A DNA stretch of 36,277 bases from an uncultured Oscillochloris sp. (GTDB taxonomy: Bacteria; Chloroflexota; Chloroflexia; Chloroflexales; Chloroflexaceae). The notes beneath the pieces are model-generated. The model did no database searches and was not told the origin of the DNA. It was given only the letters and a program-made list of their open reading frames with translations. Positions within the stretch are counted from its first letter, which is position 1. Every line of letters starts with the position of its first letter. Positions 1 through 36,277 of this stretch are shown here, piece by piece. The stretch is taken from contig CAIXLU010000409.1 in the NCBI GenBank assembly GCA_903920315.1, forward strand, positions 1-36,277. The letters are read 5' to 3'. A program made the translations under genes and the position numbers.

Positions 1-142
1 CTATATGACCGCTGACTGGGCACGGCTGCCTTACGAGCTCCTGGCACGGGTCAGCAGCCGGATCGTCAACGAGATCAGCGGCGTGAATCGCGTGGTCTAC
101 GACATTTCGTCGAAGCCCCCGGCAACGATTGAATGGGAGTAG
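1..142 (+). CDS. guaA: GMP synthase (glutamine-hydrolysing), C-terminal end only
   Basis: This is the last 46 codons of a gene that begins before the window, read in the frame starting at base 2 and ending in TAG at 140-142. The peptide has the stretch [20 protein letters not shown] and ends [18 protein letters not shown], which is the conserved dimerisation-domain tail of GuaA. GuaA converts XMP to GMP in the cytoplasm using glutamine-derived ammonia. Only the tail is visible, so its catalytic domains cannot be checked. The next gene starts 17 bases downstream on the same strand, so co-transcription is possible. Confidence 0.93.
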
Positions 143-159
143 AAATTTAATGAGGAACG

Positions 160-993
160 ATGGGTATCATCCTTGGTTTGCTGGCCGCCATCGGTTGGGG
201 TAGCGGTGACTTCGCGATCAGCCGGGTCACGCGCCAGATCGGTGTCGTCCAGACGATGTTTTATGTGCAGTTGTTCGGTATCATTGCGATCTGCATGGTG
301 CTGCTGGTTCGCCATGATCTGCCGACAACCGATCTGGGAGCCTGGGGGCTGGGGATCGCGGCGAATATGATGAGCCTGGTCGGAACCTTATTGCTCTACC
401 GGGCCTTCGCCATCGGCACTCTCTCAATTGTCTCGCCGATTGTCTCTGGTTTCGCCGTGATCACGACAATGCTGGCCTTGCTGACGGGCGAGCGACCGGG
501 GTTGCTGGCGCTTGGTGGGGCCGTTCTGGTGATCGCGGGTGTGGTCATTGCTGCACGCAGCCCCAGCGGCGATGCGGGCGGATCACGGGGCATCATCGAG
601 GCGGTTGGAGCCGCCATTTGTATCGGCGTCTACTGTTGGACGATCAGCTACATCATCCCCACGCTGGGGATCGCCTGGCCAGTGCTGATCGGTCGGCTGC
701 TGACCTTTCTGGTGGCCCTGGGCCTGATGGTTCGCAGTGGCAGTCGCCCCGTGCGGCTTGAGCGTGAGGTCTGGCCATTCGCGGTTGGGGCCGCCATTCT
801 CGATACCGTCGCATTCCTCTGTTTCAGCGTTGGCGTGAGCGGAACCTATGTGAGTGTTGTCACCGCCCTGTCCTCGATCTTTAGCGCCGTGACTGTACTG
901 CTGGCCTGGATCTTCCTGCGCGAGCGGCTCAGTATGAGCCAGTGGGTCGGTGTGGCCGGGTTGCTTGTTGGTGTGTTGCTGGTGAGCATCTGA
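160..993 (+). CDS. EamA/DMT-family membrane permease
   Basis: 277 residues, almost entirely hydrophobic, with about ten predicted membrane segments arranged as two EamA-like halves (roughly residues 1-135 and 145-277). The first half has the typical start GLLAAIGWGSGDFAISR. The family (drug/metabolite transporters) includes exporters and importers of small metabolites; no substrate can be assigned here. ATG at 160 is preceded by GAGGAA at 152-157. It lies between guaA and the alkyltransferase gene in one tight same-strand run with gaps of 17 bases on each side. Function at the family level only. Confidence 0.85.
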   Translation: MGIILGLLAAIGWGSGDFAISRVTRQIGVVQTMFYVQLFGIIAICMVLLVRHDLPTTDLGAWGLGIAANMMSLVGTLLLYRAFAIGTLSIVSPIVSGFAVITTMLALLTGERPGLLALGGAVLVIAGVVIAARSPSGDAGGSRGIIEAVGAAICIGVYCWTISYIIPTLGIAWPVLIGRLLTFLVALGLMVRSGSRPVRLEREVWPFAVGAAILDTVAFLCFSVGVSGTYVSVVTALSSIFSAVTVLLAWIFLRERLSMSQWVGVAGLLVGVLLVSI

Positions 994-1010
994 GCGGATG
1001 AGGTGCAGAT

Positions 1011-1508
1011 ATGCAGATTGGCTATACGATTGTGGACAGCCCGCTCGGACGGCTGCTGGTTGCCACAACGGCCCGTGGGGTTTGCGCGGTGAGCCTGGGC
1101 GATGATGACGCGCACCTGGAACGGGCGCTGCACGCCACGTATGCGCGGGATGATATTGTGCGCGATGATCAGATCGGCGACTCTGTTGATGTGATCCTGG
1201 CCTACCTGAAGGGCCAGACGTCGAGCGTAGATCTGCCCCTGGATGTGCGGGCTACCCCTTTTCAGCATCAAGTTTGGCAGGCGCTCCTGGCTATTCCCTA
1301 CGGTGAGACGCGCACCTACATGCAGATCGCCGAAAGTGTGGGCAACCGCAAGGCGGTGCGGGCGGTGGGTCGTGCCTGTGCGATGAACCCCGTTTCGCTG
1401 GTGGTACCCTGCCACCGTGTTGTGGGCAGCGACGGCACGTTACACGGATTCGGCTGGGGGCTAGATCGTAAGCAGGCGCTGCTCGATATGGAGAAGAGCG
1501 GACGCTAA
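1011..1508 (+). CDS. ogt: Methylated-DNA--protein-cysteine S-methyltransferase
   Basis: 165 residues. The C-terminal half carries the family signature: helix-turn-helix with RAVGRACAMNP (about 117-127), then the active-site motif VVPCHRVV with acceptor Cys134, then GFGWGLDRKQALLDME. The protein repairs O6-alkylguanine by moving the alkyl group irreversibly onto that cysteine. The length and the single-domain layout (short N-terminal RNase-H-like fold plus catalytic domain) fit Ogt rather than the longer Ada. Its stop TAA overlaps the ATG at 1508 by one base (TAATG), which indicates translational coupling with the next gene. Confidence 0.93.
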   Translation: MQIGYTIVDSPLGRLLVATTARGVCAVSLGDDDAHLERALHATYARDDIVRDDQIGDSVDVILAYLKGQTSSVDLPLDVRATPFQHQVWQALLAIPYGETRTYMQIAESVGNRKAVRAVGRACAMNPVSLVVPCHRVVGSDGTLHGFGWGLDRKQALLDMEKSGR

Positions 1509-2575
1509 TGGTGAGGAAAACCCCTATGACAATGACCGAAGGGCCGGGTCTGATTGCGCTGCTCGGCTCTGGCGAGACGGCCCCGAGCAGCGGCGTTGTC
1601 TATGACCGGCTCACCGCACGGGCCAAGGTACCGCTGCGGGTGGCGATTCTAGAGACACCCGCCGGTTTTCAGCCAAACTCAGAGCGTGTGGCCCGCAAAG
1701 TGGCCGATTTCCTCAGCGTACGGTTGCAGAACCTGCGGCCTGAGATCGCGCTGCTTCCGGCCCGCGCTCGTGGCACGGCCTACAGCCCCGACGACCCGGC
1801 CACCAGCGCGGCGATGCTCTCGTCGGACATGATCTTTCTTGGGCCGGGCAGCCCGACCTACGCCGCACGTCAATTGGCGGGCAGTCTGGCGTGGCAACGG
1901 CTCCAGGCATGCCATCGCCGTGGCACAGCCGTTGTCACCGCCAGCGCAGCGACCATTGCGATGGGTGCCCTGGCCTTGCCGGTCTACGAGATCTACAAAG
2001 TTGGCGCGGAGTTGCACTGGCAACCCGGCCTGGATCTGCTGGCTCCCTATGGACTCTCCATAGTCTTTGTGCCCCACTGGAACAATACCGAGGGCGGTGC
2101 TGACCTGGACACCAGCCGTTGTTATATGGGCAAAGATCGCTACGATCAGTTGGTGGCGATGCTTCCCGCCGGACAGACGGTGGTGGGCATTGATGAGCAT
2201 ACGGGTCTTGTGCTTGATCTTGCCGGCGGGCGGGCCGAGGTGATGGGCCGGGGCGGGGTGACGCTTATGCGTGCGGGAGGGGCACGGCACTATCCGCGTA
2301 TGGATCGCTTTGATCTGAGCGACCTCGGGCCGTTCCACATGATTGACCCGTGCGAAGGGCTGCCCCCCGAGGTCTGGGCCGAGTCGGAGATCCGCCCGCG
2401 TCCAGCCCCGGTTGTTGTTGGGGTACCGAACGAGGTGTTAGCTCTGGTGGAGAAGCGGCAGGAATCCCGCGCCCGCCACGATTGGATCGCCGCCGATGTC
2501 CTCCGTGCCCAGATCATCGCCGCTGGCTGGCAGGTGAAGGATACGCCAAACGGGCCGGTTGTTGAGCCAGCATGA
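1508..2575 (+). CDS. S51 peptidase/cyanophycinase-like protein with CysRS-like C-terminal tail
   Basis: 355 residues in two parts. Residues about 14-275 resemble the class-I-glutamine-amidotransferase-like fold of S51 peptidases: ALLGSGE near the start, FLGPGSPTY (110-118), a candidate nucleophile Ser146 in VTASAATIAMG, and GIDEHTGLVLD (227-237). The usual GxSAGA elbow is altered to ASAAT. Residues about 306-355 (NEVLALVEKRQESRARHDW, then AADVLRAQI and DTPNGP) look like the C-terminal helical domain of cysteinyl-tRNA synthetase. An in-frame ATG at 1526 has the better ribosome site (GAGG at 1513-1516, nine bases away) and may be the true start. Cyanophycin hydrolysis cannot be claimed; a peptidase of unknown substrate is the safest reading. 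Confidence 0.75.
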   Translation: MVRKTPMTMTEGPGLIALLGSGETAPSSGVVYDRLTARAKVPLRVAILETPAGFQPNSERVARKVADFLSVRLQNLRPEIALLPARARGTAYSPDDPATSAAMLSSDMIFLGPGSPTYAARQLAGSLAWQRLQACHRRGTAVVTASAATIAMGALALPVYEIYKVGAELHWQPGLDLLAPYGLSIVFVPHWNNTEGGADLDTSRCYMGKDRYDQLVAMLPAGQTVVGIDEHTGLVLDLAGGRAEVMGRGGVTLMRAGGARHYPRMDRFDLSDLGPFHMIDPCEGLPPEVWAESEIRPRPAPVVVGVPNEVLALVEKRQESRARHDWIAADVLRAQIIAAGWQVKDTPNGPVVEPA

Positions 2576-2579
2576 TCTG

Positions 2580-2597
2580 CCTCACCGCTCGGTGAGG
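2580..2597. terminator. Short stem-loop between convergent genes
   Basis: CCTCACC / GGTGAGG, a 7-bp perfect stem with loop GCTC, overlaps the stop codon of the minus-strand lipoprotein and lies 5 bases after the stop of the plus-strand S51-like gene. No clear T-run follows on either strand, so it may only weakly terminate or protect 3' ends. Confidence 0.35.
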
Positions 2598-3133
2598 AAC
2601 CACAGCCCATCAACCCGCAGCACCGGCAAACCGCCGCTGGTCTGGCCGAGTATATCGGTAAGGCCACCCGTGCGCTCGCGCATCACCTCGCCCTTCTCGT
2701 TGAGCCAGCGCAACTCGAATGATCCATCCACGACCCACACCATTGCTTTATCGCCGTCGCGGCTGAGGAGTTCTACGCGGCTATAGGTAATCGCCAGTAT
2801 CGCCTTGCTGCCGATGACCGGATGCTGGGTGGTGTCCGCAAAGCCAACGAGCATGTCGAGGAATGCGGCCCGTTGATCAATCCGCTCGCTCGGCGCGAAG
2901 TAGCCAGCCAGCCGCTCGGCCCAGATACGTCGCTCTGTCACGTCGCTCAGGTTGGGAGACTGAAGAGCGTGATTCAAATCTTCCAAAAACCCATCAACCG
3001 CTGCCTCGGGGCTGCTGCGGCCCACCCCGATATTCGCACCGGATGATCCGTCGGGGACGGCGCACCCGGCTAGGGCGAAGAGGAGTAGGAGGCAGAGGAG
3101 AGGAGGCAGGAGGCAGGAGGCATGCCTCCTCAT
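2582..3133 (-). CDS. Small lipoprotein of unknown function
   Basis: 183 residues. It has an N-terminal signal peptide with a leucine-rich core and lipobox LAGC, predicting lipidation at Cys24 and anchoring outside the cytoplasmic membrane. The rest (an acidic helix-rich part, then a beta-rich C-terminus ending in LRVDGLWFLTER) resembles no family I can name; it is reminiscent of small NTF2-like or Mce-associated secreted proteins only in size. The start ATG overlaps the stop of the upstream membrane protein by four bases (ATGA), so the two are translationally coupled. The codons for residues 4-15 are built from 7-base repeats, treated as a separate feature. Confidence 0.75.
   Translation of the reverse strand: MRRHASCLLPPLLCLLLLFALAGCAVPDGSSGANIGVGRSSPEAAVDGFLEDLNHALQSPNLSDVTERRIWAERLAGYFAPSERIDQRAAFLDMLVGFADTTQHPVIGSKAILAITYSRVELLSRDGDKAMVWVVDGSFELRWLNEKGEVMRERTGGLTDILGQTSGGLPVLRVDGLWFLTER
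3088..3122. repeat. Heptanucleotide array in a lipoprotein signal-peptide coding sequence
   Basis: Five consecutive 7-base units on the plus strand: GGAGGCA, GAGGAGA, then GGAGGCA three times. The array lies in the minus-strand lipoprotein gene, 11 bases inside its start codon, and encodes the leucine/proline-rich signal core. Seven is not a multiple of three, so losing or gaining one unit would shift the reading frame. Confidence 0.8.
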
Positions 3134-5703
3134 GGCACCGCCGGGGTCGGCAGTACGCCCTGATCACGGAAAGATCGCGGTGGTGCCGGGAGATTGGCAC
3201 GGATGATCTGTCCACCGTTTACCAAGTAGAGGGTTGATTGCGCACCGTCTGAGACCACGGCGATCCCGTCGAGTTGGTTCAGGCGCAGGTTGCTATCGGG
3301 CCGTGCCTTAGTCTGCTGGACGACCTTACCCGTGTTTTTATCCATCTGGATGATTCGCTCATTCTGTTTTTCAATCAGAAAAATTGATCCGCCACCAGAG
3401 CCGTCGTCGGTCATAAAGAAGCGACTCACCGCAGTGATCGGCGGATTAATCGCTTCGGGCTTAATCTCGCTCACCAAGCGACCCTGGCTAAAGATTAATA
3501 CATTGCCGTTGGGCTTGAGCAGGTAGATCTCCCCGTTCACCGCCATATCAACCACCCCGCTGATATCAACATCGGAGAGGCTGGCAGGATCGAGCCAGTA
3601 TTCAGGCGTATTATCGTAGCTGCCAGAGCGGAATTTGAGTACCTCGTTAGGTATGGCACCCCAGATATAGATGTTGCTGTCATACTCTTTAATGATCAGC
3701 CGGTCGCGCACCGACCAAATCTCACTACTGCCAAGCTTCGAGTAGTTCCACACATTACCGTTGCGAAAGTAGTAGCCAAACCCGCTGAGAGCCTGGTCTA
3801 TCGCCACCACTTGGTCAGTCCGCCAGAGGGCGGCGCGGAGCGGGCCGACCACGGATGAACCCACGGGTTCGTTCGGGCTGAGGTAGATCTGAGGTGTGCC
3901 ACCATCACGTAGGATACGGTAGAGCCGAGTATTTGTTTTGTCGCCGTCGAGGACGTAGAGGTAACGCATGGCATCAAGCAGGATCGGGTTCGTAACGACT
4001 GCGGTCGCTGGGGGCATAATAATGCCGGAGAAAGTACCATTGGGCGCGGTATGAGTAGATAGCACCGTAGGGGTATCGAAGAAGGTGAGTCGTTGCACGG
4101 CGGCTAGGGCGCGCTCGTACTCGCGCTGTAGCTCCTTGTAGCGCAGCCAGAGCGGTGGGTTGGTGTCAGTGACGTTGGGACTAGCTTGTACCTCATTGAT
4201 CGCCTGACGGGCGAGATCCAGAGCGTTGAGGGCATCAGCCTCGTTAGCGGCCTCGCGCACGGAGGACAGGCGACCTTCGGCGGCAGTGAAGTATTCCAGG
4301 GCGATCATCTGGTCATTCTGCGATGTGAGGCTCATCCCGTAGATGAACAGGATCGAGACAACCAGTATCAGGCTGATCATCATCAGCCAGGGGAAGGCCG
4401 GACGCATGCGGCGGTACGAGAGACCTTGGCCACGTACCACCGGGGGTGGCGTATTGGGGCGGATACGCCGATTGCGGCGAGCCTCGTCAATGGACAGGCC
4501 GATCATACGGAATGGCAGGGCGAGGCGCTCACTCCAGTTAAGATCGATCAGAGGGCGCATCTCGTATCGCGAGCGGTAAGGCCGGGCTTTGGCTGCAAGA
4601 GCCGGGCCATCGCCAAGATCGATCCGGCGCATCGTTGTGGCGAACGAACTCTCGCCAAGATAGGCCGATGGCGGCAGTTCAGGGTGCGTATCCTCTGGCT
4701 TGAGCTTTCGGCGCTCACGCTCCTGGCGTAGGCGGCTATAGCGTGTGCCAAGATCCTCGCCTATCGTGATCGGCACTGGGTGAGGCAGCGGATTGGCTGG
4801 GTACTGCGGTTGAACGGGCAGCGTGTACAGGGGATCGGGCGACGGCGGGCCATCCTTGGCAGGGGACGGTTTCTGCCCGCCGATGGCGAGGGAGACCTGG
4901 TTGGTGAGCGATGCAAGCCACCCGCGCAGCGAATGGGTGGCCTGTATAACGGGGACAGGTGTCACCTGCGGGGCAACCGGGCGGAGTGACGGACGCAGCT
5001 CAATCACCAGGGCGTGCGCGTTACCGACGTTATGTTCATTCGCGACACGGAGCAACCGCTCGACGGCGGCGTCGGTGTCCTGAAGGTGGAGCAGAGAATG
5101 GGTCTCATCGCGGCTGAGCAGTTGGGAAAAGCCGCTGGTACAGAGAATCACCGACTCGTTCGGGAGCAAGGCGCAGCGGTACATTTCGGGATCAATGAAC
5201 AGGCTGGCACCCAACGCACCGCTACGGGTGAACGGGGCCACACTAAAGTGGGCTGGATCCCACGAGGGATGGGACGGCAGGGCACGCAGGGTACCCTCAC
5301 TCAGTACGTAGATCTGCGCCGGTTGTACCTGGGCGATGAAGAGGTCGCTTCCCTTAAGCACCGCCACCGTCATGCCAACGGTTGCCCGCTTGCCCGCCGA
5401 TTGCGAGATGTTCTGCTCGTAGATTGCCTTGTTGGCGGCGGCGATGGCCCGGCGCATCGCCGCCGTAATGCTGAAGGTAGGATTCTCGTAGAAGGCGCGG
5501 CGCACCGTTTGTGCGGCCAGAAGGCACATCTGCTGGCTGCGCGGGGCCGTCACCTCGGCCTCCACAAGAATATAGAGTGTCCCCTTGCGTGCCTCGGGTG
5601 CGAGCGGCGACCGGGGTTCGGCGACGATGATCATGTCGCTGGCCTGCTGGCGGATGCCGCCGACCAGGCTAAGTTGGCTCGCGTGTGTCTCGAATTTCTG
5701 CAT
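3130..5703 (-). CDS. PP2C-like domain / transmembrane / beta-propeller protein
   Basis: 857 residues. Residues 1-240 look like a degenerate PP2C-type phosphatase: a serine/threonine-rich core with SAGKRATVGMTVAVLKG, then ESVILCTSGFSQLL where PP2C proteins have the 'LCSDGL' motif. The metal-binding aspartates (the DGMGG and SDG type) are not evident, so catalysis is doubtful. Residues 245-435 are a proline- and arginine-rich cytoplasmic linker. One membrane helix lies at about 436-458, followed by a helical segment to about 530 and a repetitive extracytoplasmic region (540-857) that reads like an NHL/WD-type propeller (YLYVLDGDKTNTRLYRI, EIYLLKPNGNVLIF, STLYLVNGGQIIRA). It is the first gene of a two-gene unit and divergent from the FHA-cyclase gene. 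Inference: a membrane sensor or scaffold. Confidence 0.72.
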   Translation of the reverse strand: MQKFETHASQLSLVGGIRQQASDMIIVAEPRSPLAPEARKGTLYILVEAEVTAPRSQQMCLLAAQTVRRAFYENPTFSITAAMRRAIAAANKAIYEQNISQSAGKRATVGMTVAVLKGSDLFIAQVQPAQIYVLSEGTLRALPSHPSWDPAHFSVAPFTRSGALGASLFIDPEMYRCALLPNESVILCTSGFSQLLSRDETHSLLHLQDTDAAVERLLRVANEHNVGNAHALVIELRPSLRPVAPQVTPVPVIQATHSLRGWLASLTNQVSLAIGGQKPSPAKDGPPSPDPLYTLPVQPQYPANPLPHPVPITIGEDLGTRYSRLRQERERRKLKPEDTHPELPPSAYLGESSFATTMRRIDLGDGPALAAKARPYRSRYEMRPLIDLNWSERLALPFRMIGLSIDEARRNRRIRPNTPPPVVRGQGLSYRRMRPAFPWLMMISLILVVSILFIYGMSLTSQNDQMIALEYFTAAEGRLSSVREAANEADALNALDLARQAINEVQASPNVTDTNPPLWLRYKELQREYERALAAVQRLTFFDTPTVLSTHTAPNGTFSGIIMPPATAVVTNPILLDAMRYLYVLDGDKTNTRLYRILRDGGTPQIYLSPNEPVGSSVVGPLRAALWRTDQVVAIDQALSGFGYYFRNGNVWNYSKLGSSEIWSVRDRLIIKEYDSNIYIWGAIPNEVLKFRSGSYDNTPEYWLDPASLSDVDISGVVDMAVNGEIYLLKPNGNVLIFSQGRLVSEIKPEAINPPITAVSRFFMTDDGSGGGSIFLIEKQNERIIQMDKNTGKVVQQTKARPDSNLRLNQLDGIAVVSDGAQSTLYLVNGGQIIRANLPAPPRSFRDQGVLPTPAVP

Positions 5704-5738
5704 AATAAAGCCGTCCCCGTAACATATCGTGCGGCAGG

Positions 5739-5767
5739 ATTATAGCAGCAGGGTAGGGGTGTGGCAA
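5739..5767 (-). promoter_or_regulatory. Sigma70-type promoter for the PP2C-like/lipoprotein unit
   Basis: Reading the minus strand: TTGCCA (5767-5762), 17-base spacer, perfect TATAAT (5744-5739). It would start transcription about 30 bases upstream of the ATG at 5703. Position and spacing are ideal; activity is inferred. Confidence 0.65.
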
Positions 5768-5788
5768 GACAGATCGCCTTGGTACATC

Positions 5789-5817
5789 TTGCCCTCCCTT
5801 CTCACGTCTGTTATCAT
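5789..5817 (+). promoter_or_regulatory. Sigma70-type promoter for the FHA-cyclase gene
   Basis: TTGCCC (5789-5794), 17-base spacer, TATCAT (5812-5817), giving a leader of about 65 bases before the ATG at 5889. Weaker match than the opposing promoter 21 bases away, with which it forms a divergent pair. Confidence 0.5.
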
Positions 5818-5888
5818 GGCCTGCGTTGCTCTGATCAGAACGGTGTAAATGCTCGTTATCCTCAGCTTGTAGCGGAAGGAGTGGCGTG

Positions 5889-7403
5889 ATGGCCCGTGTC
5901 TCCGTTACCGTTAATGGTGATCAGCGCACTTTCGCGATCAACGACCGGGGATTGACGATTGGTCGCCAGCTCGATAACGAGATTGTCCTGAACCACGCGA
6001 TTGTCTCGCGCAAGCATGTTCACATCGAACTGCGCGGTAGGCAGGCATGGCTTACCGACCTCAACAGCCGTAACGGCGTGACGGTGAACCGCCTGCGGGT
6101 GAAGGAAGAGCAACTTAACGACGGTGATGTCATCGGGGTTGGGCCGTTCGAGCTTCAGTTTGAAGATCGCGCCGCCCAGAGCGTTGTCCTCGACGATAAC
6201 CGCTACTTTCCCCTCTCCTCCGAGGCCCGTGTGGTCAAGGGCCACGAACTGCCGCCTGAGGCGATCAATCTCCAGGAGTTCTACACTATTGGTATGCGCC
6301 TGAACCAGGTGGTGGACTTCCGTGAGTTGCTTGATCTGGTGATGGAAGAGATCATGCGCGTTGTCCCGGCGCAGCGTGGATTTCTGATGCTGCGCAAGGG
6401 TGAAGAACTGGTACCACGGGTGGTACTCCCCGCCGGAACCGGCGATGTGGCGATCTCGGGTAGTATCGTGCGCAAGGCACTGGAGGGTGGGGAGGCGGTT
6501 CTCACCAAGGACGCCCGCCTCGATTTTGCTGGCTCCGACAGCATCATTAGCGCCAACATCCGCTCGGCGATCTGTACGCCGCTGCTACTTCAGGGTAGTA
6601 CCATCGGCGTGATCCTGCTCGACTCACCCGGTCGCGAGAAGTTTACCGAGCGTGACCGCGATCTGGTCACGGCTATCGCCAATATCTCGGCGGTGGCTAT
6701 CGAACGCGCCCGTCTCACCGAGGAGCTGCGTCAGCAGGGCCAGTTGCGCCAGAACCTCGAACGATTCCTCTCGCCTAACGTCGCCAAGGCGCTTGCCCGC
6801 TATGTCGCCGAGTACGGCAAGCTCTGGGAGGCCCAGGAGCAGGTCGTCTCTGTCCTCTTTGCCGATGTGAAGGGATTCACCTCGCTTTCCGAGCGGCTCT
6901 CGCCGCGTGAGGTGCAGGATCTGCTCAACGAGTATCTGCACGAGATGACCGATGTGATCTTCCGCTATAACGGCACGTTGGACAAATATATTGGAGATGG
7001 TATCATGGCGATATTCGGTGCCCCCCGGTTGCCGGATGAACCCATTGATGACCAGCACGCCATGCGCGCCGTGGCCGCCGCTCTTGAGATGCAGTCCGCC
7101 CAAAAACGTCTGGTGGATAAATGGGAGCCGAGCAAGGCGTTCAGCATTCGCATTGGCGTGAACACCGGGACGGTCTTCACCGGTTTTTTTGGCACCCGCC
7201 ATCGCCTGGAGTATACCGCTATCGGCGATACGGTGAATACGGCCTCGCGCCTGGAGAGCGCCGCCGAACCTGGCAGCGTCTTTATCGGCGACGATACCGC
7301 CCAGATGGTGCGGGCAGCCTTTACCCTCCAAGAGATGGGCAAGCTCCAGCTTAAAGGCAAGCAGCAATTGGTGAGCGCCTTCAAGGTGCTTGGCGCGAAG
7401 TAG
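5889..7403 (+). CDS. FHA-GAF-class III adenylate cyclase
   Basis: 504 residues. An FHA domain (1-95) shows the phosphothreonine-binding pattern GRQLDN, SRKH (40-43) and LNSRNG. A GAF domain follows (about 130-275; RGFLMLRK, AICTPLLLQG, AVAIERAR). The class III cyclase domain (about 318-504) has metal-binding Asp326 (LFADVKGFTSLSE) and Asp370 (DKYIGDGIMAIFG), adenine-selecting Lys366 with Asp447, and transition-state residues Asn450/Arg454 (GDTVNTASR). All key residues are present, so cAMP synthesis is expected, with GAF ligand and FHA partner as inputs. GGAAGGA at 5874-5880 favours ATG 5889 over the GTG three bases upstream. The divergent neighbour carries a PP2C-like domain, suggesting a link with Ser/Thr phosphorylation. 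Confidence 0.92.
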   Translation: MARVSVTVNGDQRTFAINDRGLTIGRQLDNEIVLNHAIVSRKHVHIELRGRQAWLTDLNSRNGVTVNRLRVKEEQLNDGDVIGVGPFELQFEDRAAQSVVLDDNRYFPLSSEARVVKGHELPPEAINLQEFYTIGMRLNQVVDFRELLDLVMEEIMRVVPAQRGFLMLRKGEELVPRVVLPAGTGDVAISGSIVRKALEGGEAVLTKDARLDFAGSDSIISANIRSAICTPLLLQGSTIGVILLDSPGREKFTERDRDLVTAIANISAVAIERARLTEELRQQGQLRQNLERFLSPNVAKALARYVAEYGKLWEAQEQVVSVLFADVKGFTSLSERLSPREVQDLLNEYLHEMTDVIFRYNGTLDKYIGDGIMAIFGAPRLPDEPIDDQHAMRAVAAALEMQSAQKRLVDKWEPSKAFSIRIGVNTGTVFTGFFGTRHRLEYTAIGDTVNTASRLESAAEPGSVFIGDDTAQMVRAAFTLQEMGKLQLKGKQQLVSAFKVLGAK

Positions 7404-7426
7404 AGACGCCCCGGTGGGGCGTCTCT
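7402..7426. terminator. Stem-loop after the cyclase gene
   Basis: AGAGACGCCCC / GGGGCGTCTCT, a perfect 11-bp stem with 3-base loop beginning at the cyclase stop codon. It is followed by an alternating AT tract rather than a T-run, so termination may be partial. It lies 32 bases before the next start codon. Confidence 0.6.
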
Positions 7427-7458
7427 GCATATATATATATAGTTGTACAGATACCCCT

Positions 7459-8808
7459 ATGCCAATTGTTGTCGGTGTGCGATTTAAAGACAGCGGAAAG
7501 ACCTATTACTTCGATCCGTGCGATCTGGAACTGGTTCAAGGCGACTACGTGATCGTGGATACGGCCCGTGGCCTGGAGTTGGCCAAGGTGGCCTATGCGG
7601 GTCGGGACGTCACGGATAGCGAGGTCATCGGCGATCTCAAGCCGGTGCTACGGCGGGCCGATTCGACCGACCTTGAGCGTCAGCGGTTACTCCAGACGCG
7701 CCACGAGGATGTGTTGGCGCGCTGCGCAGAGAAGATCCGTGAGCATAGCCTGCCCATGAGTCTGGTGAAGGCTGAATATAGCTTTGATGGATCGCGTCTC
7801 ACCTTCTACTTTACCGCCGATAAGCGCGTGGATTTCCGCATACTGGTGCGCGATCTCGCCCGCACCTTTAAGAGCCGGATCGAACTGCGCCAGATCGGCC
7901 CGCGTGATGAGGCCAAGCTCCTCGGCGGGATCGGCCCGTGCGGGCGCGTCCTCTGCTGTGCCTCGTTTCTCCCCGATTATGCCCGCGTCAGCATTAAGAT
8001 GGCCAAAGATCAGGATCTGCCGCTCAACCCGGCTAAGATCTCCGGTGTCTGTGGTCGCTTGCTTTGTTGCCTTTCCTATGAACACGAGCAGTATGGTGAG
8101 ATGCGCGGCGATCTGCCTCGGCGCGGTACGTGGGTGCAGACCCCCGACGGCCCTGGTGAGGTGATCGGTCAACACGTCCTCAAGCAGCAACTCATCGTCC
8201 AGCTTTCGAGCAGCGGTATGATCGAGACCTACGACCTGTCCGTTGTTGAGGTGTCCAGCGCGCAGGATGCGGCCTCGGCCCGCTCCCGCATCACCGAGGG
8301 AATCTCCCCGCCGACTCCACCACGTCCGCGAAACCATGAGCGCGACCGTGGCGAGCGCCGCAAGCTACGCGATGAGATCGATCAGTATGATCAGGGAGAG
8401 GATTTGAGCCTGCTGGAAGATGACAGCGATATTCCTAGCGTGAAGGCTATTCCGCCAGCCCCAAAGGCTGTTGCGCCAGCGATTCCGCCGACTGCCCCCA
8501 GCACTCCTCCGGCTGCCCCGCGCACCCCGCGTGAGCCACAGCGCGAGCCGCAGCGTGAGCCACGTCGAACATCTCGTCCTCCACAGCGCGAGCCCCGCCC
8601 GTCCGCCCCGCCCGCTGATCAACGCCCGTCCCAGCCCAAGACGGATCAACGCCCGTCCCAGCCCAAGACGGATCAACGCCCGTCCCAGCCCAAGACGGAT
8701 CAGACTGATCAACGCCCGCCCCAGCCCAAGACTGCCCAGAGTGAAGCCCAGACCGGGCAGCGCCGCCGTCGCCGCAGCAGTGGGAAGGGCGGAAAATCTG
8801 ACGGATGA
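7459..8808 (+). CDS. PSP1-domain protein, RicT (YaaT) family
   Basis: 449 residues. Residues 1-265 form the PSP1/RicT region: VVGVRFKDSGKTYYF at the start, then two cysteine clusters GPCGRVLCCASF (Cys161, 166, 167) and GVCGRLLCCLSYEH (Cys198, 203, 204). In Bacillus RicT is part of an iron-sulfur-bearing Ric complex that affects RNase Y-dependent mRNA processing; the clusters are fully kept here. Residues about 285-449 are a charged, proline-rich, probably disordered tail with tandem DQRPSQPKT repeats and a basic end (RRRRRSSGKGGK). ATG 7459 was chosen because the longer reading from TTG 7390 would translate through the stem-loop at 7402-7426. Confidence 0.85.
   Translation: MPIVVGVRFKDSGKTYYFDPCDLELVQGDYVIVDTARGLELAKVAYAGRDVTDSEVIGDLKPVLRRADSTDLERQRLLQTRHEDVLARCAEKIREHSLPMSLVKAEYSFDGSRLTFYFTADKRVDFRILVRDLARTFKSRIELRQIGPRDEAKLLGGIGPCGRVLCCASFLPDYARVSIKMAKDQDLPLNPAKISGVCGRLLCCLSYEHEQYGEMRGDLPRRGTWVQTPDGPGEVIGQHVLKQQLIVQLSSSGMIETYDLSVVEVSSAQDAASARSRITEGISPPTPPRPRNHERDRGERRKLRDEIDQYDQGEDLSLLEDDSDIPSVKAIPPAPKAVAPAIPPTAPSTPPAAPRTPREPQREPQREPRRTSRPPQREPRPSAPPADQRPSQPKTDQRPSQPKTDQRPSQPKTDQTDQRPPQPKTAQSEAQTGQRRRRRSSGKGGKSDG
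8617..8733. repeat. 27-bp tandem repeats in the RicT-like tail
   Basis: Three identical 27-base units (8617-8643, 8644-8670, 8671-8697), a 9-base partial (8698-8706) and a fourth slightly diverged unit (8707-8733). They encode DQRPSQPKT three times, then DQT and DQRPPQPKT. Length is a multiple of three, so copy-number change keeps the frame. Confidence 0.93.
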
Positions 8809-8860
8809 TAATCTGGGGCGGTTTGTGATCCGCCTTTCTCAATGAGACATGGTTCAATCC

Positions 8861-8970
8861 AGCTTCACAGTTTGGGCTGCGCGTAGTGCGGGCTTCCAGC
8901 CCGCCAGATTCGTGTAATGCGAGATGGAAGCACGACAAACTGTCGCGCTGACACCTGACACCTGAAACCT
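8861..8970. repeat. Composite intergenic element, copy A (hairpin plus heptamers)
   Basis: In the 178-base gap before the CvpA-like gene. It starts with AGCTTCACAGTTT and contains the hairpin GCGGGCT/AGCCCGC (8888-8904). An AAACTGT at 8937-8943 is the inverted partner of ACAGTTT at 8867-8873. It ends with 7-base units GCTGACA, CCTGACA, CCTGAAA (8947-8967). A clearly related copy lies at 15303-15416. Confidence 0.75.
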
Positions 8971-8986
8971 TGTCTGGGACAAAATT

Positions 8987-9493
8987 ATGAACAGTCTTGA
9001 TCTGACGCTCCTCATTGGCGCGGGGATTTTTATGATCCTCGGCATGTACTGGGGGCTGATTCGCCAGGTACTGGCAATCGTGGGACTGATCGTCGGTGTG
9101 GGCATGGCTGGGCGTTTTGGCCCCGACGTGGCCGGCTGGCTTAGTTCGTTTATCGCCGAACCCGAGATCGCTGGGGTGGTCGGTTTTGTGGCGGTACTCG
9201 TGCTGGTGAGCGCGATCACCAGCCTGATTGCTTCGCTGCTGCGCATCTTCGCCGGCCTGCTCTTTCTAGGCTGGATTGACCACCTGCTCGGCGGGGTTCT
9301 TGGGCTGGTTCAGGCTGTGCTTGCCGGGACGGCACTGCTCATTGGGTTGGTGGCCTTCCCCTCACCGGCGTGGTCCGCTGCGGTGGAGGGTTCAATCATG
9401 GCCTCTGGCCTGCTGCGGGTAGCCGGGTTGCTCACCGCACTGCTGCCTGAGATGTTTGGCGCGGCTGTGCGTAGGTTCTTGGGCGGCTCGTAG
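8987..9493 (+). CDS. CvpA-like membrane protein
   Basis: 168 residues with four to five predicted membrane helices. The start NSLDLTLLIGAGIFMILGMY, followed by GLIRQVLAIVGLIVGVGMA, is typical of the CvpA/colicin V production family. These are small inner-membrane proteins of uncertain biochemical role, linked in other bacteria to colicin production and envelope stress. It ends three bases before the next gene and is probably co-transcribed with it. The ribosome site is weak (GGGAC at 8976-8980). Confidence 0.8.
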   Translation: MNSLDLTLLIGAGIFMILGMYWGLIRQVLAIVGLIVGVGMAGRFGPDVAGWLSSFIAEPEIAGVVGFVAVLVLVSAITSLIASLLRIFAGLLFLGWIDHLLGGVLGLVQAVLAGTALLIGLVAFPSPAWSAAVEGSIMASGLLRVAGLLTALLPEMFGAAVRRFLGGS

Positions 9494-9496
9494 TCC

Positions 9497-12400
9497 ATGC
9501 TCTCCATCCTCCTGCTCGGCCCGCCTAAGATCCTGCGCGACGGTGTTCCCGTTGATCTGCCCCGGCGACGCTCGCGGGCGCTGGTCTACTATCTGGCAGT
9601 TCAGCCCGGTGCTGTGGGCCGCGAGCAAACGATGACCCTGCTCTGGCCCGACCACGAGCGTCAGGCCGCCCAGCAACTCCTGCGCACGACGCTGCATACG
9701 GTGCGGAAGGCGCTTGGCCCGGCCCTGATCAGCGGCAAGGATCATCTGGCTATCGCCGCTGATGTTGAGGTGGACGCACGCGCCCTCTTCGCCGTGCAAT
9801 CTTCCTCTGACCTGACAACTCTGGCGGCGGCGCTGGATGGCTACCGGGGAGACCTGTTGGCCGGGTTTACCCTAACCGACAGCGACTCCTTTGATGAATG
9901 GCTGGCCGCCGAGCGTACCCGCATCCGCCTGCTGGTTGTACGCGGCCTCGCCCGCCTATCTCATCTGCATGAGTCTGGCGGCGATTATCTCGCCGCTCTC
10001 GATGCGATGATCCGCGCCCTGGCCTTTGATCCACTCCAGGAGGATCTTCAGCGCACCGCCATGCGCCTGCATTATCTCTCCGGCGACCGTGTGGGTGCCA
10101 TTCGCCGCTACGAGGGGCTGCGCGATCTGCTCGACACCGAGATGGGCGTGCCGCCAATGGCCGAGACGCGGGCACTTTACGATGCGGTGATTAAGGATGA
10201 AGTTCGAGGGATGAAGGATGCGATAGTGACAACAACGCTGGATGCGATACAGCTTCATCCTTCATCCCTCATCCTTCATCCTTCATCCTTCATCCTTCAT
10301 CCTTCATCCTTCATCCTTCATCCTTCATCCCTCCCTTTCACCGGCAGAACTGCCGAACTGGAGCGATTGTTCGCTGCCGTAGACTCAGGTCAACTGGCCC
10401 TGATCGAGGGCGAGCCAGGGATTGGCAAGACCCGTCTGGCTGAGGAGTTTCTGACCCGGCGCGGCGGCTTGATCCTGGTGGGCGAGGCCCGCGAGCTTGA
10501 GCAGAGTCTGCCCTACCAGCCGGTCGTGATGGCCCTGCGCGGCCTGGTTGCTTGTCCCGACTGGCCCGCGCTGCGCGGGCGTCTGGTTCTCGACCCACTG
10601 TGGCTGCGCGAGGTGGCCCGCCTGCTGCCCGAGCTCCTCCCCACCCCCGACGAACTGCCTCCCGCCGATGAGTCGCGGCTCTGGGAATCGCTGGCTCGCC
10701 TGTTGACCGCAGTGGCCCGCGTTAGGCCACTGGCTCTGTTCATTGACGATCTCCAGTGGGCCGACGCCACATCCCTCGGGTTGCTCGCCTACCTGCTGCG
10801 CCGAGTAACCGATGTGCCCTTGGCTATCCTCGCCACTGCGCGCCCCTCCGACCCGCGCTCACCCTTGGGGATCCTGATCAGCGCCCTGCTGCGCGAGGGC
10901 CGTCTGGAGCGCCTGAGCCTGAGTCGTCTGGCTCCCCATGATACCCTGGCTCTGGCTCGCAGCCTCAGTCCGATCTACGCCCAGCCCCTGGCGAGTTGGC
11001 TTGAGCGTAGCGCCGAGGGTAATCCCTACATCATCAGCGAGATTGTGAGTTACGCCCGCAGTAGCGGCCTGCTGATCAGTGACGGCACCCTCAATCTGAA
11101 CGCCCTCTCTGCCGACCCGGTGGTGCCGCAGACGGTCTATAGCCTCATCCACGGACGGCTGATCCGACTCTCCGAGGGCGCACGGCGCGTGCTGGATGCG
11201 GCGGTGGCGGTGGGCCGTGAGTTTGAGTTTGATGTAGCCGCCCGTGCGTCGGCACTTTCTGAGGGAGCCGCACTTGATGCCCTAGACGAACTGCGCATGG
11301 CGCGACTCGTGCGCCCCTTGGACGACGGACGTTTTGCCTTTGACCATAGCCTGACGATGGAGGTGGCCTACCGCGAGGTAGGTGAGCCGCGCCACCGCCT
11401 GCTGCACCGCCGGGTGGGCGAGGCTTTGGAGGCGTTCCATCACGACCGACTGGACGCCGAGGCGGGCCTGATCGCCTCACACTTTGCCGAGGGTGGTGCC
11501 CCCGAGAGGGCGGCGGTCTACGCGGTACGGGCCGGACGGCAGGCGGCGCTGGTAGCCGCATGGGCCGAGGCGGCTGCCTTTTACGCGCAGGCTCTGGCTG
11601 GTACGTCCGACGCCGGTCGCCCGGCTCTGCTTCTGGCGCTCGGCGAGGTATTGCATAACGCGGGTGAAATCGCCCGCGCCGCCGAGTATCTGCGCGAGGC
11701 GCTCGATATATCCCGCGTGCCCGCCGATGCCCACGCCGCCCGTCTCGCCCTGGCCCGCACCATTCTCTCGCAGGGCCACTACGCCGAGATGATCGATCTG
11801 GTGCAACCGCTCCACGCATCGCCGGTGCTTGGCGATGCGGTGACGGCTCTCTTCCTCTGGGGTACCGCTCTTTCGCTAGAGGGTGCCGACCTCGCCGGTG
11901 CTGCCGAGCGCCTACGCGCCGCCGAGTCCCTGATCATTGGGCAGCCTGTTGGTGGCGATCTCACCGCTCTGGCTCAGGTACGCTTTGAGCTGGGCAGTGT
12001 GATGGCCCAGCAGGGCGATCTCGTGCGCGCTATCGCGTACTATCGCGAAGCCATGCACGTGGCCGATGGCAATACCGCCTCCGGTACGAGTACCGATCCC
12101 TGGCGCGTCCTGGCCCGTAATAATCTGGCCTACCACCTGCATCTACAGGGCGACCTCAACTCCGCCGAACGGTATATCGCCGAGGCACTGGCGATTGCGG
12201 AGCAGCGCGGTGCGATCTCGCTTCAGCCCTATCTCTTCTCCACCGCCGGTGAGATCGCTCTGGCCAGGGGTGATCTGGGCGAAGCCGAACGATTGTTCCA
12301 TCTCGGCAAGGCCATCGCTGAACGCCTGCACATCCCCGAGCGCATCGCCGGTCTGGGCGCGAACCTGGGTCTGGTGGCTCTGCACCGGGGCGAACATTCC

Positions 12401-12613
12401 CTAGCCTCCGAATATCTCACCACCGCCCTAATCCGCGCCGACTCCCTGGGAACCCGTCATCTCTCCGCCCAGATCCGGGTCTGGCTGGCTCCTCTGCTAC
12501 CCCCCGCCGAAGCCCGCGTCGCTCTGTCCGAGGCCCGCGCCATCGCCGAGAGCGGTGGCCGCACGCGCATCCTTGAGCAGATTGAGGCGATTTCACGAGA
12601 GGGAGATCTCTGA
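9497..12613 (+). CDS. BTAD/AAA/TPR transcriptional regulator (SARP/LuxR-like)
   Basis: 1038 residues. An N-terminal winged-helix DNA-binding domain (about 1-90; LLGPPKILRDGVPVDLPRRR) is followed by a bacterial transcriptional activator domain (about 95-240). A short repeat-built linker (about 252-279) leads to a STAND-type AAA ATPase with Walker A EGEPGIGKT (about 304-312) and Walker B ALFIDDLQWADA (about 412-422). Helical TPR-like repeats run from about 640 to 1038. This layout is a signal-integrating regulator that binds DNA after ATP/ligand-driven oligomerisation; inducer and targets are unknown. The start is three bases after the CvpA-like stop. The linker is encoded by an out-of-phase 7-base repeat, so the gene could switch on and off. 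Confidence 0.87.
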   Translation: MLSILLLGPPKILRDGVPVDLPRRRSRALVYYLAVQPGAVGREQTMTLLWPDHERQAAQQLLRTTLHTVRKALGPALISGKDHLAIAADVEVDARALFAVQSSSDLTTLAAALDGYRGDLLAGFTLTDSDSFDEWLAAERTRIRLLVVRGLARLSHLHESGGDYLAALDAMIRALAFDPLQEDLQRTAMRLHYLSGDRVGAIRRYEGLRDLLDTEMGVPPMAETRALYDAVIKDEVRGMKDAIVTTTLDAIQLHPSSLILHPSSFILHPSSFILHPSSLPFTGRTAELERLFAAVDSGQLALIEGEPGIGKTRLAEEFLTRRGGLILVGEARELEQSLPYQPVVMALRGLVACPDWPALRGRLVLDPLWLREVARLLPELLPTPDELPPADESRLWESLARLLTAVARVRPLALFIDDLQWADATSLGLLAYLLRRVTDVPLAILATARPSDPRSPLGILISALLREGRLERLSLSRLAPHDTLALARSLSPIYAQPLASWLERSAEGNPYIISEIVSYARSSGLLISDGTLNLNALSADPVVPQTVYSLIHGRLIRLSEGARRVLDAAVAVGREFEFDVAARASALSEGAALDALDELRMARLVRPLDDGRFAFDHSLTMEVAYREVGEPRHRLLHRRVGEALEAFHHDRLDAEAGLIASHFAEGGAPERAAVYAVRAGRQAALVAAWAEAAAFYAQALAGTSDAGRPALLLALGEVLHNAGEIARAAEYLREALDISRVPADAHAARLALARTILSQGHYAEMIDLVQPLHASPVLGDAVTALFLWGTALSLEGADLAGAAERLRAAESLIIGQPVGGDLTALAQVRFELGSVMAQQGDLVRAIAYYREAMHVADGNTASGTSTDPWRVLARNNLAYHLHLQGDLNSAERYIAEALAIAEQRGAISLQPYLFSTAGEIALARGDLGEAERLFHLGKAIAERLHIPERIAGLGANLGLVALHRGEHSLASEYLTTALIRADSLGTRHLSAQIRVWLAPLLPPAEARVALSEARAIAESGGRTRILEQIEAISREGDL
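10206..10270. repeat. 15-bp inverted repeat at the heptamer array
   Basis: GAGGGATGAAGGATG at 10206-10220 is the exact reverse complement of bases 10256-10270 in the first heptamer units, separated by 35 bases. The coding strand therefore carries both orientations of the same repeat, and its mRNA could form a 15-bp hairpin in the interdomain linker. Confidence 0.85.
10253..10329. repeat. Heptanucleotide array (11 units) inside the BTAD regulator gene
   Basis: Eleven consecutive 7-base units CTTCATC. Only unit 3 differs (CCTCATC); units 4-11 are eight perfect copies. Three units encode the heptapeptide LHPSSFI, giving the repetitive linker between the BTAD and ATPase domains. All three frames of the repeat are free of stops, but a change of one or two units would put the 3' two thirds of the gene out of frame. 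Confidence 0.95.
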
Positions 12614-12617
12614 TAAC

Positions 12618-12698
12618 GCCGACCACGAAAAGGTCACGAATACTCAAATGGCGAAGGACAACACCATTCGAGTATTCGTGACCTTATTCGTGGTCGGC
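12618..12698. repeat. Long imperfect inverted repeat after the BTAD gene
   Basis: The left arm 12618-12651 and right arm 12664-12698 are complementary over about 34 bp with one unpaired base and one mismatch, around a 12-base loop. It begins four bases after the BTAD stop codon. There is no T-run directly after the stem; it could serve as a transcript-end hairpin or be a miniature repetitive element. The rest of the gap to 12803 shows only the small dyad GAGCATCATGCTC and a ribosome site. Confidence 0.85.
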
Positions 12699-12802
12699 AC
12701 GCCTGTTCACACTCATGTTCACGCCACGTTAACGGCCCGCCTGTATGCTGCGATCACACGAGCATCATGCTCTCTGAGATTACAATATTAGGAGTTACCA
12801 CT

Positions 12803-13351
12803 ATGAGCTGGGTCATCGATTCTTCTCACTCGTCCATTCAGTTTTGGGTTCGCCATCTGGCCATCTCCAAGGCCCGTGGCGTCTTCGAGACCTTCACCGG
12901 CAGCGTTGATTTTAACGAGGTTGATCCCGCCGCCTCCACCGTCAGTGTCCAGGTTGATGCCAACAGCATCAATACCAAGGACGAGAAGCGCGATGGCCAC
13001 CTCAAGTCGCCCGATTTCTTCGATGTGGCCAACTTCCCGGCCCTCACATTTGTGAGCAAGCAGGTTGAGCTCGTAGACGCGACTCACGGCAAGATCATCG
13101 GCGACCTGACGATTCGCGGGGTAACGAACGAGGTGACGCTGAACACCGAGTACAACGGTCAGTCGAAGTCGCCCTGGGGCACCACCAGCGCCGGTTTTAG
13201 TGCCGAAACCAAGATCAGCCGCAAGGACTGGGGCTTGGTCTGGAATGCGCCCCTGGAGACCGGTGGTGTGCTGGTCGGTGACGATGTGACGATCAACATC
13301 GAACTGGAGATCGTCAAGCAAGTTGAAGTACCGGCTGAAGTAGCGGCCTAA
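12803..13351 (+). CDS. YceI-family lipid-binding-like protein
   Basis: 182 residues. The family pattern runs throughout: WVIDSSHSSIQFWVRHL at the start, KRDGHLKSPDFFDVANFP in the middle, GDLTIRGVTNEVTL and ISRKDWGLVWN later. YceI proteins form a lipocalin-like barrel that binds polyprenoid lipids. The usual periplasmic versions have a signal peptide; this one has none, so a cytoplasmic location is likely. AGGAG at 12790-12794 sets the start at 12803 rather than the upstream in-frame ATG at 12767. It stands alone between two inverted-repeat structures. Confidence 0.9.
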   Translation: MSWVIDSSHSSIQFWVRHLAISKARGVFETFTGSVDFNEVDPAASTVSVQVDANSINTKDEKRDGHLKSPDFFDVANFPALTFVSKQVELVDATHGKIIGDLTIRGVTNEVTLNTEYNGQSKSPWGTTSAGFSAETKISRKDWGLVWNAPLETGGVLVGDDVTINIELEIVKQVEVPAEVAA

Positions 13352-13377
13352 TACGGTTTGGGTCACGTCAAAGTCAC

Positions 13378-13493
13378 CCGCCGTGGGGCTGAAGCCCTCG
13401 GCTCTCTGGGACGAAGCCCGCCTTCGCGGGCTCAGGCAGGCCGCGCAGGCGGCCTTCGCTAACCAAGAGCCGAGGGCTTCAGCCCCACGGCGG
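13378..13493. repeat. 28-bp perfect inverted repeat with two nested hairpins
   Basis: Arms 13378-13405 and 13466-13493 are exactly complementary. The 60-base interior carries two further perfect 7-bp hairpins, AGCCCGC/GCGGGCT (13415-13432) and AGGCCGC/GCGGCCT (13438-13455), so the whole can fold into a three-way junction. It fills the gap between the convergent YceI and ABC genes, four bases from the ABC stop codon, and could end transcription in both directions. Confidence 0.9.
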
Positions 13494-13497
13494 TAAT

Positions 13498-15285
13498 CTA
13501 CGCCGCCGCTTGATCAGCAAACTGCAAATGGTAGAGCCGGTGGTAGAACCCGCCCTGCGCCAGCAGCGTCTCATGGCTGCCGTCCTCCACCACCGTACCC
13601 TGGTGCAGCACAATGATCCGATCCACGTGGCGGATCGTACTCAGCCGGTGGGCGATCACAATGCTGGTACGCCCGTGCAGGATGCGTGTTAGTGCGTCCT
13701 GGATCAGCGCTTCGGTGGCGGTGTCCACGCTGCTGGTGGCCTCGTCCAGAATCAGGAGCACCTCCGGGTTGAAGGCCAGGGCGCGGGCGAAGGCCAGCAA
13801 CTGACGCTGGCCAATGGACAGGTTCGAGCCACGCTCGCGCACCTCGTGGTTGTAACTGCCCGGCAATCGCTCGATAAACACCGAGGCGTTCACCAGTTCC
13901 GCCGCCCAGCGCATGCGCTCGTCGCTGATCTCGTCGCTATGCAGTCGGATATTGCTGGCAATCGTCCCCGAAAAGCAGACCGGATCCTGCGGCACGGCGG
14001 CCACATGTCGCCGCAGATCGCCCTGGGCCATCAGGCAGATGTTCACCCCGTCAAGGAATATTCCGCCCTGCTGCACATCGTAGAAACGGGCCAGTAGACC
14101 CACTGTCGAACTCTTCCCCGCCCCGGTGGCCCCCACAATCGCCACCGACTGTCCGGCTGGAATGTGGATGTTGATCCCCTTTAGCACCGGCTCATTCGGG
14201 TTATAGCCGAACACCACGTCACGAAACTCGATCTCGCCGCGTACCGGGCTGGGTAAGGCCACCGGATGCTCAGGATCGCGCACATCCTCGGGCGTATCAA
14301 GCACCCCAAAGATACGCTCGGCAGAGGCCATGGCCGCCTGGAGGATCGTGTAGCGTTCAGCCAAGTTACGGATGGGCTGGAAGGCCCGCTCCGTGTACTG
14401 CACAAAAGCCGCCAGCATGCCCAATGATGCCCAGCCCCCCATCACGCCCTGTCCGCCGCCGTAGAGAACCGCTGCCGTGCCCACGGCGGCCATGAGCCCC
14501 ACGGATGGGAAGAACAGGGCGAAGACCAGGATCGAGCGCACGTTGGCCTGTAGATACGCCTCGCTCAACTCGGCGAAGTGGGCCTGGCTGACCGCCTCGC
14601 GATTGAACAACTGCGTCACCAGCACCCCGCCGATCTGCTCGTTCAGGTAGGTGTTAATCTTCGCCAGACGCTGCCGCACCACCCGGTAGGTACTGCGCAT
14701 GAAACCCTGGTAGATCGCCACGATCACTGTTAGCACCGGCAGCGTGGCAATGCTGATCAGGGCCAGCCGCCAGTTGAGCGCCAGCATAATCGTGATGATG
14801 CCTATCAACGTGACCGTGTCGGCGACAATCGGCACCAGTCCCTGGGTGAGGAACTCATTCAGCGCGTCCACGTCATTCGTGATCCGGGTGAGCAGCCGCC
14901 CCACCGGGTTGCGGTCGAAAAAACTCAAACTCATACGCTGGATATGCCGGAAGATCGCGGTCCGCACGTCCTGCATCACTTGTTGCCCAACGCTATTCAT
15001 GATGTAGTTATGGATGTAGCGCAGGGCGAAGTTCGCGCCCAGTACGCCCGCGTAGATCGCAAAGATCGGCCACAGGCCATCCAGTTGCCGCGCCGAGATC
15101 GGCCCGTCAATCGCCCACTGCACCAGCAGCGGCGGGGCGAGGTCGGTTAAGGATGCGCCTAGCAGCAGGGCCACAGCGACGGCCAGCCGCTGCCAGTGAG
15201 GCGCGACAAATACCGTCAGCCGACGCACCAGCCGCCCGTCGTATGCCTTGCCCAGAATCTCGTCGTCCTCGAAGCCTTGTGACAT
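13498..15285 (-). CDS. ABC exporter half-transporter, canonical ATP site (second of pair)
   Basis: 595 residues. Six membrane helices (about 30-330) are followed by a nucleotide-binding domain with Walker A VGATGAGKSS, signature NLSIGQRQ (LSIGQ instead of LSGGQ) and Walker B LLILDEATSSVD with the catalytic Glu. It is an MsbA/BmrA-like multidrug or lipid exporter half; the substrate is unknown. ATG 15285 follows GGGGAG with good spacing, in preference to the in-frame ATG at 15300. Its partner lies 135 bases upstream on the same strand, suggesting a heterodimer. Confidence 0.93.
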   Translation of the reverse strand: MSQGFEDDEILGKAYDGRLVRRLTVFVAPHWQRLAVAVALLLGASLTDLAPPLLVQWAIDGPISARQLDGLWPIFAIYAGVLGANFALRYIHNYIMNSVGQQVMQDVRTAIFRHIQRMSLSFFDRNPVGRLLTRITNDVDALNEFLTQGLVPIVADTVTLIGIITIMLALNWRLALISIATLPVLTVIVAIYQGFMRSTYRVVRQRLAKINTYLNEQIGGVLVTQLFNREAVSQAHFAELSEAYLQANVRSILVFALFFPSVGLMAAVGTAAVLYGGGQGVMGGWASLGMLAAFVQYTERAFQPIRNLAERYTILQAAMASAERIFGVLDTPEDVRDPEHPVALPSPVRGEIEFRDVVFGYNPNEPVLKGINIHIPAGQSVAIVGATGAGKSSTVGLLARFYDVQQGGIFLDGVNICLMAQGDLRRHVAAVPQDPVCFSGTIASNIRLHSDEISDERMRWAAELVNASVFIERLPGSYNHEVRERGSNLSIGQRQLLAFARALAFNPEVLLILDEATSSVDTATEALIQDALTRILHGRTSIVIAHRLSTIRHVDRIIVLHQGTVVEDGSHETLLAQGGFYHRLYHLQFADQAAA

Positions 15286-15302
15286 ATCTACTCCCCGCAC
15301 AT

Positions 15303-15416
15303 CAGCTTTACAGTCTACGACGTTCGCAGTGCGGGCTTCCAGCCCGCCAGATGTGCGTTGGCAGGCTGGAAGCCCACACTACGAACTGTAAACCTGACAC
15401 CTGACACCTGACACCT
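15303..15416. repeat. Composite intergenic element, copy B (hairpin plus heptamers)
   Basis: It lies in the gap between the two ABC genes and is related to the element at 8861. CAGCTTTACAGT starts it, the same hairpin GCGGGCT TCC AGCCCGC is at 15331-15347, GAACTGTAA lies further on, and three perfect CCTGACA units are at 15393-15413. An extra segment GGCTGGAAGCCC makes a second inverted match to the hairpin region. The mRNA of both ABC genes would carry it. Confidence 0.75.
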
Positions 15417-15420
15417 CGTC

Positions 15421-17244
15421 TCAGGCAGAAAGCTCCGACACCAGCAGTTCACGCCGGTACATTGCGGCGTAGCGCCCGCCAAGCCGTAGCAACTCCTGGT
15501 GGTTGCCGCGCTCGACGATCTGCCCGCCCTCCAGCAGGATGATCTGGTTGGCATCCTTCACGGTGGCAATGCGCTGGGCAATAATGATGCTGGTGCGCCC
15601 ACGCATCACTTCGCGCAGGCCCGCCAGGATCTGCGCCGCCGTATGCGTGTCCACACTGCTCATCGCATCATCCAGGATGAGTACCGCCGGGTTGCGCATC
15701 ACCGCACGGGCAATCGCCACCCGCTGCTTCTGCCCGCCCGAGAGCGTCACCCCACGCTCACCCACCATCGTCTCCAGTCCGTCGGGAAACTGCACCAGGT
15801 CGTTGCCCAGCCGCGAGATCGCCACGGCGTGATCGAGTTGCTGATCATCTTCGGCACCTGCGGCGTTGCCCGCGCCAAAGGCCACATTCTCGCGCAGCGA
15901 CACGCTGAACAGGAAGGTTTCCTGGGGCACATAAGCGATGGCCCGGCGTAGGTCTGCCAGATCCAGGTCGCGCACATCAACCCCATCAAACAGCACCTCG
16001 CCCGCGTCGGTGTCACGCACCCGGCCCAGCAGGTGTACCAGCGTGGTCTTGCCTGCCCCGGTGGCCCCCACAATCGCCAGAGACGTTCCGGCGGGCACGT
16101 GGAAGGATATATTCTCCAGAAGCCACTCGGATGACCGATGTGGCATACCCATCAGGCGAGCCAGCAGTCGCTCGTCATCGGCTGCTTTCCGGTCATTGGT
16201 GGCTTCCTCATAGCGTATCCCCACCCCACGAAACTCAACATCGCCACGGGGTTGAGGCATACGGCGAGCAGTGGGACGGCTGGCGATTCCCGGATCGCAG
16301 CGCAGCACCTCGATCAAACGACCCATCGAGGCAGCGGCCTGCTGGTAGAGGCTGACCATCCAGCCGAGCATGATCATCGGGAAGGTGAGCAGGCCCAGAT
16401 AGGCATTAAACTGCACCAGTTCACCAATCGTCAGGCTACCGGCGGCCACCAGGCGTCCGCCCACCAGCAGCACCAGGGCCGCCACCGCGCCCAGAGCCAG
16501 GGACATACTGGGCCAGAGCGCCCCGCTCAACAGCACGTAGCGCAGGTTCAACTGGCGGTAGCGCGCATTATCCTCGGCGAACACCGCAATCTCGGCCTCC
16601 TCCTGAGCGTATGCCTTAATCGTGCGGATACCGCTGAAGTTCTCCTGGGCGCGTGTGGAAATAGTGCCAAACTGATCCTGCACGCTGGTGAAGATTCGCC
16701 GCATACGCCCGCCCACTACCACGAAGATGACGGTAGAGAGCGGCATGAGCAACAGCACCACGAATGCCAGACGAACATTGATCGAGAGCATCAGAGCTGC
16801 CGCTGCGATAAAGGTGAGAATGGCCGTAGCCGTACCGTTCAATCCGGCTCCAAGGAACTGCCGCACCGCGCTCAGATCATTGGTGGCGCGAGCCATCAGA
16901 TCGCCCGTATGGTTATGCCCAAAGAAGCCTTGGTCAAGGCTCAGGTAGTGCTTAAAGAGATCGTTGCGCAAGTCGTACTCAACCTTATACGCCGCACCCG
17001 CAAACACCATGCGCTGGATAAACTTGAAGGCACCATCAATGAGCGCGACCACAATGATCAAACCGCCGAACTCGAGCAGGTGTTGCATCTGCACACCGCC
17101 AGTGCTGATCGCATCTACGGCGAGGCGTAGCAGGTAGGGGCCAATTGCGCTCACGCTCGCGCCCACAGCGGCGCAGAGGAGACCTATGATCAGCATGATG
17201 CGGTAGCGCCCCACATAGGGGAGCAAATGGCGCAGATGGGACAT
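15421..17244 (-). CDS. ABC exporter half-transporter, degenerate ATP site (first of pair)
   Basis: 607 residues. A membrane domain with six helices (about 15-325) precedes a nucleotide-binding domain with Walker A VGATGAGKTT, a canonical signature TLSGGQKQRVAIARA and Walker B VLILDDAMSSVD, in which Asp replaces the catalytic Glu. In heterodimeric exporters one subunit typically carries exactly this change, and the partner (here the next gene) has the full Glu but a divergent signature. ATG 17244 follows AAGGAG nine bases upstream; a longer reading to 17451 would run through an inverted repeat and is rejected. Substrate unknown. Confidence 0.93.
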   Translation of the reverse strand: MSHLRHLLPYVGRYRIMLIIGLLCAAVGASVSAIGPYLLRLAVDAISTGGVQMQHLLEFGGLIIVVALIDGAFKFIQRMVFAGAAYKVEYDLRNDLFKHYLSLDQGFFGHNHTGDLMARATNDLSAVRQFLGAGLNGTATAILTFIAAAALMLSINVRLAFVVLLLMPLSTVIFVVVGGRMRRIFTSVQDQFGTISTRAQENFSGIRTIKAYAQEEAEIAVFAEDNARYRQLNLRYVLLSGALWPSMSLALGAVAALVLLVGGRLVAAGSLTIGELVQFNAYLGLLTFPMIMLGWMVSLYQQAAASMGRLIEVLRCDPGIASRPTARRMPQPRGDVEFRGVGIRYEEATNDRKAADDERLLARLMGMPHRSSEWLLENISFHVPAGTSLAIVGATGAGKTTLVHLLGRVRDTDAGEVLFDGVDVRDLDLADLRRAIAYVPQETFLFSVSLRENVAFGAGNAAGAEDDQQLDHAVAISRLGNDLVQFPDGLETMVGERGVTLSGGQKQRVAIARAVMRNPAVLILDDAMSSVDTHTAAQILAGLREVMRGRTSIIIAQRIATVKDANQIILLEGGQIVERGNHQELLRLGGRYAAMYRRELLVSELSA

Positions 17245-17282
17245 AGACCGATGCTCCTTTATACGGAGAACCCTCGTATTCA

Positions 17283-17336
17283 GGATTCGGGAGCCGGGTT
17301 CCGGCAACCAGAACCCGGCTCCCGGCTCCCGAATCC
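17283..17336. repeat. Inverted repeat with a 7-base duplication upstream of the ABC pair
   Basis: Left arm 17283-17301 and right arm 17311-17336 are complementary, except that the right arm holds an extra 7-base copy (GGCTCCC twice). It lies 39 bases upstream of the ABC start, in the 394-base gap shared with pufB. The remainder of that gap holds a possible minus-strand -10 (TATACT, 17350-17345), the puf promoter and the pufB leader. Confidence 0.85.
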
Positions 17337-17455
17337 GCACGGGCAGTATAGCACTCGTATTCGGCTTTGTAGTCGGTCTGTGGGCGGACGACACACGAGG
17401 TAGACCACCATCCATCACCTGGCGTCCGTCGTAAAAAGTGTTTAAAAGCAAACGA

Positions 17456-17484
17456 TTGACAAATTTTGTTGACTCCTATATAAT
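17456..17484 (+). promoter_or_regulatory. Consensus sigma70 promoter of the puf genes
   Basis: TTGACA (17456-17461), a 17-base spacer and TATAAT (17479-17484) match the consensus at all twelve positions with ideal spacing. Transcription would start near 17491, giving a leader of about 150 bases with small hairpins at 17534-17551 and 17571-17585. A second TTGAC lies inside the spacer at 17469-17473, and ACAAATTTTGT (17459-17469) is a short palindrome over the -35, which could be an operator half. Confidence 0.85.
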
Positions 17485-17638
17485 TTGCAACAACATAAGA
17501 CGTTTGATCCTCAATACTTCGTTCGTTCATAGTCGCCTACTCACATAGGCGGCCTGGAACGCAGATAGCAGCCAGGCGCGCTGGCCGTACCTGGTATTCG
17601 CCTTGGACTAAGGTCTTGTAGCAAGTGGAGGTTCGCCC

Positions 17639-17809
17639 ATGCGCGACGACGACGATCTGGTACCAACCCGCTGGCGCTCGCTGTTCAACAACCAGGACTG
17701 GCTGATGCATGACATCATGGTCAAGACGTTCTGGGCCTTTGGTGTAATCGCAGCTGTTGCTCACCTTGCCGTATGGCTCTGGCGTCCCTGGCTAAACGCC
17801 GGTATCTAA
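17639..17809 (+). CDS. pufB: Light-harvesting B808-866 complex, beta polypeptide
   Basis: 56 residues, too short for most automatic ORF lists. It starts with the acidic MRDDDDLVP typical of the Chloroflexus antenna beta chain, then SLFNNQDWLMHDI, a single membrane helix (about 27-48) and WLWRPWL at the end. His42 in AVAHLAVW is the expected bacteriochlorophyll ligand, with His24 as the second conserved histidine. It pairs with PufA in the ring antenna around the type-II reaction centre. GGAGG at 17627-17631 is seven bases from the ATG. It is first in the puf transcript, directly behind a consensus promoter. Confidence 0.96.
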   Translation: MRDDDDLVPTRWRSLFNNQDWLMHDIMVKTFWAFGVIAAVAHLAVWLWRPWLNAGI

Positions 17810-17893
17810 GTCGTGGGTGGCATGTGCGGTATGAGCAGCCCACGCTCTGCTCTGTCGGCATGTCCTCGATAGAAATGTCTAGGAGGGTTTGCT

Positions 17894-18082
17894 ATGCCCC
17901 CTCGCAGTCCGGTTCGCACAAACATCGTCATCTTCACGATCCTCGGCTTTGTGGTCGCCCTGCTGATCCACTTCGTCGTCCTTAGCTCGGTGCGCTACAA
18001 CTGGTTTGACAGCCTGACGCCTCAGGGTCTGCCCGGTGCCGCTCTGATGATCAACTACCTCCAGTTGATCCTTGGTCTCTAG
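17894..18082 (+). CDS. pufA: Light-harvesting B808-866 complex, alpha polypeptide
   Basis: 62 residues. MPPRSPVRTNIVIFTILGF is the antenna alpha-chain start; one membrane helix covers about 10-31 with bacteriochlorophyll-binding His26 (ALLIHFVV). After the conserved SSVRYNW stretch there is a second hydrophobic piece (LPGAALMINYLQLILGL, 46-62). The purified Chloroflexus alpha chain is known to be short, so this tail may be removed by processing, or be specific to this lineage; that is inference. AGGAGG at 17881-17886 is a perfect ribosome site. The gap after pufB is 84 bases. Confidence 0.95.
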   Translation: MPPRSPVRTNIVIFTILGFVVALLIHFVVLSSVRYNWFDSLTPQGLPGAALMINYLQLILGL

Positions 18083-18135
18083 AGGCGCGGACAGCCACGT
18101 GCCGGCGCTGTCGCCGACAGATTAAGTAGACAGAA

Positions 18136-18172
18136 CAACAACCGCCGGCAGGCCATCTGCTGGCGGTTGTTG
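18136..18172. terminator. Strong stem-loop after pufBA
   Basis: 16-bp stem (18136-18151 with 18157-18172, one G-T pair) and 5-base loop GCCAT. No T-run follows. Its position between the antenna genes and pufC matches the intercistronic hairpins that stabilise antenna mRNA or limit read-through in purple bacteria. Confidence 0.75.
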
Positions 18173-18193
18173 CCTACCAAGGCAACTGTACGC

Positions 18194-18225
18194 GGTCAAT
18201 TTTGCACATAGAACAAAAATTGACC
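18194..18225. promoter_or_regulatory. Dyad overlapping the pufC -35, candidate operator
   Basis: GGTCAATTTTG (18194-18204) is mirrored by CAAAAATTGACC (18214-18225), with one extra A and a 9-base centre. The right half covers the -35 hexamer of the pufC promoter, so a protein bound here would compete with RNA polymerase. Confidence 0.55.
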
Positions 18226-18248
18226 TTGTAAAGCATCTCGTGTATACT
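18220..18248 (+). promoter_or_regulatory. Sigma70 promoter of pufC
   Basis: TTGACC (18220-18225), 17-base spacer, TATACT (18243-18248): one mismatch in each hexamer. It starts a leader of about 160 bases before pufC, so the cytochrome can be transcribed independently of pufBA. Confidence 0.72.
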
Positions 18249-18415
18249 TGGGCGGTACCGCCCTGCCTTCAATGGCGCTCCACGCCAGCATGTCACTCCA
18301 CCCGCCTTACGACGGAGGGCAGGCGACTCACCGTACCACCTGCGGATGTATGTCGGAGCCGGCTCCGCAGTGCGCGGCATCACCGGGCTGCTGACCTGGA
18401 GTTGAGGAGACTCCC

Positions 18416-19684
18416 ATGCAATCGTCGACTCGGCCAAACGATCGACAGACGGCGATTTTTGTCTCGGTGGCCGTGGGCATTTTTGTGGCCGTGGTCACCA
18501 CCGCGACCTTCTACTGGGTCTATGACCTAGCCCTCGGTAAAGAGCGTGCCGCTGCCACCATTGTCGCAAAAGCGGTCTGGAGTCCCAGTGACGGCGCGAA
18601 GGTAATCACCGCAGCGCTGCCAAATACCCCCACCGATGGGCGTTTGCCCTGGCTCGGTACGAATGCCTGGGTGACAGGCGTTCAGGCGGGGCAGACCTGG
18701 GTCACCAATAACCCGAACCCGGTTAATGTTCAGGTACTCGTCGGCATGAGTTCGGCTCAGATCTGGACGTACATGCAGCAGTATGTTGCCGGTGGTCTTG
18801 GTGTAAGTTGCCAGTACTGCCACGACATTAACAATTTCTCCCTCGACACCTTCCCCCAGAAGGTTACCGCCCGGAACATGATGTACCTGGCGAGTGACCT
18901 GAATACGAACTTCATCCTCAAGCTGCCAAACTGGCGCGGTAACTATGTCCAGTGTGCTACATGCCACAATAGCCGCCCAATGGGCCTTGAGGCGTTTGGT
19001 ACGCAGTTCGTCAATAGCGTTCCGCCGATCAAGGTGACAGTTGACCCCCTCGACGCAACGGGGAAGCCGATCACCGACCCGACCAAGAAGCCGGTTGCCA
19101 TCCAGAGCAAGGTCAAGCTGCAAGAGGCGATCCTCTACTACATCTACAACTATCAGGTCTGGAAGCCCTACGACCCGGCTGTCGAGGATAGCGGTCGTGG
19201 CTCGCTGGCGCTGGAATACAAGGGCGGGCGCACCCAGGATCAGGTGACGAACAACCAGAACGTGATGAACTACATGGGCTGGAGCTTGGGGATTGGCTGT
19301 AACTACTGCCATAACTCGCGCAACTTCAAAGCCTATGAGACGAACCCGGTCAGCAATGTGACAAACCCGATCTACGCCTTCAATAAGCGTAAGGCGCAGC
19401 AGATGTTGCTGATGACCTCGTGGATCCAGGCGAACTGGACAACCTACGGCGCGATTGCGAAGCCGACGATCCCAACGGCACTGGAGGGCGGCGCGAGCAG
19501 TTTCTCCTACCAGAAGATCAATGGGCAGTACTACAATGTGCCTGGCTGCTTTACCTGTCACCAGGGCTACAACAACATTGATGGTATCAGCGTGCCGAAG
19601 GCAGCGATGAACCAGACGTCCTTTATGAACCTGGGCGATGCTGGCCAGATTATCTTCCCACAGGCGCTGCGCGGCGTACAATAA
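18416..19684 (+). CDS. pufC: Tetraheme cytochrome c subunit of the photosynthetic reaction centre (cytochrome c-554)
   Basis: 422 residues. One N-terminal membrane helix (about 12-36) anchors the protein, with the rest in the periplasm. There are four c-type heme sites, CQYCH (132-136), CATCH (180-184), CNYCH (295-299) and CFTCH (378-382), the number expected for PufC. Methionines before the hemes (for example in RNMMYLASDL and QQMLLMTSW) are candidate axial ligands. It receives electrons from auracyanin and reduces the special pair of the type-II reaction centre. The anchor is an uncleaved helix rather than a lipobox. pufL and pufM are not in the window. Confidence 0.96.
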   Translation: MQSSTRPNDRQTAIFVSVAVGIFVAVVTTATFYWVYDLALGKERAAATIVAKAVWSPSDGAKVITAALPNTPTDGRLPWLGTNAWVTGVQAGQTWVTNNPNPVNVQVLVGMSSAQIWTYMQQYVAGGLGVSCQYCHDINNFSLDTFPQKVTARNMMYLASDLNTNFILKLPNWRGNYVQCATCHNSRPMGLEAFGTQFVNSVPPIKVTVDPLDATGKPITDPTKKPVAIQSKVKLQEAILYYIYNYQVWKPYDPAVEDSGRGSLALEYKGGRTQDQVTNNQNVMNYMGWSLGIGCNYCHNSRNFKAYETNPVSNVTNPIYAFNKRKAQQMLLMTSWIQANWTTYGAIAKPTIPTALEGGASSFSYQKINGQYYNVPGCFTCHQGYNNIDGISVPKAAMNQTSFMNLGDAGQIIFPQALRGVQ

Positions 19685-19698
19685 TCCCCTTGAGAATG

Positions 19699-19734
19699 AT
19701 GGCGGGACGCCTGGGGCGTCCCGCCATACTTTTT
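19699..19734 (+). terminator. Rho-independent terminator after pufC
   Basis: 13-bp perfect stem ATGGCGGGACGCC / GGCGTCCCGCCAT (19699-19711, 19715-19727), 3-base loop, then a five-T run at 19730-19734. It stands only 30 bases before bchG, so bch expression needs read-through or its own promoter. Confidence 0.9.
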
Positions 19735-19763
19735 ATCCCCAGATCGAATGAAACGAGACCCCC

Positions 19764-20705
19764 ATGCGCGATCTCCGCGATAGCTCCGGGATTACCCCTC
19801 CTCCGCCCGTTGTGACGCCCGTTACGAGAACGAGCGGCGGGATTCGCGGTGTTCTGAGTCATTCGATCACGCTTATGAAGCCGGTGACGTGGTTTGCGCC
19901 CGCATGGGCCTTTCTCTGCGGCGCGGTGGCAAGTGGGCAACTTGGCCTCTCTTTTGATGTGATTGGTCGTCTGTTGCTCGGCATTCTGATGGCCGGGCCG
20001 ATCCTTACCGGACTCTCGCAGGTGGTCAATGATTACTGCGACCGCGAGGTAGATGCGATTAATGAGCCGCAGCGACTCATTCCCTCGGGCAGAATTAGCC
20101 TGCGCCACGTCTATATTCTCACGATTGTACTGACGTGGATCGGCTGTAGCCTCGCTATTTTTCTTGGTCGTGAGGTGGCCCTCTATGTGGGCATCGGCTT
20201 CATCTGTGACCTTTCCTATATCGTAAAACCGCTGCGTGGCAAGCGTAATGGCTGGGTGGGCAATACGCTGGTGGCGATCTCGTATGAGGGGCTGGCATGG
20301 CTTGCGGGCCACGCAGCCTTTGATCAGATCACCGGCCAAAGTCTCGCCGTCGCAATGCTCTATTCGCTTGGTGCCCACGGAATCATGACCGTCAATGACT
20401 TCAAGAGCATCGCGGGCGATACCCGCATGGGCATCCGCTCTATCCCGGTGCAGTATGGCAAGGTGATGGCCGCTCGCCTCGTGGTGATCACCATGGGCGT
20501 TGCACAAATGGGGGTGATCGGTCTGCTCTTCTGGTGGGGCCATCCGGTTGCGGCTTCTGTCGTTGGTCTGCTCTTGGCCGCGCAAAGCATCCCGAATGTG
20601 CGTTTCATCCGCGACCCGGAGCATAACGAGGTTTTCTTCAACGCCACAGCGATTATGCTGTTTGTGTGGGGGATGCTCGCTGCTGCGATTGGGCTGGCAG
20701 GCTAG
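19764..20705 (+). CDS. bchG: Bacteriochlorophyll a synthase (bacteriochlorophyllide prenyltransferase)
   Basis: 313 residues, an UbiA-superfamily membrane protein with about eight or nine helices. The first aspartate-rich motif is QVVNDYCDREVDAINEPQR, which with the IPSG that follows is the hallmark of chlorophyll/bacteriochlorophyll synthases. The second loop has HGIMTVNDFKSIAGDTRMG. The enzyme joins geranylgeranyl or phytyl diphosphate to bacteriochlorophyllide a. Chloroflexales also carry a related BchK for bacteriochlorophyll c; assignment to BchG rests on the puf/bchP neighbourhood. The ribosome site is weak (GAGA at 19755-19758). bchP follows after 49 bases. Confidence 0.92.
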   Translation: MRDLRDSSGITPPPPVVTPVTRTSGGIRGVLSHSITLMKPVTWFAPAWAFLCGAVASGQLGLSFDVIGRLLLGILMAGPILTGLSQVVNDYCDREVDAINEPQRLIPSGRISLRHVYILTIVLTWIGCSLAIFLGREVALYVGIGFICDLSYIVKPLRGKRNGWVGNTLVAISYEGLAWLAGHAAFDQITGQSLAVAMLYSLGAHGIMTVNDFKSIAGDTRMGIRSIPVQYGKVMAARLVVITMGVAQMGVIGLLFWWGHPVAASVVGLLLAAQSIPNVRFIRDPEHNEVFFNATAIMLFVWGMLAAAIGLAG

Positions 20706-20754
20706 GACGGGGCGCATCGCGATGCACCCCTACGGTTTTCCAGGGGGAAACTAT

Positions 20755-21987
20755 ATGGCACCTCGGGTTCTGATTATCGGCGCGTCTGTCGGCGGGGCTA
20801 CGGCGGCGATCACGCTACGCGGGCTGGGCATCGAGACGGTGATGATTGAGAAGGAGTTGAGTAGGGCGAAGCCGTGCGGCGGCGCCATACCCCCGGCTGC
20901 CTTCCGCGAGTTCGATCTCCCAACCCACCTCATTGACCGGAAGGTCAAGCACTGCGTGATCATTTCGCCATCGGGACAGGAGACAAGCGTCCCTGTCGCT
21001 GGCTCTGTCCCTACCGACGATGACTATGTGGCGATGGTGCGCCGTGAGATCTTTGATGGCTACTTGCGCGAACGCGCCCAGGAGCGCGGCGCGGATCTGA
21101 TCCACGCCCAGCTTACGAATCTGGACGTGTCAGCCTCTGGCGTGCGTGCCCGCTACCGCTCGATGTCTGACGGCAGCGAACATACAATCAATGCCGATGT
21201 GGTGATTGGTGCCGATGGGTCGTACTCCCCTACCTCTAAGCTTCTCGGCCTGCCCGCCCTGCCTCGCGCCATCGCAATCCAAGAGCGCATTGCGCTCCCC
21301 GCCAGCCAGATGGCCCGCTGGGAGGATAGGGCGGATATTTACCTCGGCCAGGAGGTCAGCCCTGATCTCTACGCCTGGGCATTCCCAAAGCAGGATCATA
21401 TCGCTATTGGGATCGGCGCAGGCCCTGGACATACCCAGCGTGCGAAGGAGCTTTTGATCAACCTCAAGCGTCGGCTTGGCCCGGCCCTCAATGGTGGACG
21501 GGTTATTCTGCGCGAGGCCCACGCTCTGCCGATGGAGCCGCGTAAGCAGATGGCCTTCGACCGTGCGATGCTCATTGGCGACGCCGCCGGTTTGGTTGTC
21601 CATACCTCGGGCGAGGGCATCTACTGGGCAATGAAAAGTGGAGAGCTTGCCGCCCAGGTACTTGGACAGCACCTCGACGTGCCAACGGCGCAGAACCTGC
21701 GCGCCTACGAGCGTAAGTGGTGGAAGCAGTACGGCACCATGTATCAGTTCTTACGCATCCTGCAATGGTGGGGCTACGGTAACGAACGGCAGATGGAGGT
21801 TTTTACCGAGATGTGCCGCAACCCCGATGTGCAGCGGCTTACGTTCGATAGCTACATGCACAAGACGATGGTTCCTGCCCCGTGGGCCGTCCAGATGAGA
21901 ATGACATGGGACATCATGCGCGCCCAGGTTCGCAACTATGCCCGTCGGCGCACCCCGCTTCGCATCACTGAGGCACTGAGGCACTGA
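20755..21987 (+). CDS. bchP: Geranylgeranyl reductase
   Basis: 410 residues. N-terminal FAD-binding motif VLIIGASVGGATAAITLRG (5-23), ELSRAKPCGGAIPPAAF (substrate/FAD region) and the second FAD motif MLIGDAAGLVVHTSGEGI are those of BchP/ChlP. The enzyme reduces three double bonds of the geranylgeranyl tail to give phytylated bacteriochlorophyll a. ATG 20755 follows AGGGGGAAA; a longer reading upstream would overlap bchG and is rejected. The last codons and stop lie in a triplicated 8-base repeat (CACTGAGG, 21966-21989). Confidence 0.94.
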   Translation: MAPRVLIIGASVGGATAAITLRGLGIETVMIEKELSRAKPCGGAIPPAAFREFDLPTHLIDRKVKHCVIISPSGQETSVPVAGSVPTDDDYVAMVRREIFDGYLRERAQERGADLIHAQLTNLDVSASGVRARYRSMSDGSEHTINADVVIGADGSYSPTSKLLGLPALPRAIAIQERIALPASQMARWEDRADIYLGQEVSPDLYAWAFPKQDHIAIGIGAGPGHTQRAKELLINLKRRLGPALNGGRVILREAHALPMEPRKQMAFDRAMLIGDAAGLVVHTSGEGIYWAMKSGELAAQVLGQHLDVPTAQNLRAYERKWWKQYGTMYQFLRILQWWGYGNERQMEVFTEMCRNPDVQRLTFDSYMHKTMVPAPWAVQMRMTWDIMRAQVRNYARRRTPLRITEALRH

Positions 21988-21990
21988 GGC

Positions 21991-22049
21991 ACGTCTAACA
22001 CAAAGGCCCCCGGCGCACATTGTGCGCCGGGGGCCTTTGTGTTAGACGT
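21991..22049. terminator. 59-base near-perfect palindrome between bchP and auracyanin
   Basis: Two 29-base arms (21991-22019, 22021-22049) are perfectly complementary around a single central base. The stem has a GC-rich core (GGCCCCCGGCGC) flanked by CAAAG and CTTTG. It fills the space between convergent genes and should act as a shared bidirectional terminator. Confidence 0.88.
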
Positions 22050-22055
22050 GTGGTC

Positions 22056-22817
22056 TTACTTCACCGTGAGCTGTCCCGCCATACCGGCCGCATAGTGGCC
22101 GGGGAAGGTGCAGAGGAAGGTGTAGATACCGGCAGCGGGAGCCTTGAATGTGAGAGTCCCCGTCGTACCAGCGTTGGTGATCGGCATTGCCGCGAGCAGA
22201 CCCTTCGTGTCGCCCGGAGGCACGGCACCAGCAGGGTTACGCGCCTTTGCCATTGCGGCACTAGCGGCGGCAACAGCGGCATCAACACCGCTACTTTCGA
22301 CCAGCACCCAGTTGTGCTGCACGGCGACGGAGTTATTCTTGAAGTTTACCGTGTAGACTGTGCCTGCGGTGGCATCCAGCGCGGTCTTATCGAAGGCAAG
22401 CAGGTCACCGTCCGAACCGAGATCCAGAGGAGAGCCGGTGCCGGTGGCGATGGCCGGGCCGACCGGTGTGGTTGAGACGCCAGCGAGAGGTGTGGGGGCG
22501 GCTGCCGGAGCGGCGGCGGCGGCGGTAGGAGCCGCTGTGGCTGCCGGGGCGGCGGCGGCGGGATCTGCTGTAGCGACCGGGGCGGCGGCGGCAGGATCCA
22601 CCGTGGCTACCGGGGCTACCGGGGCCGCTACTTGTCCCCCGCCCAATGCACCAACGGCGAGCATGATGATGAACCCGATGACGCCGACCGCGATGGCAGC
22701 CGCGATGTACAAGATAAGGGGAGGGCCACCTGCCCCGCCACCGTTAAAGAACGACCCGCCTTCGTTACGATCCGAACCCCCAGAGCCGCGAAAGTTTCCT
22801 GATCCGCGCCAGCTCAT
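22056..22817 (-). CDS. Auracyanin (membrane-tethered type I blue copper protein)
   Basis: 253 residues: a glycine-rich N-terminus, one membrane helix (about 33-57), an Ala/Pro/Thr linker with near-repeats of APVAT(V/A)DPAAAA (about 64-112), then a cupredoxin domain (about 125-253). The four copper ligands are visible: His168 (VQHNWV), Cys236, His241 and Met246 (FLCTFPGHYAAGMAG). Auracyanins carry electrons from alternative complex III to cytochrome c-554 in filamentous phototrophs. The helix-plus-linker layout resembles auracyanin B rather than a lipobox-anchored form. AGGAGG five bases upstream fixes ATG 22817. It faces bchP and sits in the same cluster as pufC. Confidence 0.92.
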   Translation of the reverse strand: MSWRGSGNFRGSGGSDRNEGGSFFNGGGAGGPPLILYIAAAIAVGVIGFIIMLAVGALGGGQVAAPVAPVATVDPAAAAPVATADPAAAAPAATAAPTAAAAAPAAAPTPLAGVSTTPVGPAIATGTGSPLDLGSDGDLLAFDKTALDATAGTVYTVNFKNNSVAVQHNWVLVESSGVDAAVAAASAAMAKARNPAGAVPPGDTKGLLAAMPITNAGTTGTLTFKAPAAGIYTFLCTFPGHYAAGMAGQLTVK

Positions 22818-22913
22818 ACGAGCCTCCTCTTCCATAGAGTATCTGCTTGCCACACACCGCACTGCGTAGTGTATCACAAAATGACAAAACCGTTGCAAAT
22901 AATACATACTATA

Positions 22914-22978
22914 GCACACACCTTTCTGCGGCATCTCGGGTACTGATATTTCGATAATACACGCAAAAAGGTGTGTGC
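22914..22978. promoter_or_regulatory. Inverted repeat in the divergent auracyanin/LysM control region
   Basis: GCACACACCTTT (22914-22925) and AAAGGTGTGTGC (22967-22978) are exact reverse complements separated by 41 bases, in the 286-base gap between divergent genes. The spacing fits two operator half-sites rather than a terminator. A possible minus-strand -35, TTGCAA, lies at 22898-22893; its -10 is unclear. Confidence 0.5.
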
Positions 22979-23030
22979 ATTTTGAACCCGTCCTGACTTT
23001 GCTCATGCCCTGAATATGCCAATTAAGTAG

Positions 23031-23059
23031 TTGACATGCCTCCATCTGGCTGTTACAAT
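23031..23059 (+). promoter_or_regulatory. Sigma70 promoter of the LysM lipoprotein gene
   Basis: Perfect TTGACA (23031-23036), 17-base spacer, TACAAT (23054-23059). Transcription would start about 38 bases before the GTG start codon. The short leader holds an eight-G tract (23092-23099) in ribosome-binding position. Confidence 0.78.
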
Positions 23060-23103
23060 CGCCGGTTGTGCAGTCATTCACATGATGCGATGGGGGGGGT
23101 ACC

Positions 23104-23535
23104 GTGTCTACAGGGGATCGCTCAACGTTCTGTCGTGTGCGCTCCGTTGGAGGTCTTGTCATACTCAGCATAGCCCTACATGCGTGTACGCCACTTGAGC
23201 CTCCGCCGCGCACACTGCCCACGCTCCCCGCAGTGCTTCATATCACTCCGGCACCGACACTTGATATTGACGCGACGGCCACATCCTATGCCAGTGTTGT
23301 GCGCCCTTCACCGACACAGGCGGCGCTCTATACGGTACAGGTTGGCGATACACTGACCGGTCTGGCCGAGCGATTTAGCACCACTGTCGAGTCACTCACA
23401 GCAGCCAACGGCATCACCGACCCCAACTCGCTCCAGCCTGGGCAGACATTGATCATCCCCTCGCTCCTGCGCACCCCGGTTGCCGGAACTCCCGTTCCTA
23501 ACGTGACTCCCTCGCCTACCGTATCTACGCCCTAG
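23104..23535 (+). CDS. LysM-domain lipoprotein
   Basis: 143 residues. The signal peptide ends in lipobox LHAC (Cys28), then a Pro/Thr-rich spacer, one LysM domain (about 75-119; YTVQVGDTLTGLAERF, AANGITDPNSLQPGQTLIIP) and a Pro/Thr-rich tail. LysM binds the glycan of peptidoglycan, so the protein should tether the membrane to the wall. No catalytic domain is attached. The start is GTG at 23104, preceded by the run of eight G at 23092-23099 instead of an ordinary ribosome site; no upstream ATG is in frame. It has its own promoter and is divergent from auracyanin. Confidence 0.85.
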   Translation: MSTGDRSTFCRVRSVGGLVILSIALHACTPLEPPPRTLPTLPAVLHITPAPTLDIDATATSYASVVRPSPTQAALYTVQVGDTLTGLAERFSTTVESLTAANGITDPNSLQPGQTLIIPSLLRTPVAGTPVPNVTPSPTVSTP

Positions 23536-23560
23536 ATTCAAAATCCGTCGCAAGACTCAC

Positions 23561-23589
23561 TTGACTCTGGATAAAAAACTTAGTATAGT
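23561..23589 (+). promoter_or_regulatory. Sigma70 promoter of a short RNA gene
   Basis: TTGACT (23561-23566), 17-base spacer, TATAGT (23584-23589). It lies 25 bases after the LysM stop codon and points into a 207-base space that contains no ordinary gene before the terminator at 23729-23767. Confidence 0.75.
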
Positions 23590-23645
23590 ACGCTCTGTAG
23601 GCTAATCCGCAACAATGCCTTCCAGGCACAAAGGAGGTGATGCCC

Positions 23646-23693
23646 ATGATCATAAGCAAGCGTATGGGTGTCACCGTAGGTGAGGCCCTCTAG
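23646..23693 (+). CDS. 15-residue ORF with near-perfect ribosome site (leader peptide candidate)
   Basis: The peptide reads MIISKRMGVTVGEAL and stops at TAG. AGGAGG at 23632-23637 is eight bases from ATG 23646; ATG 23640 is also in frame but too close. The ribosome site complements the 16S 3' end better than most in the window. The coding part overlaps the stems of the surrounding RNA, which suggests translation-coupled folding. It could instead be a free small protein. Function unknown. Confidence 0.5.
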   Translation: MIISKRMGVTVGEAL

Positions 23694-23728
23694 GGTCGCC
23701 CCAGCGGTGACATCCGGATCCCATTTGT

Positions 23729-23767
23729 CGAAGGCCCCTGCCAGTGGCAGGGGCCTTCGGCGTTTTT
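23729..23767 (+). terminator. Rho-independent terminator of the short RNA
   Basis: 13-bp perfect GC-rich stem (23729-23741 with 23747-23759), 5-base loop CAGTG, followed by a five-T run (23763-23767). The T-run is on the plus strand, so it ends the plus-strand RNA and not metK, whose stop codon is 30 bases further. Confidence 0.9.
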
Positions 23768-23796
23768 CGAAAACCTTGTCAAACGTATGAGGTAGG

Positions 23797-25011
23797 CTAC
23801 AGACCAGCGGCGCGGCGCAGATCCTCGACCTTGTTGGTCTGCTCCCAGGGCAACTCAATGTCGGTGCGACCGAAGTGGCCACCGGCTGCCGTCTGGCGGT
23901 AGATCGGCCGACGCAGATCCAGGTCGCGGATGATCGCGCCGGGACGCAGGTCGAATACCTCGTTGATCGCCTTGACAATGGCCTCATCGGAGACCTGGCC
24001 GGTGCCGAAGGTCTCGCCGCTGATCGAGAGCGGGCGGGCCACGCCGATGGCGTAGCTGAGCTGGAGTTCGAAGCGGTCGGCCAAACCAGCGGCGACCACG
24101 TTCTTGGCCACCCAACGCGCTGCGTAGGCTGCCGAGCGATCTACCTTGCTTGGGTCTTTGCCCGAGAACGCGCCACCGCCGTGGCGAGCCACGCCGCCGT
24201 AGGTGTCCACAATGATCTTGCGCCCGGTCAGGCCGCTGTCGCCCATCGGGCCACCCACCACGAAGCGCCCGGTCGGGTTGACAAAGTATTTCGTCTTCTC
24301 GTCGAGCCACTCGGCGGGGACGCTCGACCGGATCACGTCCTCGATCACATCCTCGCGAATCTGCTCCTGGCTCACGTCAGGAGAGTGCTGGGTGCTGATC
24401 AGCGCCGTGTCCACGCGCACCGGCTTGCCGTAGGCATACTCCACCGTCACCTGGCTCTTGGCGTCCGGGCGTAGGTAGTCCAATGTGCCGTTCTTGCGCA
24501 GTTCGGTGATCCGGCGAATCAGCCGGTGGGCTAGGGCGATGCTGGCCGGCATTAGCTCGGGCGTTTCATTGCAGGCAAAGCCGAACATCATGCCCTGGTC
24601 GCCCGCGCCAACGGAGTCAACCTCGGCGTCGGTCATCCCGCCGCTGCGTACCTCAAGCGCCTTATCAACGCCCTGGGCGATGTCGGGCGACTGGCCGTGG
24701 ATCGCCACCAACACGCCGCAGGTGTCGGCGTCAAAGCCGAAGCTGGCGTCGGTGTAGCCGATATCCTTGACCGTCGTGCGGACGATCTCCTCAATCGGAA
24801 TATAGCCCTTGGCGTAGGTTACCTCGCCGAGGACGACGATCAGGCCGGTGGTGGTGGCTGTCTCCACTGCCACTCGCGCCCGTGGGTCGTGATCCAGGAA
24901 CGCATCCAGGATCGCGTCGCTCACCTGGTCGCACAACTTATCTGGGTGCCCGGCGCTTACCGACTCACTGGTAAAGACAAACTTCGGCGACTTCGTGAAT
25001 GTGGTTGACAT
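23797..25011 (-). CDS. metK: S-adenosylmethionine synthetase
   Basis: 404 residues. All MetK signatures are present: [20 protein letters not shown] with the ATP-binding His, [16 protein letters not shown], the flexible-loop region, [11 protein letters not shown] and [19 protein letters not shown] with the phosphate-loop lysines. It makes SAM from methionine and ATP. GAGGAG ten bases upstream supports ATG 25011 over the in-frame ATG at 25029. It is the last gene of the riboswitch-controlled SAM-cycle unit, 76 bases after ahcY. Confidence 0.97.
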
Positions 25012-25048
25012 AATCAGTATACTCCTCAAGAGTCTTAACTTAAATTGG

Positions 25049-25071
25049 TGGGGACAGTTTTGCTGTCCCCA
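25049..25071. terminator. Stem-loop between ahcY and metK
   Basis: TGGGGACAG / CTGTCCCCA, a 9-bp perfect stem with loop TTTTG. On the transcribed (minus) strand it is followed by ACCAATTT rather than a T-run, so it probably dampens or processes the mRNA instead of ending it. Confidence 0.5.
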
Positions 25072-25087
25072 TCAATGAAGGTGAAGC

Positions 25088-26431
<1,344 letters not shown>

Positions 26432-26473
26432 TCACATGCGGAGGTGGCGGTGTATCTCATCAGTCAGCCAACG

Positions 26474-26554
26474 GCCCTCACCCCCTGCCCCTCTCCCAGA
26501 GGGAGAGGGGAGTTTAGACTCCCTCTCCCTCTGGGAGAGGGCTGGGGTGAGGGC
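26474..26554. repeat. Purine/pyrimidine-biased inverted-repeat element
   Basis: The outer arms GCCCTCACCCC (26474-26484) and GGGGTGAGGGC (26544-26554) are exact complements; the interior holds two further hairpins, CTCTCCCAGAGGGAGAG (about 26491-26507) and CCCTCTCCCTCTGGGAGAGGG (shorter arms, 26521-26541). Elements with this CCCTCACCCC/CTCTCCC pattern are scattered in many bacterial genomes. It lies in the 220-base gap between ahcY and adenosine kinase and would be transcribed. Confidence 0.82.
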
Positions 26555-26570
26555 GAAAATCCTAATCCCC

Positions 26571-27545
26571 CTACTGCGCCACCGCCGCCGACAGCGCACC
26601 TTCCGGCAACTCCTCGCCGAAGGCGGCCAGATAACGCTCGGCGAAGGCGTCACGGCCATAGGCGTGTTCCTGGCAGCCGCGCTCCTCAATGGTATAGGCC
26701 GCTGCCAGTGCTGCGAGCCGCCCGGATACCTCAATCGGCATCTCGTGGGCGATGCCCAGGGCCAGCCCGGCTAGGTAGGCGTCGCCGGCTCCGGTGGGAT
26801 CTACCACATCACGCACCGGCGCAGTGGGGATGGTCGCCGCCAGTTTCCCATCAACGTAGATCAGCGATCCGGCCTCGCCGCGAGTCACCACCGTCAGCGG
26901 CACGCTGGCGATCAACTCTTCCTCGCTGATTTCCAGCATGCGCGCCATCATGCCAAACTCATAGTCGTTGCCCACAAACGCCCGCGCTCCGGAGAGGCCC
27001 GTGCGGATGTGATCCGCCGACAGTCGTGGCGACTGCTTGCCGGGATCAAAGATGTAAGGGATGCCAAGCTGCTGGCACTCAACGGCGTAGCTCTCAATCG
27101 CCTCGGGGGTGGTCGGCGAGATCAGCACCAGATCCTCGCTGGTTAAGCCAAGCTCCGCCAGCGAGAGCTTATGGTCGTGGCTCATCGCGCCGGGGTAGAA
27201 GGCGACGATCTGGTTATTCGCCCGGTCGGTGTTGATGAAGCACGACGCGGTGAACTCGTTGGCGATCTCAACCAACCCGCTGGTATCAATGCCGTGGCGC
27301 TCCAGCCAGACCCGGTAATCGCCAAAATCTTGGCCGACCGTGCCCACCATGAGGGGGCGCTCACCGAGCAGGGCCAGGTTATAGGCCACGTTTCCTGCTA
27401 CGCCGCCGCGCAGGCGCTTCATCGAGTCGACCAGAAAGCTGACCGAGAGTATATGCTGCTTCTCCATCAGCAAGTGATCTTTGAAGTAGCCCGGAAAGTT
27501 CATAATGTAGTCGAACGCGAGCGAGCCAGTTACTACAATCCGCAT
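26571..27545 (-). CDS. Adenosine kinase, PfkB/ribokinase family
   Basis: 324 residues. The start (VVTGSLAFDYIMNFPGYF, then LLMEKQHILSVSFLVD and RGGVAGNVAYNLALLG) matches the actinobacterial-type adenosine kinase pattern. FYPGAMS is in the substrate region, and DPTGAGDAYLAGLALG is the PfkB signature with the catalytic Asp. It would phosphorylate adenosine to AMP. Its place directly upstream of ahcY in a SAM-cycle unit agrees with that, since adenosine is the product of AhcY. A sugar substrate cannot be excluded from sequence alone. Confidence 0.85.
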   Translation of the reverse strand: MRIVVTGSLAFDYIMNFPGYFKDHLLMEKQHILSVSFLVDSMKRLRGGVAGNVAYNLALLGERPLMVGTVGQDFGDYRVWLERHGIDTSGLVEIANEFTASCFINTDRANNQIVAFYPGAMSHDHKLSLAELGLTSEDLVLISPTTPEAIESYAVECQQLGIPYIFDPGKQSPRLSADHIRTGLSGARAFVGNDYEFGMMARMLEISEEELIASVPLTVVTRGEAGSLIYVDGKLAATIPTAPVRDVVDPTGAGDAYLAGLALGIAHEMPIEVSGRLAALAAAYTIEERGCQEHAYGRDAFAERYLAAFGEELPEGALSAAVAQ

Positions 27546-27560
27546 ACTTTATTCCTTTAA

Positions 27561-27584
27561 TATCGGCTATCGGCTATCGGCTAT
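27561..27584. repeat. Heptanucleotide array at the stop codon of the MetE-like gene
   Basis: TATCGGC three times followed by TAT. The TAG stop of the minus-strand MetE-like gene is formed inside the array. The same heptamer in reverse complement occurs at 34769-34796. Confidence 0.92.
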
Positions 27585-28629
27585 TTCCAAGTCCGTGATC
27601 ACTACGCAGCCGACGCGAGACAGCAGCGCACATGCGCAGCGCCTGCTCGGCAGCCTCAACCGAGAGGTTCGCCAGACTATCGTTACTCGTGATCAGCGAG
27701 GCGTTCAGAATCCGGCCCTGATCAAGGCCGCTCGATGCCGAGAGGTAGTCTATTGCCCGATCAAGGCGCTGGGCCAGCAGATCGGCGTGTTCCTGCGCCA
27801 GGGTGCTTGGATCAACCGGCACAATCCCCCAGCCAAGCACGCCACCCCGATCCAGAAACCGAGCCACCACCTCAGCGTCCCGGATGAGGGCCGCGCCATG
27901 CTCGTAGGCGTCCAGCAGCACGAGGTCAACTGGCAAGGCCAGCACCGACGCCCAGTCAACGTTACCGCCCAGGCCAAGCCCCCGACATCCCGGCATATCA
28001 GCGAGAATCCGTGCGATCATCCCCATCCCTTCGTCCTTGTCAATCGGACAGAACGGCAGGTTCAGCGCATCGAGGGATGGTTCGTCCAAACAAATGATCA
28101 CGTTATCCGTGTGGGCACTCAGTTGCTCGTAGTGCCAGGCGACCCGTAGCGAGAGATGGTGCAGCAGCGCCTCGCGCAGGGTCGGGTCGTAAGCCAAGGG
28201 CCGGTCGCTCTCATCGGTGAGCTGGAGAGCCAGACTCACCGGCCCCAGCACTTCGCCCTTGAGCGCACGGGCGCGGAGACCGTGATCCATCAGACGCAAC
28301 AGCTCGCCGAGTCCCGCAGCGTGATCGGCGGGCAGAACACCCTCGCCCGGTTCGCCACGCAGATAGGCCAAGCCCAGGCGATCCAGCCCGATCTCGGCTG
28401 CCGCGTGATCCACGCTGACTCGCTCGTACTCCGGGTCAATTGTCAGCCCCGGAAATCCCGCCGCCGCCTGGGCCAGCGCCGTCTCGCGGAAACTGCGCTC
28501 GGGCACCGCCGGCCACGCGGGTAGGTCGGGTGTGACCGAGGCCACCAGTGCGAGGGCGTCGTGGGCGGTGGCGTGGGGTAAGCCACCGCGCAGTATCGGC
28601 AAGCACGCCGGGGCGAACGCGAGACGCAT
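27574..28629 (-). CDS. MetE-C-like (UROD/CIMS superfamily) protein lacking zinc ligands
   Basis: 351 residues, one TIM-barrel domain of the cobalamin-independent methionine synthase/uroporphyrinogen decarboxylase type. Recognisable parts are VIICLDEPSLDAL, GLGLGGNVDWASVLAL, DLVLLDAYEHG and GGVLGWGIVP. In usual members the GGNVDW stretch reads HCCGNTDW, whose His and Cys help hold the zinc; here they are Gly-Gly. Methyl transfer to homocysteine is therefore uncertain despite the SAM-cycle setting. The start lies four bases after the mtnA stop, so the two are coupled. ATG 28629 is chosen over 28671, which would overlap mtnA. Confidence 0.75.
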   Translation of the reverse strand: MRLAFAPACLPILRGGLPHATAHDALALVASVTPDLPAWPAVPERSFRETALAQAAAGFPGLTIDPEYERVSVDHAAAEIGLDRLGLAYLRGEPGEGVLPADHAAGLGELLRLMDHGLRARALKGEVLGPVSLALQLTDESDRPLAYDPTLREALLHHLSLRVAWHYEQLSAHTDNVIICLDEPSLDALNLPFCPIDKDEGMGMIARILADMPGCRGLGLGGNVDWASVLALPVDLVLLDAYEHGAALIRDAEVVARFLDRGGVLGWGIVPVDPSTLAQEHADLLAQRLDRAIDYLSASSGLDQGRILNASLITSNDSLANLSVEAAEQALRMCAAVSRRLRSDHGLGNSR

Positions 28630-28633
28630 GGCG

Positions 28634-29683
28634 CTACGCGACCCCCTTGACGCGCTGGAGGCCCGACACAAAGGGTGGCGTGACCACCCCCCGCTCGGTG
28701 ATGATCGCCGTGATCAGCTCAGCCGGAGTCACATCGAACGCGGGGTGAGCGGCATTCACGCCCACGGGCGCGATCAAGTGGCCAGACAGATGCGTCACCT
28801 CGTCCGAGGAACGCTCCTCAATCGGGATGAGGTCGCCGTGCGCCATGCTCAGGTCAATGGTTGATGTAGGTGCAGCTACATAGAAGGGAATACCGTGAGC
28901 GCGGGCCAACACGCCCAGGCTATAGGTGCCGATCTTGTTGGCCGTATCGCCATTGGCCACGATCCGGTCGGCCCCAACGATCACGCAGTCCACCTTGCCG
29001 CTTTTCATCATATAGCCGGCCATATTGTCGGTGATCAGCGTGAGCGGAATGCCTGACTGATGCAACTCCCAGGCGGTAAGCCGGGCGCCTTGGAGGAAAG
29101 GCCGGGTCTCATCAACCCACACGTGGATAGTGCGGCCCTGGGCGAAGGCGCTGCGGATGGGGGCGAGGGCCGTGCCATAGCCGGCGGTAGCCAGGCCACC
29201 GGCGTTGCAGTGAGTGAGGACACGACCGCCAGCCGGGATCAGCGGTGCGCCGTGGTCGCCGATGGCGTGGCACATGGCTAAATCCTCGGCGAGGACGGCG
29301 TGGGCCTCTTCCAGCAGAGCATCGGCCAGCGCCCGTGGGCTGCCCGCGCCGAGCTGTCGAGCGTGTACGAGCATTCGCTCAGTCGCCCATGCCAGATTCA
29401 CCGCCGTGGGGCGCTGGCTGTCGAGAACGTCCTTCGCGACCACCAGATCTTTCAGCAGCCTCGCCGTATCCGTCGCCGACGACAGCAGGCCCGCCAGGGC
29501 CATGCCATAGGCGGCAGTGCAGCCAATCGCCGGGGCACCGCGCACCTGCATCGTCTTGATGGCCTTCGCCACCGCTTCCACACTCTCGCATCGGACAACC
29601 AATTGCTCGTGCGGCAGCCGAAGCTGATCAATCAGGCAGACCGCCCCCTGCTCCCACCAAACTGTGCGTAGTTCGTCGCTCAT
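28634..29683 (-). CDS. mtnA: 5-methylthioribose-1-phosphate isomerase
   Basis: 349 residues. Motifs of MtnA are complete: TMQVRGAPAIGCTAAYG (44-60), VLTHCNAGGLATAGYGT with catalytic Cys159, and VIVGADRIVANGDTANKIGT with catalytic Asp239. It isomerises methylthioribose 1-phosphate to the ribulose form in the methionine salvage pathway. It is the first gene behind the SAM-I riboswitch. ATG 29683 avoids the terminator hairpin that a start at 29731 would translate. The ribosome site is weak (GTGGCGAA region). Confidence 0.95.
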   Translation of the reverse strand: MSDELRTVWWEQGAVCLIDQLRLPHEQLVVRCESVEAVAKAIKTMQVRGAPAIGCTAAYGMALAGLLSSATDTARLLKDLVVAKDVLDSQRPTAVNLAWATERMLVHARQLGAGSPRALADALLEEAHAVLAEDLAMCHAIGDHGAPLIPAGGRVLTHCNAGGLATAGYGTALAPIRSAFAQGRTIHVWVDETRPFLQGARLTAWELHQSGIPLTLITDNMAGYMMKSGKVDCVIVGADRIVANGDTANKIGTYSLGVLARAHGIPFYVAAPTSTIDLSMAHGDLIPIEERSSDEVTHLSGHLIAPVGVNAAHPAFDVTPAELITAIITERGVVTPPFVSGLQRVKGVA

Positions 29684-29698
29684 TGTTGTTTCGCCACT

Positions 29699-29728
29699 AA
29701 AAAGAGCCGCTCGCATGGCGAGAGGCTC
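29699..29728 (-). terminator. Riboswitch expression-platform terminator
   Basis: On the minus strand, 11-bp stem GAGCCTCTCGC / GCGAGCGGCTC (29728-29718, 29714-29704, one mismatch) with 3-base loop CAT, followed by five T (29703-29699). It stands between the SAM-I aptamer and mtnA and would form when SAM is bound. Confidence 0.88.
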
Positions 29729-29742
29729 CAATCGGCATTCCT

Positions 29743-29885
29743 CTCATCTTTCGGCGGGTACACGAAGACCGCCGCAGGAGTTAGCACCGTCCTTCCGCAA
29801 CGCTGAATTATGAATGTCGCATTCAGCACTGTTCAAGGTGGTTGCCGGGCGTCATCGGGCCAGTCCCTCAGCCCATCGAGATGAG
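29743..29885 (-). promoter_or_regulatory. SAM-I (S-box) riboswitch aptamer
   Basis: Read on the minus strand, all conserved parts of the S-box are in order: P1 CTCATC (29885-29880) closing with GATGAG (29748-29743), GGGCTGAGGGACTGGCCC, GATGACGCCCGGCAACC, a variable hairpin GCTGAATG...CATTCATAATTCAGC, GGTGCTAACTCC and GAAAGATGAG. Downstream come a terminator and mtnA. SAM binding should stabilise P1 and the terminator and switch off the whole methionine/SAM-cycle unit. Confidence 0.96.
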
Positions 29886-29929
29886 TTATCTAAAGTCACC
29901 GATTGTGCATCAGGTGAACATTGGCCGCG

Positions 29930-29958
29930 ATTATAGCATGCCTCCTAACGCGGCGCAA
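29930..29958 (-). promoter_or_regulatory. Sigma70 promoter of the SAM-cycle operon
   Basis: Minus strand: TTGCGC (29958-29953), 17-base spacer, perfect TATAAT (29935-29930). Transcription would begin near 29923, about 40 bases before the riboswitch P1. Confidence 0.72.
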
Positions 29959-29996
29959 ACGAGAACGATTGGGCAGCAGTGATGTGGTTAACATAA

Positions 29997-32390
29997 TTAC
30001 TGATACAGCCGCTGGTATGCCGCATAGAACCCGTACACCGCCTTGATGTAGCCTCTGGTCTCGGCAAAATCCACACCCTCGGTGAAGAGATCTGGGTCGG
30101 CTACGCTGCTGCCACCGGCCCAGCGTTGGGCATTTCCTAGCCCGCCATTGTAGGCAGACAGAGCTGCCTGCACGCTGCCATGCATATCGTCAATTCGCTC
30201 TTTTAGGTAGAAGGCCGCAAAGCGCACGCTCACCGCTGGGCGGTACAGGTCGTCTACGCTGAAGTCGGCCACGCCCAGATTCTGGGCAATCCCCTGTCCG
30301 GTCTCAGGCATGACTTGACCGAGGCCGCGTGCGCCTACCCACGATGTTGCCTGCGGGTCGAACAGGCTTTCTTGGCGCATGAGTGCGTAGAGCAGGCGCG
30401 GATCAAGCGAACGCTCGGCGGACTGCTGGGCGACCAGGTGCGGGTAGGGCGCAGGGTAGAGCAGCCGATCAAGAACCTGGGGCGAAGGTGCCTCGGCAGG
30501 AGCCAGTCGGGCCAGACGTGCAGCGCTGCGCAGGGCAATCGAGGTCGCCCCTTTGGTGTACGCCAGACGAGCCAACTCCGTCAGGCGTGGCGCGTCCTTT
30601 TCCCAGCGATCCGCTGCCGCCATCCATTCATTCCGCGACTCGTTGCTCAGCCCTACATCGGCCAGCAGGGTTGCCCGGCGCACAAATCCATCCGCCTCTG
30701 CGCCCACATCTCTCACATCCGTCCCTTGACCGGGCCAGCCGCGCACCCAGGAGCGCAGAGACTCCCAATCGGCATCACCAAGGGGGGTCTCAATCGCAAG
30801 CGAACCCTGAGCCACACTGCCAAGTTCCTCGGCGGCGCGAGCACCATAGTAGCTCGTGGGGGACGCCGCCAGAGCGCGGCGGAAGAGGTCGGCGGCGCGG
30901 GTTTTATCGCCCTGGGCACTGACAGATCGGCCCGCCCAGAACGCACCCTGAGCCTGGAGATCGCCAACGCGGGCATCGGCAAGAATCTGCCAGACAGACT
31001 CCGCCTCGGCATAGCGCCCGGCACCAAAGAGATTCATGCCTACACGGCGGATCGCGACGGCAGCCTGATCGCTCTGCGGGTAGCGGTGGCCAAGATCGAG
31101 GCGCAGGGCATTCGCGCCAGCGCCATCACCCAGCCGCTCACGCAACTCCACCGCACGCGAGAGCGCCTCAGGGGCACGCGAATCATCGGCGTAGGCGGTG
31201 ACATACTCCTGATACGCTTGGCTGGCCCGGTCAATCTCACCGCTCTGGCCAAGGGTTTGTATCCAATCAAGCTGCGCCTGACGGCCAGCCTCGCTGTTGG
31301 GGCTGAGGGCACCGGCCTTCGCCAGAGCATCCAGGGCGGCGGGGAAATCGCCCTGGGCGCGCAGAGCCAACCCGCGCAGGCGGCGCAGTTCCACCCCCGC
31401 ATCCCCGTCCTGGGCAATGGCTGCGTCGAGTTGAGTTATGGCATCGGTCCAGCGCCCGTTATCAAAATAGATTCTACCCGCCGCCGCCGCCGTCAGCGCT
31501 GGGTCGTCCGCCGCAAGGAGCTGATCGGCGGCGGTGGCAGCCTCGGGCGTGCCGGGGGTGTCGCTAATGATCTGGCGCAGCCAGAGATAAGCCTGCTTGG
31601 TCTGGCCGAGATCGTGGGCCAGGGCAGACGCCTCGCTCAAGATACGCGCCCGGTAGGCGGGTATGTCGGCCAGGGAAAGCAATTCCGTATAGAGCGCGAT
31701 TCCAACCCCGGCCTGGCCCATACGACGGCGCAGAGCAATGGCTCGCTCGAAGCTACCGGCCCGCTCACCGCGCACAATATCGGCACGAGCGACATATTCG
31801 TAGGCAACAGCAGCCTCGGCGAGCTGGCCAGATGCCTCGTACTGAGCCGCCTGACGCATGGCCGCGTATGGCTCCAGCGGCGTACCAAGATCACGGTAAC
31901 GCTGGTAGGCAGCGATGGCGGAGGCGTGATCACCCGCCGACTCATAGCCACGGGCCAGCCAGAAGATCGCCGGGGCGCGCAGGGCATCGTCAACTGGTGC
32001 ATCAACAAAGGGCCGCAGCAGATCCACCGCCGCCGTCCAATTGTTGCGCAGAGCCAGACTCTCGGCGAGGTACAGGCGGGCCGGGCGAGCCTCCGCCGCG
32101 TCGGGGTAGGCGTGGAGCAGCGCGTCCAAATCGGCCCCGGCGGCGGCATCCTCACCGATAGCCCGTGCGGCCATTGCCCGGCTTAGCAGCACAGGTGCCG
32201 GAGGAACCGTTGGAGGCACAGGCGTGAGGGTAAGCGCAGAACTGGACGGAGCCGGATGATCCCCGGTTGGCGTTGCGACAGAGAGCGAAGCGGGAGCAGG
32301 TGCCTCAACCACCTCGCAGCCGGCGAAGGCCAGGGCCATAGCTAGGAGAAGAATCGCCCGCGAGAGGCGGTTGCGTTGATATGGACTCAT
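29997..32390 (-). CDS. Lytic transglycosylase lipoprotein with TPR-like superhelix
   Basis: 797 residues. Signal peptide with lipobox FAGC (Cys24), a long helical TPR-like region (about 60-620), then an SLT domain (about 660-797) with catalytic Glu674 in LMRQESLFDP, GARGLGQVMPETG and ALSAYNGGLGNAQRW. The layout resembles Slt70. It would cleave peptidoglycan to 1,6-anhydro products at the outer face of the membrane, for wall growth or secretion-system insertion. It lies 51 bases after the exonuclease-WYL gene on the same strand. Confidence 0.92.
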   Translation of the reverse strand: MSPYQRNRLSRAILLLAMALAFAGCEVVEAPAPASLSVATPTGDHPAPSSSALTLTPVPPTVPPAPVLLSRAMAARAIGEDAAAGADLDALLHAYPDAAEARPARLYLAESLALRNNWTAAVDLLRPFVDAPVDDALRAPAIFWLARGYESAGDHASAIAAYQRYRDLGTPLEPYAAMRQAAQYEASGQLAEAAVAYEYVARADIVRGERAGSFERAIALRRRMGQAGVGIALYTELLSLADIPAYRARILSEASALAHDLGQTKQAYLWLRQIISDTPGTPEAATAADQLLAADDPALTAAAAGRIYFDNGRWTDAITQLDAAIAQDGDAGVELRRLRGLALRAQGDFPAALDALAKAGALSPNSEAGRQAQLDWIQTLGQSGEIDRASQAYQEYVTAYADDSRAPEALSRAVELRERLGDGAGANALRLDLGHRYPQSDQAAVAIRRVGMNLFGAGRYAEAESVWQILADARVGDLQAQGAFWAGRSVSAQGDKTRAADLFRRALAASPTSYYGARAAEELGSVAQGSLAIETPLGDADWESLRSWVRGWPGQGTDVRDVGAEADGFVRRATLLADVGLSNESRNEWMAAADRWEKDAPRLTELARLAYTKGATSIALRSAARLARLAPAEAPSPQVLDRLLYPAPYPHLVAQQSAERSLDPRLLYALMRQESLFDPQATSWVGARGLGQVMPETGQGIAQNLGVADFSVDDLYRPAVSVRFAAFYLKERIDDMHGSVQAALSAYNGGLGNAQRWAGGSSVADPDLFTEGVDFAETRGYIKAVYGFYAAYQRLYQ

Positions 32391-32441
32391 GCGGGCATCT
32401 TACCATCACTGAGCGCAATGATGGTGGTAGTTCGGCAAAGG

Positions 32442-33263
32442 CTACTGAAGTTCTGCCGCCTCGATCTTGTCCACAACAAAAGATCGCACATTCTGGCGCA
32501 GCTCGCAGTAGGCCCGCAGGTAAATGCCGTTGGACTCGCGGGTGAGATAAAGGGGGCGAATGGTGCGGGTGATTGACTCGGGGCTACCACGGGATCGGTA
32601 GCGGATAACAAGGGAACGGCCCTCGGCGAGGGCGCGAGCGATCAGCGGGGGGGCACCAAGTTCCGCCATACCAGGGAGCAACCCACGCTCAAGTCGCAAC
32701 GAGTCGTCGAGCGTCACGACGCCCAGCTCAGCCATTGCCAACTGAAGGTGGGTGAAGAGTCCACGCAGGGCGAGGACATCGGAGAGGGCGCGGTGGGACG
32801 GGGTGGGGAGCCGAAGATCGGCGGCGAGCGATGCCAGACTGTACGACGACCGACGCAGCAGCCTGCGGGCGAGGGCAAGCGTATCAAGCGACGGACTACT
32901 GAGAGCCGGAAGGCCAATCCGGGCCAACTCCGCACTGAGAAAGGCCATATCGAAGGGCAGGTTGTGCGCGATCATCACCGCGCCCCGGCACAGCGCAATC
33001 ACCCGACCGGCGACCGCCGAGAATGGCTGGGCAGATGCAAGCTCGTCATCGTTAAATCCGTTGACTTTTGCCGCTTGCGGGTCGAGCCGACGGCCCGGAC
33101 GGGTCAGGGCGCCCAGGTAATCCTCAACCATGCCACCGCGCACCCGCAGCAGCGCCACCTCGCACACTCGATGTCCGTCACCCAGATCAAGTCCCGTCGT
33201 CTCAAGGTCAAAAAAGACCAAGGGGATGTCGTGGAGATTGTGCCTGTCACGTGTCTGTATCAT
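32442..33263 (-). CDS. DEDDh 3'-5' exonuclease fused to a WYL domain
   Basis: 273 residues. Residues about 14-175 are a DnaQ-type exonuclease with all five catalytic residues: Asp19 and Glu21 (FFDLETTGLD), Asp105 (HNLPFDMAFL), His157 and Asp162 (HRALSDVLAL). Residues about 215-273 match a WYL domain (RSLVIRYRSRG, TIRPLYLTRESNGIYLRAYC, RSFVVDKIEAAEL). WYL modules sense nucleic-acid ligands or regulate the attached domain. ATG 33263 starts just before the exonuclease fold; the open frame runs on to 33512 but crosses a hairpin and the end of the upstream gene. Inference: a regulated repair or RNA/DNA-trimming nuclease. Confidence 0.85.
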   Translation of the reverse strand: MIQTRDRHNLHDIPLVFFDLETTGLDLGDGHRVCEVALLRVRGGMVEDYLGALTRPGRRLDPQAAKVNGFNDDELASAQPFSAVAGRVIALCRGAVMIAHNLPFDMAFLSAELARIGLPALSSPSLDTLALARRLLRRSSYSLASLAADLRLPTPSHRALSDVLALRGLFTHLQLAMAELGVVTLDDSLRLERGLLPGMAELGAPPLIARALAEGRSLVIRYRSRGSPESITRTIRPLYLTRESNGIYLRAYCELRQNVRSFVVDKIEAAELQ

Positions 33264-33272
33264 TAAATGTTT

Positions 33273-33305
33273 GGGCGCAGCGAGCGTGACACGCTCGCTG
33301 CGCCC
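33273..33305. repeat. 15-bp perfect hairpin upstream of the exonuclease gene
   Basis: GGGCGCAGCGAGCGT (33273-33287) and ACGCTCGCTGCGCCC (33291-33305) with loop GAC. No T-run follows on either strand, so it is not a typical terminator; ten bases from the exonuclease start it could influence translation. Confidence 0.85.
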
Positions 33306-33376
33306 ATGTGATGCTAAGACAAGGTTCGCAGATACTTTGCAGTTCAGACCAGAATGTGGCATCCTGATGCGCTCGA

Positions 33377-33404
33377 CCTGAAACCTGAAACCTTGCACCT
33401 GAAA
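33377..33404. repeat. Heptanucleotide array downstream of the SH3 gene
   Basis: Four 7-base units: CCTGAAA, CCTGAAA, CCTTGCA, CCTGAAA. It ends five bases before the stop codon of the SH3-domain gene. The unit is related to the CCTGACA heptamers at 8954 and 15393. Confidence 0.88.
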
Positions 33405-33409
33405 CCATG

Positions 33410-34711
33410 CTAAGGAGCAACGGTCACCTTCGCGGCTACCGCCGGCGGGATACCGAGCAAACTGGCCTGCACCCACCCGCTTAATCCGCGTACGCTCGTT
33501 ACCTCGTACCAACTCCCGGCGGCATTCTTCCGCTTGAGTTCTACCACCTCGCCAACGTTCACCCGATCTTTTTCGGTACTCTTCGCATCAGGCTTCTCAT
33601 ACACCCCGCCATTCTTGAATACACTGACAATCGTGGCCACCGGAATCTTCGCCTTAACAGTGGCAGGGAGTGAGATTAGCGAGGCGCTGACCCAGCCCTC
33701 CCCTTCCTTCTTATCATCGGTGTTGATGAAGCGGATGTGATACCAGAGGCCGTTGGGGGTTTGCTCAAGCAGTTGCACCTTATTACCCGCGTCCACCCCG
33801 CCAACACGATTCTTCGCTGTGACGAAGGGCATGGCGCGAACATTCCCGCCGTGTCCGACGAATACCTCTGATCCGCCGCTGGGCAGCGCGGTGGGGGCCA
33901 CGGTGGGTTCTGTGGTAGGCGGCACAGCAGTCGGCGCAGGCGTTACACCAGGGGCGGCCGGGGTCTCGGTTGGAGGTACGGCGGTAGGCTCTGTGGTCGC
34001 CGTGAGGGTCGGCGTCGCCTCAGTCACGGCTATCCCCAAAAAGGCAGCCTTGAACTGAGGCAGCACCGTCAGAGGCAACTCACCGCTCACCTGCCCGTCG
34101 GTGGTACTTACCCGAATGGCGTACTCCACGTTCTGCTGCGCACTTGGCCCAGTGGTCGACTTTCGCGGCCTGATCTCGACGAGATCGCGCCGAACCACAC
34201 CCTTCGCCTCATCCGAACGCAGGTAAGGGATGGGAGTGCCGTTGGCCAAGAACTCCACCGTCACCTCGGTACCATCGCTCAAGCCCGTCGTTCCCGCCGC
34301 CACACTCAGCTTAATCTCGGGTTTATCCCCCACAATTTCAGCCTTCGTCACCGTGAGAGTCACCGGCACGGGGGTCTTTTGAACAGACGGCGAACTCCCC
34401 TTCGAGAGAGCGAGGACCAACACGATCACGCCAAGGACAACCAAAATCGGCACCAGGATCACCAGGATCTTGCTGGCGAGCGAGAGGTTGGTGAATCGCT
34501 CGCGCCAGCCGGTCGGCTCATTGTCGAGCGGTAGCGAGGTGTAGTCAACCTGGCCGGTCAGGCCGGACGAGGCACCGAGGGCCTCATCAATCGAGGGCGG
34601 GCGCTGCCGCATACGCCTCATGACGATAACGACGACCACCGCCACGAGGACGACAGCAACAAGCAGAATGATCACGATCACCGGGTCGAGGCGGCCGAGG
34701 AGTTGTTGCAT
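33410..34711 (-). CDS. Membrane protein with two SH3-like domains
   Basis: 433 residues. Two membrane helices (about 10-31 and 81-102) flank a cytoplasmic stretch. They are followed by a beta-rich extracytoplasmic region (about 115-230), a Pro/Thr linker (about 232-280) and two bacterial SH3-like domains (about 285-350, with GNVRAMPF and GEGWVSASLISLP; about 360-430, with GGVYEKPDA and LSGWVQASLLGIP). Bacterial SH3 domains commonly bind peptidoglycan peptides. It is first in a likely unit with the exonuclease and the lytic transglycosylase, so a wall-related role is plausible. No specific family is recognised. Confidence 0.8.
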   Translation of the reverse strand: MQQLLGRLDPVIVIILLVAVVLVAVVVVIVMRRMRQRPPSIDEALGASSGLTGQVDYTSLPLDNEPTGWRERFTNLSLASKILVILVPILVVLGVIVLVLALSKGSSPSVQKTPVPVTLTVTKAEIVGDKPEIKLSVAAGTTGLSDGTEVTVEFLANGTPIPYLRSDEAKGVVRRDLVEIRPRKSTTGPSAQQNVEYAIRVSTTDGQVSGELPLTVLPQFKAAFLGIAVTEATPTLTATTEPTAVPPTETPAAPGVTPAPTAVPPTTEPTVAPTALPSGGSEVFVGHGGNVRAMPFVTAKNRVGGVDAGNKVQLLEQTPNGLWYHIRFINTDDKKEGEGWVSASLISLPATVKAKIPVATIVSVFKNGGVYEKPDAKSTEKDRVNVGEVVELKRKNAAGSWYEVTSVRGLSGWVQASLLGIPPAVAAKVTVAP

Positions 34712-34768
34712 GCGAGCGAAATTCCTTGTTCAGATGCGGCCAGACCACAACGGTACCGGGGGTAAAAA

Positions 34769-34796
34769 TAGCCGATAGCCGATACCCGATAGCCGA
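34769..34796. repeat. Heptanucleotide array upstream of the SH3 gene
   Basis: Units TAGCCGA, TAGCCGA, TACCCGA, TAGCCGA. It is the reverse complement of the TATCGGC heptamer at 27561 (as a circular permutation). AAAATAGC at 34765-34772 and GCTATTTT at 34813-34820 flank it as inverted ends. It falls in the 5' leader of the SH3 gene. Confidence 0.9.
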
Positions 34797-34860
34797 TAGT
34801 CGGGCGTCAGCCGCTATTTTCAATGGATGTTGTGCGCGAATCGCATGGTCACCTCACAAT

Positions 34861-34889
34861 ATAATATGACAATGGTTAGAGCTTTGCAA
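34861..34889 (-). promoter_or_regulatory. Sigma70 promoter of the SH3-exonuclease-transglycosylase unit
   Basis: Minus strand: TTGCAA (34889-34884), 17-base spacer, TATTAT (34866-34861). It gives a leader of about 140 bases that contains the heptamer array. In the same 390-base gap, a TATAGT at about 34970 is a possible metG -10 without a convincing -35. Confidence 0.55.
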
Positions 34890-34993
34890 GCGGCGGGATA
34901 GGCCAAAGCCGCCGGATGTGTAACTCGTTTCACGTAGGGTCAGAGCCAGAGGATAGGAATATGCTATAGTAGCCCCCAGCATTCGACATTTAG

Positions 34994-35078
34994 GCATGGT
35001 TCAAACCAGCGTGACAGTTTAGGCACATGCACCGCATCCTGTTGCGGCACATCTGCAATCTAAAATCTGCAATCTAAA
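34994..35078. repeat. Composite intergenic element, copy C (before metG)
   Basis: It opens with GCATGGTTCAAACCAGC and GACAGTTT, close to bases 8848-8873 of copy A. A small hairpin (ACCGCATCCTGTTGCGG region) follows, and four 7-base units ATCTGCA, ATCTAAA, ATCTGCA, ATCTAAA (35051-35078) end it, 23 bases before the metG start. Confidence 0.65.
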
Positions 35079-35101
35079 ACATGCCTGAGAGAGAGGTTCC
35101 A

Positions 35102-36277
35102 ATGCCCGAGCATATCCTCGTGGCTGTGGCGTGGCCCTACGCTAACGGCCCGCGTCATATCGGCCATGTGGCCGGGTTCGGTGTGCCATCCGATATTTTT
35201 GCCCGCTTCCATCGTCTGCGTGGCAACCACGTGCTGATGGTCAGCGGCACGGATGAACACGGTACGCCGATTACCCTCGCTGCCGATAAAGAGGGCGTCT
35301 CCGCCCGCGACATCGCCGACCGCTACAACCAGGTGATTGGTGACGACCTGTACAATCTGGGCCTGAGCTACGATACCTTCACGCGCACGACGACCCAGAA
35401 TCACTACAGTGTCACCCAGGATCTCTTTAAGACGCTCTACGACAAGGGGTATATTCTGCGCCAAGAAACCCTCGGGGCGTTTTCGTCTGCCACGGGCCGC
35501 ACTCTGCCCGACCGCTATGTTGAGGGGACGTGCCCAATCTGTGGCTCCAAGGATGCCCGTGGCGACCAGTGCGATTCCTGCGGTCACCAGCTCGATCCGA
35601 TTGATCTGATTGACCCGCGCTCGAAGGTGGATGGCACGGTGCCGATCTTTAAAGAGACCGAGCATTTTCTGCTCGATCTGCCGGCCTTCGGTGAGCAATT
35701 GCGTACCTGGATCGAATCGCAGGATCACTGGCGTCCGAATGTGCGCAGTTTCTCGCTCAACTTTATCAAGGAACTGAAGCCGCGCTCGATCACCCGCGAT
35801 CTCGATTGGGGTGTGCCCATCCCGCTGCCCGAGTATGCCGACCGCGACGATAAAAAGATCTATGTCTGGTTCGACGCAGTGATTGGCTATCTGTCGGCCA
35901 GTATTGAGTGGGCGCACAACCGTGGCACCCCCGAGGCGTGGCGCGACTGGTGGCAGAATGAGCAGTCCAGACATTTTTACTTCATGGGCAAGGATAACAT
36001 CGTTTTTCATACGGTGATCTGGCCAGGGATGCTGCTTGGCTACGGCGCGGGCGGCGTGTATGGCGAAGGGAAGGCCAACCTCCAGTTACCGTACAATGTC
36101 GTCTCCAGCGAGTTTTTGACGATGGAGGGCAAAAAATTCTCCAGTTCACGCGGGATCGTGATTTATGTCAACGATGTGTTGAGTCGCTACGACGCCGACT
36201 CGCTGCGCTACTTTTTGACGATTGCCGGCCCCGAGAATCAGGACACCGACTTCACCTGGGCCGAGTTTGTGCGCCGC
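35102..36277 (+). CDS. metG: Methionyl-tRNA synthetase, N-terminal 392 codons (cut by window end)
   Basis: The visible part covers the class I catalytic core: [15 protein letters not shown] with the HIGH motif (19-22), GTDEHGTPI, a zinc knuckle CPICG...[28 protein letters not shown] and the KMSKS-equivalent KKFSSS. It charges tRNA-Met with methionine. GAGAGG at 35091-35096 sets ATG 35102; an in-frame ATG at 35081 lies too close to the heptamer array. The frame is open to the last base, so the tRNA-binding and any C-terminal domain are outside the window. Confidence 0.96.

Follow-up and report, generated by a model that had tools for sequence, protein, structure and literature searches.

A standalone single-copy RNA gene of Chloroflexota with a micro-ORF and a putative three-segment Shine-Dalgarno switch

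The window, i.e. the whole stretch of 36,277 nucleotides that was analysed, carries a compact transcription unit on the plus strand at 23561-23767, between a LysM lipoprotein-like gene and the convergent metK (Table 1). Elsewhere in the window are the genes of bacteriochlorophyll synthase (bchG) and geranylgeranyl reductase (bchP) at 19764-21987 (+) and, on the opposite strand to these, an auracyanin-like blue copper protein gene at 22056-about 22700 (-), which together indicate a phototrophic Chloroflexales genome. The LysM gene has a near-perfect promoter of its own (TTGACA-N17-TACAAT, 23031-23059, +; 11/12 matches, with TG before the -10).

Table 1. Features of the RNA locus and its two neighbouring genes.
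Feature	Positions	Strand	Remarks
LysM lipoprotein-like gene	23104-23535	+	Upstream neighbour of the RNA gene
Sigma-70-type promoter TTGACT-N17-TATAGT	23561-23589	+	TTGACT 23561-23566, TATAGT 23584-23589; 10/12 matches
5' hairpin/box GCC-TTCCA-GGC	23617-23627	+	Class-wide consensus approximately CCGNNCAGG
Shine-Dalgarno (SD) sequence AAAGGAGGTGAT	23630-23641	+	12-nt perfect complement of the 16S 3' end
Segment A (GGTGATGCCC)	23636-23645	+	SD and sequence up to the start codon; partner of B, hides the initiation site
15-codon micro-ORF MIISKRMGVTVGEAL	23646-23693	+	ATG at 23646; stop TAG 23691-23693
Segment B (GGGTGTCACC)	23666-23675	+	Within the ORF; partner is A or A'
Second SD-like sequence AGGTGA	23678-23683	+	Shortly 5' of the stop codon; in most class members
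Segment A' (GGTGACATCC)	23706-23715	+	SD-like; just past the stop; rivals A for B
Intrinsic terminator	23726-23767	+	17-pair stem 23726-23762 and T-run
metK	23797-25029	-	TIGR01034; next gene, on the opposite strand to the RNA gene

An earlier reading, made from the sequence without database searches, had claimed for this site a near-consensus promoter, a strong ribosome site before a 15-codon ORF, an 8-bp stem, two competing partners for the motif ATGGG and a strong terminator with a T-run, and all of these were found. The promoter scan of 22500-24800 gave five promoter-like sites against 0.7 expected, and on the minus strand within the ORF region a single weak 9/12 site. The SD is perfectly complementary to the 16S 3' end ATCACCTCCTTT, as read in six related genomes. 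The 8-bp stem TGTCACCG/CGGTGACA joins 23669-23676 with 23705-23712 and in the minimum free energy (MFE) fold belongs to a stem of 12 bp. The motif ATGGG (23664-23668) has possible CCCAT partners both at 23643-23647, over the start codon, and at 23720-23724, and this competition is a glimpse of the main feature of the locus, a predicted three-segment SD / anti-SD / anti-anti-SD switch.

In a blastn-type search at E ≤ 1, 40 of the 41 family genomes gave a match; almost every match was strong, with one strong copy per genome. The pattern scan of 85,000 species genomes gave about 60 true loci, all in Chloroflexota or in apparently mislabelled MAGs, and these loci included Chloroflexus, Oscillochloris, Chloroploca, Viridilinea, Roseiflexus, Herpetosiphonaceae, Ardenticatenia and Anaerolineae. 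The pattern-scan matches outside Chloroflexota lacked both the pairing of B with A' and the ORF length, and we regarded them as chance. Two MAGs labelled Spirulinaceae (L079) and Gracilibacteria (L113) carry the Chloroflexota RNA and are probably mislabelled or mixed bins. A phage origin was rejected, as the strict pattern had no matches in viral contigs.

The covariance model R1, built from 35 family members, detected the RNA in 135 of the 158 genomes of the class, including 89 of the 93 high-quality ones, almost always as one copy, and in 71 of the 400 genomes of the phylum sample. The second model, R2, matched 112 of the same 400 genomes, 78 of them at 30 bits or more; among the 198 Actinomycetota genomes used as a control there were three matches at E ≤ 0.001, all weak (≤ 26.8 bits). 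Chloroflexota matches at 25-30 bits were accepted only where they had been read and the architecture was present, and the 20 new weaker matches that were read nearly all had the SD, the micro-ORF, a complementary B and a stem after it. Outside coding genes each genome has the string AAGGAGGTGATGCC just once. A repeat family was rejected, since nearly all genomes have one copy. Two copies in different neighbourhoods were present in the Roseiflexaceae-like genomes G052, G061 and G070, and in one Chloroflexus genome a second exact SD string falls in an apparent coding gene. The relatives compared share ancestry and are not independent of each other. The RNA gene is real, single-copy and apparently uncatalogued; its range takes in almost every genome of the class and many others of the phylum Chloroflexota.

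The promoter score was at least 9/12 in 101 of the 117 loci (mean 10.0, compared with 6.7 in shuffled sequences), and in the 117 relatives' loci the -10 ended at a median of 44 nt 5' of the SD. A terminator was found in 109 of 115 relatives, against 26.6 expected, and the conservation of both signals points to an independent transcription unit. The downstream gene lies on either strand about equally (~50/50), and the genes in this position include metK, L25, methyltransferases, a GDSL lipase, an iron-dependent repressor, an SMC-like ATPase, DUF1684 and SmpB. Because the neighbours vary, the RNA is not a leader; the sequence-only reading had come to the same view from the lack of a downstream gene on the strand of the RNA, and metK is indeed convergent. 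Also its suggestion of a self-contained regulatory RNA or small-peptide gene is supported by the conserved promoter and terminator and the varied neighbours.

A LysM gene is directly upstream on the same strand in 50 of the 117 loci, in several families of the class (for example in the window, L073, L156 and L182), and this synteny is an ancestral linkage that has often been lost. That the RNA would be a 3' UTR of the LysM gene was rejected, as the promoter between the two is conserved despite the linkage. The locus is often within a few hundred bases of the end of a draft contig, as if beside repeats (L153, L170, L178, L180, L191, L198, L200 and others). In L152, from a Herpetosiphon-like genome, the RNA locus is convergent with a 23S rRNA gene.

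Three segments are conserved in the RNA: A with the SD, B (GGGYRTYRCC) in the ORF and A' after the stop. Since A and A' each have their complement in B, the pairings A:B, which hides the SD, and B:A', which leaves it free, are mutually exclusive. In the family alignment A:B was paired in 100% of 350 cells and B:A' in 93.4%, the latter with 23 two-sided changes against 9.1 expected. An alignment of 82 sequences extending beyond the class (A3), whose fitting followed the B:A' structure, had two-sided changes in every one of its 13 modelled pairs (10 of B:A' and three of the 5' hairpin). The whole structure had 100 two-sided cells, compared with 22.7 ± 3.6 when shuffled and at most 32 when slid. 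Each of the three pairs of the 5' hairpin showed such changes, and 89% of its cells were paired.

Although A:B was not included in the model of the 82-sequence alignment, it was paired in 95.7% of the cells, and sliding the 3' partner by 1-3 columns lowered this to 30-64%. Inside the class A is nearly invariant and the changes are mostly one-sided G-C/G-U swaps, so they cannot be counted as covariation. In deep branches the 3' half of A and B co-vary (GATGCCC/GGGCATC, GTGCAG/CTGCAC, GCGGA/TCCGC, GTCG/CGGC). Furthermore, in a 29 x 29 matrix of duplex energies, some rows of which are related to one another, the pairing of each A with its own B was better than the cross pairings (interaction -2.15 kcal/mol; reached in none of 10,000 permutations). 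In about half of the loci B:A' pairing did not go beyond the per-locus shuffle at p ≤ 0.01.

Folding of the window RNA ending at the stop gave A:B as the MFE structure, with the SD and start codon covered (-31.2), while with A' present B:A' (-47.3) was favoured over A:B (-41.8) by 5.5 kcal/mol. The mean openness of the SD over 113 loci was 0.42 before B, 0.21 after B and 0.34 after A', and remained at 0.21 with A' shuffled. The predicted opening of the SD by A' is thus in the expected direction and modest (0.21 to 0.34). The full-length window RNA folded with z = -5.0 (0 of 200 shuffles), a value that owes much to the terminator, as z was -1.9 without it.

An in-frame ORF of 13-18 codons was found in 113 of the 117 loci. 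The spacing from ATG to B was 17, 20, 23 or 26 nt in 88 of 97 loci, belonged to one other phase in nine loci of other lineages and to the third phase in none, whereas the spacing from the stop to A' was evenly spread over the three phases (19/18/17). Since the first spacing keeps the frame and the second does not, the ORF is maintained, and the micro-ORF is probably translated. The reading frame across B differs in Ardenticatenia- and Anaerolineae-type members, whose peptides (WASPE, AAASLL) have nothing in common with the GITxEV of the others. Because these deep branches read B differently, what is conserved as the product is not the sequence of the peptide; as judged from the reading frames, the ORF is conserved across deep branches and the peptide is not. 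The sequence-only reading depended on the stems and ORF being conserved in relatives, and both proved to be so class-wide and in many deeper branches.

The stop is typically 3-12 nt 5' of A', which would place a terminating ribosome between B and A'. Often there is another SD-like motif (GGAGGT or GGTGA) 5-8 nt 5' of the stop (in 73 of 105 loci, with a mean of -7.7 kcal/mol, compared with -5.2 kcal/mol in shuffled sequences), and this motif could hold the terminating ribosome. Directly downstream of the start, most loci (e.g. ATGAGTGATAGTAAG) have the two other frames dense with stop codons: a +1 stop at ATGA is present in 93 of the 117 loci and a +2 stop within two codons in 101, often with TGA, TAG and TAA following consecutively. 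The AGT serine codons of the micro-ORF are retained even in GC-rich genomes.

The sequence-only reading had matched the element to no known family, and Rfam agreed with this, giving no match at the gathering threshold for the window element or its divergent relatives. At permissive thresholds CC2171 (20.6 bits, cut-off 75) and the rnk leader (36.4 bits, cut-off 55) appeared as sub-threshold look-alikes; they follow the layout of a stem plus terminator and so do not indicate membership. The covariance model of the Downstream-peptide / glutamine riboswitch (RF01704) had no match in the window or in the divergent relatives, and that of Chloroflexi-1 (RF01698) none in any locus searched. No SAM riboswitch was found at the RNA gene; the sole SAM match of the window (RF00162, 69.9 bits) is at 29741-29887 (-), upstream of metK-ahcY on the same strand, and represents ordinary methionine-cycle control. 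The main texts of three Breaker-lab surveys (PMC11109978, PMC8632094, PMC6429828) include no such Chloroflexota motif. Thus, the RNA appears to be absent from Rfam and from the motifs described in the main texts of these surveys, and it was rated as a new family among the SD/anti-SD switches with short ORFs.

The RNA resembles leader-peptide attenuators (erm, trp and tnaC type, and the uORF motifs of PMC8632094) in its short ORF with a good SD, a terminator nearby and a ribosome-dependent choice between mutually exclusive stems, the translation being here deduced from conservation of the frame. Unlike them, it is not followed by a regulated gene on its strand and ends at its terminator, and the gated site is the SD of the micro-ORF itself. 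With type I toxin mRNAs (AapA1, PMC6733600; hok) it shares a small ORF on an independent transcript and, according to the folding model, an early stem that would close the SD and a later competing one that would free it. Unlike the toxins, its peptide has 13-18 residues, is hydrophilic (MIISKRMGVTVGEAL and MSSHGTGIADEVAS are short, hydrophilic examples) and is not conserved in sequence over the phylum; furthermore, the gene is single-copy and near-universal in the class instead of sporadic; as for an antisense antitoxin RNA, the minus strand of the ORF region showed just the one weak 9/12 promoter-like site. In each of the two comparisons a defining feature is missing, the hydrophobic toxin or the downstream gene.

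Dual-function small RNAs (RNAIII/hld, SgrS/SgrT, Spot 42/SpfP) are autonomous and have a promoter, a small ORF and a terminator, as does the Chloroflexota RNA, which differs from them in that its conserved core is the SD/anti-SD switch itself and that it has no known trans pairing target. Chloroflexi-1 RNA, described from Chloroflexus aggregans only (PMC2864571), is likewise a candidate RNA of Chloroflexus, but none of the loci searched matched it. In the Downstream-peptide (RF01704) and yfr6 RNAs of cyanobacteria an aptamer in the 5' UTR is conserved and the ORFs encode 17-100 aa (PMC2864571). Both they and the Chloroflexota RNA join a conserved RNA to a short, free-standing ORF whose indels keep the frame; in the latter the switch lies within the ORF and past its end, and Rfam gives no match. 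The Downstream-peptide RNAs are the nearest free-standing short-ORF RNAs, and they do not have the layout of the Chloroflexota RNA.

The reading that we favour, at about even odds, is that of a standalone micro-mRNA, single-copy in Chloroflexota, which operates as a bistable switch coupled to translation, has a role in trans or in housekeeping, or buffers initiation capacity. The sequence itself shows the gene's own promoter and terminator, an ultra-strong SD at the start of the ORF of 13-18 codons, the order of the segments and two mutually exclusive pairings open to B, to the SD region (A:B, closed) or to A' past the stop (B:A', open). During RNA synthesis A:B would form first and keep the site closed, and once A' has been made B:A' would take over and expose the SD. 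A ribosome translating the ORF would then open B and halt at the edge of A', and upon its departure B would choose anew between A and A'. The conserved function would thus be the act of translation and not the peptide sequence, and the RNA may report or buffer initiation capacity (free 30S or initiation conditions). As for the output, it is a guess that it acts in trans, by way of either the free RNA or the RNA bound to the ribosome. A more specific proposal, a phylum-wide housekeeping RNA that senses initiation capacity, in which translation of the 15 codons resets the switch and the effector is the RNA instead of the peptide or a downstream gene, is tentative and on balance doubtful.

Alternatively, the gene could encode a functional peptide of 13-18 aa, with the RNA structure merely setting its dose. 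The ORF is kept in frame, and the peptide is fairly conserved within the class (SKRMGVTAGEAR) and well conserved in Chloroflexaceae (M-x-SKRMGVTAGEAR); the third codon positions after B are the most variable (0.34, compared with 0.21 and 0.27). Much of this conservation is however forced by B, and in the Ardenticatenia- and Anaerolineae-type members the other frame of B yields unrelated peptides while A:B:A' persists, which makes this explanation unlikely. Ranking after it, and also unlikely, is a trans-acting RNA that mainly binds the 16S 3' end as a 30S decoy or sponge or targets the SDs of further mRNAs through B, a mimic of the anti-SD; the ORF would just control which of the segments is free. 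The 12-nt perfect complement, the single occurrence of AAGGAGGTGATGCC per genome outside coding genes and the lack of a cis target would fit this, but a decoy requires neither a reading frame nor a stop position, and yet both are conserved.

A ligand- or protein-sensing element, in which a factor on the 5' box (CCGNNCAGG, or GCYATC in deep branches) tips the balance between A:B and B:A' and the gene under control is the micro-ORF itself, as for Downstream-peptide RNAs, is improbable: a conserved box does lie between promoter and SD, but it is tiny, has no aptamer-like fold and differs between branches, and no Rfam riboswitch matched. Highly improbable and largely refuted is a cis leader or attenuator of a neighbour, or a 3' UTR of the LysM gene, which the frequent LysM linkage would favour but which the intervening promoter, the following terminator, the varied downstream genes on both strands and the many members without a LysM neighbour contradict. 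A chance or decayed element, for which nothing was found in favour, is refuted by the class-wide conservation, the covariation and the conserved frame of the ORF, and has practically no probability left.

Few single-copy RNAs are conserved throughout a bacterial class, and most of those are essential (tmRNA, RNase P RNA, 6S and SRP RNA). The Chloroflexota RNA covers nearly all genomes of its class and reaches deep branches of the phylum. A tiny ORF coupled to its own initiation site with no downstream gene suggests that either translation itself is the signal or there is a new output in trans. If the RNA indeed is a sensor of initiation capacity, it would represent a kind of global translation regulator that has so far not been described.
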